Source: Clostridium sp.
GTDB taxonomy: Bacteria > Bacillota > Clostridia > Clostridiales > Clostridiaceae
DNA length: 54,648 nt
Direction of reading: 5' to 3'
Assembly (NCBI GenBank): GCA_031292145.1
Contig: JARLHR010000233.1
Span: 1-54,648 of the forward strand
Shown here: positions 1 to 54,648 of the stretch, one piece after another
How the letters are laid out: the number at the start of each line of letters is the position of its first letter
How positions within the stretch are numbered: the stretch's first letter is position 1
Notes under the pieces: generated by a model
What the model saw: only the letters and a program-made list of their open reading frames with translations
What the model was told of the DNA's origin: nothing
Databases searched by the model: none
Program-made: the position numbers and the translations under genes

Positions 1-152
1 AAGCTCACATTAAGTGCTTTTAGCATCGAAATTTTCAAATGCCTGCTACACACAAATGTATTTGATTTCTAGTGTAGATATATACTCAAAATTTAGTATG
101 AATTCATAATAGTTCAAGTTATAAGTCCAAATCTTAAATTGTATATCTATAT
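1..152. repeat. Right half of a family-1 rod element, cut by the window start
   Basis: Positions 1-95 match 50237-50331 almost base for base, and the segment ends near 152 in a variant of the ATATCTATA terminus. Only the 3' arm (about ACACAAATGTATTTGATTT) is present; its complementary arm must lie before base 1. It is nearly identical to the complete copy at 50076-50387, which points to recent duplication or gene conversion. Confidence 0.75.
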
Positions 153-228
153 AATCAATTTTTTCTCCTTTGTCTGCTCTAAATGTCTCTATAAAAAAGT
201 CATAGTTAAATAAGTCTAATACAAAATA

Positions 229-280
229 TAAAAAGAGACAGCATTTTGCAATTCATACAAAACACCATCTCTTTTTATGC
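229..280. terminator. Hairpin terminator downstream of the GH12 gene
   Basis: AAAAAGAGA and TCTCTTTTT arms enclose a partly paired 30-base interior. On the minus strand the hairpin lies about 165 bases past the GH12 stop and ends in a U-rich run. It could act in both directions. Confidence 0.5.
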
Positions 281-282
281 AA

Positions 283-378
283 GGCACAATCAAAAAAATA
301 ACAAGTCCATCTGCCAGAAAAGTTCCGTATTGCAGCATAGCTGCTTTTTTCTAATGTGCCCATTTTCTTTCATTTGCC
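283..378. repeat. Family-2 element (GGCACAATC ends), short variant
   Basis: It starts GGCACAATCAAAAAAATAAC and ends with TTTCATTTGCC, the imperfect inverted partner seen at the right end of the 158 bp copy at 37789. The interior is shorter than in the full copies, so this is a deleted derivative. Confidence 0.6.
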
Positions 379-443
379 TAAAATAATATTAAAATTATAT
401 AACATTCAATCATTTAATGAAAAGATAAAAATAATTATTATAC

Positions 444-1235
444 CTAGTTAGTTGTTACAGAAAAATTATTTGTATAAAAATTATAACCGTTACCACCATT
501 ATAACTTGATGTAATTTCAAATCCAAATGAAATATTACTAAATTCAATGTCTCCGTACCATTTTGGTGTATCCTTGATCCAGTTAGCTATAGCTTTAATG
601 TCTACAGATCCTGAACTAATATTTCCATTAGTTCTTATAAATGAATAAACCATATTTCCGGTATTATTTGCTCCATTATTTCCTCTATATACATTCCAAG
701 TCTGCCCTCCTATGGATACATTTGTGTATACCGGAACAGGACCTGATGCATCATAGTTATATGAAATAGGATTCACAGATCCATATTCATTCATCCATAA
801 CATAATTTCATGTTTATTCTTATTAGGATAATTAGGATCATAAGCATTATTATCAACTAGCCATATATCATATGCTGTCTCCATAGAAGTTCCACTTGTA
901 GGGACGCTAACATCAAAGCTACTTGTAGCTGTATTTACAGTGCTCAACGTCTTGTTTATTGATTTATCAACATGTGGGTAAGACTTTACGCCGCCAGTAT
1001 TAGGCTGTGCTGTCCATACTCCCCAATTACTATATGTGTTAGCCCACATATATTCTCCACTTGCACCACTTCCCCATACATCATTATTAAATGTATACCC
1101 ACCATTACTCCATAAACCATATTGATCTGATGTTGACCATGCAACAGAAGCATCAGCTTTGCTTATAGGCGCAAATATTGTTAGCATCGCGGCAGCTAAC
1201 ATAGTTGAAATCGTAATTTTAATTTTTTTATTCAT
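444..1235 (-). CDS. Secreted glycoside hydrolase family 12 endoglucanase
   Basis: Predicted extracellular endo-beta-1,4-glucanase or xyloglucanase of 263 aa. Residues 1-29 form a Sec signal peptide with a probable cut after ADA. The rest is a single GH12 jelly-roll domain of usual length with no carbohydrate-binding module. The family nucleophile is visible as E143 in HEIMLWM and the acid/base as E240 in GFEIT; VKSYPH near residue 83 is also typical. The ribosome site AGAAGGAG precedes the ATG. It stands alone, facing away from the ImmA gene. Family assignment is confident; the choice between cellulose and xyloglucan cannot be made from sequence. Confidence 0.85.
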   Translation of the reverse strand: MNKKIKITISTMLAAAMLTIFAPISKADASVAWSTSDQYGLWSNGGYTFNNDVWGSGASGEYMWANTYSNWGVWTAQPNTGGVKSYPHVDKSINKTLSTVNTATSSFDVSVPTSGTSMETAYDIWLVDNNAYDPNYPNKNKHEIMLWMNEYGSVNPISYNYDASGPVPVYTNVSIGGQTWNVYRGNNGANNTGNMVYSFIRTNGNISSGSVDIKAIANWIKDTPKWYGDIEFSNISFGFEITSSYNGGNGYNFYTNNFSVTTN

Positions 1236-1736
1236 ATTTACACTCCTTCTCTATTATAGCATCTTTAAATAATTTAACTTATGTCGATGCTTTAATGTTA
1301 ACTTTATTTAGTAATAATATAATGAATGTTATATAAAAAAATATTATTTTCGGCTCAAGATTTTTATTAAGCACTAACTTATCATATTATTGCTGCAAAT
1401 AAAGAAGGAATTTTTTATTTTTACTATCGTATAACTTTGTATTACAAAAATTAATTATTAACATTCTATAAGTTTAATGCTGTTAAAATTTTAAGTTCAT
1501 CAATATTATAATTGTTATATCTGTAAACGTATACTATATTTTTTAGAGATACTTTACCATAAATATTAGAGAATTACTTAAGCACAATCAAAAAAATAAC
1601 AAATCCATTTACCTCCGTTGAAGTTTTTATTCTTTTTTAAGCTTTCAATCCTTTTTGATTTTTATTCCATTTCATTTAAATTTTTCTTTAGCTTCATCGG
1701 CAATTATGATATTATTATCATTAAGGGGTGATTAAT
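1236..1736. other. AT-rich intergenic stretch with a decayed family-2 element
   Basis: About 500 bases without a supportable gene. Near 1578-1640 there is GCACAATCAAAAAAATAAC followed by a degraded interior, a relic of family 2 that has lost its right end. Nothing else is recognised. Confidence 0.4.
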
Positions 1737-1799
1737 ATGTTGGATGATAAAATGAAATTTCTTAGAACTAACAAAAATTTTAAGGTCTATCTTCTATGA
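1737..1799 (+). pseudogene. 20-codon stub of an XRE-type regulator fused to the ImmA start
   Basis: A good ribosome site (AAGGGGTGATTA) leads to an ATG and 20 codons beginning MLDDKMKFLRTNKN. This reads like the first helix of a phage XRE repressor. The TGA stop overlaps the ATG of the next gene (ATGA). The ImmA gene has only a weak ribosome site of its own, so the stub probably serves to couple translation. Loss of the remaining regulator is inferred from the usual XRE-ImmA gene pairing; it could also be a true leader peptide. Confidence 0.5.
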
Positions 1800-2452
1800 A
1801 TATTCCGACTATTAGATATAAGTATATAAAAAACATAGTTAATGATCTTTATATTAAATTAAATATTAATAAATTTCCTATAAATATATTCGATATAATA
1901 AACTCTTTTGATAATATAATAATAGTTTCTTATCATAAATTCATGACTGATCATAATCTAACTATAGAAGAAACTTTTGAATTCTTGACTTCAGATGAAG
2001 GTTGCACTGATTATTTTGAACCCTTAAATAAATATATTATTTATTACAATGACTTAACTGATAAATCGCATAACCGAATTAGATGGACTCTTTCCCATGA
2101 ACTAGGCCATATTTTATGCGGCCATTATTCTGAGGATACAAAACTATTTTCCGAAGGTTTGAAGGATGCTGAATATAGCTTTAAAGAATCTGAAGCCAAT
2201 CATTTTACAAGCCTTTTGCTATCCAATCCAGTAATATTGGATAAATTAAAAATAAGACGTTCATCAGACATTGAGGTTTATTGTTCTTTATCTTATCAAG
2301 CGGCTAAATATAGGTATGAAAGCTATAAGAAATGGTGCAAATATAAAATAATATCAAGCTCTGATAGGTTTATTCTTCGAAATTTTCAGGATTATTTAGA
2401 TAAACAACAGCAGGAATATGAGGAATTTATTTGTTTTATGAATTCATTTTAA
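1796..2452 (+). CDS. ImmA/IrrE family metallopeptidase
   Basis: A 218 aa zinc peptidase of the ImmA/IrrE (DUF955) family. The zinc motif HELGH lies at 101-105 and the third ligand is probably in the KESEAN segment (131-135), as is usual in this family. Known members cleave a phage or ICE repressor after DNA damage and so derepress the element. Here the normal upstream repressor is reduced to a stub, so the substrate must be elsewhere: candidates are the XRE protein at 49.6 kb, or none. It lies tail to tail with the endolysin gene at the end of the tail module, suggesting it belonged to that element. Confidence 0.8.
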   Translation: MNIPTIRYKYIKNIVNDLYIKLNINKFPINIFDIINSFDNIIIVSYHKFMTDHNLTIEETFEFLTSDEGCTDYFEPLNKYIIYYNDLTDKSHNRIRWTLSHELGHILCGHYSEDTKLFSEGLKDAEYSFKESEANHFTSLLLSNPVILDKLKIRRSSDIEVYCSLSYQAAKYRYESYKKWCKYKIISSSDRFILRNFQDYLDKQQQEYEEFICFMNSF

Positions 2453-2504
2453 ATATGTATAAGCAACACGCAGCTTATATTTATGTAAGAACTTAATAAA
2501 ATCA

Positions 2505-2600
2505 GAAATATTTTTGTTATGTAGGACTATGAGAATTTCACTGGAAGATTCTAATTAAAATGCTTATTTCAGCTTCAAAAATTTTCGTTCTTAAAACAGG
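2505..2600. repeat. Decayed family-1 element fragment
   Basis: The stretch TGTAGGACTATGAGAATTTC followed by ACTGGAAGATTCTAA matches the conserved second junction of family-1 elements (compare 22318 and 40604), but no complementary partner arm or terminal repeat remains. Confidence 0.45.
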
Positions 2601-2626
2601 GCATATATAATTTTCTATACAAAAAT

Positions 2627-2661
2627 AAAGGGTACAGGATTAATAAACTCCCATACCCTTA
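2627..2661. terminator. Hairpin between convergent ImmA and endolysin genes
   Basis: AAGGGTA (2628-2634) pairs with TACCCTT (2654-2660). It lies between two convergent genes and can serve both. Similar GGGTA hairpins occur at 32765 and 35445. Confidence 0.5.
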
Positions 2662-2689
2662 ACACTCTTGCCAATAAATTTATTTAAGT

Positions 2690-3478
2690 TTAAACATTAC
2701 CTGTATAATCTGCATTTAGAAACATAGATGCTTCTTTTGTTCTTCTTCTGTAAAGTCCCTCTATTCTTGTCCCCCCGCCATTACTCCAGGCTTGGAAATT
2801 GGCTGTTATAGTAGTTGAATCCCTTACTCCTGCAACTACATTTTTATATAATGTAGAACCTAATAACCCAGCAGTTCCACAATTATATGCAAAACTTACA
2901 AGTGCATCAAATTCATTTTGAGTCAAAGAAACACCTTCATTATCTAAATCAGCTTTAATAATTGGAGCATATTTTTTATTAATCCACACCTTTAACATTG
3001 TTGTAGCTTCCGCTTCTGTGATGCTATCCAATCCTTCTATTTCATCACCAGTCATGCCATATCCTAAGGTTTTTACACCTACCATATCAAAGTATGGAGT
3101 AGCAGAAAAGCCTTCCCAAGATTTAATAAAATCAATAAGTGCATCTGATACCAAACTTTCTTCTAACATGTGACCATTTGCATCAAAAGTATATTCCTTA
3201 CCATCAATAGTTGACGTGCAATTTACATAACACGAACCTTGATAACCATTGCTTGAAGGTTCCAGATAATACCATATACCTTTTAATTGAATCCATCCAG
3301 TTTTCATATCTCCATTCTTTTCATCTAAATAATACCATCTTCCATCTTTATCTTGAAACCACCCAGTATTCATTACTCCGGTTGTTTCATCTAAATGATA
3401 CCACTTATCGTTATCTTTATACCATCCTTTTATAACCTTACCTGAATCATCGGTTACGCACCATTTCCATTGTGACAT
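2690..3478 (-). CDS. Endolysin: N-terminal choline-binding-type repeats plus GH24 lysozyme
   Basis: Cell-wall hydrolase of the lysis cassette, 262 aa. Residues 1-75 carry three to four cell-wall-binding repeats (GWYKDNDKWYHLD, GWFQDKDGRWYYLD, GWIQLKGIWYYLE), the choline-binding pattern. Residues 110-255 are a GH24 (T4-type) lysozyme with the Glu-8aa-Asp-5aa-Thr signature at E122, D131 and T137. The binding repeats precede the catalytic domain; many choline-binding lysins have the reverse order. There is no signal peptide, so release depends on the holin. It is the last gene of the tail/lysis run. Confidence 0.9.
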   Translation of the reverse strand: MSQWKWCVTDDSGKVIKGWYKDNDKWYHLDETTGVMNTGWFQDKDGRWYYLDEKNGDMKTGWIQLKGIWYYLEPSSNGYQGSCYVNCTSTIDGKEYTFDANGHMLEESLVSDALIDFIKSWEGFSATPYFDMVGVKTLGYGMTGDEIEGLDSITEAEATTMLKVWINKKYAPIIKADLDNEGVSLTQNEFDALVSFAYNCGTAGLLGSTLYKNVVAGVRDSTTITANFQAWSNGGGTRIEGLYRRRTKEASMFLNADYTGNV

Positions 3479-3523
3479 ATAACCTCACCCCTTACTACAT
3501 AATATGAAAGAGTAACCTTTTTA

Positions 3524-3579
3524 GGCACAATCAAAAAAAATAATAGACCAATATGCTCGCCTATTATTTTTTTATGGCC
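3524..3579. repeat. Short family-2 element forming a hairpin between holin and endolysin
   Basis: It begins GGCACAATC and contains AAAAAAAATAATAG paired with CTATTATTTTTTT. On either strand the A/T arms give a hairpin ending in a U run, so it may attenuate transcription into the endolysin gene. Confidence 0.6.
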
Positions 3580-3597
3580 TAAAGGCTGCTCTAAAAA

Positions 3598-3981
3598 TTA
3601 AGCTTGTACTACTACTTGTTGTGTTCCTACACTGGGATTTGATGCAACTGCTGCTTGAACTTGACTTAATTGATTTTTCAAACTTACATTTTCTGCTTGT
3701 AATTGTATTAACAAGTCTGAATTATTAATCACTGCATCTTTATTTTTATTTATTTCTCCAGCAATGCTTTGTCTTAAAATATCAATATCAGTTTGGCTTA
3801 ATTCTGGAAACTTCGCTAATAATGCCTTAGAAAATTCGTCTGCTTTAGATTTAACTTTTTCTTCTACAGTTGCACTGATCCTAAAGTTTTCATCTACCAT
3901 TGACCAAATTTTCTTGGCCTCTGTGTAATAATTTTTATTTTTTAATATTGTTATGATTAATGTTAATATTGTTTTTATCAT
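3598..3981 (-). CDS. Phage holin, LLH family
   Basis: A 127 aa protein with one N-terminal membrane segment (MIKTILTLIITIL), then the YYTEAKKIWSMVDENFR region typical of Holin_LLH proteins and a helical, Gln-rich tail. It would make membrane lesions that let the endolysin reach the wall. I place the start at the ATG at 3981: an upstream in-frame GTG at 3993 lies inside the ribosome site AAAGGTGG and is unlikely to be used. It lies between XhlA and the endolysin. Confidence 0.8.
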   Translation of the reverse strand: MIKTILTLIITILKNKNYYTEAKKIWSMVDENFRISATVEEKVKSKADEFSKALLAKFPELSQTDIDILRQSIAGEINKNKDAVINNSDLLIQLQAENVSLKNQLSQVQAAVASNPSVGTQQVVVQA

Positions 3982-4091
3982 ATTACATTCCACCTTTTCA
4001 TATCTCGTGCACTTGCTTGCACACTGCTTGATTCAAATTATATTGCATATGGATTACATATAAACAATGTAATCTATAATTTCTATATCTT

Positions 4092-4343
4092 CTATTTCAT
4101 TAAATTTTCTATGGAATAAATAAAAAAGCCCACAAGAGTTGTTGCTCCAAGACCAATTAAGGCCTTTAATACACCTGTTAGTTGTTTTAAATTATCACAT
4201 AAATTTTTCAATTCTGCCTTAAAGCTTGCATTGTCTTGTTCCAACTTATCTAATCTATCTCCATGATTATTAAGCCTCTTTTCATATAGCTCGCATCTCT
4301 CTTCTATTCGTTTATGCTTTTCTAAACAGAGTTCATTATTCAT
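4092..4343 (-). CDS. xhlA: XhlA-type hemolysin-like lysis protein
   Basis: An 83 aa protein with the XhlA layout: a charged N-terminus, a heptad-rich coiled coil (about residues 10-55) and one C-terminal membrane helix (GLGATTLVGFFIYSI). In PBSX, XhlA works with the holin in lysis. The neighbours (tail fibres upstream, holin and endolysin downstream) fit. Confidence 0.8.
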   Translation of the reverse strand: MNNELCLEKHKRIEERCELYEKRLNNHGDRLDKLEQDNASFKAELKNLCDNLKQLTGVLKALIGLGATTLVGFFIYSIENLMK

Positions 4344-4378
4344 AAACCACCTACCTTTGTTTCAAATTTATAAAAATA

Positions 4379-4424
4379 AGCAATAAAAAAACACCTTCTT
4401 GCTGGTGCTAATCTATTGCTTTAG
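4379..4424 (-). terminator. Rho-independent terminator before the lysis genes
   Basis: On the minus strand, GCACC pairs with GGTG around AGCAAGAA and is followed by seven Ts. An outer AGCAATA/TATTGCT pairing extends the stem. It lies between the small gene at 4431 and xhlA, so transcription into the lysis genes may be partial or regulated. Confidence 0.65.
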
Positions 4425-4430
4425 TTTTCA

Positions 4431-4661
4431 TTATGCTGTTGTAATGGTTGTTGTTGCAGTGTTTGAACTTGCAGTACTTGTAGTTGTAGCTGATGCTATT
4501 AAATTTGTAAGTTCTGTGTATTGATCCATTGTGATTTTATTACTAGCTACAAAAGCATCTAAAATATTCGATATGTCTTTATCCGTTGAGATTGTTCCTG
4601 CTGATATTTCTGAGTTAATTCTGTTGCTTAGGATTTTTGTTAATAATTCTTGACTTGCCAT
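4431..4661 (-). CDS. Small tail-cluster protein, function unknown
   Basis: A 76 aa acidic protein. Residues 1-55 look helical (MASQELLTKILSNRINSEIS...); the last 25 residues are almost only Thr, Ala and Ser. A ribosome site (AAAGGTGG) precedes the ATG. It follows the duplicated accessory genes and comes just before the terminator ahead of xhlA. I do not recognise the family. Confidence 0.65.
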   Translation of the reverse strand: MASQELLTKILSNRINSEISAGTISTDKDISNILDAFVASNKITMDQYTELTNLIASATTTSTASSNTATTTITTA

Positions 4662-4679
4662 TTTTGTATTCCACCTTTT

Positions 4680-5105
4680 CTAATTTGATAATTTATCTAG
4701 CTCTGCTTGAATAATAGAATTTTCCACTGCAGAAATTAAATTAGTTCCTTGATTTTGTAAATATTGTGATATATCAGAAACTCTATCATTTAAAGCTTGA
4801 GCTTCTTGATTTTGCTGCTCTGTAGCGGTTAATTCATCTTGAGTAAAATATGCTATATTTAATTTTTTATTAGCAACATCTACCGAATAAGATTTTACAT
4901 TTGCAAATGTTGTAGTTAATGTCCCAACAGCTAATTTAACAAAATCAATATCAGTATCTTTGTAAATACTTAACTGTGAATATGTTTCCATATCATCAGC
5001 TTTAATTTTAGCTGGATCGCTTACATCTGATTGACTCTCTTAAGTAACGAATACAACTTCTCCAGTAGCTATTAAATAATAAACTCTTGCACCTATTTGT
5101 ACCAT
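4680..5105 (-). pseudogene. Tandem copy of the 5134 gene, interrupted by an in-frame TAA
   Basis: Read from the ATG at 5105 (ribosome site AGGAGGTGA), this frame would give 141 aa and aligns along its whole length with the next gene upstream (143 aa): VYYLIATGEVVF matches VYYLITTGEVLF, and the ends DRVSDISQYL and NRISDISNYL match. A TAA at 5042-5040 (codon 22) breaks it; a single C-to-T change from CAA would explain it. An internal ATG at 4991 could still give a 103 aa C-terminal product. So this is either a recent pseudogene or an N-terminally shortened protein. Function unknown. Confidence 0.75.
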
Positions 5106-5133
5106 TAAAAATCACCTCCTATATTTATTACTA

Positions 5134-5565
5134 TTAAATATCTCCATTTTCAATATCAGTCATTTGATTTTGTATAATTGCATTTTCCACATTAGAAATT
5201 GAACTATCCCCTTGCAAATTTAGATAATTACTTATATCAGAAATTCTATTGTTTATTGTTTGAGTTTGTTGAGCCTGCTGTTGCATAGCATTTAATTCAT
5301 CTTGTGTATAATTTACTATATTTAATGTTTTATTAGTTACATCTACTGACATAGACTTTACATTTGGAGTAAAAGTTGAAACTAAAGTCCCATATGGTAA
5401 TTCTATAAAGTCTATTTCATCAGTAGTTTTCCCCTGTAATTGTGGATAAGCTTCTATATATTGTTCTTTAGTCGTATCAGGTACATAACCTTCAATTTCA
5501 GCTGTACTAAATAAAACTTCACCTGTAGTTATTAAATAATACACTTTTGCACATATTTGATTCAT
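5134..5565 (-). CDS. Tail-fibre-associated protein of unknown function
   Basis: A 143 aa protein with an N-terminal beta-rich part (KVYYLITTGEVLF) and a C-terminal helical part rich in Gln and Asn. It directly follows the 561 aa fibre gene, a position that in many contractile tails holds fibre chaperones or XkdW-like proteins. That role is inferred from position only. Its neighbour at 4680-5105 is a damaged tandem duplicate. Confidence 0.6.
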   Translation of the reverse strand: MNQICAKVYYLITTGEVLFSTAEIEGYVPDTTKEQYIEAYPQLQGKTTDEIDFIELPYGTLVSTFTPNVKSMSVDVTNKTLNIVNYTQDELNAMQQQAQQTQTINNRISDISNYLNLQGDSSISNVENAIIQNQMTDIENGDI

Positions 5566-5586
5566 ATTTATTTCTCCTATCTATTA

Positions 5587-7272
5587 TTAGTAGAAAGACA
5601 CAGCAACACCATTTATTATATTGTTTCCTAATTCATTTTGTAGTGTAAGTGTCTTTCCTGTCATGTACATATTAAAAATTGATGAACCTACACAATAGTT
5701 TAAAGAAGTTGCAGCTAAACCATAAGGATTTGTGGATGGTATATAAATAAACTCCACAGCACGATTTGGGCTTGAATATACCTGAGTGCAAGTACCTATA
5801 ATTGCAATTGGTGTATTATTAAAAGCTAGATTAGCTGTCCCATTACCAGCAATACTAAAGGTTTGAACTTCAACGCCTCTTCCACCTAAACTTTGTATTG
5901 TTGCACTTCCAGCTACACCAAATATAGTTTGTCCACTTATAATATTTCCGGATTGCAAACTTCCACAAGCTGCTTGCATTTGTGCTACTGGCACTCTAAC
6001 TTCCGAACCTCCTGCACCAGCGATATAATAACCTGTAGTTGCAAGATATACTGCTAAATCTCCATTTCCCCATTGACCACAACTAGAAGGATTATTTGCA
6101 TATCCTATTTGTGGTATAGTTCCAGTAACTTTATTTCCATTAACATATGCAGTTTGACCATTCAATATCTGAGGAGCCGTAGCAGTAGCATCACTTGTAA
6201 ATGTTCCTTTTAAAGAGTTATTGCAATATCCTATAGCTTGACCAGCTTTAACCATTCCAGCTGTAATTCCCCAAACCCTTAAATCAATTTCTGTGTTGCC
6301 ATCATAATAACCTTGGCTTGGTTTAAATGATACTTTAATAGATGAATCACCAGAACCAATTAAATCTGTTACACCAACCATGTTAGCACCTATATTCCCA
6401 TTACTATCTGTTAGTGTTGAATAAGATACTGTATTACCTGCAAAATTAGGCATAGTTCCCTGTAAACCTGTATCGGCATCATTGCTGAATGTGTCTGTTG
6501 CTAGTACATGTGCAGCAATGGCAGATCCACTCGCACTAGCCTTTAAGAAAAAACAGTTACCGGATGAACTATACCAAATTTCATAGGCTTTTCCTGAAAT
6601 TAAAGTTGGAGCAGACGTTCCTCCTGGTTTATATAATGGTAGTCCATTTACAGTTGTTGCCGAACCACTATTATTTGCTGAGGCTATAAATGTTTTTCTA
6701 TACCCACTAACCAATGGTTGCATTGGAATAGTTATTGCGTTTGCTGTTCCTCCCGCATTGGTTATAAGTTGGTCAGATAATGCATTTGTATTCATTCCTG
6801 CAATAACTCTCAAATCTGTTATATTACTATTGGTAATACTTGTTGCGTTTGCTGCAACTGCTATTTTAACAAGCGATATACCAACAAAACCAGTTGGATA
6901 AGCTGGAACTGTTGGGGATGCTGCCGCTGTTCCTTTTATTACCTTGAGCTGCGGAGTATACGGATCTGTGGTTGTGTCAATTCCGATTACTACTAAATCT
7001 ATTCTTGGATTTGTTGTATCTGCTGCTGATATTGTTAATGTTGCTAATGAATCATTGAACACTCGGTATCCGTTAGGTAACCAAGCATTTCCACCTGTAA
7101 CACCTTGAGCTGCTCCTGTAACTGTAACTGCCATTGATGGAGTACCTGTTTGGGCAACAACTAAGTCATTCATTGATATTACACCTGGTATTACCCAGTC
7201 AGCATCCCTTTGTAACATGTCCGCTGGTGTGTATCCAGTACCACCAGCGTAATAAGTTGCGTTTACTGTCAT
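5587..7272 (-). CDS. Tail fibre / receptor-binding protein
   Basis: A 561 aa, Gly/Ala/Thr-rich protein with little charge. Residues 1-160 resemble a baseplate-attachment region with repeated beta segments (NPRIDLVVIGIDTTTDPYTPQLKVIKG is a common fibre motif); the C-terminal 300 residues carry loose repeats such as NGQTAYVNGNKVTGTI and SGQTIFGVAGSATI. Together with the two fibre-like genes upstream it should determine which cells the tail binds. Fibre identity is confident; the ligand cannot be read. Confidence 0.75.
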   Translation of the reverse strand: MTVNATYYAGGTGYTPADMLQRDADWVIPGVISMNDLVVAQTGTPSMAVTVTGAAQGVTGGNAWLPNGYRVFNDSLATLTISAADTTNPRIDLVVIGIDTTTDPYTPQLKVIKGTAAASPTVPAYPTGFVGISLVKIAVAANATSITNSNITDLRVIAGMNTNALSDQLITNAGGTANAITIPMQPLVSGYRKTFIASANNSGSATTVNGLPLYKPGGTSAPTLISGKAYEIWYSSSGNCFFLKASASGSAIAAHVLATDTFSNDADTGLQGTMPNFAGNTVSYSTLTDSNGNIGANMVGVTDLIGSGDSSIKVSFKPSQGYYDGNTEIDLRVWGITAGMVKAGQAIGYCNNSLKGTFTSDATATAPQILNGQTAYVNGNKVTGTIPQIGYANNPSSCGQWGNGDLAVYLATTGYYIAGAGGSEVRVPVAQMQAACGSLQSGNIISGQTIFGVAGSATIQSLGGRGVEVQTFSIAGNGTANLAFNNTPIAIIGTCTQVYSSPNRAVEFIYIPSTNPYGLAATSLNYCVGSSIFNMYMTGKTLTLQNELGNNIINGVAVSFY

Positions 7273-7289
7273 TTAAATTCACTCCTTTA

Positions 7290-7709
7290 TTAATTAATTG
7301 TGATAGTTAATGAACTTGATGCAAATGATAAAGTTGCACCACTTGATGCTACCACTTGAGGGTTGTTTAATGTTGCATATCCTAGTATATTTCCGCCTGT
7401 TGCTGCATCACTAAAAAATAAATACCCTAGTGAAGCTGAAGATAACCATGATCCTGTACTTGTAGGGAAAGTGATTGCTGCCCCATTGCTTTTATTATTA
7501 CTTGAAGTACTTGGAAAGTTTGTTGTATTGTTTGCTACTGCTGCTCTTGCATACCCATTAGTTCCAATGGTTGGCTCTGTAATACCTCCACCTGAAACCG
7601 TAGGTAATGTTGACGATAATCCAATATAAAGGGTTGTTGGTGCAGTAAAACTAACTGCTCCGAAAACTTGGTTGACTAATCCATCCGCTAAATAAGTTGT
7701 AAATGGCAT
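7290..7709 (-). CDS. Small phage tail fibre protein
   Basis: A 139 aa protein starting MPFTTYLADGLVNQVFG, then TLYIGLSSTLP and a Ser/Thr/Gly-rich beta domain. This opening is common in short phage fibre or spike subunits of Gram-positive phages. No coiled coil or enzyme motif is seen. It lies between two large fibre genes, 17-18 bases apart on one side. Confidence 0.65.
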   Translation of the reverse strand: MPFTTYLADGLVNQVFGAVSFTAPTTLYIGLSSTLPTVSGGGITEPTIGTNGYARAAVANNTTNFPSTSSNNKSNGAAITFPTSTGSWLSSASLGYLFFSDAATGGNILGYATLNNPQVVASSGATLSFASSSLTITIN

Positions 7710-7721
7710 AATTAATTCCTC

Positions 7722-10418
7722 CTAAAATTTAGTATTGTAAGCAATGTCTATAGATTGTGAACTTAATTTATAGACTTCTATTTGCTCTGTTGATGATATA
7801 TTGTTATTAAAAATTACTGTTTCATATATATTAGATTTTTTAATTACTTTTTCATTATCTAAAAAAACTTGTACATTTGAATTATTAGTGACATTAAATA
7901 TTTCTGTTTCTTTAATATCCCCCATGCATACACTGGTTGTTATGTCCTTATACAAAATTGCACTATCAATGTAATTTTTATAGGTAGAATTAGCATAATT
8001 ATTTTGGTAAAATTGAGAATTTACATTTATATTTTCAATAAAGGTAGCTTTAAGTACAATAAAATATAAATATGATACTCTTGTATTTATTCTTGAATTA
8101 GATACTAAGCTTTCCATCAAATTTATATTATTTTTTATAGTACCTTGAATATTTGAATTAACTGAAATATTTCCGCTTAATTTATTACTTTGTGTTAATC
8201 CTCCGCTTATTTGTGTCTTTGCATTAATGCTTCCAGATAATTGTGTTATATCTGTTGTAATATCGTTAATAACTAATTGTGCTAATAAATTACTACTTAT
8301 TGTAGCTTTATTAGTTAAACTAGCATTTATATTTGTGTTTTCAGTTACATTTGCAAATATTTTTGAAATAAGCGTTCCTGTAATAGCTGAATTTGATGCT
8401 ATATTACTATTGATACCAACATTATTTAACAATCCTTCAAATTGCATTGGAAATGCAAATGGGAATCTAAATTTATCTATAATATTTACTGCTGATACTG
8501 CTTGAAATTGTCCTCCAATAAGGTTAATTAAATTTCCTTCAATATCTATTGAACTGTTTATATCGCATGTTTCTGATAGAATATTTATAAACGTTCCTGT
8601 AACGCTAGTATTTGAATTAATTGATCCTATCAAATTCGTATTGCTTGTAATGTTTGGATTATTAAGAATCAAACATAAATTAATTGTTGGTACTGTAAAT
8701 ATTGAAGTTTGTTTAATGGCTGCATTAATACTTGAATTAACATTTAAATTTGAACTTGAACTATATTTGCAAGTTAGAGTTGCATTAATGCTGCTATTAC
8801 TTTGAACAGTACTTAATAATAAGTTTTGAATAGCATTGTTATTTATAGCTGAATTTGCATTTATGGCTTGCGAATTTAAACTTAAGTTATTGCGTATTCC
8901 ATCATTTAGATATAGTGGAAAAGTTAATGGAAATTGAAAAGTACCTTCTATGTCAATTTCAGTGCTTGAATTTATTGCGCTTCCAATAAGATCATAAATA
9001 ATACCTTCAATATCTGTTAAACTATTTAAGCTTGATTGTTCTAAAAATAAACACGTTATTGATGAAATATTAATGTTTTCATTTGAAACAATTGACCCAA
9101 TTAGACTTGAATTATTACTAATTGTTGCATTAATATTTGAAGCTGAACTTATATTTGGAAATAATAAGTTCGAAGCCTGTGAAATAGTTAATGTAATAGC
9201 TGTTGAAGTAATTTCATTTGCTACTATTGAAGAACTATTAACTACATTAGCACCTACACTACTATTAGATATAGTTCCAGAAATACAACTTTGTGAATTT
9301 ACTAATGTTCCTTGTGTTGTAGTATTTGATGTAATAGTACTTACTTCTTTTAACTGCGCTGTAATATTTGCATTAGTTGTCATAATACTTGAAATATTAC
9401 TTGTAGTTTGCATTTGTGAAATAATACTTGAAGCAATGTTGCTATTTGCACAAACAGAGCCTTTTTCGCTATAGGTACAAGAAATATTTGCATTTATAGT
9501 TGATTGAGAACTAATATTTAAGCTTAGTAAATCCTGAATCGAATTATCTGTTATTACTGAATTACTATTTAGATTGCATTTAATATTATAAATAATTGAT
9601 TGTCCATCATTAATAATTAAAGGGAATTGTAATGGAAATTGCCACATTTCAGGTAAATTTATATTAGAATATTGAGTTAAATTAGTTCCTATTAAATTTA
9701 TTAAATTTCCGCTTATATTTACTGTGCTATTTAAGTTACTAACTAAGCTTTCTGATTCTATATCATAAATAGCTATTGAAGTATTAGCCACTATATTGGT
9801 TACTAACTTAAATATCGCTGTTTCTACATCAGTTACAGTTGATGTTGCATTAATAACTTGCGGTGCTAGTACCTGTCTACTTGTAATAGTTGAACTTATT
9901 GTTGAATTACTTATTAAATTAGCACTTACCAACATTGAAAAAATACTTTGACCTTGAATATTTATAGTAGCCAAAGCATTTCCATTCATATTTATTTGTA
10001 AATAGTCTGTTGCACTAATCACAACTGAAGAACTTAATGTACTAAATACATTTGATTTCGAAGTTAATGAAATATTATAAAAACTTGTACTTCCTAAGTT
10101 TGAATTTAATTTCAAAGTATTAATGGCAACCGAATTTATAGTAGTTGTACAATTTAATCCATTTGTAGTTAAATTGGAATTACTATTTAACTGCCCGCTA
10201 GCATTTGTACTTGATGTGACATTGCATAAAATTGGCGTTATCCCCTTTAATGTCCCATTAATCGTTGCACTGCTGTTTAATGATCCTGTTTCAATATAGT
10301 TGACATTTATACTTTCAATTGTAAATTTAAATGGAAAGTTAAACGGAAACTTGAATTGGGACTGCTTTTGATTAATTGCTGAGTTAGCTATTAATGAGCT
10401 AGATATATTTGTCGCCAT
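7722..10418 (-). CDS. Giant Asn/Ser/Ile-rich repetitive fibre protein
   Basis: 898 aa of very low complexity: Ser, Asn, Ile, Thr and Leu dominate, with endless short units of the form S-x-I-x-x-x-L-x-S-N. Landmarks of the type FxFPLxFP occur at about residues 22-32, 259-268, 494-503 and 649-659, and the last three follow an L-I-x-L-I-G segment, so the protein is built of large modules. Such regular small-polar/aliphatic alternation suggests a beta-helix or trimeric beta-prism shaft. The position among fibre genes supports a long side fibre. The last ~100 residues are not repetitive and may form the tip. Confidence 0.65.
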   Translation of the reverse strand: MATNISSSLIANSAINQKQSQFKFPFNFPFKFTIESINVNYIETGSLNSSATINGTLKGITPILCNVTSSTNASGQLNSNSNLTTNGLNCTTTINSVAINTLKLNSNLGSTSFYNISLTSKSNVFSTLSSSVVISATDYLQINMNGNALATINIQGQSIFSMLVSANLISNSTISSTITSRQVLAPQVINATSTVTDVETAIFKLVTNIVANTSIAIYDIESESLVSNLNSTVNISGNLINLIGTNLTQYSNINLPEMWQFPLQFPLIINDGQSIIYNIKCNLNSNSVITDNSIQDLLSLNISSQSTINANISCTYSEKGSVCANSNIASSIISQMQTTSNISSIMTTNANITAQLKEVSTITSNTTTQGTLVNSQSCISGTISNSSVGANVVNSSSIVANEITSTAITLTISQASNLLFPNISSASNINATISNNSSLIGSIVSNENINISSITCLFLEQSSLNSLTDIEGIIYDLIGSAINSSTEIDIEGTFQFPLTFPLYLNDGIRNNLSLNSQAINANSAINNNAIQNLLLSTVQSNSSINATLTCKYSSSSNLNVNSSINAAIKQTSIFTVPTINLCLILNNPNITSNTNLIGSINSNTSVTGTFINILSETCDINSSIDIEGNLINLIGGQFQAVSAVNIIDKFRFPFAFPMQFEGLLNNVGINSNIASNSAITGTLISKIFANVTENTNINASLTNKATISSNLLAQLVINDITTDITQLSGSINAKTQISGGLTQSNKLSGNISVNSNIQGTIKNNINLMESLVSNSRINTRVSYLYFIVLKATFIENINVNSQFYQNNYANSTYKNYIDSAILYKDITTSVCMGDIKETEIFNVTNNSNVQVFLDNEKVIKKSNIYETVIFNNNISSTEQIEVYKLSSQSIDIAYNTKF

Positions 10419-10441
10419 TCATTTTCCCTCCCAACTAAAAT

Positions 10442-10762
10442 TTATAATAACGAATCACTAATTGTTACTGTACCAGCCAAAACGATTGAGCTTTCACCAC
10501 TTGAAGTTGTAACTCTTGCTGCTTGTTCATAATTTCCGCTTAAATTTTTAGTATCATTAGCTTTCAAATATATAGTAAATTGCCCCTGTTTTGGGTTATT
10601 TATTGTTATTCCAGATCCTATTGATTTTGATAATATAGTGTTTCCTTGGCTTGTTAAAATCCATTTAACATTAGCATTAGTTAAATCAATAGGTGCGTTA
10701 TTTTCATCTGTTACATTTATTATTAAATTTCTGCTATCTCCAGCATAAAATGATAAATCCAT
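10442..10762 (-). CDS. BppU-type baseplate upper-protein domain
   Basis: A 106 aa protein matching the N-terminal domain of lactococcal-type BppU: MDLSFYAGDSRNLIINVTDENNAPIDLTNANVKWIL is the typical Ig-like beta sandwich. In phages this domain anchors receptor-binding proteins to the baseplate. Here it stands alone, directly before the giant fibre gene, so it may be an adaptor. Confidence 0.65.
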   Translation of the reverse strand: MDLSFYAGDSRNLIINVTDENNAPIDLTNANVKWILTSQGNTILSKSIGSGITINNPKQGQFTIYLKANDTKNLSGNYEQAARVTTSSGESSIVLAGTVTISDSLL

Positions 10763-10765
10763 AAA

Positions 10766-11263
10766 CTATACCTCCGTTATAGCACTTGAAATATACACTT
10801 GATTTCCAATACTTGCGGTTGCTGTTATTGTTATTGCTGTTCCAGCTGTTGCATTAATAAATAATGGTTTAAGTGCATAGCTTCCGGTTTTATAAGCTTG
10901 TATTCCTGTTGAGGTAGGAAAAGATAAACCTATATTATCTGGCAATAATGCTTTGGTTTTTGCTCCTGTATTATCTGTATAGTTGACTAATACCGTTATA
11001 TTAACCACACTTAATATCCTTAAATATGCTTTAATTTCAAAATTTCCACTTGTACTAGGTGTATAAGCTGCTATAGTTTGAGAATTGAGGGAATTTATTA
11101 GTAAATCTTTTGAACTTGATACAGGAATATTTGCCTTCCCCAAAACAGCATTATCTATCTTATCCCAGTTGTCATTAAGCATTGTTTTAATATTAAAAGT
11201 ATTCTCTCCATCTGTTGATGGATCAACCTTATATAGTCCTAAATTATTTGTACTACTTGACAA
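10766..11263 (-). CDS. Short tail fibre with clostridial N-terminal attachment motif
   Basis: A 165 aa protein. Residues 6-38 (NLGLYKVDPSTDGENTFNI then MLNDNWDKID) are the conserved N-terminus of many clostridial tail fibres, thought to bind the baseplate. The rest is one beta domain of about 110 residues. Full fibres of this type are often several hundred residues long, so this is a short or truncated member. Its start is 3 bases from the stop of the XkdU-like gene. Confidence 0.7.
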   Translation of the reverse strand: MSSSTNNLGLYKVDPSTDGENTFNIKTMLNDNWDKIDNAVLGKANIPVSSSKDLLINSLNSQTIAAYTPSTSGNFEIKAYLRILSVVNITVLVNYTDNTGAKTKALLPDNIGLSFPTSTGIQAYKTGSYALKPLFINATAGTAITITATASIGNQVYISSAITEV

Positions 11264-11265
11264 AT

Positions 11266-11802
11266 TTATTCACCTCCTGCAAATTTGCTCAATGGTATTG
11301 TCTGCAATTTATTAATGGTCATTACACTATCTATTTCTTTTATAAGCAAATAACTAAATAAATAATCCAAAAGCATGTAAGCCGGTTTAATTTGATTTAC
11401 TGCATTTTTTAGATCATCCATATTGGAAGGTATACCAGTTATACTTGTAAATTTAACGTGAATAGTACCATCATAAGTAACTTGTACATTTCCATTGGTA
11501 AAAGCATCGCAAACAATTTTTATTAATGTACTTGTAAGCTTTCCATTGCCCCTCCATTTTGATTTAATCACACTTCTTCTTGAATCATAATCCTTTATAT
11601 AGTCTGTTACTATGTTTAAATCTTTTTCATAGTAATCTAATGCCCACGTAGCTGTATCGACTTCAAATTGCAATTCTAAGTCTGCTAATTTATCATAATA
11701 ATTATCAAATTCAGAACCTTCTGCATTTAAAATCTCAGTAAATATTGCTGAATCTGTTACTATAGGAGGGAAATAGTTTTTCAAAGTATCGCTATAAGAC
11801 AT
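11266..11802 (-). CDS. xkdU: Baseplate wedge protein, XkdU / DUF2313 family (tail protein I)
   Basis: A 178 aa protein typical of the YmfQ/XkdU family that follows baseplate J genes and links wedge to fibres. The opening MSYSDTLKNYFPPIVTDSAIFTEILNAEGSEFDNYYDKLADL and RRSVIKSKWRGNGKLT are characteristic. It lies directly downstream of the gp47/J-like gene (16-base gap). Confidence 0.85.
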   Translation of the reverse strand: MSYSDTLKNYFPPIVTDSAIFTEILNAEGSEFDNYYDKLADLELQFEVDTATWALDYYEKDLNIVTDYIKDYDSRRSVIKSKWRGNGKLTSTLIKIVCDAFTNGNVQVTYDGTIHVKFTSITGIPSNMDDLKNAVNQIKPAYMLLDYLFSYLLIKEIDSVMTINKLQTIPLSKFAGGE

Positions 11803-11818
11803 ATCTTGTTACCTCCTA

Positions 11819-12901
11819 TTATGAAATTGTAACTGTCCCAATAATAGGACACTCTGTAAGATTTGAAGTATAACTTAATGGTATTGCAGCGGTACTACCG
11901 TTAACAGTTAAATTAGTATAATCTAGAAACCCTGGGGTATCTATTATTAATGCTCCAATTTTAGAATAACTGACTGAACTTGCATTAAAAGCTATAGCCA
12001 GCAAATAATTTATTAATGCATTTTCAAAATTAGTCTGCCTTTGTGCATCTGAATAGTTGGTATCTTTTACTGCTGTAAAACTTACATTAATTTCTTTTGC
12101 TGTTGCGGCTTCAACTGTTATAAATGCTCCATATGGTGCTGATCCATAGCCTTGTCCCCATTCATCACCCAAAGGATCAATAGTTTCCTGCATTGTATTA
12201 ATAAAGTCTTGTGATGGAGGTTGTTTATTAGCATCAATAACAACTAATTTAACAGTATTATTTCCATTCCATGTTGGATAGACTTTAACATCCCCAACGC
12301 CATCATAGTCTTTTGCTAAACTTATAAAATGAGCTATGTTACCACCTGTATTTGGAGATTGCAGCTTTTCATAATATCTTTCTAATAAAGATGAATCACT
12401 TTCAGCATCATAGCCCCCACAACTTGCTCCTAAATTAGTTACGCTTGTAATTCCAGATAATGAAATTGGCATAGCTGTTATTTGATTGGCTGGAACATTT
12501 CCACTGCTTCCAGCTATTAATGCTTTTATAGGTACTATTCCTGTTCCTGCTATTGTTACTGCTTCTGTTGCTGCAAATTGTATTCTGCTTGGTGTTTGAA
12601 ATAAATCACCAGTCTTTATTGTTGTATTTCCGGTTATAGTAAGATTTGTTGCAGCATACATAGCTTGATTTCTAGTTAATCCAGTTCTTTCATATACTCT
12701 GCTTGCTAATTCATCTCCTGTGAGATTAGATATATCAAACTTTGCCGCTACATCATCCAATTTTGTTAAAGCTTTGTTCATTTCTTGACTTACTGCTGCT
12801 GCTGCATCATAAATCAAATAACCTTCTGTTTTATCTACTGCATTAGAGATATTTCCCAACATTCTATTTAATATGGTTGTGCTATCTTCACTATACGCCA
12901 C
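11819..12901 (-). CDS. xkdT: Baseplate J / gp47-like protein (XkdT)
   Basis: 360 aa, full length for XkdT. The motifs LASRVYERTGLTRNQAMYA, VPANQITAMP and the GGYDAESDSSLLERYYEKLQ block are standard baseplate J features. It forms the wedge that transmits the contraction signal to the sheath. It overlaps the DUF2634 gene by 11 bases, so the two are likely translationally coupled. Confidence 0.9.
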   Translation of the reverse strand: MAYSEDSTTILNRMLGNISNAVDKTEGYLIYDAAAAVSQEMNKALTKLDDVAAKFDISNLTGDELASRVYERTGLTRNQAMYAATNLTITGNTTIKTGDLFQTPSRIQFAATEAVTIAGTGIVPIKALIAGSSGNVPANQITAMPISLSGITSVTNLGASCGGYDAESDSSLLERYYEKLQSPNTGGNIAHFISLAKDYDGVGDVKVYPTWNGNNTVKLVVIDANKQPPSQDFINTMQETIDPLGDEWGQGYGSAPYGAFITVEAATAKEINVSFTAVKDTNYSDAQRQTNFENALINYLLAIAFNASSVSYSKIGALIIDTPGFLDYTNLTVNGSTAAIPLSYTSNLTECPIIGTVTIS

Positions 12902-13334
12902 TTAAAGTCACCTCCCCTTGATCTGTTTGTGCTGTAAAAGTAATATTAAGCACATCATTACTTTTATCTATACTAAAATTTTTAATGCCTAAAATATGCT
13001 CATTGCCCCTTAAGCATTCTAAAGTTAATCTTTTTGCTTCACTTTCAATTAAACTTTTACTTAATCCTTTTCCTATTAACTTTTCAAACTCATTTCCATA
13101 GGCATCACTATAAATTGAATATGTGGATTTGCTTGTTTTAAGCGCTTTCCATATCCAAATCTTTAATGCTTCTGTTCCTTCTACAATTTGAAATTTCCCA
13201 TCTACAAGCTTAAAGTCATTATTTTCAAAATCCCAGGCATATTCCTTTGGAGTGCTCGTTTCTGTTTTTTCTGTTGAAAATGAAGCAATTACACTTGTTA
13301 AATTTAAATTAGTTTCTGGTAATACACTAGCCAT
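12891..13334 (-). CDS. xkdS: Baseplate protein XkdS (DUF2634, gp25-like)
   Basis: A 147 aa protein. The segment EYAWDFENNDFKLVDGKFQIVEGTEALKIWIWKAL and then YDAYGNEFEKLIGKG-like text (YSDAYGNEFEKLIGKG) mark the gp25/DUF2634 lysozyme-like wedge family, which starts sheath assembly. It overlaps both neighbours (8 bases with DUF2577, 11 with XkdT). Confidence 0.85.
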   Translation of the reverse strand: MASVLPETNLNLTSVIASFSTEKTETSTPKEYAWDFENNDFKLVDGKFQIVEGTEALKIWIWKALKTSKSTYSIYSDAYGNEFEKLIGKGLSKSLIESEAKRLTLECLRGNEHILGIKNFSIDKSNDVLNITFTAQTDQGEVTLSGV

Positions 13335-13650
13335 TACATTTCACCACCTTACAAAGTATTATCCATGTTTGACTATCTCCTGTAGGTAAAACTGCAAGTT
13401 CATCACCTGCTTTAATTGTGTCTATGGCTGTTATTGCTGTTCCATTGCAATTTGCTATAGATACCTGCCTTGAATATTCTGATAATAAGTAATCAGCTAT
13501 ATAAAGATCATCTTTATATAGCTGCAAGTTACTTGTTTGAACCATAATTTCAGGTGGAGGCGATATAACTTTGCCAATACCAATAGAAGGTGGATTGCTT
13601 TCTGCACCTTTCTTTTTCATTAAATTTAGCATTTTTACATAAGGATCCAT
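13327..13650 (-). CDS. xkdR: DUF2577 tail protein (XkdR-like)
   Basis: A 107 aa protein of the DUF2577 family found between the hub (XkdQ) and DUF2634 in PBSX-like tails. KVISPPPEIMVQTSN and GDELAVLPTGDSQTWIILCKV match the family pattern of a small beta protein. Its first base overlaps the last base of the stop of xkdQ. A baseplate/spike accessory role is inferred from position. Confidence 0.75.
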   Translation of the reverse strand: MDPYVKMLNLMKKKGAESNPPSIGIGKVISPPPEIMVQTSNLQLYKDDLYIADYLLSEYSRQVSIANCNGTAITAIDTIKAGDELAVLPTGDSQTWIILCKVVKCNG

Positions 13651-14663
13651 TAGCTATCAACCTCCTGTAAATCCATTTTGTTACTTAAACTTACTGTAAG
13701 CTTCATTGTATATTTTCCTGTTCCACATTCCCAGGTATGAGTATCAGTATTAATGTATACTGTTGCATTACTCAATATATCCAAGTACCATATCTTAGTT
13801 TTTACTGCATATCCTGTTAAACAACTATAATCACCAAGAGCTTCGATTTCTATTTCCTCGTCAAAGCCGTACAATTTATTTTGTGCTACTGTATAAGGGT
13901 CTTTATCATCTTCTACTGAATAAGTTGTTTGAAAAATACCATAACTTTTTACAAGACCAGAATCTTCTACTTCATCATAATAATTCCCATTAGAATCAAA
14001 AATCTTAACCCTATTTACCATATTCTCCAAAGAATCTTTATAACTCATATCAATTAGATTATTGTTGTAGGTATCTGTCTTACTTGATTGAAGGACATAA
14101 TCAGAAATAACCTGCCCTTTTTCAATTATGCTTAACTTATCGCATTTCATTATAGGAATATATTGCTTGCCATTTTGCTTACTTGCTTCACTATAACATT
14201 CCATTATTATGTTATAGTAAGCTTTATCTGGACAAACTCTGTTAATAGCTATGCCAGTTGATATTATATCCCCTGGCGTTATATTAACTTCTTCACAAGC
14301 TTTAGCTGCAACATCTTCAGGCGTCATATTCTTAATATTCATGCTCGTTGATGATTTCATTATAAACCTCATATAATCATAACAAGTGAAGGTTTCCTCT
14401 TGATTTGAACTATCTAAAGTTCTGTCCACGACTTCTCCTCTAAAGATTTCTCCATAATTTTCTTCAGTAATACTTATTAAGGTTCCTGGTCCTATTTGAA
14501 CTCTTGGCTGATTATTATCGGTTATTGAATAAGCCATGGTAAAGGAACACTTTCTTGCTGGCTGATCTAGGGAAGCTGATAATTCAACACTTTTGCATAC
14601 TGGCGTTATCTCTGTTAAATTCCATCCATCGTAAAGACTATATATTTTAATCATAAGCTTCAC
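13650..14663 (-). CDS. xkdQ: Tail hub protein XkdQ (YqbQ, gpD-like)
   Basis: 337 aa, with the family sequence WNLTEITPVCKSVELSASLDQPARKCSFTM near the start and ISITEENYGEIFRGEVVDRTLD further on. XkdQ forms the central hub ring that caps the tube, equivalent to gp27/gpD. No peptidase active site is evident. It sits between the LysM-type XkdP position and DUF2577, the usual order. Confidence 0.85.
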   Translation of the reverse strand: MKLMIKIYSLYDGWNLTEITPVCKSVELSASLDQPARKCSFTMAYSITDNNQPRVQIGPGTLISITEENYGEIFRGEVVDRTLDSSNQEETFTCYDYMRFIMKSSTSMNIKNMTPEDVAAKACEEVNITPGDIISTGIAINRVCPDKAYYNIIMECYSEASKQNGKQYIPIMKCDKLSIIEKGQVISDYVLQSSKTDTYNNNLIDMSYKDSLENMVNRVKIFDSNGNYYDEVEDSGLVKSYGIFQTTYSVEDDKDPYTVAQNKLYGFDEEIEIEALGDYSCLTGYAVKTKIWYLDILSNATVYINTDTHTWECGTGKYTMKLTVSLSNKMDLQEVDS

Positions 14664-14675
14664 CTAATATCCTAA

Positions 14676-15155
14676 TCATGAATTTCCTCCAAGTATATTA
14701 TTTGAATTTGTTAAACTAAAGCTTGCCCCCCACTGACCTACAACTTTTTCATTTAATTTTAAAACTTTATATTGTTTTAAAGCTAAAGTAAAATATACAT
14801 CTCCTGTTCCATCTTTTTCACCATATTCAAAGGTTTCAATGGAGAACAAATCATTAATATCTGTATCAGTTAGAATCACCCTTATAGGCTTTTTGCTCTT
14901 CATCCATGCTTCTATTTGAGCTACGCATTCAAAGGGTGTAGGAATATCAGAATAAGCGCAAAAATTATATTCTTGAGCAGGAAAAAAGCTTTCAAAAGAT
15001 ATTTCTGAAAGCTTTGATTCTCCTAATATATTCAATTCTCCAACTGACTCAACATTAATTACCGTATTATTATTACCTAATTTAAGTGAATAACTAGAAG
15101 GTGGTACAGGCAGCTGTAACCAGGTACTATCTTGATTAAACCAAAATTCTATCAT
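14676..15155 (-). CDS. xkdP: XkdP-like tail protein lacking the LysM domain
   Basis: A 159 aa protein with the N-terminal XkdP/gpU-like domain (LPVPPSSYSL, ELNILGESKLSEISFESFFP, FECVAQIEAWMKSKKPIRVI). Usual XkdP proteins are about 220 aa and end in a LysM peptidoglycan-binding module; this one stops after the first domain. The protein still ends cleanly with no frameshift visible. Confidence 0.75.
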   Translation of the reverse strand: MIEFWFNQDSTWLQLPVPPSSYSLKLGNNNTVINVESVGELNILGESKLSEISFESFFPAQEYNFCAYSDIPTPFECVAQIEAWMKSKKPIRVILTDTDINDLFSIETFEYGEKDGTGDVYFTLALKQYKVLKLNEKVVGQWGASFSLTNSNNILGGNS

Positions 15156-15168
15156 AATTAACTACCTC

Positions 15169-15491
15169 CTAACCCATTCCAAGTGCTGTTTGACTTAGTT
15201 TATTTGCAAGCGCTGTTGCAATTTTATCTATATCGCCTTCTTCTCTGACTATTATAGAATCAGCAAGTTTGGCTATTGTAATTGCAAATCCATTTTGTGA
15301 GCTGCCATCTTTAGCTGCACCTGTATTTTTTAAATCTTTAGGATTATTTGCTCCTGATAAATTCTTATTCATATTGGTTTTAATACCAACTGAAAGATCT
15401 TTAACTGGATCAGTTACTAAGTGAGTATTAACCTTGATTCCATGTCCCATACCTTTCATGAAGTCTGGCATCCAGGTTTCGTAATCTGTTA
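15169..15491 (-). CDS. Tape-measure gene, second exon (C-terminus)
   Basis: The 107 codons after the intron encode the conserved C-terminus of clostridial tape measures: DYETWMPDFMKGMGHGI, then a helical tail ending ALGMG. It continues exactly from exon 1, which ends ...FSVPDQGPLT. Joining 16914 to 15491 restores GPLTDYETWM in frame; the total is 749 aa. A frame starting upstream at 15525 would begin inside intron sequence and is not a gene start. Confidence 0.85.
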
Positions 15492-16913
15492 CATTCGTAC
15501 CCTCTCTTTCGAGATACTTTAACACTATTTGAATAGTGGGATTAGACTATATCATACTCTTAAAATTAAGAGCCAACGCACTTCGCAATAAGGAATTTCG
15601 CCTTAAAGCTACTCTCTTTCGAGATAGTCGTTACACCTTCCTATTTCTAGGCTTGGCACGTGATTGTCATATTTTGTGTAATAAAAAAAGCTACTTTATA
15701 GCAGCTTTTAAAATATCTTGAATTTTATCAAAATCATAATATGGTATTCTAATTAATTTAACTGAATTGTTTTTACAGAATTCTTCTTTTATACTGTCAT
15801 TTATTTTAGTTTTTTTAAATTTATCTAATGCGTTCTTATATTTAAAAGGCTTGTAATGCCCTTCACCATCATATTCTATACAAGTGTTTAATTTAGGTAT
15901 ATAGAAATCAAATGGTAAGCTTCTAATATTCATACATTTTTCAAACTTATATTGCTCTATAAATTTTATATTCATAGAATTTAATATCTTTCTAATTTTA
16001 ATCTCTCCTTTAGACGTTGAGCACTTAGGACATCCACTCCCCGCTCTTATTGAATCTTTAGAAGTTTCATAAATATTGCCACATTTATTATGTAGAACTT
16101 TTACTTTTTTATATTTTGAAATAGATATTATTTTATATGAATTATCATGTAATTTTAATTTAAGTTTGTTTTCTAACGTTTCTATTGTATGTTTAGAATT
16201 TCCGGCACATATTGAACACCCATGCCCTTTTATCAAATTACTTGGAATTGAATAAAATTCATGTCCTAAATTACATTTACATCTAACTTGTTTATTCATT
16301 CCAATGATTTCTCCTATAGTTGTAACATTAGGATTAATTTTTAATAACTCATTATTAATGTTTTCCGAATTCTTTTTTAAATTTCCGCTACAATATGCAC
16401 ATCTTGATTTCTCTAATAAATGAGTTGGTTTTATATCAAATTCATTACCACATTTATTATGCCTGACAGTTACTTTTGTAGCATTATTTATATATTCACT
16501 TAACAATTCAAATTCATTTCCATATTTTATTTTTAATTCGTTTCTGAATACATCTGTGGTTTTCTTTTCTGATTTATAACATTTAGGACATTTTCTCCCT
16601 CTTAGAAAATTATTTGGAGTTACCAAAAATTCATTGTTACAAGCATTGTGTCTTATCAATATTTTTTCACAATTTTTAATATAATCTCCAATAACAGTAT
16701 ATTCATTACCATATAAACTTTCAACTTCTTTAATAAATGTACGAGTATCCTTTTTAATCATAAAATCACCCATACATATTATATTATAAATTAAATTTTA
16801 TTACATCAAAACTTAGATTTTCCACGTTAGCAAGTTATTTAAAACTCACACCCTGCATTTACAGGTTCACGTTGTTTTTCAAAGAATCTCACGATTCTAA
16901 GCCGCTAATGTTA
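15492..16913 (-). mobile_element. Group I intron inside the tape-measure gene
   Basis: 1,422 bases separate two halves of one protein domain. The 5' exon ends in T (CCGT) and the intron ends in G, as group I introns require. P1 is visible: exon CCGU pairs with intron GCGG, giving a U-G pair at the splice site. The core R motif ACGACTAT (P7 half at 15624-15629) pairs with GATATAGTC (15545-15553). After it come a P9 hairpin (CACTATT/AATAGTG) and a GAAA-capped hairpin just before the 3' end. Splicing restores the reading frame (1927 + 323 = 2250 bases). The open loop upstream of the core holds a homing endonuclease gene. Subgroup IA is likely by resemblance to phage td introns. Confidence 0.88.
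15691..16761 (-). CDS. Intron-encoded EDxHD homing endonuclease (Vsr-like fold)
   Basis: About 356 aa. Four treble-clef/zinc-ribbon repeats fill residues 40-250 (RHNACNNEF..CPKC, RHNKCGNEF..CAYC, CNLGHEF..CSIC, HNKCGNIY..CPKC), each a probable DNA-reading unit. The C-terminal 110 residues form a PD-(D/E)xK/Vsr-like nuclease: SKGEIKIRKIL, LPFDFYIP, CIEYDGEGHY and KEEFCKNNSVKLIRIPY. This layout matches the I-Bth0305I (EDxHD) family of phage homing endonucleases. I prefer the ATG at 16761, with GGGTGAT before it, over the one four codons upstream. It should cut intron-less tape-measure alleles. Confidence 0.8.
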   Translation of the reverse strand: MIKKDTRTFIKEVESLYGNEYTVIGDYIKNCEKILIRHNACNNEFLVTPNNFLRGRKCPKCYKSEKKTTDVFRNELKIKYGNEFELLSEYINNATKVTVRHNKCGNEFDIKPTHLLEKSRCAYCSGNLKKNSENINNELLKINPNVTTIGEIIGMNKQVRCKCNLGHEFYSIPSNLIKGHGCSICAGNSKHTIETLENKLKLKLHDNSYKIISISKYKKVKVLHNKCGNIYETSKDSIRAGSGCPKCSTSKGEIKIRKILNSMNIKFIEQYKFEKCMNIRSLPFDFYIPKLNTCIEYDGEGHYKPFKYKNALDKFKKTKINDSIKEEFCKNNSVKLIRIPYYDFDKIQDILKAAIK

Positions 16914-18840
16914 ACGGTCCTTGATCTGGTACAGAGAAATGTAAAAAGGATTTTATTTTATCTGCTACGCCTTTAACTGCATCTTCAATATAGCCAACTG
17001 CTCCTTTTATACCATCTACAATACCCATTATCATATCTTTTCCCCAAGTAAGTGCAGTTTTAGCTATATCTTTAAATACTGCACCTATTGCAGTTATAAC
17101 ATTTTTTACAATATCAACTGCTCCATTAAATACTGTACCTACAGTACTTTTTATTGTATTCCATGCACCTGACCAATCTCCATTAATAATCTGCATTACA
17201 GTTTTAATAACTCCTGTTATAATACTCATTATCGTTGAGATTACAGTTTTTATATTATTAAAGGCTGCACTTACAACTACTTTTATAGTTTGTCCATGTG
17301 CATTCCAAAAAGACATTATTACATTTAAAACTGTTGTAATCACAGTTTTAATAGCTGTCATAACTGTTGTGATAGTTTGCTTTATAAGTGGCCAGTTAGC
17401 TATTACAAAACTTATTAACTTTCCGAAAATTTGAATTACAAACATTAATACTGGCTTCAAAATTGAATTCCAAACTCCTTGGATTCCTTGAAATACATTT
17501 TGAATTATACTCTTTATTTTAGGCATATTAGCTTGAATAAAGGTTACTACTGATTTAACTTTATCTCTTATTCCACCAAAATTTGTAGCAAATGCAACTG
17601 CGAGTAGTGCAACTACTCCCATTATTATTTGAAGAGGTAATGGCAATTTAGTAAAGATTCCAAATAAAGATGAAAAACTCTTTGAAGCTACACCTTTAAT
17701 TTTTTCAAAACTTCCAGCTAAACCCTGTAATGGTCCGGATATAGAAGGAGTTAACGCACCAACTTTTCCCATTGATTGTTTAGCTGTATTCAAGACATTA
17801 GAGCCTTTACCTCCAGTTCCAGCTAATTGTACAGTCTTTGATGCTTTAGAACTTTTATTTGATTTAGTAATTTTTTGAGCTGTTCCGGCAACCTTTTTTC
17901 CTATACCACCAATAGATTTTTTGACCACATCATTACCTTTAAAAGCTTTAAATAAATTCGATACAGTACTTTTTACATTTTCAATAGCATCCTTTGCATT
18001 TTTAAAATTAGTTATTAAAGCTTCTACCTTTTTTGATGCATTAGATATTGATTTAATTACCTCTTTAGCCTTCTCTACAATATTTTCAATAGATCTTTCT
18101 CCATTGTTATTTGTAATTGCTTGTATTAAATTAGAGACAGACGATCTTACATTTCCTACTGCGTCTCTTGTATCGTTAAAGCTACTTTTAACTTTACCTA
18201 CTGATACTGATGCTTTAGATATCGCTTGAACACTTTCTGATGCTTTTGAAGCTATTGGTGATAAGCCTTCAATTGCCTTTTTAGCTTTCTGAACTCCATC
18301 AACAGCTTTTCCTATTGATTGTCTGCCTGTATTCAAGGCGCCTGGAACTTTACCTCCATTTGATTTAGTAAATTTTTGAGATACTTTGGACGCATTTTTT
18401 CCTATCACATCAATAGATTTTTTACCTAAATCAGTACCTGCAAAAGTCTTATACAAATTTGATACAGAGCTTTTTACATTTCCAATCTCATCTTTTGCAT
18501 TTTTAAAATTAGTTCTCATGTCTTTAACTGTTTTTGATACATTAGATATTGATTGAACTACCCCTTTAGCTTTCTCTCCAATATTTTCAATAGATCTTTC
18601 CCCTGATGTATCTGTAAATGCTTGCATCAAATTAGAAACAGACGTACTTACATTTCCTACTGCATCTCTTGTCTTATTAAAACTATTTACAACTTTACCT
18701 GCTGATTCTCCTGCTTTAGATACTGCCTGTACACTTTCTGATGCTTTTGAAGCTATTTGTGATAAACTATCCATTGCCTTTTGAGCTTTTTGAGCTCCGT
18801 CAATAACTTTTAATAATGCTGAATCTAGTTCAAACGTCAT
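16914..18840 (-). CDS. Tape-measure protein, first exon
   Basis: Exon 1 encodes about 642 residues of the tail-length ruler. Residues 1-360 are helical and built of repeats: a 167-residue unit starting DGAQKAQKAMDSL (14) recurs as DGVQKAKKAIEGL (181), and within each unit a block like GNVSTSVSNLMQAF recurs after about 58 residues. Residues 395-450 and 470-560 hold hydrophobic helices (LPLPLQIIMGVVALLAVAF), as usual. It ends SFLHFSVPDQGPLT, which continues in exon 2. The natural unspliced stop gives LAA. The start ATG overlaps the stop of the frameshifted chaperone product (TAATG). Confidence 0.88.
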
Positions 18841-19423
18841 TAATCATCACCTCCTGAATACAAGGCTTCTATTTGTTTATTTTTATCTTCTATTTCCTGT
18901 TCAATAAAAGCACTGATGATAATCTTTTCTCCAAATCCCCTATTTAAGGTCTCTGCCGGCCACTTATCATGAAGTTTCCAGCAGTGATATAGGAGATTCA
19001 CAGTTTCATCAGTGCTTATAAGTTTTTTATATCTTCTTTTTTATTTGAAGTAGCTTCTACACCTGATACTTCTGTTACAGTATCAGCTAAAATATCAACT
19101 TCACCAGGCAAGAATATCTTATTCATAAGTTCCTTTGGAGTTGGAGCTTTAAAATGTTTCATAAGCTCCTCAGATCTAAGCTCAGGGACCCCTGCAAGAA
19201 CTGTCTCTATCTTTGCTTGTGCTGTAGCAAATCCTTGAATATTTCCTTTCTTATCTACTTGTAATACTCTTTCTTGAATTTCATTGTATCTTTCCATAGA
19301 AATAGCATTACAAGTAAATGTAATTTCAGTATTTCCAAGCTTAGCAAGTTTAAGCTTTACCTCCTTAGAAGGCACCTCAATTTTACCGGCATCTATCTTT
19401 AATAATTGTTCAACTAAATTCAT
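18840..19423 (-). CDS. xkdN: Tail assembly chaperone with programmed -1 frameshift (XkdN / G-GT type)
   Basis: The zero frame (19423-19016) encodes a 135 aa XkdN-like chaperone ending KKEDIKNL. At 19028-19022 the slippery heptamer A-AAA-AAC is in the correct phase. A -1 shift there reads CTT ATA AGC... and adds 60 residues (LISTDETVNLLYHCWKLHDK and on) before TAA at 18842-18840, giving about 194 aa. This is the classic G/GT arrangement directly upstream of a tape measure; the long form loads chaperone onto the tape measure. The extension has no start codon or ribosome site of its own, supporting frameshifting. Confidence 0.85.
19022..19028 (-). promoter_or_regulatory. -1 ribosomal frameshift heptamer
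   Basis: A AAA AAC in X XXY YYZ phase with the chaperone gene; the zero-frame stop follows two codons later. No strong downstream pseudoknot could be established by eye. Confidence 0.8.
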
Positions 19424-19453
19424 AACTACATCTCCATTTCAAATTTAATTAAA

Positions 19454-19744
19454 TTATAGATAAACAACGTGTAATCTAGACTTATGCAATAACCTACCGA
19501 AAGAACTGGTAGTCTGTTGCTCGGTTGCTAGAGAATATTGCTGCGGATTTCTAACAGTAGAAGTTGCACCCATTTTAACTTGCTCCAAATGTAAAATTTG
19601 GACAAGTTAAAATGGAACAACTTCTACTGAAGAAATGCCTGCAGCAATATTCTCAATGCAACACTGCGCAAAAGACTACCAGTTCTTTCTAATATGGTAT
19701 ATCTTTCAAAGTATAGATCTAATTCATGGTTTGTTTATCTATAA
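19454..19744. repeat. Complete family-1 rod element inside the tail operon
   Basis: 291 bases bounded by TTATAGATAAACAA and its complement TTGTTTATCTATAA. Nested arms pair from outside in: AAAGAACTGGTAGTC/GACTACCAGTTCTTT, GAGAATATTGCTGC/GCAGCAATATTCTC, CAGTAGAAGTTG/CAACTTCTACTG and CCATTTTAACTTG/CAAGTTAAAATGG. The constant innermost motifs appear as CTTGCTCC and GGACAAG. It lies between the chaperone and tube genes, so it is transcribed in the late mRNA. Confidence 0.85.
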
Positions 19745-19784
19745 TTCAGTAATTTTTTTATTTCCTTGTCATCTTTGATTTTAT

Positions 19785-19892
19785 ATAACTTAAGCAAATA
19801 TCTACATTAGAAATCAGAAATATTTTCATGGTCCTGCGTAACAACAATATTTCTGATTCCACTAAGATACGTGTTGTTTGTTCTCTATACTT
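19785..19892. repeat. Minimal family-1 element
   Basis: A short copy with one main helix (AGAAATCAGAAATATT/AATATTTCTGATT) around a small loop. It still carries CTTAAGC-type left and GTTGTTTGTTCTCTAT-like right ends. Confidence 0.55.
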
Positions 19893-20188
19893 AAGCGCAT
19901 AACTAAACAAAGAAATTAGATACATGTGTGTGCAATAGGCATTTGAAAATAAGCTGCTAAAAGCACTTAAGTAGAGAACCCAAATCTATGATTTGGTGTG
20001 AATCACTTACTCAGTGAACGAAGTGAGTCGAGTTCCCTCTATTGGTTGTTCCACTTTTGCTTGTCAAACTGAATAGTTGGAACAAGCTAAAGTGGGTGCA
20101 ACCTTTCATTTAGTGCTTTCAGCGAAATTTTCATAGCCCTATGAAACACACATGTATCTAATTTCGGTTAGCTATCGCTTAACTGTAG
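19893..20188. repeat. Family-1 element interrupted by a family-3 insert
   Basis: The outer helix is AAATTAGATACATGTGTGT/ACACACATGTATCTAATTT. The conserved second junction (GGCATTTGAAAATAAGCTG with CAGCGAAATTTTCATAG) and inner GCTTGTC/GGAACAAGC motifs are present. The 5' arm is broken after AGCACTT by a 70-base family-3 block at 19972-20042; the 3' arm is continuous. The right end abuts the stop of the tail-tube gene. Confidence 0.75.
19972..20042. repeat. Family-3 nested element, copy A
   Basis: About 70 bases: ACCCAAATCTATGATTTGGT, then a small CACTTACTCAGTGAACGAAG hairpin and GTGAGTCGAGTTCCCTCT. A close copy lies at 44887-44956. Both sit inside family-1 arms. Confidence 0.65.
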
Positions 20189-20190
20189 TT

Positions 20191-20622
20191 TTATTGTGGT
20201 TCTATTAAGTCTAGGAAATCATAGCCTGAGAATGTGAATGGAAGTGATTCTTCAACATTCTTCTTAACTTCCCAGTCTGCTACTGTTAATTCATCAAAAG
20301 TAACATCTTTAAGTACTACTCTTTCAGCTCCCAATGCATCTGGATCAGCTAATTTTGATATAATAGTACATACTGTTTGCTTTCCTTGTTTAATATTATC
20401 CTTCATTAAAATTGCCATTCTTGATGATACATGATGTAATTTCAATGTTCCTTTTCCTTCTATTCCAGTTACTTTACTTCTCTTCCATAAATCTCTTGCA
20501 AAATTAACATCTACCTTTGTTAAAGTAACCTTTGCTTGAAGAGCTGATACTTCTGAAACATACTCTCCATTAATCCAAACTTCTCCCCATGTTCCATTTA
20601 TAACCTGTTTTGCTTGTGGCAT
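20191..20622 (-). CDS. xkdM: Tail tube protein (XkdM family)
   Basis: 143 aa, the usual size of PBSX-type tube subunits. NGTWGEVWINGEYVSEVSALQAKV and GKGTLKLHHVSSRM are characteristic. It polymerises into the inner tube delivered on sheath contraction. It follows the sheath gene by 12 bases. Its TAA lies just beside the family-1 element downstream. Confidence 0.9.
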   Translation of the reverse strand: MPQAKQVINGTWGEVWINGEYVSEVSALQAKVTLTKVDVNFARDLWKRSKVTGIEGKGTLKLHHVSSRMAILMKDNIKQGKQTVCTIISKLADPDALGAERVVLKDVTFDELTVADWEVKKNVEESLPFTFSGYDFLDLIEPQ

Positions 20623-20634
20623 TACAACCGCCTC

Positions 20635-21756
20635 CTATATATATATTTGAAATTTAATATCTTCAATTGCATCTAAGATAACAGCTTGTCCTCTAAGAAA
20701 TACTTGAGAACCAGTGTTACTTTCTTTTATATCTTGATCCTTCATTGTTCCAATATCTATTCCTTGACTTTTTAAGTAAACTTTTTGTGCATCTAAGTCA
20801 ATTTCAGCAAAGTTTTGTCCTTCAATACTGCTATCAAGTAATCCATCTAATTCTAAGCCTTCAAAATAACCATTAATTGCAGCGATAAGTAAACATTTAT
20901 GATCATAATCATTTGGATATTTACCAATATAACTATCTTCAGCAGTTGTCTTAATATCATCATGAATTAAATCCATAATATCTACGATTTTAATTTTCTT
21001 AAAATCATCACCTTTATTTTCAACTGTAGTAACAAAGCTGTTTACTGCTCTATCAATTTTAACTTTCTTTCCATCATTGAATAAAATTAATTTACCTGCA
21101 TCAACAGCAGCATCTCTATCTTCTTTCTTTAAATGTGGAACATCAATTACTTCTGCAAGTGGTGCAAAGGTAGCACTAATAGTTAATGGTGTTCCTGCCA
21201 GCATTCCTGCAATTCTTGAGCAATATTCTGCTGCAGTATAAGTTTTATTTGCTGTTTGTATTCCATCAGTACAGAAATTAATTATCCCTTCATTATCTGC
21301 TGGGCAATATGGAAGTACTGCTTTAACTTGAATGTCCTTAGTACTTCTTAATTGCTTAATCCAAGTAGCAAAATCTGTTGCTCTTAAAGTAATATTTGCT
21401 TCTGTATCTGCCTTACCATCTGCAGTATAACCAATGCCTGGAACTACTACATAATCCCATTTAATAGTTTCTAAGTAATTTTGAGCTTCTGAATAATCAG
21501 CTGCATCTGCTTTTTCAATATAAGCAATAACTTGTTTTGGTGGATTTTGATATCCTATCATTGCAAGTTGAATTTGTTCTTTACTAAAATCTGATAATCC
21601 TTCTGGAATGTCATCTGTAGTTTCCATTTTTATCGGATTGCTATATGATATCGGCATAGTGTCTTTTAAAATAAGTACTACTACACCTCTTTCTCCTCTT
21701 TTTATTGCAGTGATTCCTGCTTGTTGAAATACAATTTGTACGGATGGTTCTCCCAT
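20635..21756 (-). CDS. xkdK: Contractile tail sheath protein (XkdK family)
   Basis: 373 aa. The N-terminus MGEPSVQIVFQQAGITAIKRGERGVVVLILKD is the family signature of PBSX/clostridial myophage sheaths; the C-terminus (QVFLRGQAVILDAIEDIKFQIYI) is the conserved arm that links neighbouring subunits. Its presence shows the particle is contractile. It is shorter than many phage sheaths, as in PBSX-like and tailocin systems. Confidence 0.9.
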   Translation of the reverse strand: MGEPSVQIVFQQAGITAIKRGERGVVVLILKDTMPISYSNPIKMETTDDIPEGLSDFSKEQIQLAMIGYQNPPKQVIAYIEKADAADYSEAQNYLETIKWDYVVVPGIGYTADGKADTEANITLRATDFATWIKQLRSTKDIQVKAVLPYCPADNEGIINFCTDGIQTANKTYTAAEYCSRIAGMLAGTPLTISATFAPLAEVIDVPHLKKEDRDAAVDAGKLILFNDGKKVKIDRAVNSFVTTVENKGDDFKKIKIVDIMDLIHDDIKTTAEDSYIGKYPNDYDHKCLLIAAINGYFEGLELDGLLDSSIEGQNFAEIDLDAQKVYLKSQGIDIGTMKDQDIKESNTGSQVFLRGQAVILDAIEDIKFQIYI

Positions 21757-21769
21757 TCTTCATTCCTCC

Positions 21770-22204
21770 TTAAAAATTTAAATTAATTGTGTCTGCTTTA
21801 GGGCTTTCAGGTGTATTAAAGATTCTGTCTTCAGTAAATTCAAGCTTAAGTTTTAGATGTATTTCTGTATTCTTAGTTCTACCTCTTAACCTTCTTACCT
21901 TTGCTGCTCTATCCAAAACCTTTATATATCCACTACTAAAAATTTCTCGCATAGTATCCCATACTTCGTTTTGAGCTATCATGTCAACATTCATATTTTC
22001 ATCTAGTGGTGGAAAATAAAATATCTTCATAGTTATTATGTTTAAATAACTATTTCTATTTAAATTCTCCTGTCTGCTAGTAATGTAACGAATAAAAAAA
22101 GAAGGTCTTATAAAATCCTTCTCTGACTTTGATACATATACCTTTGTATTCGGAAATTTCTCAACTAACAGTCCACTAATTGAATTAATTATTTCATTAA
22201 TCAT
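21770..22204 (-). CDS. Tail terminator / completion protein (DUF6838-like)
   Basis: A 144 aa protein (MINEIINSISGLLVEKFPNTKVYVSKSEKDFIRPSFFIRYI...) resembling the small protein directly upstream of the sheath in PBSX-like tails, which caps tail tubes. It is the first gene of the tail run; AAAGGAGGAGG precedes its ATG. No head-tail connector, capsid or portal gene lies upstream, only a repeat and then GH43. Confidence 0.7.
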   Translation of the reverse strand: MINEIINSISGLLVEKFPNTKVYVSKSEKDFIRPSFFIRYITSRQENLNRNSYLNIITMKIFYFPPLDENMNVDMIAQNEVWDTMREIFSSGYIKVLDRAAKVRRLRGRTKNTEIHLKLKLEFTEDRIFNTPESPKADTINLNF

Positions 22205-22251
22205 GAACCTCCTCCTTTAATCCCTATAGTCTATGTTCTTCCTTCTCAATT

Positions 22252-22537
22252 TATAGATATCCTAATTTGCACTTAAACTTATGTGGTGACCTACCGAAAT
22301 TCTATACATTTTTGTTCCACAGGACTATGAAATTTTCACTGGAAGGTTCTAAGCACAAGGTTGTACCCATTTCTGCATGTTCCAAATATAAAATTTTGAC
22401 AAGCAGTAAATGGTACAACCTTGTACTAAGAACCTTCACAGCTCAATTTCAAATGCCTGTTTCACAAAAATGTATAGAATTTCTAGTATGGAAACACATT
22501 CTAATTATAAATCATACTTATGAATTGGATATCTATA
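22252..22537. repeat. Complete family-1 rod element at the head of the tail operon
   Basis: 286 bases with TATAGATATCCTAATTTG and TATGAATTGGATATCTATA ends. Helices: AAATTCTATACATTTTTGT/ACAAAAATGTATAGAATTT, AAGGTTCTAAG/AGAACCTT-type middle arm, AAGGTTGTAC/GTACAACCTT. Constant motifs: ACCGAAA/TTTCTAGT, CACAGGACTATGAAATTTTC, GCATGTTCC/GACAAGC. The region up to 22600 holds nothing else. Confidence 0.85.
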
Positions 22538-22605
22538 ATAAATATCAAAATCCGAAAGAACTTGCTATCTGTTTGATACTCAATTGAAAAAACTCACCCC
22601 CTTGA

Positions 22606-22724
22606 ATATAGATAAACCTATTTACGCATTTGATAAATATTAAGAGGTATATTAACTAGAAATCATAAATATTTATGATTTCGGTAAATCACCACTTAAC
22701 TCTAGTTCCACGTTGTTTATCTAT
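22606..22724. repeat. Minimal family-1 element (118 bp)
   Basis: TATAGATAAAC and GTTTATCTAT ends enclose a single helix, GAAATCATAAA/TTTATGATTTC, flanked by the constant CTAGAAA and TTTCGGT. Comparison with the related locus at 30326-30460 shows that locus lacks the interior and right end. Confidence 0.75.
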
Positions 22725-22729
22725 TATTT

Positions 22730-22836
22730 AATAATTTTCATAACAGAAAAGTACCTAGCCTATGGGTTAAGCTAGATACTTTTTGAAAAAGGGTATTTAA
22801 TTTATGAGAGGAAACTATCTTTTGTTCCCACTTACT
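22730..22836. repeat. Direct repeat with terminator hairpin, copy 1
   Basis: About 105 bases shared with 30358-30457, including the hairpin AAAGTACCTAG...CTAGATACTTTTT and the run ATTTAATTTATGAG. The hairpin followed by Ts can terminate plus-strand transcription. The short reading frame that starts in it is not supported as a gene. Confidence 0.65.
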
Positions 22837-23006
22837 ATTATAAGGGTTATTATTATCAATTTCTTATACACTTTCTCTACTTTTCCTACAATTTTCCTAC
22901 AACTTATTTATAATGTGAGATATTTCATATTTAAGACAAGATTTAGGTACAAAAATAGAGGATTCAGGAATTATTGCATTCCCATATCCTAATAAAAGTT
23001 ATGCTT

Positions 23007-23042
23007 TTAAGCACTGACCACGAAATCGTGGGCAGTGCTTAA
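23007..23042. terminator. CCACGA hairpin (36 bp), copy 1
   Basis: TTAAGCACTGaCCACGA pairs almost perfectly with TCGTGGgCAGTGCTTAA. It begins one base past the GH43 stop codon and is the longest copy of a small hairpin seen five times in the window. Confidence 0.7.
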
Positions 23043-23043
23043 A

Positions 23044-24492
23044 TCATTGTTCAGATTTTTCTAATCTCCATTTTTGGTTTGCTCCTCCATTATTTGTCCA
23101 TTGGTCAATAGTTGCTCCATTAGATTTAGAAGATCCAGTAACATCAAGTACTTTTCCTGAGTTAACATTTACTATATAATAATAACCCATACCAGCATCC
23201 TGAAGCTTCCACTTTTGATTAGTACCTCCATTGCTTGTGTATTGGTCTATAGTTGCACCATCAGCAGTTGATTGCTGATAAACTTCAAGGTATTTGCCAC
23301 TGTTAACATTGACAATATTATATATTCCGTTACCTAAACTAATAAAATTCCACTGCTGATTCGTAATATTTCCATTAGGATTTTGAACGATACTTGCCGC
23401 ATTCAAAAGTGAAGCATCCTTTACATCTATTACTTCGTTAATTGAATTCTTACTTGCCAAATAATATGATGCCGTTGTATCAATATTAGGATTAGTAGCA
23501 GTTACAGCACCAGTTGTTGTATTAATTTGCCAGTTATTATACCAATTCATCGATAAAGTGGAACCATTAACATTAAGTGGGAGCCAAATATAACGTGAAT
23601 TAGATAAATTACTTGAATCCCATCTATCTCCCATGAAAATGTACGAAGTTGTATCAGATCCAGTAACAGGCAGTATATAATTTGATTGTGATGAGAAACA
23701 ATAACCATCGCCCAAATTGTTCCAACTAGACCAACCACTAGCTAGTGATGTTGAATAAGTATATGCCTGTTGATTAGGAGACCATCCTGAACATGTTGAA
23801 CCTACTATAAAATAATAACTTCCTGCTTTAAATACAGACAATCCTTCACGACCTGCATTTGTAAGTGTACAAATTTCAGGCTGAGCAGTCAAATAATCAG
23901 AGCTTAATGGAAAAATTCTATCAGTTTTGTTTATACTAGTTCCTTCTTCTCCCAAAGATATTAGATAGGCATTAGTACCATCTTGAAAAATCGTCATATC
24001 ACGGCTTTGATGATTATTAGGGTTCCAGCTATTAATATAAGTAAATGGTCCTGTAGGTGAATCACTAGTAGCAACTCCTACCTTTGCTTCTGAATAACTT
24101 GAATTATCAATATGCATAAATAAAACATACTTTTTAGTTAATTCGTTATAAATACATTTAGGACGTTCAACTACACGGTTTGGTCCTAAATCTCCGCTAG
24201 TTTGTTTTGATAATGCATATGAACACCATTTCCAATTTACCAAATCAGTTGAAGAATAAACGCTTATATTTTGAAAATAATATCCATTTGAATGATCTTC
24301 GCCATACCAATAATATGTGCTTCCTACTTTTAAAATCCCTCCACCATGTGCTTCAATAATTCCATCTGCTGTATCATGCCAAATAGCACCTGGGGTAATG
24401 GATGTTGATGACGCCCAAACTTTAGTAGTTCCTAGATAAAAATTCAATATTAAAACCGTCATTAATAGACTAAATGAAATAATTTTTTTCAT
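23044..24492 (-). CDS. Secreted GH43 galactanase-like enzyme with ricin-type lectin domain
   Basis: 482 aa. Signal peptide 1-28, then a five-blade propeller domain (about 33-335) with the GH43 subfamily-24-like pattern EAHGGGILKVGSTYYWYGE, known from exo-beta-1,3-galactanases. The C-terminal 140 residues are a ricin B/CBM13 trefoil with three QxW motifs (NQQWNF, NQKWKL, NQKWRL). It is predicted to trim galactan side chains outside the cell. In this subfamily the usual Asp base is replaced, so classical GH43 active-site rules do not apply. GGAGGAAAATATT precedes the ATG. Substrate is inferred from subfamily resemblance. Confidence 0.8.
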   Translation of the reverse strand: MKKIISFSLLMTVLILNFYLGTTKVWASSTSITPGAIWHDTADGIIEAHGGGILKVGSTYYWYGEDHSNGYYFQNISVYSSTDLVNWKWCSYALSKQTSGDLGPNRVVERPKCIYNELTKKYVLFMHIDNSSYSEAKVGVATSDSPTGPFTYINSWNPNNHQSRDMTIFQDGTNAYLISLGEEGTSINKTDRIFPLSSDYLTAQPEICTLTNAGREGLSVFKAGSYYFIVGSTCSGWSPNQQAYTYSTSLASGWSSWNNLGDGYCFSSQSNYILPVTGSDTTSYIFMGDRWDSSNLSNSRYIWLPLNVNGSTLSMNWYNNWQINTTTGAVTATNPNIDTTASYYLASKNSINEVIDVKDASLLNAASIVQNPNGNITNQQWNFISLGNGIYNIVNVNSGKYLEVYQQSTADGATIDQYTSNGGTNQKWKLQDAGMGYYYIVNVNSGKVLDVTGSSKSNGATIDQWTNNGGANQKWRLEKSEQ

Positions 24493-24559
24493 AATATTTT
24501 CCTCCCATAATTAAATTTTCTCACCTATTTTTTGTTCATCATTTACATGAATTTTTATT

Positions 24560-24750
24560 TTAATACGTAGATTTAATTTTATTCAATTCCGCCTGAGTCA
24601 CAGATACAACACTTGCATGCTTTGTCCCTGAAGGAAGACTGAATCCGGTTACATTAGTCCAAGAGGCAACATTCAAGTCAGTAGTTTTCCAAAGCTCAAA
24701 TTTACCATTTTGTGAAAACAGGTCTGCATACATACACCATGTTTTAACTT
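24560..24750 (-). pseudogene. C-terminal remnant of another GH43-type glycosidase
   Basis: The minus strand encodes ~60 residues reading YADLFSQNGKFELWKTTD, then WTNVTGFSLPSGTKHASVV and QAELNKIKSTY before TAA at 24560. This is the C-terminal blade typical of GH43 enzymes. There is no start codon or upstream part; a stop lies just upstream. It is a deletion relic next to the intact GH43 gene. Confidence 0.65.
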
Positions 24751-25084
24751 TTTAACCACTTTACATACCACCTTGTAAATACTATTAATGACTTTCAGTC
24801 AATTTTTACCATATTAATATAATATACCATCTCCCATATTTATGTCAATATGGTTGAAGTATACATTTGCAGATTTTTACTTCTTATGAATATCGGACTA
24901 TAATTTAATATAATCTCATCAAGATTAATGCAAAGAGCAGTAGCTGGATTGCTCCTGGCTACTGCTTTCGATTTTTTATTAAATTCATTATTAGCTTTCA
25001 TTTTTAATTTGGCTATGTTTTAACAAAGTGTTGATAATATATCATATAATGGAAGCCATTTGTGGCTTCCATTATACGGAAAAT
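24751..25084. terminator. Non-coding stretch with an operator-like palindrome and two hairpins
   Basis: 24790-24806 holds TGACTTTCAGTCA, a 5-3-5 palindrome of TetR-operator style near a TATAAT-like run, probably left from a deleted promoter. 24936-24980 is a strong plus-strand terminator (AGCAGTAGC/GCTACTGCT then Ts). 25045-25076 is a perfect hairpin, TATAATGGAAGCCA/TGGCTTCCATTATA, ending 9 bases from the stop of the next gene. Confidence 0.55.
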
Positions 25085-25594
25085 TTATTCTAAATCAACT
25101 GAGAATTCAATTGTAGAATGCTCAATAGCATCAATATTTTCTATATATATTTTATCAATTACTGTTTCAAAACTTTCGTCATAACAACTTAATTCATCAA
25201 GTGCTTTATCAAACTCTATCTGTTGATGTAATCTACCGACAGTTAAGTGAGGGCAATACGTTACTTTCCTAAGTAAAAAACTCTCTAATATTCCACTATA
25301 TAATTTATCATGCAGTTCAATTATATTGTCATTTCCCTTCTTTACATTAAGAAACAAATACCCATCTCTAAAGTCCCCTGTAAAATCCTTTAATTGAACA
25401 TTAAACTTTTTTATTCCTTTTAACACCTTATTAAAATGCGATTTCAAATCATCTGTCGATATATCACTATCAAATGGAAAAACAATAGTGATATGTGGGG
25501 CAATGCAGTTTGCAAGTGGGTCATACTTTTCTCTTATACTTTTAATAATATTAATATTATCGAAACTTGGAAATAAAATTATTGCCCTTTTCAA
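25085..25594 (-). CDS. 2H phosphoesterase (2'-5' RNA ligase family)
   Basis: A 169 aa cytoplasmic protein with the two HxT/S motifs of the 2H superfamily: PHITIVFPF and PHLTVGRL. Such proteins open cyclic 2',3' or 1,2 phosphates on RNA or nucleotides; the substrate is not predictable. I place the start at TTG 25594, 8 bases after AGGAGTGA, rather than an ATG six codons upstream that overlaps this ribosome site. It stands alone, with a hairpin at its end. Confidence 0.8.
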   Translation of the reverse strand: MKRAIILFPSFDNINIIKSIREKYDPLANCIAPHITIVFPFDSDISTDDLKSHFNKVLKGIKKFNVQLKDFTGDFRDGYLFLNVKKGNDNIIELHDKLYSGILESFLLRKVTYCPHLTVGRLHQQIEFDKALDELSCYDESFETVIDKIYIENIDAIEHSTIEFSVDLE

Positions 25595-25854
25595 AAAAAT
25601 CACTCCTAACAAAATCTCGGTACCTTAGCCTCAATTACACCATCAACAGAACCTACACCAAAAAATGACCTTATGCAATCAAGTATTTTGTGTCTCCAAT
25701 AGAAACTTGTTGCAATATTAAAAAATCCATTTCAAAACTCTCATCAAAAAATTGTAATTCAATTTTATAATATTAATCTTTATTTAATTATCATTTTAAT
25801 ATAAGTATTGAATCATAAGCACTTATATTTAGTAGATTTTTCTATCTGCTTTCC

Positions 25855-26490
25855 TTAATCAACAAATTTAAAATCAAATGTATTTTCAACAACACCTGGA
25901 AGTATAGTATAAATTGATTTTTGTATCTTATTTTCAAAATATTGTTTTATATCCATAGTTATTTTCCATTTATCTATAGTTAAATCATTAATTCCATATC
26001 TAAGCACAACATCTACCATTCTTTTTTCAATTAAACAAAATCCAGAAGGAATAGCAATCGCATCACAAAATTGAATCAATCTATCATAATCATTAAATTC
26101 TACATTTCCTAAATAGTCTTTTATAAACTCTATCTCTGATTCACTGCAATCCCATTTTCCTGAATAACACTCTATTTTTTTAACTAAAAATGGATGTGTA
26201 AGACATATTTTTGCGGCCTCGTCAAATTTTTTTTCTTTTAAGAAATTATACCCACTAATTATATGGTGCATATCAGTAACACCCTCTCTTCTACCTATAT
26301 CATGTAAGAGTCCTAAAATATATGCCTTTTCAGAATCTAATTCCCTTGTTTCTAATGCTATAAGTCTTGCTGATTCTGCAACATATTTTGAATGACTAAT
26401 CCATGGACCTGGATTCAATCTTCCTGCTTCTTCTAATAGCATTTTTGCTTCTTCTAATTTAGGTAGCTCTTTTATACCATCGTCTCTCAC
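25855..26490 (-). CDS. HD-domain phosphohydrolase-like protein, paralogue 1
   Basis: About 211 aa with the HD pattern: H of SHSKYVAESA, the HD pair in GLLHDIGRREGV, a later H in CLTHPF and D in FCDAIAIP. HD proteins hydrolyse phosphate bonds in nucleotides. The opening LPKLEEAKMLLEEAGRLNPGPWISHS is shared with a paralogue at 34744. Start: AAAGGAG precedes a GTG at 26490 by 9 bases; the TTG three codons upstream has no spacing. The substrate is unknown. Confidence 0.75.
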   Translation of the reverse strand: MRDDGIKELPKLEEAKMLLEEAGRLNPGPWISHSKYVAESARLIALETRELDSEKAYILGLLHDIGRREGVTDMHHIISGYNFLKEKKFDEAAKICLTHPFLVKKIECYSGKWDCSESEIEFIKDYLGNVEFNDYDRLIQFCDAIAIPSGFCLIEKRMVDVVLRYGINDLTIDKWKITMDIKQYFENKIQKSIYTILPGVVENTFDFKFVD

Positions 26491-26563
26491 TTTATTCAAC
26501 TCCTTTAAAAATTAACTATAAAATCTTTATTGTACACATTTTAAGAATATTATGTACAAAATC

Positions 26564-27379
26564 CTACAAATACAGTTTGGGTTCCTTTATGATTCTATTT
26601 TTCATTGCTAATACTTTTGAAACTAGAAATTTAGGTTTATAAATAATTTCCCTAGCCTTTTTAGGACACATTTTAACACAACAAAAACAACGCAGACATT
26701 GTTCTTGATCTATTTCTAAAGTTTCCTTGTCAATAGCACTGATAGGACATAGTTTTTCACATACATTGCAGTGATTACATTTACTCATATCTACAAAAGG
26801 AGTTTTTGTAAATATTCTAGCACTATTTTTAGGTACTATTTTTGCCATTAATGGTAGTTTCTCTTGAGGAATTTTAAGTGAAATGTCCTTTAAATTATTT
26901 ATATTTTGCATTTTTTCCATTATGCTTTTACCAAATTCTTCGGCTTTATTTAAATCATCATTGTTAGGGCGATTTTGTGCAATAGGCATTTCCTTTGTGG
27001 AAAATGAATGTTCTCCTATAAATGTACCTGCTGCTACTACCTTAAAACCTGACTTCTGAGTTATAAAATAAAGCTCATTTAAAACTATACCATCACCAAT
27101 ATTTCCATAAACACCAACAATTACAACTGACTTTCCATTGCCTTTTAATTTGGCTAAAAAGGGATATACTATTTCAGGAATTTTTTCCTCATAAACAGGC
27201 ACTCCAATTAACACTATGTCTCCATCAATTAAAGGGACACCAGCCATTCTTACTTTAGGTAAGGTCAAATCAATTATTTTATTGTTAGATATACCCATTC
27301 CTTTTATAATTGAATTAATAATTTTCTTAGTTGTACCTGTTGGTGAAAAATATATTGTTGTTACTGAATTAATTAACAT
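26564..27379 (-). CDS. EFR1-family flavodoxin-ferredoxin fusion protein
   Basis: 271 aa. Residues 5-165 are a flavodoxin-like domain with the phosphate loop SPTGTTKK. Residues 205-255 hold two [4Fe-4S] clusters: CNHCNVCEKLCP and CLRCFCCVKMCP. This is the EFR1 type found in clostridia, a cytoplasmic electron carrier that may pass electrons between FMN and the clusters. The partner is unknown; neighbours give no hint. Confidence 0.8.
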   Translation of the reverse strand: MLINSVTTIYFSPTGTTKKIINSIIKGMGISNNKIIDLTLPKVRMAGVPLIDGDIVLIGVPVYEEKIPEIVYPFLAKLKGNGKSVVIVGVYGNIGDGIVLNELYFITQKSGFKVVAAGTFIGEHSFSTKEMPIAQNRPNNDDLNKAEEFGKSIMEKMQNINNLKDISLKIPQEKLPLMAKIVPKNSARIFTKTPFVDMSKCNHCNVCEKLCPISAIDKETLEIDQEQCLRCFCCVKMCPKKAREIIYKPKFLVSKVLAMKNRIIKEPKLYL

Positions 27380-27487
27380 AGTTATTCTACCTCACATTTA
27401 CCTACTATAATTATTGCAAAATATCTTACTTTAGTGAATGAACTACAAATTTTTGATTGTTACAACTTTTCAACCAAAGTTTCGTAG

Positions 27488-27514
27488 AAAAAAATACCGC
27501 AACGGTGCGATATT
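27488..27514 (-). terminator. Rho-independent terminator after the small membrane gene
   Basis: On the minus strand ATATCGCA-CCGT-TGCGGTAT is followed by seven Ts. Confidence 0.75.
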
Positions 27515-27540
27515 TCTATTTATGTTTCAAATTTAATATT

Positions 27541-27669
27541 TTAGGAGTTCTTATTAATATATATTTTTAGGGCTTTAATTAATAAAATAAGTGCATAAAA
27601 TCCTAATCCCCAAAATGTAATGATTAATATAGGCATAATCCATATTATCATAGTATTACCAATATCCAA
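27541..27669 (-). CDS. Small single-pass membrane protein (42 aa)
   Basis: A TTG at 27669, six bases after AGGAGGT, opens a 42-codon frame reading (M)DIGNTMIIWIMPIL, then IITFWGLGFYALILLIKALK and a basic tail YINKNS. It has one or two hydrophobic helices and ends 27 bases before a strong terminator, so it has all parts of a real small gene. Similar tiny hydrophobic proteins ending LLIKALKIYI are common in clostridia. Function unknown. The rest of 27380-27892 holds nothing else recognisable. Confidence 0.65.
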   Translation of the reverse strand: MDIGNTMIIWIMPILIITFWGLGFYALILLIKALKIYINKNS

Positions 27670-27838
27670 AGCATGTACCTCCTAAAAATATTATCATTCT
27701 GAATTCATTTGTACTTTCTTAAACAAATTATAACGCATTTGTAAATATAATACTATCCAATTTTCAAAAAATGCTTTTTATTAGTTACTACGTCAAAAAA
27801 TTACTATTGTTCATTAGCCTTCCTCTAATGAATTAAAA

Positions 27839-27869
27839 CTGCCTCCACCTTTTATCAAGGTAGAGGCAA
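27839..27869 (-). terminator. Hairpin terminator of the Rpn gene
   Basis: TGCCTCtACCTT pairs with AAGGTgGAGGCA on the minus strand, followed by GTTTT, 24 bases past the stop. Confidence 0.65.
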
Positions 27870-27892
27870 TGCTATTAGTTCTATGATATATG

Positions 27893-28807
27893 TTATTCTC
27901 TGATTTTTCTAATAAACTCATCCAAACTATCCACTCTTGCCGATATCCTCAGCCATTTTTTTAAGATTTCAATATCCTCTTCATTATTTATAATTTTAAC
28001 TATCTCATCTGTAATAGGCTCTAATTCACTTAAATTGTCTATAATATCTTCTCGTCTACTTAAAACTGCCCCTTTCTCTATTCCTTTTTCCATCCCTCTT
28101 ATTTCAGCAGTTGTTATTTCCGCAATATGATCTCTAAGCCTTTTTAAATCACTTTCATATATTTCTCTTTCTTCTTTATCTAGATACATGATATCTAATC
28201 TTTCCACTGCTTTTCTTACAGCTTCATCTACTGCTAATTCTGCTGGAATTCTGTCCTTTTCAAGTTCATAAGCTCTATTTAAGAAAACTATCCACCTATC
28301 TAAAGCAGTTTTCACCTCTTTAAAATCCTTTTTAAATTTATTTAACTCTATAAAGTGCATTTCAAATACACTTGATAATTCATTTTTACTTTTTTCATTG
28401 TAAACTTTATATACATTATGAAAATCTTCTTCATCTACATAATTAAAATCAAGTATATTTATAGATATAGTTTTTCTTAACTTATCATAGTTATATCCAC
28501 CCTCTAATTGGTCAGAATATACCTTCGCCCAATAATAAAAAGCTCTTTTTTCATAAAAAATCTGCTCTGATAGCTGCATTTCTATGTCGTACCAAACTCC
28601 CTTTTCATCCTCTGCTTTTATATCAAGTATACTCATTTTATCTGCTTTATAATTTGCTATATTGTAAGGATTTTTAAGGTGTATATTTTTTATTTGCTGA
28701 TCCTCTGATAGTATTGAATTTATAAATGAAATTAAAATGTCATTATTTTCTTCACTCCCGAACAACTTTTTAAAGGCAATATCTACTTTTGGATTTATCC
28801 TACACAT
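27893..28807 (-). CDS. Rpn family recombination-promoting nuclease / PD-(D/E)xK protein
   Basis: 304 aa. The opening INPKVDIAFKKLFGSEENNDILISFINSIL and DIKAEDEKGVWYDIEMQL hold the PD-(D/E)xK core (D-x, then D/ExE-x-Q) of the Rpn/YhgA transposase-like family. The C-terminus is a long charged helix with GMEKGIEKGA, typical of this family. Rpn proteins are DNA endonucleases that stimulate RecA-independent recombination. GCAGGAGG precedes the ATG. No transposon ends are seen around it. Confidence 0.85.
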   Translation of the reverse strand: MCRINPKVDIAFKKLFGSEENNDILISFINSILSEDQQIKNIHLKNPYNIANYKADKMSILDIKAEDEKGVWYDIEMQLSEQIFYEKRAFYYWAKVYSDQLEGGYNYDKLRKTISINILDFNYVDEEDFHNVYKVYNEKSKNELSSVFEMHFIELNKFKKDFKEVKTALDRWIVFLNRAYELEKDRIPAELAVDEAVRKAVERLDIMYLDKEEREIYESDLKRLRDHIAEITTAEIRGMEKGIEKGAVLSRREDIIDNLSELEPITDEIVKIINNEEDIEILKKWLRISARVDSLDEFIRKIRE

Positions 28808-28968
28808 AAATATCCTCCTGCATCTTATATGTTTTTCTTACTTTATATTATATCCTATAACATATTTAAGGAAAATAAAAAAATAAAAGTATCATTTTAC
28901 ACGACCTACACTCTAGTAATAATCAAGGTTATAGATCACTTTTATTCTATTAAAATCTAGAAATTAAA

Positions 28969-28995
28969 CACTGACCGCGAATTCGTGGCCAGTGA
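28969..28995. repeat. CCACGA-type hairpin, copy 2
   Basis: CACTGaCCgCGAattCGtGGcCAGTG, a 27-base near-palindrome, 73 bases downstream of the MglB-like gene at 29069. It may end that transcript. The flanking 28808-29068 holds nothing else. Confidence 0.6.
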
Positions 28996-29068
28996 CTTAT
29001 TTGCTTCATCAGACAATAGTATAATGTACTAAATTACATAATGTTTATATTTTCTTTATGCGTAAATA

Positions 29069-30109
29069 TCATTCCGGTTGTATACGTACTATAGCTCCTG
29101 TTTCATCAAATTTATAATTTGTTCCTTCGAGGGGATTGTTACCAGATACCAAATTCATTCCAATAGTGTAAATAGCATCTGCATAAGCACGAGGATTTTG
29201 AGGAATAGAACCAGCCATAAACCCTTTTTTTATTAATTCTTGAGCTTCTGGTCTTCCATTAATTCCATAGATCGGAATAGTTTTTGCTTTGTCACCCATA
29301 TTATATCCATACTGTTGAAGTGCTTCAACAGCACCTATTGCCATGGCATCATTATTTGCAATTATAACTTCAATTTTATTACCATATTTAAGAAATAACT
29401 GTTCAATGATAGATTTGGCTAATTCTTTATCCCAATTAGCATTTACTGATGCAATTTCTTCGGTTTCTATTCCTGACTCGTTTATTGTTAAAATAGAATA
29501 TTTCGTCCTTTCGTCTGTTAAAACACTTTCACTTTCGCCTTTTATCATAATATACTGCATTATATTATCACTATTTTTATCCATAGTACTTTTATCAGTA
29601 TTCCATGCATTAGCAATCATTTTTCCCTGTAGAATACCTGATTGCTTTGAATCATCGTTTACAAAAAGAGATTTTGAATAACCTTTAACCAAATCTAATT
29701 TTGCAGGAGTTGTATTAAATAACACCATTGGAATATTTTTTTGTTTGGAATTGTTAATTGAATTTTCTATTAGTTCTGGTGTTATTTCACCAGCTATATT
29801 AGCTAATATAAGGTTATAATTATTATTGAACATAGTAGTTAAAATCTGACTTTCTATAGCTGGATTACCCTTGGCATTAAATATAGCAAATTCAACTTTA
29901 TTTTCGTTTTCTTTTTGAATATCCTCCAAGCTCTTTGCAATAAGTGAACTAAATGCATCATCACTATATACCAATACTCCCACTTTAACTGGACTTCTTG
30001 TTTCAATATTTGAAATAGCACTTAAGTTTTTCGCTCCACAACATGTTAGCATGCTACTTATTATAACTAAAACTATAATAAAGTTTCTAATACTCTTAAG
30101 CTTTTTCAT
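29069..30109 (-). CDS. MglB-like sugar-binding lipoprotein, paralogue 1
   Basis: About 346 aa periplasmic-binding-protein type 1, related to galactose/glucose-binding MglB. The signal ends in a lipobox (SSMLTC). PVKVGVLVYSDDAF opens domain 1; ANNDAMAIGAVEALQQYGYN and PIYGINGRPEAQELI are the sugar-pocket loops. The start is ATG 30109 (GGAGGAAGATA before it); upstream in-frame ATGs overlap the ribosome site. No permease or ATPase is nearby. It is one of five paralogues here, so it may serve a distant transporter or a sensor. Confidence 0.85.
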   Translation of the reverse strand: MKKLKSIRNFIIVLVIISSMLTCCGAKNLSAISNIETRSPVKVGVLVYSDDAFSSLIAKSLEDIQKENENKVEFAIFNAKGNPAIESQILTTMFNNNYNLILANIAGEITPELIENSINNSKQKNIPMVLFNTTPAKLDLVKGYSKSLFVNDDSKQSGILQGKMIANAWNTDKSTMDKNSDNIMQYIMIKGESESVLTDERTKYSILTINESGIETEEIASVNANWDKELAKSIIEQLFLKYGNKIEVIIANNDAMAIGAVEALQQYGYNMGDKAKTIPIYGINGRPEAQELIKKGFMAGSIPQNPRAYADAIYTIGMNLVSGNNPLEGTNYKFDETGAIVRIQPE

Positions 30110-30325
30110 TATCTTCCTCCACATAATTATCGTAATCATAAATCTTAATTTATTTTACATTAATTATTGTGTACTTTTATCTAAAATATATAAGAAAAAA
30201 CTAAATCGTATCGAAATATTTGATATTTTCTTATAGAAACTTTAATATTTCATTCTCCAGTTTAGTATCAATGTTTCAAATGGAAACTTACCATTTAATT
30301 ATCTATAAAACTCTGCAGCAAAAGC

Positions 30326-30460
30326 CTCCCCCCTTTGAATGTAGATAAACATATTTTTAAAAATTTTCATAACAAAAAAGTACCTAGCCTATGGGTAAAA
30401 CTAGATACTTTTGTGAAAAAGGATATTTAATTTATGAGCGGAAACTATCTTTTGTTTTAT
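30326..30460. repeat. Direct repeat with terminator hairpin, copy 2
   Basis: It matches 22591-22836 but lacks most of the family-1 element: after TGTAGATAAACAT it jumps straight to AATTTTCATAACA. It keeps the AAAGTACCTAG/CTAGATACTTTT hairpin and the ATTTAATTTATGAG run. The rest of 30140-30527 is featureless. Confidence 0.65.
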
Positions 30461-30527
30461 AAAAATAAATATAATTGAATTATAATTTAACCTTTTACCA
30501 GTCATTTCCACAAAAGCTATGGAGTAT

Positions 30528-31262
30528 TTATCGATTTAGAAAACTCTTAAAAAATAAAACCGTGCCACTTATTATAAGCAAAGCAATCACGGACTTTTTT
30601 ACAGTTTCTTCTTTCATATTCGAATCAACTTTAACTCCTATCATCATTCCTATAAAAACTGCTAGGGAAAGAAATAGTGTCATAAAGAATATTTCCTTGT
30701 TTAATATGCCCGTAAACAAATATAGAAAAAATCTAAATATATTGTCAACTAAAAAAACACAGCAGATATTAGCACGAAATTGACTCCTATTATCTGTAGT
30801 TCTACTAATATATGATACTAAAAGAGCACCAGTTCCATAAAGCCCAGCCAAAACACCCGAACTTATACCAATAACTGTAAGAAATATAGGATTAGTTTTC
30901 TTTGTTCCGTTTTTATTAGGTTTTCTTGTCTGCATTTCTAATGCAATTCCAACAACTACAAGACCTAATATAGATTTCAATATCCAATCGTTACCAATTT
31001 TTAACAAAAATATACCTGGTATGATACCTGTTAATACCATAAGCGATAATGGAACAACAACTTCCATAGATATATTTTTTCTTTCTCTCCACACCATATA
31101 AGTATTTGTTGGAATACCAAAAATAAGGCCTACAGGTGTAGTTAGTCTATTTGATACTACAAATGAAAATAATGAACCCATAACAAGTGTATTACCAAAT
31201 CCAGTTATTCCTTTAATAAAATATGCTAATAAAGTAGAAATAAAAAGAAAAATATTTTGCAT
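30528..31262 (-). CDS. TauE/SafE family membrane permease
   Basis: 244 aa with about eight hydrophobic segments. The first, FLFISTLLAYFIKGITGFGN, contains the family GxxGFG motif, and a second half-repeat holds SSGVLAGLYGTGALL. The family exports sulfite, sulfoacetate or similar organic anions; the substrate is not predictable here. GGAGGATAAAA precedes the ATG. It lies between two MglB-like genes, all on the minus strand but with a hairpin before it. Confidence 0.8.
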   Translation of the reverse strand: MQNIFLFISTLLAYFIKGITGFGNTLVMGSLFSFVVSNRLTTPVGLIFGIPTNTYMVWRERKNISMEVVVPLSLMVLTGIIPGIFLLKIGNDWILKSILGLVVVGIALEMQTRKPNKNGTKKTNPIFLTVIGISSGVLAGLYGTGALLVSYISRTTDNRSQFRANICCVFLVDNIFRFFLYLFTGILNKEIFFMTLFLSLAVFIGMMIGVKVDSNMKEETVKKSVIALLIISGTVLFFKSFLNR

Positions 31263-31422
31263 TTTTATCCTCCAAAAACTTTAGATTACTATTTAACATA
31301 TTTTCCTATTATCGATTAATTATACTATATATTGAAGTATAGAATTGTTCAACTCAATAGCAAATCACTACGCAGTTTGGCGCTTTTATCGACTTCGTTC
31401 TATGATAGATTGCAAACCTGAT

Positions 31423-31482
31423 CAGTAAAATAAAGAAATTTATGCTATATTTTAAATTAACATAAATCTCTTAGTTTACTGC
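31423..31482 (-). terminator. Hairpin between MglB paralogue 2 and the TauE gene
   Basis: CAGTAAA...AAATTTATG pairs with CATAAAT...TTTACTG. It lies 41 bases past the stop of the MglB-like gene. Confidence 0.5.
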
Positions 31483-31522
31483 TATTTTTAGGTGCTCAGC
31501 TTCGCAATAAAAGCTATCCATA

Positions 31523-32584
31523 TTATGTATTACTTTTTACCGTATACTCCTGGTATGGAAGTAAAATTGTAGCATTCGTTTTATCGAATTTATAATTTGT
31601 ACCTTCAGTAGGCACTTTACCGGAAAACAAATTCATTGCCACTGTGTAAAGAGCCTCTGCTGTATCACTAGGATTTTGAATAACTGTACCTGCCATATAT
31701 CCTTTATTAACTAATTCAAGAGCCTCTGGTATTCCGTCAATCCCTACAACTACAATAGTTTTAGCAGGATCACCAGTGTTATATCCATATGTCTGTAATG
31801 CCTCAACAGCCCCTATTGCCATAGCATCATTATCTGCAATTATTGCGTCTATTTTCCCATCATATTTTAGGAATAAAGAATTAGTTGCAGCTTTAGCCAA
31901 TTCCTTATCAAAATTAGCATTTACTATTTCAAGTGGTTCTGTTTTTATTCTTGCATTAATTGCCTCAAAAGTATATTGTGACCTTATAGTTGCAGCAGAT
32001 TTACTTGAACCACGCAGCATAATGTATTGTAATATGTTATCATTATTTTTATCGATACTTGCTTTATTATTATTCCATATATCAATAATAATCTTTGCTT
32101 GCAAATTACCACCTTGCTTATCATCTGCTTCTACAACAATAGCTTTATTATAAGATTTAATAACATCTTCTGTTCCAGGTTCTAGGTAATGAAACACTAC
32201 TGGAATATTGAATGCTTCTACTTTATCAATAACATTTCTTACTGACTCTACACCTCTATTTACTAAATCGACTATTAAAATGTCAACATTATCTTTTTTA
32301 AGTAGGTTATTGAGATTAGTTTCTTGAATAGATTGATTGTTTTTTCCATCATAAAAAGTAAATTCGACTTTATCCTTATTCTTCATTTGAATATCTTCTA
32401 AAGTTTTTTTAACTATTGATATATATGGATCATCAAAACTATGAAGTAATACACCTATCTTAACAGGTCTTTTCGTAGTAATATTTGAACTAGCATTTGT
32501 TATTTTTAAACTACAGGCTATTATTGAAGTAGACATCATAATCCAAACTAGAATAAACGTAAATACTTTTTTTAATGGTTTCAC
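31523..32584 (-). CDS. MglB-like sugar-binding lipoprotein, paralogue 2
   Basis: About 353 aa. The signal ends in a lipobox (STSIIAC). RPVKIGVLLHSFDDPYISIVKKTLEDIQ, ADNDAMAIGAVEALQTYGYN and VVVGIDGIPEALELVNKG mark the MglB-like fold. I place the start at GTG 32584 after AGAGGTGG; an ATG six codons upstream overlaps that site. No transport genes adjoin. It is closest in text to paralogue 1 and paralogue 5 (TFYDGK motif). Confidence 0.85.
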   Translation of the reverse strand: MKPLKKVFTFILVWIMMSTSIIACSLKITNASSNITTKRPVKIGVLLHSFDDPYISIVKKTLEDIQMKNKDKVEFTFYDGKNNQSIQETNLNNLLKKDNVDILIVDLVNRGVESVRNVIDKVEAFNIPVVFHYLEPGTEDVIKSYNKAIVVEADDKQGGNLQAKIIIDIWNNNKASIDKNNDNILQYIMLRGSSKSAATIRSQYTFEAINARIKTEPLEIVNANFDKELAKAATNSLFLKYDGKIDAIIADNDAMAIGAVEALQTYGYNTGDPAKTIVVVGIDGIPEALELVNKGYMAGTVIQNPSDTAEALYTVAMNLFSGKVPTEGTNYKFDKTNATILLPYQEYTVKSNT

Positions 32585-32761
32585 TTTAATTCCACCTCTC
32601 AACTATCATAAAACATAATTCTTAATAGGACGTTACATTTTTTAGTATGCTCTTTTATAAAAAATATATAATTAAACTACAAAAAGGTGTGCAACATTTT
32701 GCATACATAATAGTTATTATAGTCATATAAAATTATATACGATATTAAATAAAACAAAAAA

Positions 32762-32797
32762 TTGAGGGTAAAGGAAATTTCACTTTCCCATACCCTC
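32762..32797. terminator. GAGGGTA hairpin
   Basis: GAGGGTAaaGGAAA pairs with TTTCCcaTACCCTC, followed on the plus strand by ATAAAAATT. It sits in the 480-base gap upstream of MglB paralogue 2 and downstream of azlD. Next to it (32819-32842) is a CCACGA hairpin. Confidence 0.5.
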
Positions 32798-32818
32798 ATA
32801 AAAATTGCTCTCTTATAT

Positions 32819-32842
32819 ACTGTCCACGAAATCGTGGGCAGT
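32819..32842. repeat. CCACGA-type hairpin, copy 3
   Basis: ACTGtCCACGAaaTCGTGGgCAGT, 24 bases, between MglB paralogue 2 and azlD. Confidence 0.65.
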
Positions 32843-32989
32843 AATTATTTTTTATATTTTTACCTAAGTTTATAATTTAGACTTGCATTCATATTATTAG
32901 CTAACATTTAATAAATCTTAATTATCCTGTTAAACTATCAAACTTTACATATTTCAGACTTAAAAACCTCATTAAAATTCTTTAGATTT

Positions 32990-33036
32990 ATAGGTAGTCC
33001 AATTTTCAACTACCTGCTAATACGCAAATTAAGAAC
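32990..33036. repeat. Short repeat flanking azlCD, copy 1
   Basis: TAGGTAGTCCAATTTTCAAC then TACCTGCTAATACGCAAAT. A close copy lies at 34200-34245 on the other side of azlCD. AGGTAG/CTACCT can pair. Confidence 0.55.
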
Positions 33037-33079
33037 ATTTTAAACTATCTAAAATAATATTATCACAATATACACTAAT

Positions 33080-33415
33080 TCAAATAAATATAAGCTGAAC
33101 AAGTAACATATAAAATATTGTACCACCACCAATACTAAGTAGTGTATTTCTATTCCATATATGAATAATTACAATTGCAATAATTGCTATAAATTCTGGC
33201 AATCCAAAGGGAAAAGTAGAAATAGAAACTTCTTTCACACAATAAATAACCAACATTGCAATAATTGCATATGGCAGTACACTACCTAAGTATACTATGT
33301 ATTTAGGAGTTTCCTTATTAGCTGGAAATAATATAAATGGAATTACTCTAGTTAAAAATGTTATAAAAGCTATTAGTATAATTACAATTAAAGATTGATG
33401 TACTGTTAATATCAT
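33080..33415 (-). CDS. azlD: AzlD-type branched-chain amino acid export subunit
   Basis: A 111 aa protein with three to four membrane helices; ITFLTRVIPFILFP is the AzlD signature. It pairs with AzlC to export branched-chain amino acids or analogues. Its start overlaps the azlC stop by 4 bases, so the two are coupled. Confidence 0.88.
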   Translation of the reverse strand: MILTVHQSLIVIILIAFITFLTRVIPFILFPANKETPKYIVYLGSVLPYAIIAMLVIYCVKEVSISTFPFGLPEFIAIIAIVIIHIWNRNTLLSIGGGTIFYMLLVQLIFI

Positions 33416-34104
33416 AACTCGTTCCTCATTTCTATTGGTTTTCTAAATGCTGTTAACGTAATTAAAATTAAAATCATGGATGGTATAATAAAATTACTAC
33501 CTCCAAAAATAATAAGACATAATAATGACGCACAAATTCCTATAGATGCTGGAATATTATTCTTATTTGACTTCCATTGTTCCACGAATATTACTACAAA
33601 TAAAGACGTCATAACAAAATCAATCCCCTTGGTATTAAAAGACCATACTGAACCTATAATTGCACCAATTACTGAACCTATTATCCAATAAAAATGGTCA
33701 AGCAAAGCGATGAAGAAATAGAACCAATTTTTATTTACATCTTGTGGTGGCTCTGCTGAGGTAAGCAATGAGAAAGTTTCATCTGTAAGAGAGAAAATCA
33801 TATAAAGCTTTTTCTTCCCCATATCCTTAAATTTATCCAGCATAGATAATCCATAAAATAAATGACGAGCATTAATCATAAATGTCATAACAACTACAGC
33901 TACAATATTAAAGCCACTTGTCAAAAGATTAATTGCTACAAATTGCATAGAACCTGCATAAATACAGCTACTCATCAGTATTGCCCACCAAAAATTATAT
34001 CCCTTACTTCTTAGAAGTATTCCAAATACCATTCCTATAAATATATATCCCATCAAAATAGGAATAGTATGTGGAAATGCTGATTTCAATGCTTTTGTTT
34101 TCAT
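33412..34104 (-). CDS. azlC: AzlC-type branched-chain amino acid exporter
   Basis: 230 aa, about seven membrane helices. AFPHTIPILMGYIFIGMVFGILL and SSCIYAGSMQFVAINLL are family hallmarks. TTAGGAGGACTAACTA precedes the ATG. It is divergent from an HxlR regulator 260 bases away, which probably controls it. Confidence 0.9.
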   Translation of the reverse strand: MKTKALKSAFPHTIPILMGYIFIGMVFGILLRSKGYNFWWAILMSSCIYAGSMQFVAINLLTSGFNIVAVVVMTFMINARHLFYGLSMLDKFKDMGKKKLYMIFSLTDETFSLLTSAEPPQDVNKNWFYFFIALLDHFYWIIGSVIGAIIGSVWSFNTKGIDFVMTSLFVVIFVEQWKSNKNNIPASIGICASLLCLIIFGGSNFIIPSMILILITLTAFRKPIEMRNEL

Positions 34105-34199
34105 TAGTTAGTCCTCCTAATTTAAAATCATTATGCACAATCATATGTGCTTTTACTAATACGGTACTATCATATCTTAATGGTTATAGTACGTATTAA

Positions 34200-34245
34200 A
34201 ACAGGTAGTCCAATTTTCAACCATCTGCCAATACACAAATAATAA
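34200..34245. repeat. Short repeat flanking azlCD, copy 2
   Basis: CAGGTAGTCCAATTTTCAAC then CATCTGCCAATACACAAAT, a partner of 32990-33036. It lies in the divergent azlC/hxlR promoter region; no clear operator was found. Confidence 0.5.
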
Positions 34246-34364
34246 AATTAATAGACTAAAATTTCTCCTTTTTCTTTTAATATATTTAGTGTTATAGTTA
34301 GTATAAATACTAGGAAATAAACATACAAGTACGCACATTTTTGTGCCTTACGTAGGAGGATTTT

Positions 34365-34709
34365 ATGTCAGAGAATAAAGAACAAGAAGTTATTAATAAG
34401 AAAAACTGCGTGATGATATATTCTATGGAAATTATCGGTGGAAAATGGAAACTTCCAATAATATGGAAATTATATCAAAATAAAACTATGCGTTATAATG
34501 AGCTAAAAAGAAATCTAGTAGGGATTACGAATATTATGCTTACAAGGTCACTGCAAAGCTTGGAAGAAAATGGGCTTGTCAACAGAGTGGAATTTAACCA
34601 AATTCCACCTCGAGTAGAGTATTCATTAACGGATAACTGCTTACAACTTGTGCCTGCATTAGAAGCTATTTTTAATTGGGGAAAAGAGAGGATGACGAAA
34701 GATAATTAA
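34365..34709 (+). CDS. HxlR family transcription regulator
   Basis: A 114 aa winged-helix protein. IIGGKWKLPIIWKLYQNKTMRYNELKR and TRSLQSLEENGLVNRVEF are the family core; a single Cys in KKNCVMIYSME precedes it, the position often used for redox or aldehyde sensing. GTAGGAGGATTTT precedes the ATG. Its divergent position suggests control of azlCD. Confidence 0.88.
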   Translation: MSENKEQEVINKKNCVMIYSMEIIGGKWKLPIIWKLYQNKTMRYNELKRNLVGITNIMLTRSLQSLEENGLVNRVEFNQIPPRVEYSLTDNCLQLVPALEAIFNWGKERMTKDN

Positions 34710-34743
34710 TATGCAGGTATTTAAACCTGATTAATATTGTTCA

Positions 34744-35394
34744 TCAAAACTTTTCTATAGTTTCTAATGCTTTCAATTCAAAAGTATTTTCTATCACATT
34801 AGGTAAAACACTGTAAATAGACTTTCCAATCCTCTCTTCAAAATATTTTTTTATTTCAAAGGTTGCTTTCCACTTATCTATTGTATATTTGTTAACCCCA
34901 TGTCTTAATGCAACATCCAGCATCCTCTTTTCCATCAGACAATATCCTGTAGGTAGTGCCAATGCGTCACATAACTGAATTAATTTATCATAAGGTGAAT
35001 ATTTTATATTTTCCAAATATTCCTTAACAAATTTATATTCTTCATTTGAACAATCCCATTTTCCAAAAACAGCATCAACATCTTGAACTGGATGTGAGTG
35101 AGTTAAACAAATTCTTCCTAACAAATCATATCCTCTTTCAACTGCAAAATTATATCCATCTATACTATGTCTCATGCTCGTCACACCGTATCTTCTCCCA
35201 ATATCATGCAACATTCCAAGTATTAGTGCTATATTGGAATCTAACTCTTTGTCCTCTTTTGCAATTAATTCTGCTGCTTTACCAACATATAAAGAGTGAT
35301 CTATCCATGGACCAGGATTTAATTTGCTACCTTCCTCTAATATTATCTTTGCTTCTTCTAATGTTGGCATACCTTCTTTTATATAGTTTTTCAT
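34744..35394 (-). CDS. HD-domain phosphohydrolase-like protein, paralogue 2
   Basis: About 216 aa with the same layout as the 25855 protein: LEEGSKLNPGPWIDHSLYVGKAAELIA, GMLHDIGRRYGVTSMRHSIDGYNFA, CLTHSHPV and LCDALALPTGYCLMEKRMLDV. The two are clearly paralogues of a clostridial HD family of unknown substrate. The start is ATG 35394, 8 bases after GAGGGG; an upstream ATG overlaps this site. Confidence 0.75.
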   Translation of the reverse strand: MKNYIKEGMPTLEEAKIILEEGSKLNPGPWIDHSLYVGKAAELIAKEDKELDSNIALILGMLHDIGRRYGVTSMRHSIDGYNFAVERGYDLLGRICLTHSHPVQDVDAVFGKWDCSNEEYKFVKEYLENIKYSPYDKLIQLCDALALPTGYCLMEKRMLDVALRHGVNKYTIDKWKATFEIKKYFEERIGKSIYSVLPNVIENTFELKALETIEKF

Positions 35395-35439
35395 ATTTGT
35401 GCATCCCCTCATCTAATTTATATTGTAGGAACATAAAAG

Positions 35440-35509
35440 GCATGGGCTTAGTTCCTATACCCTAGTAAAAATCACGATTTGACTACTGCCCACGAAATCG
35501 TGGGCAGTG
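35440..35509. terminator. Two hairpins downstream of thrS, including CCACGA copy 4
   Basis: GGCATGGG...CCTATACC-type hairpin near 35442-35463, then ACTGCCCACGAaaTCGTGGGCAGT at 35486-35509, which is 7 bases past the thrS stop. The second is a perfect 24-base hairpin. Confidence 0.6.
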
Positions 35510-35515
35510 ATTATC

Positions 35516-37423
35516 TTATAATTCTTTATTTTTAATTTCCAAATTAATTCTTTCTATCAAAGCTCCTACTTCTAAAATTCCTTCATCTCCATTTTTCCTA
35601 CTGCGAAGTGATATTTTATTTTCCTGCTCTTCTTTTTCTCCAACAACAATGATGTAAGGAACTCTTTCATTTCTTGCTTCTCTTATTTTATAGCCTATCT
35701 TTTCATCTCTATAATCCAATTCAACTCTTATTCCCTCTGCACTCAACTGCTTTTTAACTTTCTCTGAATAATCGTTGAATTTATTTGATATAGGAAGTAC
35801 CTTTACTTGAACTGGTGCAAGCCATGTAGGGAATTTTCCTGCAAAGTGCTCTATTAATATTCCAATGAATCTTTCTATACTTCCAAATGCAACTCTATGG
35901 ATTACTATTGGCCTATGCTTTTCTCCATCACTTCCAGTATACTCTAGTTCAAATCTCTGAGGTAATTGGAAATCTAATTGAATTGTTCCACATTGCCAAG
36001 TTCTGCCTATGCTGTCTTCAAGATGGAAATCTATTTTAGGTCCATAAAATGCCCCATCACCTTCATTTATCTTATAATCTAAGTTTAGCTCATCCAAGGC
36101 ACCTTTTAATGAACTTTCTGCTAAGTCCCATTCTTCATCACTTCCCATAGAATCCTCTGGTCTTGTAGAAAGTTCAAGATTATACTTGAAACCAAATTTG
36201 GAATATACCTCATCTATTAAAGCAATAACGCCTTTAATTTCTGATTTAATTTGACTTGGCAGCATAAATATATGCGCATCATCTTGAGTAAAGGCTCTAA
36301 CTCTCATAAGTCCATGCAATGCTCCTGAAAGTTCATGTCTATGAACTCTTCCAAGCTCTCCAACTCTCATAGGGAAATCTCTATAAGAATGGGCTTCTGA
36401 TTTATATACCATCATTCCACCAGGGCAGTTCATTGGCTTTAGGGCAAATTCTTCTTCATCAATCATTGAAGTGTACATGTTTTCCTTATAATGATACCAA
36501 TGTCCTGAAGTCTCCCATAACTTTTTATTAAGCATTATAGGAGTTTCAATTTCCACATAGCCTGCTTCATAATGAAGTTTTCTCCAAAAATCAATTAAAG
36601 TATTTTTTAAAATCACTCCTTTAGGAAGCATAAATGGGAATCCTGGTCCTTCTTCGGCAAAAGTAAATAATTTTAATTCTCTTCCTAATTTTCTGTGGTC
36701 TCTCTTTTTAGCTTCCTCTAAATTATGCAAATGAGTTTCTAGCAATGTTTTATTTGAAAATGCTACACCATACACTCTTTGAAGCATCTTATTCTTTTCA
36801 TTTCCTCTCCAATATGCTCCAGCTACACTTATTAATTTAAAGGCTTTCACATATTTTGTAGATGGAATATGCGGTCCTCTGCAAAGATCAATATAATCTC
36901 CCTGCTTATATAAAGAAATCTTTTCACCTTCTGGAAAATCGCAAATTAGCTCTACTTTATAAGTTTCTCCTTTTACTTCCATGAGCTTTATTGCGTCTTC
37001 TCTAGGAACATCGAATCTCTCAAAGCTTAAATTTTCACTAATTATCTTGTTCATTTCCGCTTCAATCTTACCTAAATCTTCTAAAGATAATGGATTTTCA
37101 ATATCAAAATCATAATAGAATCCATTTTCAATTGAAGGTCCAATAGCAAGCTTTGAATCCTTATAAATTCTCTTAACAGCCTGAGCCATGATGTGAGAAG
37201 TAGAATGCCTGATAACTTCAGCTGCTTTCTCATCATCATAAGTTAGGATGTTTACCTCGTCATTGTCCTTTAATTTATAACTTAAATCAACTAATGTTCC
37301 GTTTACTTCCCCTACTATTGCTGATTTAACCAAATTTTTCCTAATTGAACCTGCAAGCTCATAAATGCTAGAGCCATCAGAAATTTCTTTAATTGATCCA
37401 TCTTTAAGTTTTATATTTATCAT
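35516..37423 (-). CDS. thrS: Threonyl-tRNA synthetase
   Basis: 635 aa, complete. TGS domain 1-61, editing domain with HSTSHIMAQAVKRIY (H73, H77) and CRGPHIPS, class II catalytic core with MNCPGGMMVYKS, TQDDAHIF and the motif 3 region IGRTWQCGTIQLDF, then an anticodon-binding domain ending VGEKEEQENKISLRSRKNGDEG. It charges tRNA-Thr in the cytoplasm. AGGAGGTAAAAAATT precedes the ATG. It is controlled by a T-box leader (see 37698-38095). As a probably essential gene, its place between two phage-like modules shows they are not one intact prophage. Confidence 0.97.
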   Translation of the reverse strand: MINIKLKDGSIKEISDGSSIYELAGSIRKNLVKSAIVGEVNGTLVDLSYKLKDNDEVNILTYDDEKAAEVIRHSTSHIMAQAVKRIYKDSKLAIGPSIENGFYYDFDIENPLSLEDLGKIEAEMNKIISENLSFERFDVPREDAIKLMEVKGETYKVELICDFPEGEKISLYKQGDYIDLCRGPHIPSTKYVKAFKLISVAGAYWRGNEKNKMLQRVYGVAFSNKTLLETHLHNLEEAKKRDHRKLGRELKLFTFAEEGPGFPFMLPKGVILKNTLIDFWRKLHYEAGYVEIETPIMLNKKLWETSGHWYHYKENMYTSMIDEEEFALKPMNCPGGMMVYKSEAHSYRDFPMRVGELGRVHRHELSGALHGLMRVRAFTQDDAHIFMLPSQIKSEIKGVIALIDEVYSKFGFKYNLELSTRPEDSMGSDEEWDLAESSLKGALDELNLDYKINEGDGAFYGPKIDFHLEDSIGRTWQCGTIQLDFQLPQRFELEYTGSDGEKHRPIVIHRVAFGSIERFIGILIEHFAGKFPTWLAPVQVKVLPISNKFNDYSEKVKKQLSAEGIRVELDYRDEKIGYKIREARNERVPYIIVVGEKEEQENKISLRSRKNGDEGILEVGALIERINLEIKNKEL

Positions 37424-37439
37424 AATTTTTTACCTCCTT

Positions 37440-37665
37440 CTTCAAAATTCACTTATTCAATAAAGTGGCTAAGCCACTCTCCAGTTTTTTGATAATGAAA
37501 GATTAATAGTGAATGATTAATAATTACGGATGAAATTACTTCGTAATTTCTTTAAATTTTATATCTTATAGAAATTCCTTTGGAATTTCCTCCTTAACCA
37601 TTCATCATTCATTATTCATAATTATTTTTTTTACTTATAAGCATATAGATTTAATTAATTTTATA
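37440..37665. repeat. AT-rich palindromic spacer between T-box and thrS
   Basis: Between the T-box terminator and the thrS start lie a CCTTTGGAATTTC-type hairpin, a GAAATTACTTCGTAATTTC hairpin and the matching runs TTAATAGTGAATGATTAATAA and CATTCATCATTCATTATTCA. It resembles a small clostridial intergenic repeat; a related TTACxxxGTAATTTC core appears near 52900. Confidence 0.45.
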
Positions 37666-37697
37666 TAATTCTAAAATTTTATAGTTCATCTAAACAC

Positions 37698-38095
37698 GCA
37701 AAAAAGCACTCATCCCAAGCCTTGGGACGAATGCATAATATCCGTGGTTCCACCCAAATTGAATTAAATCAATTCAATTCTTCTCTTAGGCATATTCAAA
37801 AAAATAATAAGTCAGCATGCTAGTCTATTTCCAGTCATACTGCGTCAGTATTTTTACCTAATAGGCCCACTATGAGGCAAAAATACTTCCTTGTCTGACT
37901 GGAAATATACATCGCATCATGGACTTATTATTTTCTTTCATATGCCTTAATTTTTTAACGACTTTCACCGATGGCATTTCACAAAGTTTTGCTAATCAGC
38001 CATAGCTCCAGGGTAGTTTTTCTTATAGTCATATTTAGAAATGCTTGCAGCCTTTTGGCATTTCCTCTCTGAAAACTGTACTCTATAATACTTTT
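37698..38095 (-). promoter_or_regulatory. Threonine T-box riboswitch leader, interrupted by a family-2 element
   Basis: On the minus strand: a long stem I (from about 38080, with AGAGAGG and CTACCCTGG as a likely ACC specifier region), GGTGAAAGTC, then the invariant T-box GGGTGGAACCACGG at about 37742-37755, and the terminator TCGTCCCAAGGCTTGGGA then TTTTTT at 37700-37735. Uncharged tRNA-Thr would stabilise the antiterminator and permit thrS transcription. Between the GTGAAAGT region and the T-box a 158-base element (37789-37946) has been inserted. The specifier assignment is tentative. Confidence 0.85.
37789..37946. mobile_element. Family-2 element (158 bp) inside the thrS T-box leader
   Basis: Ends GGCATATTCAAAAAAATAAT and ATTATTTTCTTTCATATGCC, flanked by TTA on both sides (probable 3-base target duplication). 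Internal helices: TTTCCAGTCA/TGACTGGAAA and GTATTTTT/AAAAATAC. The constant core is CATACTGCGTC, CCTAATAGGCCCACTATGAGGC and TCCTTGTCTGA. Confidence 0.8.
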
Positions 38096-38255
38096 CCCTT
38101 TCATTGCTCATTTAATATTAATTTTTAAAGAGTTTTTCGTGCACGTAGGCATATGAAAAATATGTCCTGCTCTTATTAATATAAAATATTAGCACTTTTG
38201 TTGCATATTGTAAATATCTTTTTCCGAATAAAAATTTAATAAAAAGCTAACCTAA

Positions 38256-38271
38256 TACTAATAAGTATTGT
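38256..38271 (+). promoter_or_regulatory. Operator-like palindrome upstream of MglB paralogue 3
   Basis: AATACTAATAAGTATT, repeated with its surroundings upstream of the next paralogue (about 39452-39467). It lies 27-42 bases before the ATG and could bind a regulator common to both genes. Confidence 0.45.
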
Positions 38272-38297
38272 ATTTACAACTATAGTGGAAGATTAAA

Positions 38298-39341
38298 ATG
38301 AAAATATTAAAAAAAGTATTATCTTTTATTGTGATTTCTATATTATTGCTGCATAGCATTGAAAATACCGCATATGCAAATCCAGATACTTCCATCAAAA
38401 AACCAATTAAAGTGGGTGTATTCTTAAATGATTTTAGCAATATATTTATTTCTGATTTTAAAAATAACTTAGAAGAACTTCAAAAAGAAAATAGCGATAA
38501 AATTCAATTTTTATTTTTTGATTCACAAGCAAGTCAAGCTACTGAAAATGAAAATATTACTAAAGAACTTAATCAACACTTGGACCTTTTTGTAGTAAAT
38601 CCAGTCAGTTCCAATGAAGACGAAATTGCAGATGCCCTTAATAAAATAATTCAAGCAAAACTCCCGTTTATTTTATTATTTCCTACTACGCCTTCATTAA
38701 CAAACATTGTTAAATCTTATCCTGCATCTATTATTATAACTGGTGACGCTGAACAAGGTGGCACTCTACAGGGTAAAATTCTAGCAGATGCCTGGAATGC
38801 TAATAAAGATATTTTAGATAAAAATAAAGATACTATAATGCAATATATCATGTTACAAGGACCAACCAATAATGTCTTAACACTAGGAAGGAGTAAATAT
38901 CCTATTCGTGCACTTAATGACGCTGGAATAAAAACTGAAAACCTTTTTTCAACTATTTGTAATTGGCAGAGGGAATGTGCAAAATCAGCTATTGAATCAG
39001 CATTTTTAACTTTGGATGGTAAAATTGAAGCAATAATTGCCAATAATGATAATATGGCCATAGGTGCAATTGAAACACTTAAGAAATATGGTTTTAACAC
39101 AGGTGATAGCTCAAAATATATTCCTGTTGTTGGAATTGGCGGTGTACCTGAAGCTAAGAAATTAATTAATCAAGGTTCTATGACAGGTACTGCTGTTCAA
39201 GATTCCAAGCTTTATGCAAAAGCAATTTATGAAGCAGCAATGAATCTAACTTCTGGAAAAGAACCTCTCCAAGGTACAGATTATAAATTTGATGAAACAG
39301 GTGTTACAATCAAAATACCTTATTCTGAATATGTTAAATAA
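38298..39341 (+). CDS. MglB-like sugar-binding protein, paralogue 3
   Basis: 347 aa with a Sec signal (cut near AYA-NPD) but no lipobox cysteine, unlike paralogues 1 and 2, so it may be freely secreted. KPIKVGVFLNDFSNIF, ANNDNMAIGAIETLKKYGFN and PVVGIGGVPEAKKLINQG mark the fold; the usual D of the pocket (VGID) is G here. TGGAAGATTAAA precedes the ATG. It forms a tandem pair with paralogue 4, duplicated with about 95 bases of upstream DNA. No transporter genes adjoin. Confidence 0.85.
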   Translation: MKILKKVLSFIVISILLLHSIENTAYANPDTSIKKPIKVGVFLNDFSNIFISDFKNNLEELQKENSDKIQFLFFDSQASQATENENITKELNQHLDLFVVNPVSSNEDEIADALNKIIQAKLPFILLFPTTPSLTNIVKSYPASIIITGDAEQGGTLQGKILADAWNANKDILDKNKDTIMQYIMLQGPTNNVLTLGRSKYPIRALNDAGIKTENLFSTICNWQRECAKSAIESAFLTLDGKIEAIIANNDNMAIGAIETLKKYGFNTGDSSKYIPVVGIGGVPEAKKLINQGSMTGTAVQDSKLYAKAIYEAAMNLTSGKEPLQGTDYKFDETGVTIKIPYSEYVK

Positions 39342-39492
39342 TTTTAATATTCCATTACGAATCCGAAGTAGAGTCTGAATATCTTCTATTAATGGATGAA
39401 TATTATAAATAGTTTTTTCTGAATAAAAATTTAATAAAAAGCTAACCTAATACTAATAAGTATTGTATTTACAACTATGGTGGAGGATTAAA

Positions 39493-40542
39493 ATGAAAAT
39501 ATTAAAAAAAGTATTCTCTTTTATTGTGATTTCTATATTATTGCTGCATAGCATTGAAAATACTGCATATGCAACTCCAGATACTCCTATCAAAAAGCCG
39601 ATTAAGGTGGGTGTATTTTTAGTTGACCTTAGCAATGTATTCAATTCTGATTTAAAAAAAAGCCTAGAAGAACTTCAAAGAAAAAATGAAGATAAAATTC
39701 AATTTACCGTTTTTGATGCAAAGGCAAGTCAATCTATTCAAAATGAGGATATTTCTAAAGAACTTAACGAAGGTTTTGATCTTTTTGTAGTAGCTCCAGT
39801 GAGTTCTAATGAAGATGAAATTGCAGATGCTCTTAATAAAATAATTGAAGCAAAACACCCATTGATTTTATTTTTCCCCACTACGCCATCCTTAACCAAT
39901 ATTGTTAAAGCTTATCCTGCATCTGTTATTATAGTTGGCGATACAGAACAAGGCGGTACTCTAGAAGGTAACATCCTAGCTGATGCATGGAAGGCTCATA
40001 AGAATACTTTGGACAAAAATAAAGATGATGCAATACAATATATCATGTTAAAAGGTCCATCCAACAATCTCTTAACATCGGCCAGGAGTAAATATCCTAT
40101 TCGTGCACTAAATGATGCTGAAATAAAAACCGAGGAACTTTTTTCAACTTATTGTAATTGGCAAAAGGATTGTGCAAAATCAGCTATTGAATCACAATTA
40201 TTGACTTTTAATGGCAAGATCGAAGCAATAATTTCCAATAACGATAATATGGCCATAGGTGCAATAGAAGCACTTCAAAAATATGGCTTTAACACAGGCG
40301 ATAACTCAAAATATATTCCTGTTTTTGGAATTGGCGGTGTACCTGAAGCCAAGAAATTAATCGATGAAGGTGTTATGACAGGCACTGTTGTTCAAGACTC
40401 TAAACTTTATGCAAATGCAATTTATGATGTAGGAATGAATCTAGCTTCTGGAAGAGAACCTCTCCAAGGTACAGATTATAAATTTGATGAAACAGGAGTT
40501 ACAATCAAAATACCTTATTCTGAATATGTTAAAGGAAAATAG
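39493..40542 (+). CDS. MglB-like sugar-binding protein, paralogue 4
   Basis: 349 aa, a close tandem copy of paralogue 3 (first 35 residues nearly identical). It also lacks a lipobox. FGIGGVPEAKKLIDEG again replaces the usual VGID with GIG. The start is ATG 39493 after GGTGGAGGATTAAA; the ATG ten codons upstream lies before that site. The upstream 80 bases are almost identical to those of paralogue 3, so both should be expressed together. The sugar-loop differences between the copies suggest ligand diversification. Confidence 0.85.
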   Translation: MKILKKVFSFIVISILLLHSIENTAYATPDTPIKKPIKVGVFLVDLSNVFNSDLKKSLEELQRKNEDKIQFTVFDAKASQSIQNEDISKELNEGFDLFVVAPVSSNEDEIADALNKIIEAKHPLILFFPTTPSLTNIVKAYPASVIIVGDTEQGGTLEGNILADAWKAHKNTLDKNKDDAIQYIMLKGPSNNLLTSARSKYPIRALNDAEIKTEELFSTYCNWQKDCAKSAIESQLLTFNGKIEAIISNNDNMAIGAIEALQKYGFNTGDNSKYIPVFGIGGVPEAKKLIDEGVMTGTVVQDSKLYANAIYDVGMNLASGREPLQGTDYKFDETGVTIKIPYSEYVKGK

Positions 40543-40547
40543 TCCGC

Positions 40548-40795
40548 TAATATCACACATTTATGCGTATAGCCAAGCGAAATTGAATACATATTTGTTC
40601 CATAGGACTACGAAAATTTCACTGGAAGTTTCTAAATGGGAGGTTGCCCCCATTTCCGCATGCTCCTGAGTCAAGCTCAGGACAAGCAAAAATGGAACAA
40701 CCTCCCATTAAGAAACATCAACAGCTTATTTTCAATGCCTATTCCGCAAATATGTATCCAATTTCTGTATTTCATCTAGACTTAAGACACATGAA
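40548..40795. repeat. Family-1 rod element downstream of the MglB pair
   Basis: Outer helix AAATTGAATACATATTTG/CAAATATGTATCCAATTT, second junction CATAGGACTACGAAAATTTC, arm TCTAAATGGGAGGTTG/CAACCTCCCATTAAGA, and constant inner GCATGCTCC/GACAAGC around GAGTCAAGCTC. Its terminal repeats are decayed. Confidence 0.8.
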
Positions 40796-40860
40796 AATAA
40801 ACTGGAATCAATTTCTCTCTAATTTTTATTTAGAATATTATCCACATTCCATTCTGCAAG

Positions 40861-42198
40861 TTATTCCCTATAAAAAAGCTTGCTATATACAATATTTAAA
40901 AAGTCATCATCACTTATATCGCTAAAGTTTTTTCTAATTTCGACTACTTTTTCTTTTGATACTAATACAAAACATCTTTTATTTCTGTATGAATAAACTT
41001 TAATATTGCTAGGTAAATTAGTGTTTTCCTGCTTCAAATCATTATTATATTTGTTAAGTATATTTAATAATATATTTTCATGGAATTCAATGACCCTAGG
41101 ATACTGGCTTTGAAGTATTGTATATGATAAACTTTTATCCTTATCTTTACTATCATAAGAATACTCTGTTTTTTCTGCTAGGAAGCTTTTATCAAAATCA
41201 CTGTAGGTATCTTCATCGGTATTTTCTTCATATCCAAAATCCATTAATGTTAAGCTATACTTCTCATTTGGCAATTCACTTTGATGAGCTTCACTAATAG
41301 TCCAAAAAATTGTAGTACCTATAAGCATCAATGATAAAAATATTAAAATTATAGTACTGCTAATACTTATTATCATATTAGTGTTTTTTGAATACCTTTT
41401 TTTATTAATAAAGATTTTTATACAACTAGAAATTATTATGATAATAAGCATTATTATCATAATAGAAATATTATATTCTTTGTTTTTAGAATTATTAGAA
41501 ATTCCAAGCATTAACATTGTAATTATTATTATTAAACTGTAAGCTTTAAATAGTATATTTTTTATTCTTAGTTGCTTATAACTATTATAAGGCATAAATT
41601 TATTTTCTTTTAACTTCAATCTAGCTCTTATTACCCAAAAGAAAAAACTTATGAGGTTTATTATATTTAAAAGTACAAGAAAAAGCATTGCTACTGTCGT
41701 AAATATCATAAAATTAGATGATAGTAAAAAATCCGTACCTCCCAAAAATAATTCATTATAAATATTGAAAATAAACACGATAATTAAAAATAATTGATTA
41801 CCTACATTATATAATGAAGATTTAAAAACTGATTTAAATCTTTCCTCTTCATCAGTATGAATAGGAATAATCTCTTTATCTTCTTCAGTATAAAATATTT
41901 GAATCTTACCTGTCTGACATACATAAGTCCAACCTGCTGCCTTGCAATATTCCCTATATTCTAATGCTTCTTCAGTATCTTTGTGATCAAAAATAGAAAC
42001 TTTACTAAGCACATCTACTGAGTACTTTATCTTTTTAGGACTTATTCTTTTAAATCTAAAAAGAGGTCCATTTACAGACTTTAATAGCCATCCCTTTTCT
42101 GCCATCTGCTCAAGATATTCTTCTACTGCAGCACATTCATAAGGTAAATAAATAAAATATGTTATTTTTGTATCCCTTATTATATCTCTTATTATCAT
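40861..42198 (-). CDS. DUF2812 membrane protein
   Basis: 445 aa. Residues 10-130 are the DUF2812 domain (EEYLEQMAEKGWLLKSVNGPLFRFKRISPKKIKYSVDV and CKAAGWTYVCQTGKIQIFYT). Then come five hydrophobic helices (about 133-300) and a soluble C-terminal part. DUF2812 proteins are typically paired with PadR regulators, as here: its start overlaps the padR stop by 4 bases. Function unknown; an envelope stress or transport-sensing role is speculative. Confidence 0.75.
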   Translation of the reverse strand: MIIRDIIRDTKITYFIYLPYECAAVEEYLEQMAEKGWLLKSVNGPLFRFKRISPKKIKYSVDVLSKVSIFDHKDTEEALEYREYCKAAGWTYVCQTGKIQIFYTEEDKEIIPIHTDEEERFKSVFKSSLYNVGNQLFLIIVFIFNIYNELFLGGTDFLLSSNFMIFTTVAMLFLVLLNIINLISFFFWVIRARLKLKENKFMPYNSYKQLRIKNILFKAYSLIIIITMLMLGISNNSKNKEYNISIMIIMLIIIIISSCIKIFINKKRYSKNTNMIISISSTIILIFLSLMLIGTTIFWTISEAHQSELPNEKYSLTLMDFGYEENTDEDTYSDFDKSFLAEKTEYSYDSKDKDKSLSYTILQSQYPRVIEFHENILLNILNKYNNDLKQENTNLPSNIKVYSYRNKRCFVLVSKEKVVEIRKNFSDISDDDFLNIVYSKLFYRE

Positions 42199-42512
42199 AA
42201 CTTTTCCTCCATATATAATGCTCCATCATTCACCAACGTAATTAACCTTCTATATTCATCCTGCAGTACTTCTCTTCCTTTATCAGTAATTATATAGCTT
42301 CGTTTTCTCCCCTGTACTTCTGTTTCTCTTATTATATTTTCTTTTTCAAATTTCCCAAGAAGAGTATATAAAGTTCCAGGGCCAACTCTTACACGTCCTT
42401 TAGAAATCTTCAAAACAGCCTCCATAATATCTACACCACATCTTTCTTCAAGCAAAGACATTAGTATATAATACATTGGTTCTGTTAAATTTTGAAATTG
42501 CTCCCTTGCCAT
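42195..42512 (-). CDS. PadR family transcription repressor
   Basis: A 105 aa winged-helix protein of the small PadR type: MYYILMSLLEERCGVDIMEAV, VGPGTLYTLLGKFEKENIIRE and a short dimer helix. It should repress its own operon with the DUF2812 gene. TAAAGAGGTGATAACAA precedes the ATG. Two matching palindromes lie in its promoter. Confidence 0.88.
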   Translation of the reverse strand: MAREQFQNLTEPMYYILMSLLEERCGVDIMEAVLKISKGRVRVGPGTLYTLLGKFEKENIIRETEVQGRKRSYIITDKGREVLQDEYRRLITLVNDGALYMEEKL

Positions 42513-42528
42513 TTGTTATCACCTCTTT

Positions 42529-42586
42529 AATATCGAGTATCGATATTTATAATTCTATAGTATTATCGATACTCGATATTGTCAAT
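42529..42586 (-). promoter_or_regulatory. PadR promoter with two matching operators
   Basis: On the minus strand TTGACA, a 17-base spacer and TACTAT form a sigma-A promoter. One palindrome, TATCGA-TAC-TCGATA (42564-42578), lies in the spacer; another, AATATCGA-GTA-TCGATATT (42529-42547), lies just downstream. They share the TATCGA half-site 35 bases apart, as expected for autorepression by two dimers. Confidence 0.75.
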
Positions 42587-42783
42587 GTATTTTTTAATTT
42601 TTTCCATTTTAACCAAGTTATTTGTGATTTAGGCCATAAAAATAGATAACCTATCCCCTGCCTTATATTTAGAGAAGCAATTTATATGTAGTTATGCTAA
42701 ATATTTTAATATTTATAGTTATGTAGTATATAATTAAACAAATGGACTATTGTAAATTTTTATGATGTATGGAGGGATAAGGA

Positions 42784-43470
42784 ATGGGTATGGAATGGTA
42801 TGACATGATAGCATTAAGAAATGGCGGTTATAAAAATAATGCTACTTACATAGTTAAAGGTGTATCTGGTGAGGACGTTTTTGAAGAAAGGCTAATTAAA
42901 ATGCTGGGTAATTATGAATCTGTTTTAGACGCTGGATGTGGACATGGTGAATTCACAATTAAAATGGGAAGATATGCAAATAATATTATAGGTTTTGATA
43001 ACTCAAAAGAATTGATAAAAATTGCAGGTAAAATTCTAAAAGAAAGTAAGGTTGAAAATATTAGTTTTGTTTACGCATGGACAAAGGATAAGAAACCCCT
43101 GCCTTTTGTAGATGGGCAATTTGATTTAATTTACAGTAGAAGAGGTCCAACTTCTATTATTGACCATAGTAGAATTCTTCGTTCAGGAGGTACTATATTG
43201 GGGATTCACTCTGGAGCAATGGAAAAAGTAAAACAGAAATTAGAAAGTAATAACTTCACTAATATTGAAATGGAAGTATTCGATGAGGCAACAATTCATT
43301 TTCCGAATGAACATGAATTTATAAAATATATTTCATCAATACCATGAAATCCAGATTATTCATTACCAGAACATAAAAAGGAACTGCAAACTAAAATTAG
43401 CGAAAGTATATCTAATGGTATATTAACATTGAAACAGTGGAGATATATATGGAAAGCTACTAAACTATAA
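42784..43470 (+). pseudogene. Class I SAM-dependent methyltransferase with in-frame TGA
   Basis: The main frame (42784-43347, 187 aa) has motif I VLDAGCGHGEFTIKMG and the following acidic loop IIGFDNS. It stops at a TGA (43345-43347) after YISSIP, but the same frame continues for 40 codons (NPDYSLPEHKKELQ... QWRYIWKATKL) to TAA at 43470, with sensible methyltransferase C-terminal sequence. One base change (TGA from TGG or GGA) explains it. The shortened protein may still fold. GGAGGGATAAGGA precedes the ATG. The substrate is unknown. Confidence 0.75.
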
Positions 43471-43700
43471 ATTTGAGGCACAATCTTCTTAAAGTGTGCT
43501 ACTACAATAAAATATTCCGAATTAAATATATAGGGATTAATCGTGATGAATTACCACAAGGTAATATGATTGAAATTAATTAGATTAACGTTTGTACTTT
43601 TGTTTGTTTTTGCATAATTTTTTCTGATTTAGTTGATAATAAATTATACTACTACGAATAATTTTAAATATATATTAAATCTTCTTAATAATTATGTAGG
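43471..43700. other. Intergenic stretch with a family-2 end fragment
   Basis: GAGGCACAATCTTCTTAAAG at 43475 is a family-2-like left end without a right end. The same CACAATCTTCTTAAA occurs near 54187. Nothing else is recognised. Confidence 0.4.
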
Positions 43701-43705
43701 TTAAA

Positions 43706-44764
43706 ATGAAAATATTAAAAAGAATATTATCATTTATTACAATTATATTTTTAATGAGTACTATATTAACAGACTATAGTAAAAAAGCTATCAGGACTAC
43801 TTCAGCAGAAATAAGACCCGCAAAAGTATCTGTACTCATATGGAATTTTAATGATAAGTATCATTTATTAATCCGTAAAAATTTAGAGGATATTCAAAAA
43901 GAAAATCCAGGTAAGGTTGAATATACTTTTTATGATGGCAAGGGAAGTGAAGATATACAAAATGAAGAATTAGACAATGTACTCAAAGAAGGCACTGATC
44001 TTATAATATTAAATATAGTTAATAGAGCAGACGCAAAAACAGTTATAGACAGAATAAAAGAACACAATATTCCAGTAATTTTATATAATAGGGAACCACT
44101 TACACCAGTGCCCATACAATCTTATAGTAAAGCATTGTATATAGGAACAACGGGAGAACAAGCAGGTGAATTACAAGGAAAAATGCTTATTGATGCATGG
44201 AATACTAGTAAAGCATATATTGATAAAAACAATGATAATATAATGCAATATTTTATGTTAGAAGGTCCGAGTGATAATACAGAAGCAATAGACAGAACAA
44301 AATACGTTATTTCAACAATTGATAAAGCTGGAATTCAAACACAACAAGTTTCACTTAAAATTTGTGATTGGGATGAAGAATGTGCATATAAAGCTACAAA
44401 ATCAGTATTTGAAAAATATAAAGATCAGATTGAAGTAATAATTGCAAATAATGATGCTATGGCCATAGGTGCGATTAAAGCTTTACAAGAATATGGATAT
44501 AACAAGGGAGATAAATTAAAAACAATTCCAGTTGTTGGAGTTGATCTAACACCAGAGGCAAAAGAATATATTGAAAAAGGATATATGTTAGGTTCAGTTC
44601 TTCAAGATCCTAAAGCCTATGCTGAAGCTTTATATACTTGTGGAATGAATTTGATTGAAGGGAAGAGTCCTATTGCAGGCACAAAATATACGCTTGATGG
44701 TACACTAGTTTCAATTCGTATTCCTCAAACTGATTACTTTTATAAAAATATATTTGCTGAATAA
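43706..44764 (+). CDS. MglB-like sugar-binding protein, paralogue 5
   Basis: 352 aa. The hydrophobic signal (LSFITIIFLMSTILTDYS) lacks a clear lipobox. RPAKVSVLIWNFNDKYHLLI, ANNDAMAIGAIKALQEYGYN and PVVGVDLTPEAKEYIEKG keep the MglB pattern, including the D of VGVD. A terminator follows the stop. It stands alone, without transport genes. Confidence 0.85.
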   Translation: MKILKRILSFITIIFLMSTILTDYSKKAIRTTSAEIRPAKVSVLIWNFNDKYHLLIRKNLEDIQKENPGKVEYTFYDGKGSEDIQNEELDNVLKEGTDLIILNIVNRADAKTVIDRIKEHNIPVILYNREPLTPVPIQSYSKALYIGTTGEQAGELQGKMLIDAWNTSKAYIDKNNDNIMQYFMLEGPSDNTEAIDRTKYVISTIDKAGIQTQQVSLKICDWDEECAYKATKSVFEKYKDQIEVIIANNDAMAIGAIKALQEYGYNKGDKLKTIPVVGVDLTPEAKEYIEKGYMLGSVLQDPKAYAEALYTCGMNLIEGKSPIAGTKYTLDGTLVSIRIPQTDYFYKNIFAE

Positions 44765-44782
44765 TATAATAATAAATATTAT

Positions 44783-44812
44783 TATCCCCCCTATTTGGGG
44801 GGATTTTTTATT
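44783..44812 (+). terminator. Strong rho-independent terminator of MglB paralogue 5
   Basis: ATCCCCCC-TATTT-GGGGGGAT followed by TTTTTATT, 20 bases past the stop. Confidence 0.9.
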
Positions 44813-44865
44813 GAAGTAGACGGAGACCACGAGCCCCCTTTTAAACGCGAATTTTTCCCTAAATG

Positions 44866-44978
44866 AGCTGTTAAAGGTTCTTAAGCAGTGAGCCCAAATC
44901 TATGATTTGGTGCGAATCGCTTACTCAGCGAACCGCAGTGAGTCGAGTTTCCTCTATAAGTTGTTTATCTATAAAATG
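44866..44978. repeat. Truncated family-1 element carrying family-3 copy B
   Basis: AAATGAGCTGTTAAAGGTTCTTAAG is a family-1 left arm like that at 50505. It is broken by a family-3 block (44887-44956, AGCCCAAATCTATGATTTGG onward) and then runs directly into the right end GTTGTTTATCTATA. The TAG stop of the next gene lies in that end. Confidence 0.7.
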
Positions 44979-45382
44979 TACTTCTCCATTTTGCTAGCTG
45001 CCTGCTTTTCTAGCTGCTTAACTCTTTGATATGACAATTTCAACTTCTCCTGCACTACATAATACTTTCTATGCTCCAAATGGACAACTTGTATTATTTC
45101 TTTTTCCTCATCATTTAATATGGTTATTGCATTGTTTATCCTCTGTAATTCCCTTTTCTTAGCTGCCTGCTCCCTATACAATTCCTCTTTCTTCTCCATG
45201 AACTTTTCTGCCTGCTGCTCTACACTTGAAGTTATTTTATAAGTCTTTCCTGTCCTCTCTTCCATGCCTTGTCCACTTATTCCTAAGATCTCTTCTTCAA
45301 GCTCCTGAACCCTTATATCTATATCCCCTATATCCGCTAAAATTTCTTTATATTTTCTAATTCTATCTAAAGTATTATTCAT
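44969..45382 (-). CDS. Sigma-like phage late-transcription regulator (ArpU/DUF1492 type)
   Basis: 137 aa. Residues 1-85 are a long coiled coil; residues 85-135 resemble sigma region 4 (ILNDEEKEIIQVVHLEHRKYYVVQEKLKLSYQRVKQLEKQAASKM), the helix-turn-helix that reads -35 elements. In clostridial phages such a gene ends the early operon and switches on late genes, so it is a candidate activator of the tail operon. Its last codons, ATT TTA TAG, run into the ATAGATAAACAA end of a family-1 element. Confidence 0.7.
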   Translation of the reverse strand: MNNTLDRIRKYKEILADIGDIDIRVQELEEEILGISGQGMEERTGKTYKITSSVEQQAEKFMEKKEELYREQAAKKRELQRINNAITILNDEEKEIIQVVHLEHRKYYVVQEKLKLSYQRVKQLEKQAASKMEKYIL

Positions 45383-45464
45383 ATTATAATTCCTCCAAAC
45401 TTATATTCTCTGCTTTTTATCCCCAATTCTCAACTTTTTACAATTTATAAGTAACCAATTTTCA

Positions 45465-45779
45465 CTATAGATAAACAAATTTGCAATTTGACTCGTTAGA
45501 TAAACATATTTACACATTTTCTAAAACTAGGTGTATTTCTTCACCAGAAAGGGCAGGTACTCTTTTGTGCAGTGTTACATTAGAGAATAAGTTGCAGGCA
45601 TTTCTTCATCAGAAGTTGTTCCATTTACTGCTTGTCACGAGCTTGCCTCGGGAGCATGCAGAAATGGTGCAACTTCTGATGATAGAAATCCTCAACTTAT
45701 TCTCAGTAACCGAAACAACAGAGTACCTGCCCTTTCGGTAAGCCATCACCTAAGTCCAAACTACAAGTTGTTTATCTAT
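45465..45779. repeat. Complete family-1 rod element
   Basis: 315 bases between TATAGATAAACAA and TTGTTTATCTAT. Helices: AAAGGGCAGGTACTC/GAGTACCTGCCCTTT, GAGAATAAGTTG/CAACTTATTCTC, CAGAAGTTG/CAACTTCTG, CCATTT/AAATGG; inner GCTTGTC/GGAGCATGC around CGAG/CTCG. The copy at the window's right edge (54455 on) is nearly identical. Confidence 0.85.
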
Positions 45780-46131
45780 CATTAACCTTCCAGCTGCTTA
45801 GTTCTTTCCTTATCCATATTAACTTACTTCTCAATACTTCTACTTCTAATCTCACATTATCTATGGCATTTAAACATGAATGATAAGCACTTTCTGCTAT
45901 ATCCCTTTGCAATCTTAATTCTGCAACCTCTTCATTTCCCTTTACCAATTCCATAATTAAAGTTGCTGGATACTTTTCTTCTTTAAGTTTCAATATTTCC
46001 TGAGTCTTTTTTACTCTATATGCCTTTTCTGCTTGTGCTTTCTTTAATCCCAACGTCTTAAGCTGAGTATTTCCTTTACCTAATGCCACAATACAAAGAT
46101 TTAAGCTTTCCATTATTCCTTGTGAAATCAT
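45772..46131 (-). CDS. Phage early-region protein, coiled coil, unknown function
   Basis: A 119 aa mostly helical, charged protein (LKTLGLKKAQAEKAYRVKKTQEILKLKEEKYPATLIMELVKGNEEVAELRLQRDIAESAY). Proteins of this look occur in the early regions of clostridial phages next to replication genes. TTTGGAGGGAAAATA precedes the ATG. The last codons AAT GAT AGA TAA are formed by the family-1 terminal repeat. Confidence 0.65.
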   Translation of the reverse strand: MISQGIMESLNLCIVALGKGNTQLKTLGLKKAQAEKAYRVKKTQEILKLKEEKYPATLIMELVKGNEEVAELRLQRDIAESAYHSCLNAIDNVRLEVEVLRSKLIWIRKELSSWKVNDR

Positions 46132-46166
46132 TATTTTCCCTCCAAATTTTCATCTTCTTTTACTAA

Positions 46167-46324
46167 GGCACACTCAAAAAATAACAAGTCAATTTGCCAG
46201 ACTATTTTCCATCATACTGCGTCGTCAAATTGCCCTAATAGGCCCGCTATGAGGCCAATTTATCTCCTTGTCTGATGAAAAATATCCATGGCAACTTTGG
46301 ACTCGTTATTTATTTTCGTGTGCC
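46167..46324. mobile_element. Family-2 element (158 bp), second full copy
   Basis: Ends GGCACACTCAAAAAATAAC and GTTATTTATTTTCGTGTGCC, flanked by TAA on both sides. It has the same core as the copy at 37789 (CATACTGCGTC, CCTAATAGGCCCGCTATGAGGC, TCCTTGTCTGA), but helices of different sequence: TTTTCCATCA/TGATGAAAAA and CAAATTG/CAATTT. Confidence 0.8.
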
Positions 46325-46546
46325 TAATTCAAATCTATATTTTTGAGTTTCCCTCGGATATTTCTTGTGATCCACCTCTGACATAAACTTATCTTTAGGC
46401 ATAACATAACCTTGCATATTCCCATATAAGTTATAATAAACCACCATTTCCTCATCTGTTTCATAATGTAATACAGTCCCCAAGACCTTTTGTTCCTGTC
46501 CCTTAAAGTGTCTATAAATTCCTTTTTTCAAAATCCTCTCTTCCAT
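46310..46546 (-). CDS. DUF1653 family protein
   Basis: A 78 aa protein matching the short DUF1653 domain: KGIYRHFKGQEQKVLGTVLHYETDEEMVVYYNLYG and GYVMPKDKFMSEVDH. These proteins occur singly in phages and bacteria; the role is unknown. An upstream GTG at 46561 is possible, but I prefer the ATG at 46546. The last four codons and stop (GGC ACA CGA AAA TAA) are the end of the family-2 element, so the native C-terminus has been replaced. Confidence 0.75.
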   Translation of the reverse strand: MEERILKKGIYRHFKGQEQKVLGTVLHYETDEEMVVYYNLYGNMQGYVMPKDKFMSEVDHKKYPRETQKYRFELGTRK

Positions 46547-46639
46547 CTTCCATTTCCCCACTTTCTATTGCAATTTTTTATTAATAGTCTCCTAAATTTG
46601 AAATGCACTATCTCTACAGCAATTTCCCGCATAAAGATT

Positions 46640-46866
46640 CACCAAACTTAAGTGAATTACTACACCAGAAATCAGTAACATGTTGTGTGCAGTGTTTCAT
46701 TAGGAGTTTAGATGGTGTGATTCTTGAACAGAAGTTGTTCCAAAAAGCTTGTTCAAAAGCTTGTCTTTGAAGCAAGCTTTTTGGGTGCAACTTCTGTTCT
46801 TAGAATCACCCATCTAAATTCCTTAGAAACCGAAATACAACATGTTACTGATTTCGGTAAGTCATC
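46640..46866. repeat. Family-1 rod element between DUF1653 and DnaC-like genes
   Basis: Outer helix AAATCAGTAACATGTTGT/ACAACATGTTACTGATTT, second arm TTTAGATGG/CCATCTAAA, third GAACAGAAGTTG/CAACTTCTGTTC, inner CCAAAAAGCTTG/CAAGCTTTTTGG. Constant ACCAGAAA and TTTCGGTAAGTCATCAC flanks; terminal repeats decayed. The DnaC-like gene's TGA lies in its right flank. The rest of 46562-46864 holds nothing. Confidence 0.8.
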
Positions 46867-47647
46867 ACCTTAACCTATAATTATTTTCTGTACCCTCAAT
46901 TTCAACTATAAACTCCTTAGACATTTCATATATCCTGCTGCCTATTGCTTCATCAAAACTCAATAACTTTTCAAGTGTATACTCTGTGGACACTATTACT
47001 GGCAGGTGATTAAGGTATCTATAATTTATAAGTTCAAATATTATGTTAATATCTGAGGCATTAATTTTCCCCTTGTACAAATCGTCAATTAATAAGACTT
47101 CACAAGTTTGGTACCTGCCTAAAGTTCTCTTATAATATTCTTCATCTATCATATTTTGTTTAAGACTTGTAATCACATCTCTATATGGCATATAGACAAC
47201 TCTTATATCCTTCTTCAAAAAATTATTTGCAAGAGCTAAGGCAATATGAGTTTTACCCGACCCTGGATTACCACAAAGTAAAATTGAATTTTTTCTCTCA
47301 CCTCTTATATTAGAGAAGGTTTTATAATAATTTATTGCTTTAGCTTTCATTTCCTTAGACTTACTTGACCATTCTTCAAAATTATTAAAAGCCTTATTCA
47401 AATCATCTGTATTAATCCCACTATTTTTCCATAATCTCTTTACCTTTTCAGTCTCCAAACATTTGCAAGGTGTCATTAATGGTTGTGCATTAACCTGCAT
47501 TTTAATAATATATCCCACATCTTTACATAATTCACATTTAAAATGGTTCCTCCCCTGCATACACCCTTGCTTCAGTTGGCTCCCATTTTGGGATTTTAAC
47601 ATTGAATTTCTTTTCACTTGCTCCATTATTCGCTGCAATGCTTCCAT
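46865..47647 (-). CDS. DnaC-like helicase loader ATPase
   Basis: About 260 aa. A Cys cluster (CELCKDVGY...PCKCLE) near residues 35-60 may bind zinc. The AAA+ core has Walker A CGNPGSGKTHIAL and Walker B EVLLIDDLYKG. It should load replicative helicase at a phage origin. The start at 47647 follows GGAGATAAAT and lies inside the upstream gene (about 110 bases overlap in another frame); no later start has a better site. Confidence 0.85.
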   Translation of the reverse strand: MEALQRIMEQVKRNSMLKSQNGSQLKQGCMQGRNHFKCELCKDVGYIIKMQVNAQPLMTPCKCLETEKVKRLWKNSGINTDDLNKAFNNFEEWSSKSKEMKAKAINYYKTFSNIRGERKNSILLCGNPGSGKTHIALALANNFLKKDIRVVYMPYRDVITSLKQNMIDEEYYKRTLGRYQTCEVLLIDDLYKGKINASDINIIFELINYRYLNHLPVIVSTEYTLEKLLSFDEAIGSRIYEMSKEFIVEIEGTENNYRLR

Positions 47648-48437
47648 ATTTATCTCCATTATTATTCATAGTTTTAGGCATTTCTTTGTTATACTCATAA
47701 AATCCATTAGGTATTTTTTTGCTATAATCTTTAAATCCAAAGGCTTTGTTATGCTCCTCGACCTTAAATATTCCCTGCCAGCAATTTTGAATACTATTCT
47801 CCAAAATCTTAATCTGCATCTCTTCATCCTTAGATAAGGTTATCAATTTGTTAAGCATTAATTCCAAAGCCCTGTCCGTCATAGGCTTTTTAATTTCATT
47901 TCTCATTTTTATAAAATCTATTATGGTTTTTATAAGCAGCTTATTTTGCGTAAATTCATATATATATTTATACTTCTTATCATTCTTATCATTCTTATCA
48001 TTCTTATCATTCTTATCATTCTTGTTAGTGGTTAGCTCTTGGTTAAGGCATGGTGACTCCTTGGTTACTCCTTGGTTACTAACACAGTTATCTACAGTTT
48101 TCTCACCCTGGTAAATCCCCCAATTCACTATACTTATAAGCAATCCTGTCTTTGTCGCTTCGTAGGTTAGAAAATCATACTTTTTAAATTTAGTTAATGC
48201 AGACCTAACATTTTGCCTAGAAATTCCTGAGCCTGCCTTTTCCATTATTGAATTAGCACTAGTAACAAATTCACCGGGTTGTGCTTTAAATTGTTTCCCC
48301 TTCCATTCCCACTCTTTACCTTCATGATTAGCCATGCCTATAAGGGTAATCATAATAACTTTATGCTCTGGCGTTGAATTTAGCCAAATAGCTTTTTTAA
48401 ATAGACCTCTATGAATTTTAAACCAGCCTTCCTTCAT
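47538..48437 (-). CDS. Phage replisome organiser (DnaD-like)
   Basis: 299 aa. The N-terminal winged helix GWFKIHRGLFKKAIWLNSTPEHKVIMITLIGMANHE is the phage replisome-organiser domain; ISRQNVRSALTKFKKYDFLT follows. A linker of five KND repeats (about 138-153) is encoded by a 9-base tandem repeat. The C-terminal DnaD-like helical part ends EPTEARVYAGEEPF. It opens the origin and recruits the DnaC-like loader encoded next. GGAGGTGTTGATTAG precedes the ATG. Confidence 0.85.
   Translation of the reverse strand: MKEGWFKIHRGLFKKAIWLNSTPEHKVIMITLIGMANHEGKEWEWKGKQFKAQPGEFVTSANSIMEKAGSGISRQNVRSALTKFKKYDFLTYEATKTGLLISIVNWGIYQGEKTVDNCVSNQGVTKESPCLNQELTTNKNDKNDKNDKNDKNDKKYKYIYEFTQNKLLIKTIIDFIKMRNEIKKPMTDRALELMLNKLITLSKDEEMQIKILENSIQNCWQGIFKVEEHNKAFGFKDYSKKIPNGFYEYNKEMPKTMNNNGDKYGSIAANNGASEKKFNVKIPKWEPTEARVYAGEEPF
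47974..48023. repeat. 9-bp tandem repeat in the replisome organiser gene
   Basis: CTTATCATT repeated five times plus a partial unit; on the coding strand each unit reads Asn-Asp-Lys. Copy changes keep frame and alter linker length only. Confidence 0.85.
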
Positions 48438-48458
48438 CTAATCAACACCTCCATATCA

Positions 48459-48632
48459 TTAAAGTCTAAACATCCAATTAATGAAATACTTATAAGTGCC
48501 ACATACCATTTCATCTTGTTCTTCCTTTTCCTCTTCTGAATACCAAGTAAAATTCTTCACTTCTATTGCTTCAGCCTGACACATTCCTTCTTTATAGTTA
48601 ACACAAGTTTTTGCTCCACATTTAACTAACAA
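48459..48632 (-). CDS. Small cysteine-rich protein (57 aa)
   Basis: A TTG at 48632, 6 bases after GGAGGATT, opens 57 codons: (M)LVKCGAKTCVNYKEGMCQA, then EAIEVKNFTWYSEEEKEEQD and EMVCGTYKYFINWMFRL. Four cysteines (C-x4-C-x7-C, later C) resemble DUF1540-like metal-binding mini-proteins of clostridia and their phages. It lies between Rha and the replisome organiser, all on one strand. Confidence 0.65.
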   Translation of the reverse strand: MLVKCGAKTCVNYKEGMCQAEAIEVKNFTWYSEEEKEEQDEMVCGTYKYFINWMFRL

Positions 48633-48709
48633 CTTGTAATCCTCCCTCCATGTGATATAATAAATTTGAACTTTTATGCATGGCTGCTTTGGATACTTTG
48701 GTCGGTTCC

Positions 48710-49453
48710 TTAGCAGCTTTTTATATTTTCCCTATTAGCACAGTTTATTTCATCTAGAAAAATAGTTGGTGCTTTATATTCTTCAATTATTTTTTTAGCA
48801 ATTTCAAATTGAGCTCTTTTTATAGCTTCATATCTTTCCACACCAAACTCCCTTTTAAGCTGACGCTGAATATCTGCATAAACCTTCCCCCTTAAAGAAT
48901 TATCATTATAAGCTGGGCTTTTATAGCCACCAAGTGCTTTAATTCCAGCCCTTCTAACTAAGCGTTGAAGCTCCCTGCATTCAATGTTGTAAAGTGGTGC
49001 ATTATTTTTTAACTCCTCTATATTCACCTTTATATCGTTAATCTTCATATTTTGCTCTTTCATCACTATAAGCTGCAATTCCAACTGCTCTGCTCTAGAC
49101 AATAATTTTAACCTTTGTTTAATTTCTGTTTCCATTTCTACAAATCTCTTTACATACTTAGCTGAAAACACTATCCCTTTTTCCCCTTGAAATTTATTGG
49201 CTATAAAATCACACCCCATCTTAGTAAATAAATAATATCTATTTTCCTTGCCACTGTTATCTTTGTAAGAACTTAATATGAAATAATCACTGACCACGAA
49301 GTCGTGGGCAGTCAAAACTGGTATTATACCTTTTGTTCTCCCATCCCTTGTCCCCTCCAGCTTTTCAAGTATTTTGTAATGCTCCATATTAATCATTTCT
49401 GCAATTTCCCTGCTATCAATTGTGTTATTAATAGCTTGTACTGTTTTATTCAT
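48710..49453 (-). CDS. Rha-type antirepressor with ORF6C domain
   Basis: 247 aa. The N-terminal 100 residues are a Rha-like regulator domain (DSREIAEMINMEHYKILEKLEG, SSYKDNSGKENRYYLFTKMGCDFIANKFQGEKG); a coiled coil follows and the last 110 residues are an ORF6C domain (RELQRLVRRAGIKALGGYKSPAYND.. LRGKVYADIQRQLKREFGVERYEAI). Such proteins counter the phage repressor. The hairpin at 49288-49312 forms codons for LTAHDFVVSD in the N-domain. Confidence 0.85.
   Translation of the reverse strand: MNKTVQAINNTIDSREIAEMINMEHYKILEKLEGTRDGRTKGIIPVLTAHDFVVSDYFILSSYKDNSGKENRYYLFTKMGCDFIANKFQGEKGIVFSAKYVKRFVEMETEIKQRLKLLSRAEQLELQLIVMKEQNMKINDIKVNIEELKNNAPLYNIECRELQRLVRRAGIKALGGYKSPAYNDNSLRGKVYADIQRQLKREFGVERYEAIKRAQFEIAKKIIEEYKAPTIFLDEINCANRENIKSC
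49288..49312. repeat. CCACGA-type hairpin, copy 5, inside the Rha coding sequence
   Basis: CACTGaCCACGAagTCGTGGgCAGT. The same hairpin is intergenic at its other four sites. Here it is translated and keeps the frame. Confidence 0.75.
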
Positions 49454-49555
49454 TTACAATCCACCCACCCTCTCATATTTCCAATTTATTTATTATGTCA
49501 GCTTTAATCTTCATTGACTCTGCGCATTACCGCAAATTACTTTAAATCCATTTAT

Positions 49556-49762
49556 CTACCCAATTATCTTCAAATCTTTAAATATTTCATCTATAGTACA
49601 CTCATAAGTATCTGCAAGTCTTTTAATTAATTGAGGCGAAGGTGTTGCCCATCCTTGCTCTAATTTATAAAATGTACTCTTACTTATCTTTAATGCTTCT
49701 ATAGCCTCTATACTTTCAATGCCTAAATTTAATCTTCTTAATCTTATTGGCGTTAATTTCAT
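49556..49762 (-). CDS. XRE family regulator (Cro/CI type)
   Basis: A 68 aa single helix-turn-helix protein: RLRRLNLGIESIEAIEALKISKSTFYKLEQGWATPSPQLIKRLADTYECTIDEIF. It is the first gene of the early module and, by size, a Cro-like or small repressor. AGAAAGGAAGTAAAAA precedes the ATG. Confidence 0.85.
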   Translation of the reverse strand: MKLTPIRLRRLNLGIESIEAIEALKISKSTFYKLEQGWATPSPQLIKRLADTYECTIDEIFKDLKIIG

Positions 49763-50075
49763 TTTTTACTTCCTTTCTGCCTAATTAATATGCATTTATA
49801 ACTTCTTTTGTCTCAACATAGTTATATTTTATCAGTATTTCCGATAGAAGCAAACAGGCGTTCGCGTGTATTTTTTGGTAAATTTGGAGATTATCTAGCT
49901 AAATCTTAGATTTACTCCATTTACCTTAAATTTCCCAATAGTTTTATCAGTAATCATGATAGAACTATCATTAAGCTGTAATAAAATAAAATTTATGCTT
50001 TCTTATATCTAATTTTTAACTTTTATAGAAAATATATGTTTTAAAATCATATATACTTTTAAATAGGTGGATCCG
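49763..50075. promoter_or_regulatory. Upstream region of the early phage module
   Basis: Contains TTTATCAGTATTTCCGATAG and later ATCAGTAATCATGATAGAAC, with TTATCA half-sites that could be regulator binding sites, but no convincing symmetric operator. No divergent repressor gene is present, unlike intact prophages. Confidence 0.3.
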
Positions 50076-50387
50076 TATAGATAAGCAAAGCATATTCTCG
50101 ACTTATGCGATAATCTACCGAAATCAAATACATTTGTGTTACACAGGACTATGAAAATTTCGCTGAAAGCACTAAATGGGAGCTTGCATCAACATTAGCT
50201 TGCTCCCACTTTCAGTGTGACAAGCTAATGTTAAACAAGCTCCCATTAAGTGCTTTTAGCATCGAAATTTTCAAATGCCTGCTACACACAAATGTATTTG
50301 ATTTCTAGTGTAGATATGCATTTAAGGTTTGGTAAATATGTATTGATATTTCAGTAATAAGTCTAAGTTTAAACTTGTTTATCTATA
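50076..50387. repeat. Complete family-1 rod element (type copy)
   Basis: 312 bases, TATAGATAAGCAAAG to CTTGTTTATCTATA. Helices: AAATCAAATACATTTGTGT/ACACAAATGTATTTGATTT; GCTGAAAGCACTAA/TTAAGTGCTTTTAGC; TGGGAGCTTG/CAAGCTCCCA; CAACATTAGCTTG/CTAATGTT. Constant motifs: ACCGAAA/TTTCTAGT, CACAGGACTATGAAAATTTC/GAAATTTTCAAATGCCTG, GCTTGCTCC/GACAAGC. Confidence 0.9.
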
Positions 50388-50690
50388 TAGATATCCAATT
50401 CAACAATTTGACTTATTAGGTAAAAATATTTACATACTTGCTAAATCTTAAGTGGGCCTCTTCACTAGAAATAATAAATATTTTTATGTAGAAAGTATTT
50501 GAAAATGAGCTGCTTAAGGTTCTTAGTTGTAAGTTGTTCCAATTTAGCTTGTCACTCTGAAAGCGGGAGCATGCTGAATTGGGCACAACTTGCAACTTAG
50601 AACCTACAGCGATATTTTCATAGTCTTTCGTAATAAAAATATTTATTATTTCGGTAAGTTACCACATTAAATCTAGTAAATACATATATA
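50384..50690. repeat. Complete family-1 element, abutting the previous copy
   Basis: It begins TATAGATATCCAATTC at the last bases of the previous element. Outer helix AAATAATAAATATTTTTA/TAAAAATATTTATTATTT, arm AGGTTCTTAGTTGTAAGTTG/CAACTTGCAACTTAGAACCT, inner CCAATTTAGCTTGTC and GAGCATGCTGAATTGG. It is in the opposite orientation, judged by the asymmetric inner motif. The right end runs close to the promoter of the sigma gene. Confidence 0.85.
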
Positions 50691-50725
50691 TTTCACAAAT
50701 AAATCACCTATAAAAGGAGGTCCAT

Positions 50726-51319
50726 ATGGATTATGAATATATAGAAAAATTAGTACTAAAATCAAAAAATGGCGATAAATTATCAAAAGAAAAGCTAGTA
50801 AATGAGTTCCGTCCTTTAATACTAAATATTGCTAAACGAACTTTTCTTCATGGTTATGAGAATCATGATATTCAAAATGAATGTTATAAAACTTTGTTTA
50901 AATGTTTATCTATGTACAAGATGGATAGTCATAGGTTTGTTGCTTATGCTTCCAATGGAATTAGAAACAATATTAATGATTTAATTAAAAGAGTTAAAAC
51001 TAGAAGCTCAGCTGAAGGAAGTGAAGCACTAACCTTATCCGACGATTTAGAGGATAGCCTGCCTTCAAATGAAGATAACATAGAAGAAGCTCTTTGCAGC
51101 AAAGCTGACTATGAAGCCTTGAAATTAGCTATTGCCTCACTATCTAAAGAAGAACGAGAATTAATAAAATTCGTATTTCTAAAAAACAATACCCTTGCAG
51201 CATATGCTTTATTAAAGAACATGCCCTATTCTACTGCTAATAGAAGAAAAAAGATTGCACTTATGAAATTAAGTAAATATATGAATCAAGCTCCTGAAAT
51301 AATTAAATATTCAAAATAA
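50726..51319 (+). CDS. Sigma-70 family RNA polymerase sigma factor
   Basis: 197 aa. Region 2 covers residues 20-90 (LVNEFRPLILNIAKRTFLHGYENHDIQNECYKTLFKCLSMYK), region 4 covers 130-185 (LSKEERELIKFVFLKNNTLAAYALLKNMPYSTANRRKKIALMKL). Region 3 is missing, as in extracytoplasmic and TcdR/UviA-sized sigma factors. AAAGGAGGTCCAT precedes the ATG and a terminator follows. Possible targets are the nearby DUF1659/DUF2922 pair (such genes often neighbour sigma genes) or the tail module; neither can be shown here. Confidence 0.8.
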   Translation: MDYEYIEKLVLKSKNGDKLSKEKLVNEFRPLILNIAKRTFLHGYENHDIQNECYKTLFKCLSMYKMDSHRFVAYASNGIRNNINDLIKRVKTRSSAEGSEALTLSDDLEDSLPSNEDNIEEALCSKADYEALKLAIASLSKEERELIKFVFLKNNTLAAYALLKNMPYSTANRRKKIALMKLSKYMNQAPEIIKYSK

Positions 51320-51322
51320 AAA

Positions 51323-51357
51323 CCAAGGTATGATATCTCTACCTTGGTTTTTATCTT
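51323..51357 (+). terminator. Terminator of the sigma gene
   Basis: ACCAAGGTA-tgatatct-CTACCTTGGT followed by TTTTATCTT, 4 bases past the stop. Confidence 0.85.
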
Positions 51358-51550
51358 TAGCTCTGTTAGACAATAATCTTGATATTGTTATATAAATTAG
51401 AAAAGAACTGCCACACTTATACAAATTCAATTTGTAAATAAACCCAATTATGGTATAATATGTGTACTAAACAATGAATACATTATAGTAATTTATTTCA
51501 TGGCAAAGATTGAGGCACAATCGAGAAAATAATATTAGGAGATGTGTGTT

Positions 51551-52462
51551 ATGATAGAAAAATTATTTCCATTGAAAGATGGAAAAAGAGTATTTATTAG
51601 ATATTATAATAATTTACCTAATGCAGAAACGATATTGTATCTGCATGGAGGGCCAGGCGACAACTGTGAGAACTTTAATTGCGCTGCTTATTTACTTTCT
51701 AAAAACTTTAATATTGTTATGCTTGATCAAAGAGGTGTTTTAAGATCTGATAGAGTTGAGGAAAATGAACCATTAAGTGTTCAAATGCTTATTGATGATT
51801 GCGAGTATATTAGAGAACAGTTAAATATTGAACAATGGATCGTAATAGGACATTCATATGGAGGATTTTTAGCATTATTATATGCATATCAATTTTCAAA
51901 ATCAATAAAGGCAGTTATATATGAAAATCCTAACTGGAGTAGTTTTGACTCTATAAAAACACTTAACCGTAATACATATAATTATCTTAGTAATATTAAT
52001 GAACACGAATTGGCTAAAAAAATTGATTCTAAAATTAATAACTGTACTGATTTTGAAATGCTTGCCGAATTACAAATGGAAATTCCATGGGAATATCGTA
52101 AGGAAGTTTATTATATGAAAGAGTGGACGGATGAAGTTAGAAAATATTGTTCACTAAAAGATATTTCATCTACTCAATGGGAAAATAGTATTATTCATAG
52201 TAAGCAAATTATAGCTGATAAAATAAATTTGAATAACTACATTCATTATCTAAGAGAAATTCACTGTTCATCCTTATTAATTAAAGGCGACCATGATCCT
52301 GTAATAAGTATAGAGTTTCAAGATTATTTTGTGCAGAATTCGCTAAATGGTAAATTGGAGATAGTTAACGATTGTGGACATTTTATTCATACTGATCAAG
52401 TCAGAGATTTTTGTAATATAGTTACTAATTTTATAAAATGCATATGTGTGCCAAATGATTAG
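51551..52462 (+). CDS. Alpha/beta hydrolase, proline iminopeptidase-like
   Basis: About 303 aa. The oxyanion strand LYLHGGPGDNCEN, DQRGVLRSDR, the nucleophile elbow GHSYGG, the acid in IKGDHDPVIS and the histidine in NDCGHFIH give a complete triad. HGGPG and DQRG are marks of the S33 prolyl aminopeptidase group, though the enzyme could be another esterase. Start at ATG 51551 after TTAGGAG; an ATG three codons upstream overlaps that site. A family-2-like GGCACAATC fragment lies at 51514, just before the gene. Confidence 0.8.
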   Translation: MIEKLFPLKDGKRVFIRYYNNLPNAETILYLHGGPGDNCENFNCAAYLLSKNFNIVMLDQRGVLRSDRVEENEPLSVQMLIDDCEYIREQLNIEQWIVIGHSYGGFLALLYAYQFSKSIKAVIYENPNWSSFDSIKTLNRNTYNYLSNINEHELAKKIDSKINNCTDFEMLAELQMEIPWEYRKEVYYMKEWTDEVRKYCSLKDISSTQWENSIIHSKQIIADKINLNNYIHYLREIHCSSLLIKGDHDPVISIEFQDYFVQNSLNGKLEIVNDCGHFIHTDQVRDFCNIVTNFIKCICVPND

Positions 52463-52544
52463 TCTATTAAGTTCTATTAATTCTTCACATTTATTAATTT
52501 ATGTATTAACAGGTAGTTCGAAATTATCATACCTTTCTACTTTA

Positions 52545-52601
52545 GGCACAATCAAAAAAATAGAAGCCTATCTACCAAAAGATAAACTTCTATTTTTTTA
52601 A
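52545..52601. terminator. Short family-2 element acting as a two-way terminator
   Basis: GGCACAATCAAAAAAATAGAAG and CTTCTATTTTTTTAA pair around a 20-base loop. It lies between two convergent genes, and T runs follow the stem on both strands. Confidence 0.65.
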
Positions 52602-52614
52602 ATATATATAAATA

Positions 52615-52833
52615 CTAAGCAACTTCATACTTAGTAACTTGTCTGCTAGTTAATTGAGCACCAGATTTCTTAACAAAACTGCCAGAATTAGTTTTGAAAA
52701 TACTCTTAGCAATAATAGTATTCATAAGTGCATCAACTTGATCCTTAGTAAGATCAGCCTTAACGCCAGATATACTTAAAGTTGATTTTACACCATTTTC
52801 AGTTAAAAAAGTCATAGCTAAAGTATACTCCAT
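52615..52833 (-). CDS. DUF2922 family protein
   Basis: A 72 aa protein, complete for the DUF2922 family: YTLAMTFLTENGVKSTLSISGVKADLT and DALMNTIIAKSIF. It forms a pair with DUF1659 downstream of which it lies, as in many Firmicutes; the function is unknown. AAGGGAGGTGAATTAA precedes the ATG. Confidence 0.85.
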   Translation of the reverse strand: MEYTLAMTFLTENGVKSTLSISGVKADLTKDQVDALMNTIIAKSIFKTNSGSFVKKSGAQLTSRQVTKYEVA

Positions 52834-52854
52834 TTAATTCACCTCCCTTCTATT

Positions 52855-52966
52855 CAGTTAATAGTTATGAGTTAACAGGTAAGAGTTGATGATGAGATTA
52901 CTGTGTGTAATTTCGTAAAGATTTCAACCAAAACTCTTAACTCTTAACTGTTAGTTCCTAACTGAT
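52855..52966. repeat. Palindromic spacer in the DUF1659-DUF2922 pair
   Basis: GTTATGAGTTAACAGGTAAGAGTT and AACTCTTAACTCTTAACTGTTA are largely complementary and enclose an AGATTACTGTGTGTAATTTC core. A likely RNA hairpin that could set the ratio of the two proteins. Confidence 0.5.
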
Positions 52967-53191
52967 TTAAGCGTTCGCCAAACTAGAAGATTCATTTATA
53001 AAATAATCTCTAGTTTTAGCTTCTAAAACACCTTTGATAGCATCAGCAACATCATAGATATTTTGTACATTCGCATCTGCTTTAACATTTGCGAAAGTCT
53101 TCTTAGCATAGATTGGATCTCCAGCTTTATCTACAGATTTTTCAACTTCAATGCTAAGAGAAATTGAGTCAATAGTTTTAGTTACAGCCAT
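52967..53191 (-). CDS. DUF1659 family protein
   Basis: A 74 aa protein: AVTKTIDSISLSIEVEKSVDKAGDPIYAKKTFANVKADA and AIKGVLEAKTRDYFINESSSL match DUF1659. The ATG at 53191 has AAGGAGGGAAACAAC before it; upstream codons in this frame are not translated. Role unknown. Confidence 0.85.
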   Translation of the reverse strand: MAVTKTIDSISLSIEVEKSVDKAGDPIYAKKTFANVKADANVQNIYDVADAIKGVLEAKTRDYFINESSSLANA

Positions 53192-53299
53192 GTTGTTTCC
53201 CTCCTTTATCTTGTTTTCATAAAGGATATATGACAATGCTAAATTTTTTACCAACTTTTCAAAAACTTTTTTAATTATATTTTGGATCCTCTCTTATTA

Positions 53300-53495
53300 A
53301 TCACATATATACGCTGCGACAAAGGGCATATTGATGGAGTTGTTGAAATAGACGAAGTTTTTTTGTAAGGCTAAAGTATAATTTTATTTTAAGGAAAGGA
53401 TATAAAAATGGAAGCTTACATTCTTGCTTTTTCTAGGTTAACCATAAAAAACAAGTTGAATCCTTATAGCTTCCTAAAATATTGAAAAGGGTTAT
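53300..53495 (+). pseudogene. Possible transposase relics
   Basis: GGGCATATTGATGGAGTTGT onward reads GHIDGVVEIDEVFL then stop, like the DDE-start VEIDE motif of ISXO2/IS1595 transposases. About 100 bases later KNKLNPYSFLKY then stop resembles an IS66 C-terminus. Both are short and without context, so this is tentative. The remainder of 53255-53688 shows nothing. Confidence 0.3.
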
Positions 53496-53688
53496 AAATT
53501 TAATTATAATTATTTATAATTAATAGAAAGATTTAATACTTACTTGTAATTAAGTGTGCAGTAAGGGTAATTTATAATATCTATAGATAATACAATCTGA
53601 CAATTTTAAAAAATAAGTTGAAATACATTTTAAAGCATTATATGATAAATTCAGGCATCGATGTACTCTATAAAAAAGAAGGAAAACT

Positions 53689-54144
53689 ATGGATATTAAT
53701 ATTGAAATGATACCATTATATAAAATCGCTTATATACGAAGAACAGGCCCTTACGGTTCAGATAATATACAAACAATGGAACAATTAAAAAGTTGGGCCA
53801 GAGAAAAAAACTTATTTAATGAAAGTTCAATCATATTAGGAATAGCCCAAGATAACCCTGAATTCACAGAACCTAAAGATTGTCGTTATGATACATGTTT
53901 AGTTGTTTCGGATGAATTTACGGTTAATAATAAGTATATTAATTTTGGAAGAATTATTGGTGGAAAATATTGCGTATTTAAAATAAGTCATACTGTAGAG
54001 GCTATGCAAAAAGCATGGATGGAGATATTTTCGGAGTTATCAAAAAAAAATCACGAATTTGATAATGGAAGACCTATCCTTGAACGCTATGCGATACAAA
54101 TGATAAATAAACACTTCTGTGAAATTTGCGTACCGATATTATAA
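53689..54144 (+). CDS. GyrI-like small-molecule-binding protein
   Basis: A 151 aa stand-alone GyrI-like (AraC effector-binding/SOUL-like) domain: IEMIPLYKIAYIRRTGPYG at the start, then YDTCLVVSDEF and GGKYCVFKISHTVEAMQKAWMEIF. Related domains bind drugs or small hydrophobic ligands. No DNA-binding part is attached. AAGAAGGAAAACT precedes the ATG. Confidence 0.8.
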   Translation: MDINIEMIPLYKIAYIRRTGPYGSDNIQTMEQLKSWAREKNLFNESSIILGIAQDNPEFTEPKDCRYDTCLVVSDEFTVNNKYINFGRIIGGKYCVFKISHTVEAMQKAWMEIFSELSKKNHEFDNGRPILERYAIQMINKHFCEICVPIL

Positions 54145-54454
54145 AAGAATATTAAAACAAATTCCAATGTATTGTTTATGTAATTCACAATCTTCTTAAA
54201 TTAAGCATTATAGGCGGACAATCTTACCTATAATTTTTTTACAATATATTTCAACATTATATTAAAACACAACCTATTTATTAGATAAGTAAGTCATATA
54301 TTTGTTGAACTTTAAACAGATGTTATTATTAGAAAAAATATATATTTTTGTTATGACACCAAATTAAGTTTAGTAAATACGTTTGGAATATTATTTAAGT
54401 TTAATTGGATAGCTTCTACTCAAAAATAAGTAAAATATTGTTTGGAGTGTTTCC
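54145..54454. other. AT-rich intergenic stretch
   Basis: CACAATCTTCTTAAA near 54187 is a family-2-like fragment. No gene or strong hairpin is seen. Confidence 0.4.
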
Positions 54455-54648
54455 TTATAGATATCCAATTTAAGAATTATACTTATGCCTTGAAATAATA
54501 CTATATCAGAAAGGACAGGTACTCTTTTGTGCAGTGTTACATTAGAGAATAAGTTGCAGGCATTTCTTCATCAGAAGTTGTTCCATTTTTGCTTGTCACG
54601 AGCTTGCCTCGGGAGCATGCTGAAATGGTGCAACTTCTGATGTTAGAA
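54455..54648. repeat. Family-1 rod element cut by the window end
   Basis: It starts TATAGATATCCAATTT and from about 54510 is almost identical to 45530-45690, including AGGTACTCTTTTGTGCAGTG and GAGCATGC. Only the left arm and part of the loop are in the window. The terminal repeat belongs to the GATATCC type, although the interior matches a copy with the GATAAAC type. Confidence 0.8.

Follow-up and report, generated by a model that had tools for sequence, protein, structure and literature searches.

Bacterial MITE-like repeats such as RUP of Streptococcus pneumoniae, Correia/NEMIS of Neisseria, and ERIC have been reviewed (PMC2229807). The elements studied here, called rods below, resemble these repeats in being small, intergenic, and present in many copies and in having inverted ends with TA and a long stem-loop; however, rods are mostly 274–325 bp long, whereas RUP, Correia/NEMIS, and ERIC are about 100–200 bp (PMC2229807). 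Conserved joints, genus-wide covariation of the arms, and sense polarity are features of the rods that are not met in the accessible part of that review (PMC2229807). We file the rods as a variant of the MITE-like bacterial repeats, and a search of the literature by title found no title describing these elements. bcr1 of Bacillus cereus, REP/RAYT, and integron attC sites are structured mobile or recombination sites whose fold is kept while their sequence varies. The rods differ from these in their ends, size, and polarity relative to genes and in having no intact Y1 transposase.

Paired changes in the two arms of a stem can also arise by copying. Template switching produces such changes in RNA genes (PMC8794818) and is a possible mechanism for the concerted palindrome arms in the mitochondria of Nematomorpha (PMC6649704). 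The rods are like these cases in that their stem arms probably change together by copying; those cases concern RNA genes and mitochondrial genes (PMC8794818, PMC6649704), whereas the rods are dispersed mobile elements of which a single genome contains many copies in parallel.

The window, a stretch of 54,648 nucleotides from a Clostridium sp. assembly (GCA_031292145.1, contig JARLHR010000233.1), contains eight full rods and two pieces cut by its edges (Table 1). These were located with a covariance model (R1) built from an alignment (A1) of 36 diverse, oriented rod cores. A1 includes the window copies at 40576, 46664, 50117, and 50464 and excludes the other four; therefore, the R1 matches to the included copies arise by construction. 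All eight rods listed in the original prediction were found by R1, and the common order of motifs ascribed to them held after re-orientation but not as read, since four of these copies are in the minus orientation. The fold of the reference copy (50076–50387) had an energy of −133 kcal/mol (z = −14.66), and that of the neighboring element (50386–50672) had a z of −9.73. The reference element and this inverted neighbor have the TA at their junction in common. In four window elements, the longest stop-free stretch was 50–95 aa, lengths that carry no chance baseline. The copy listed at 19893 (19907–20168 in Table 1) departs from the others by an extra hairpin of ~67 bp; a similar palindrome lies near position 44940 of the window, and tip inserts were also present in rods of the genomes G023, G030, and G032.

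Table 1 Rods and related features in the window, and IS110-family genes inserted in rods of genome G021.
Feature	Position	Strand	Evidence
Reference element, complete rod with both ends	50076–50387	+	Sequence; best BLAST and model match of the genome
Left inverted end TATAGATAAGCAA of reference element	50076–50088	+	Inverted repeat I6; recurs in other copies
Core of reference rod, 193 bp	50117–50309	+	R1, 190.3 bits; fold
Right inverted end TTGTTTATCTATA of reference element	50375–50387	+	Inverted repeat I6; pattern match
Second element, inverted, adjoining the reference; outer end decayed	50386–50672 (core 50464–50655)	−	Sequence; R1, 156.6 bits
Complete element	19455–19743 (core 19496–19693)	+	R1, 206.5 bits
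Rod core with extra hairpin of ~67 bp	19907–20168	−	R1, 81.1 bits
Complete element	22252–22537 (core 22293–22487)	+	R1, 167.3 bits
Rod core, no ends recognized	40576–40769	+	R1, 158.5 bits
Complete element	45466–45779 (core 45543–45739)	−	R1, 185.4 bits
Rod core, probably an old insertion common to genome G027 (other rod type there)	46664–46858	−	R1, 155.2 bits
Rod truncated by window edge	54505–54648	−	R1 match
Rod truncated by window edge	1–73	+	R1 match
IS110-family gene insert, genome G021	L174, 1047–2246	−	
IS110-family gene insert, genome G021	L175, 1643–2842	+	

The plan of the element is a pair of ends, TATAGATA...TATCTATA, flanking an imperfect palindrome of ~195 bp. Short terminal inverted repeats, as in MITEs, were present in 47 copies, in which both ends were recognized by a loose pattern. 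The length was 274–325 bp in 38 of these 47, and the full range was 237–390 bp, some of the longest values reflecting the pattern running on. The many dispersed copies that characterize MITEs were likewise found when copies were collected with the covariance model, as had been suggested: all 150 scored candidates (of 5613) in the window's genome matched R1, so that this genome has at least 150 rods, a minimum because the window rods 19907 and 46664 were outside the scored set. With stricter filters, rods were detected in 11 of 59 genomes, including the window's own, all of which belong to Clostridium. A search of a named genome collection with the joint pattern gave 10 stretches, eight of which came from C. 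beijerinckii HUN142, Clostridium sp. LS, and C. chromiireducens and were confirmed as rods by the model; the other two, in Halopseudomonas and Arthrobacter, contained no rod according to the model. The plasmid and phage collections searched with the reference element yielded no match.

Aberrant forms of the rods were also observed. L057 (412–560) and L066 (544–708) are short derivatives that kept both end regions and lost most or all of the rod. L039 (742–934) is a chimeric rod whose joints are lost because its right half resembles the reverse complement of the left half of another type. In genome G021, alternative ends, ATAAATAAGGGACGTA, occurred at 41 and 43 sites versus 14 and 23 in the reversed control. 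They enclose composites of two rods of different types (e.g., L086, L097, and L107), in which a plus rod faces a minus rod ~350–420 bp apart; rods are thus not tied to a single set of ends. In two G021 composites, one and the same gene, encoding an IS110-family transposase of 399 aa (PF01548, PF02371), lies in a rod arm (Table 1). This IS110-family element seems to target rods for its insertion and was set aside as their mobilizer, since it sits in the rod arm as an insert.

The rods are mobile, with sites differing between species. Four relatives were searched for the sequences flanking 11 rods, and both flanks were placed at six sites (L067, L063, L061, L055, L049, and L033), giving 18 stretches from one to four relatives; when these 18 stretches were aligned to the six occupied sites, none contained a rod match. 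A comparison for precise presence or absence had been suggested in the original prediction. Among the sites compared, none was a clean empty rod site flanked by a target duplication; at the one examined in detail, the window copy at 45466–45779 is absent from G027, where a remnant of the right end persists. At the site of 46664–46858, the tail of a gene matches the left end of the element, ending in GTENNYRLR-stop here and GTENNFRLR-stop in G027, and the rods of the two species are 63% identical and nearest to different subfamilies. Judged from these sequences, the site would most simply be an old shared insertion, and we read it as one in which recombination replaced the rod body; alternatively, a second rod may have inserted there independently. 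L037 and L047 were rejected as further sites of replacement; a G030 rod lies nearby in the same direction, and the junctions are different or unclear.

Candidate mobilizers were sought in the window's genome, which is an incomplete assembly. No match to a DDE_3 transposase was found in it. Y1_Tnp gave one broken match, a 53-aa frame with stops, and no intact gene in the genome; the associated Y1 transposase of REP/RAYT systems was thus not found, and the broken Y1_Tnp locus had no rod match. Among 100 of the 223 places that matched the end pattern, no facing ends 0.5–5 kb apart were seen by eye.

To describe the placement of rods, we took open stretches, not annotated genes, as genes. Each core was read in its own direction. 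Enough flank was available for 143 of 161 copies, and the left-side gene pointed toward the rod in 114, away from it in 18, and was uncalled in 11. A second cut, in which G022/G005 were left out, gave 118 toward, 18 away, and 13 uncalled (149 of 169). In the 118 toward-pointing cases, the distance from the stop codon to the core had a median of 36 nt and was at most 62 nt in 90%, stops within the element's own left end being counted as stops. Right-side genes were unbiased (49 toward and 53 away). In tandem contexts, where the orientation of the rod is informative, 41 rods lay with the gene direction and 7 against it (p = 6e-7). The toward-to-away ratio was 54:13 for copies with a close sister (≥93%) and 60:5 for the remainder (p = 0.07). 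Sense placement directly behind stop codons in most of the sampled copies is new here. This polarity would stem from insertion choice, selection against other placements, or both.

A second repeat family of the window's genome served as a control and showed a slight lean of its own. In 29 of 30 fetched copies of this family, the corresponding counts were 19:8 on the left, 14:12 on the right, and 11:7 in tandem contexts; the contrast between the rods and this family reached only p = 0.045–0.05. In the window itself, part of which is prophage-like, four of the eight rods followed the rule. Close pairs were taken from a hand-made list, covering loci of the window's own genome and the window, of full-length matches whose starts are no more than 500 bp apart; weaker partial matches were left out. 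In 11 of 12 such pairs, a plus rod is followed by a minus rod, so that the two are facing. Among the pairs with partial matches, L018 was facing, and L035, L056, and L057 ran in the same direction. Facing neighbors are expected if each rod follows its own gene; the reference pair (50076–50387 and 50386–50672), which lies between diverging genes, is off this pattern. The replication strand was disfavored by eye as the cause of the polarity because close pairs face each other, with both strands at one site. In several copies (L009, L058, L143, and L149), a terminator-like hairpin was seen by eye 3′ of the element. From the sense polarity, the plus strand of most rods is predicted to be transcribed as an mRNA tail. 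The sense bias would imply one of two things: the mobile element recognizes the ends of genes, or an additional mRNA tail is widespread in these clostridia.

We collected 179 cores and aligned 161 of them, leaving out 10 from G022/G005, two that were aberrant, and six of unusual length. The helices had been described as unrelated from copy to copy. This was overstated, as they are graded variants: the pairwise identity of 81 subfamily representatives had a median of 0.56 and a minimum of 0.42. The internal loops had been described as constant, which holds for the joints but not for loop columns as a class; only 5 of 25 loop columns were at least 95% identical (30 of 133 in stems), and mean identity was 0.73 in loops and 0.75 in stems. 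The conserved part is the joints (GAAA/TTTC, CTAA/AAG, TTG..CC/GG..CAA, and GCTTGCTCC/GGACAAGC), some loop bases and closing pairs.

The covariation score of A1 was 0.508, compared with 0.167 for shuffled and at most 0.100 for slid versions, and 42 of 57 pairs varied on both sides. In the A1 consensus structure, 94.7% of cells were paired versus 75.3% in shuffled and at most 44.0% in slid versions, a comparison in which the structure, being derived from A1 itself, has an advantage over the slid versions. The covariation across rods is thus strong and far above both controls, and the predicted retention of pairing across copies was confirmed. The original prediction would have been abandoned if the helices were ordinary variants of one sequence with no excess covariation; they are indeed graded variants of one another, yet the excess is present. 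It was also proposed that the variable helices act as copy-specific addresses. Nothing observed here speaks for this idea, and the same helix types recur in many copies at different sites, which makes it hardly credible.

Compensatory covariation is a standard sign of functional RNA. If the rods were structured RNAs in 3′ untranslated tails whose pairing is kept by ordinary compensatory mutations, their sense placement behind genes, the conserved joints, and the strong covariation would all fit. A selected RNA tolerates G-U but not A-C, so that an excess of G-U mismatches is expected. In the rods, both mismatches were rare, and the sense strand showed no G-U excess over A-C. The 12 subfamily consensus sequences, which represent 79 copies in clusters of at least three among 81 clusters, had 5 G-U, 8 A-C, and 933 Watson-Crick pairs. 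Single changes of these 79 copies relative to their own consensus comprised 49 G-U, 70 A-C, and 78 others, and all cores together had 92 G-U versus 152 A-C, or 58 versus 104 without recurrent mismatches. We did not use the A-C surplus (104 vs 58) to tell the strand, since related copies inflate it; among unique single changes, the counts were 53 and 46. A first wobble test on single folds, which gave a minus-strand G-U surplus of 3.87 versus 1.51 per copy, was discarded because fixed and recent mismatches were pooled in it; tests that took position into account gave no clear strand.

Double changes were counted in the same 79 copies against their subfamily consensus (6134 pair observations). 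There were 48, of which 47 were Watson-Crick, versus 3.5 expected from the stem rate, counts that are not independent events because the copies are related. With the loop rate as a neutral yardstick, 31 doubles were expected, about 10 of them complementary. Among the 39 unique double changes, 38 were Watson-Crick, and 19 involved transversions, which have no wobble intermediate. Together with the near-equality of G-U and A-C, the excess of Watson-Crick doubles points to DNA arm-to-arm copying rather than RNA compensation; the template switching put forward in the original prediction is thereby supported, and arm-to-arm copying of DNA is the likely source of the rod covariation. The lengths of the two sides of the outer helix changed together only weakly (correlation 0.37; 92 of 173 equal), and this was set aside as support.

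Some selection appears to act as well. Among close copies, stems had 0.024 and loops 0.072 changes per site, loops thus changing three times faster, which suggests some selection on pairing and also suits an RNA. The conserved joints and the polarity relative to genes likewise indicate that some selection is still at work. The claim that the structure is selected therefore stands in part: pure RNA selection does not fit the lack of a G-U excess, and the joints and polarity speak for selection of some kind. The numbers of complementary and transversional doubles also tell against pairing kept by ordinary compensatory mutations in an RNA. In addition, no Rfam family reached its gathering score in the window, and six further loci compared with Rfam by E-value gave sub-threshold microRNA look-alikes only. 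Taken together, we regard a functional RNA of this kind as unlikely.

Single-strand hairpins are substrates in attC sites and IS200/IS605 ends. If a transposase or recombinase acted on such a DNA hairpin and read its joints, selection on the hairpin might also keep the arms matched, and the strict Watson-Crick pairing without strand preference, the conserved joints, and the polarity agree with this. Selection alone, however, does not make double changes more numerous among close copies. Moreover, the genome is without an intact Y1_Tnp gene, and the rods have inverted ends and a TA at their junctions, unlike attC or IS200/IS605. This origin of the matched arms is quite unlikely. Ordinary descent with recombination could mimic covariation if matched arms were inherited and tips or rods were exchanged between joints. 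Type-A copies do have common outer helices combined with several versions of the tip, and at the 46664 site, the rods of the two species compared belong to different types. On the other hand, descent makes no new matched pairs, and double changes in the outer helix with a mostly unchanged interior are incompatible with a single tract through the tip; we hold descent and exchange to be a very unlikely explanation.

We consider it fairly probable, taking the whole reading together, that the rods are non-autonomous MITE-like foldback repeats of Clostridium with arm copying, selection on the joints, and sense polarity. One arm would mutate, and in a hairpin formed in DNA replication or repair, the mutated arm would template the other arm by template switching, whereby both arms would change in step and remain Watson-Crick paired. 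The joints would persist because something handling the element needs them, and copies with copied-over joints would leave no offspring. Recombination between copies would additionally swap tips or whole rods. It is possible, though doubtful, that the rods are gene-end elements that spread around or behind the stop codon in sense and ride as a long mRNA tail, with stems renewed by arm copying and fixed joints read by a partner, possibly with an RNA or single-strand intermediate.

Because the strong covariation of the rods looks made by DNA, covariation tests applied to palindromic mobile repeats could be misleading. The wobble test (G-U vs A-C) helps to tell DNA-made from RNA-selected covariation. 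Since one genome contains well over a hundred of them in parallel, the rods are a natural experiment on the joint evolution of palindrome arms.

Prophage-like genes were observed near window rods (20638–21756, 46868–47659, and 48713–49453), their products being a tail sheath, an IstB/DnaC-like ATPase, and an Rha/ORF6C regulator. The second repeat family, which served as the placement control, is represented in the window at 46166–46324 and has ends of the AGGCACACTCAAAAAAATAA type. This copy has TAA on both sides, and G027 has a precise empty site for it. The window's genome contains at least 40 copies of the family (40 scored of 395 candidates), and many were found in G030.
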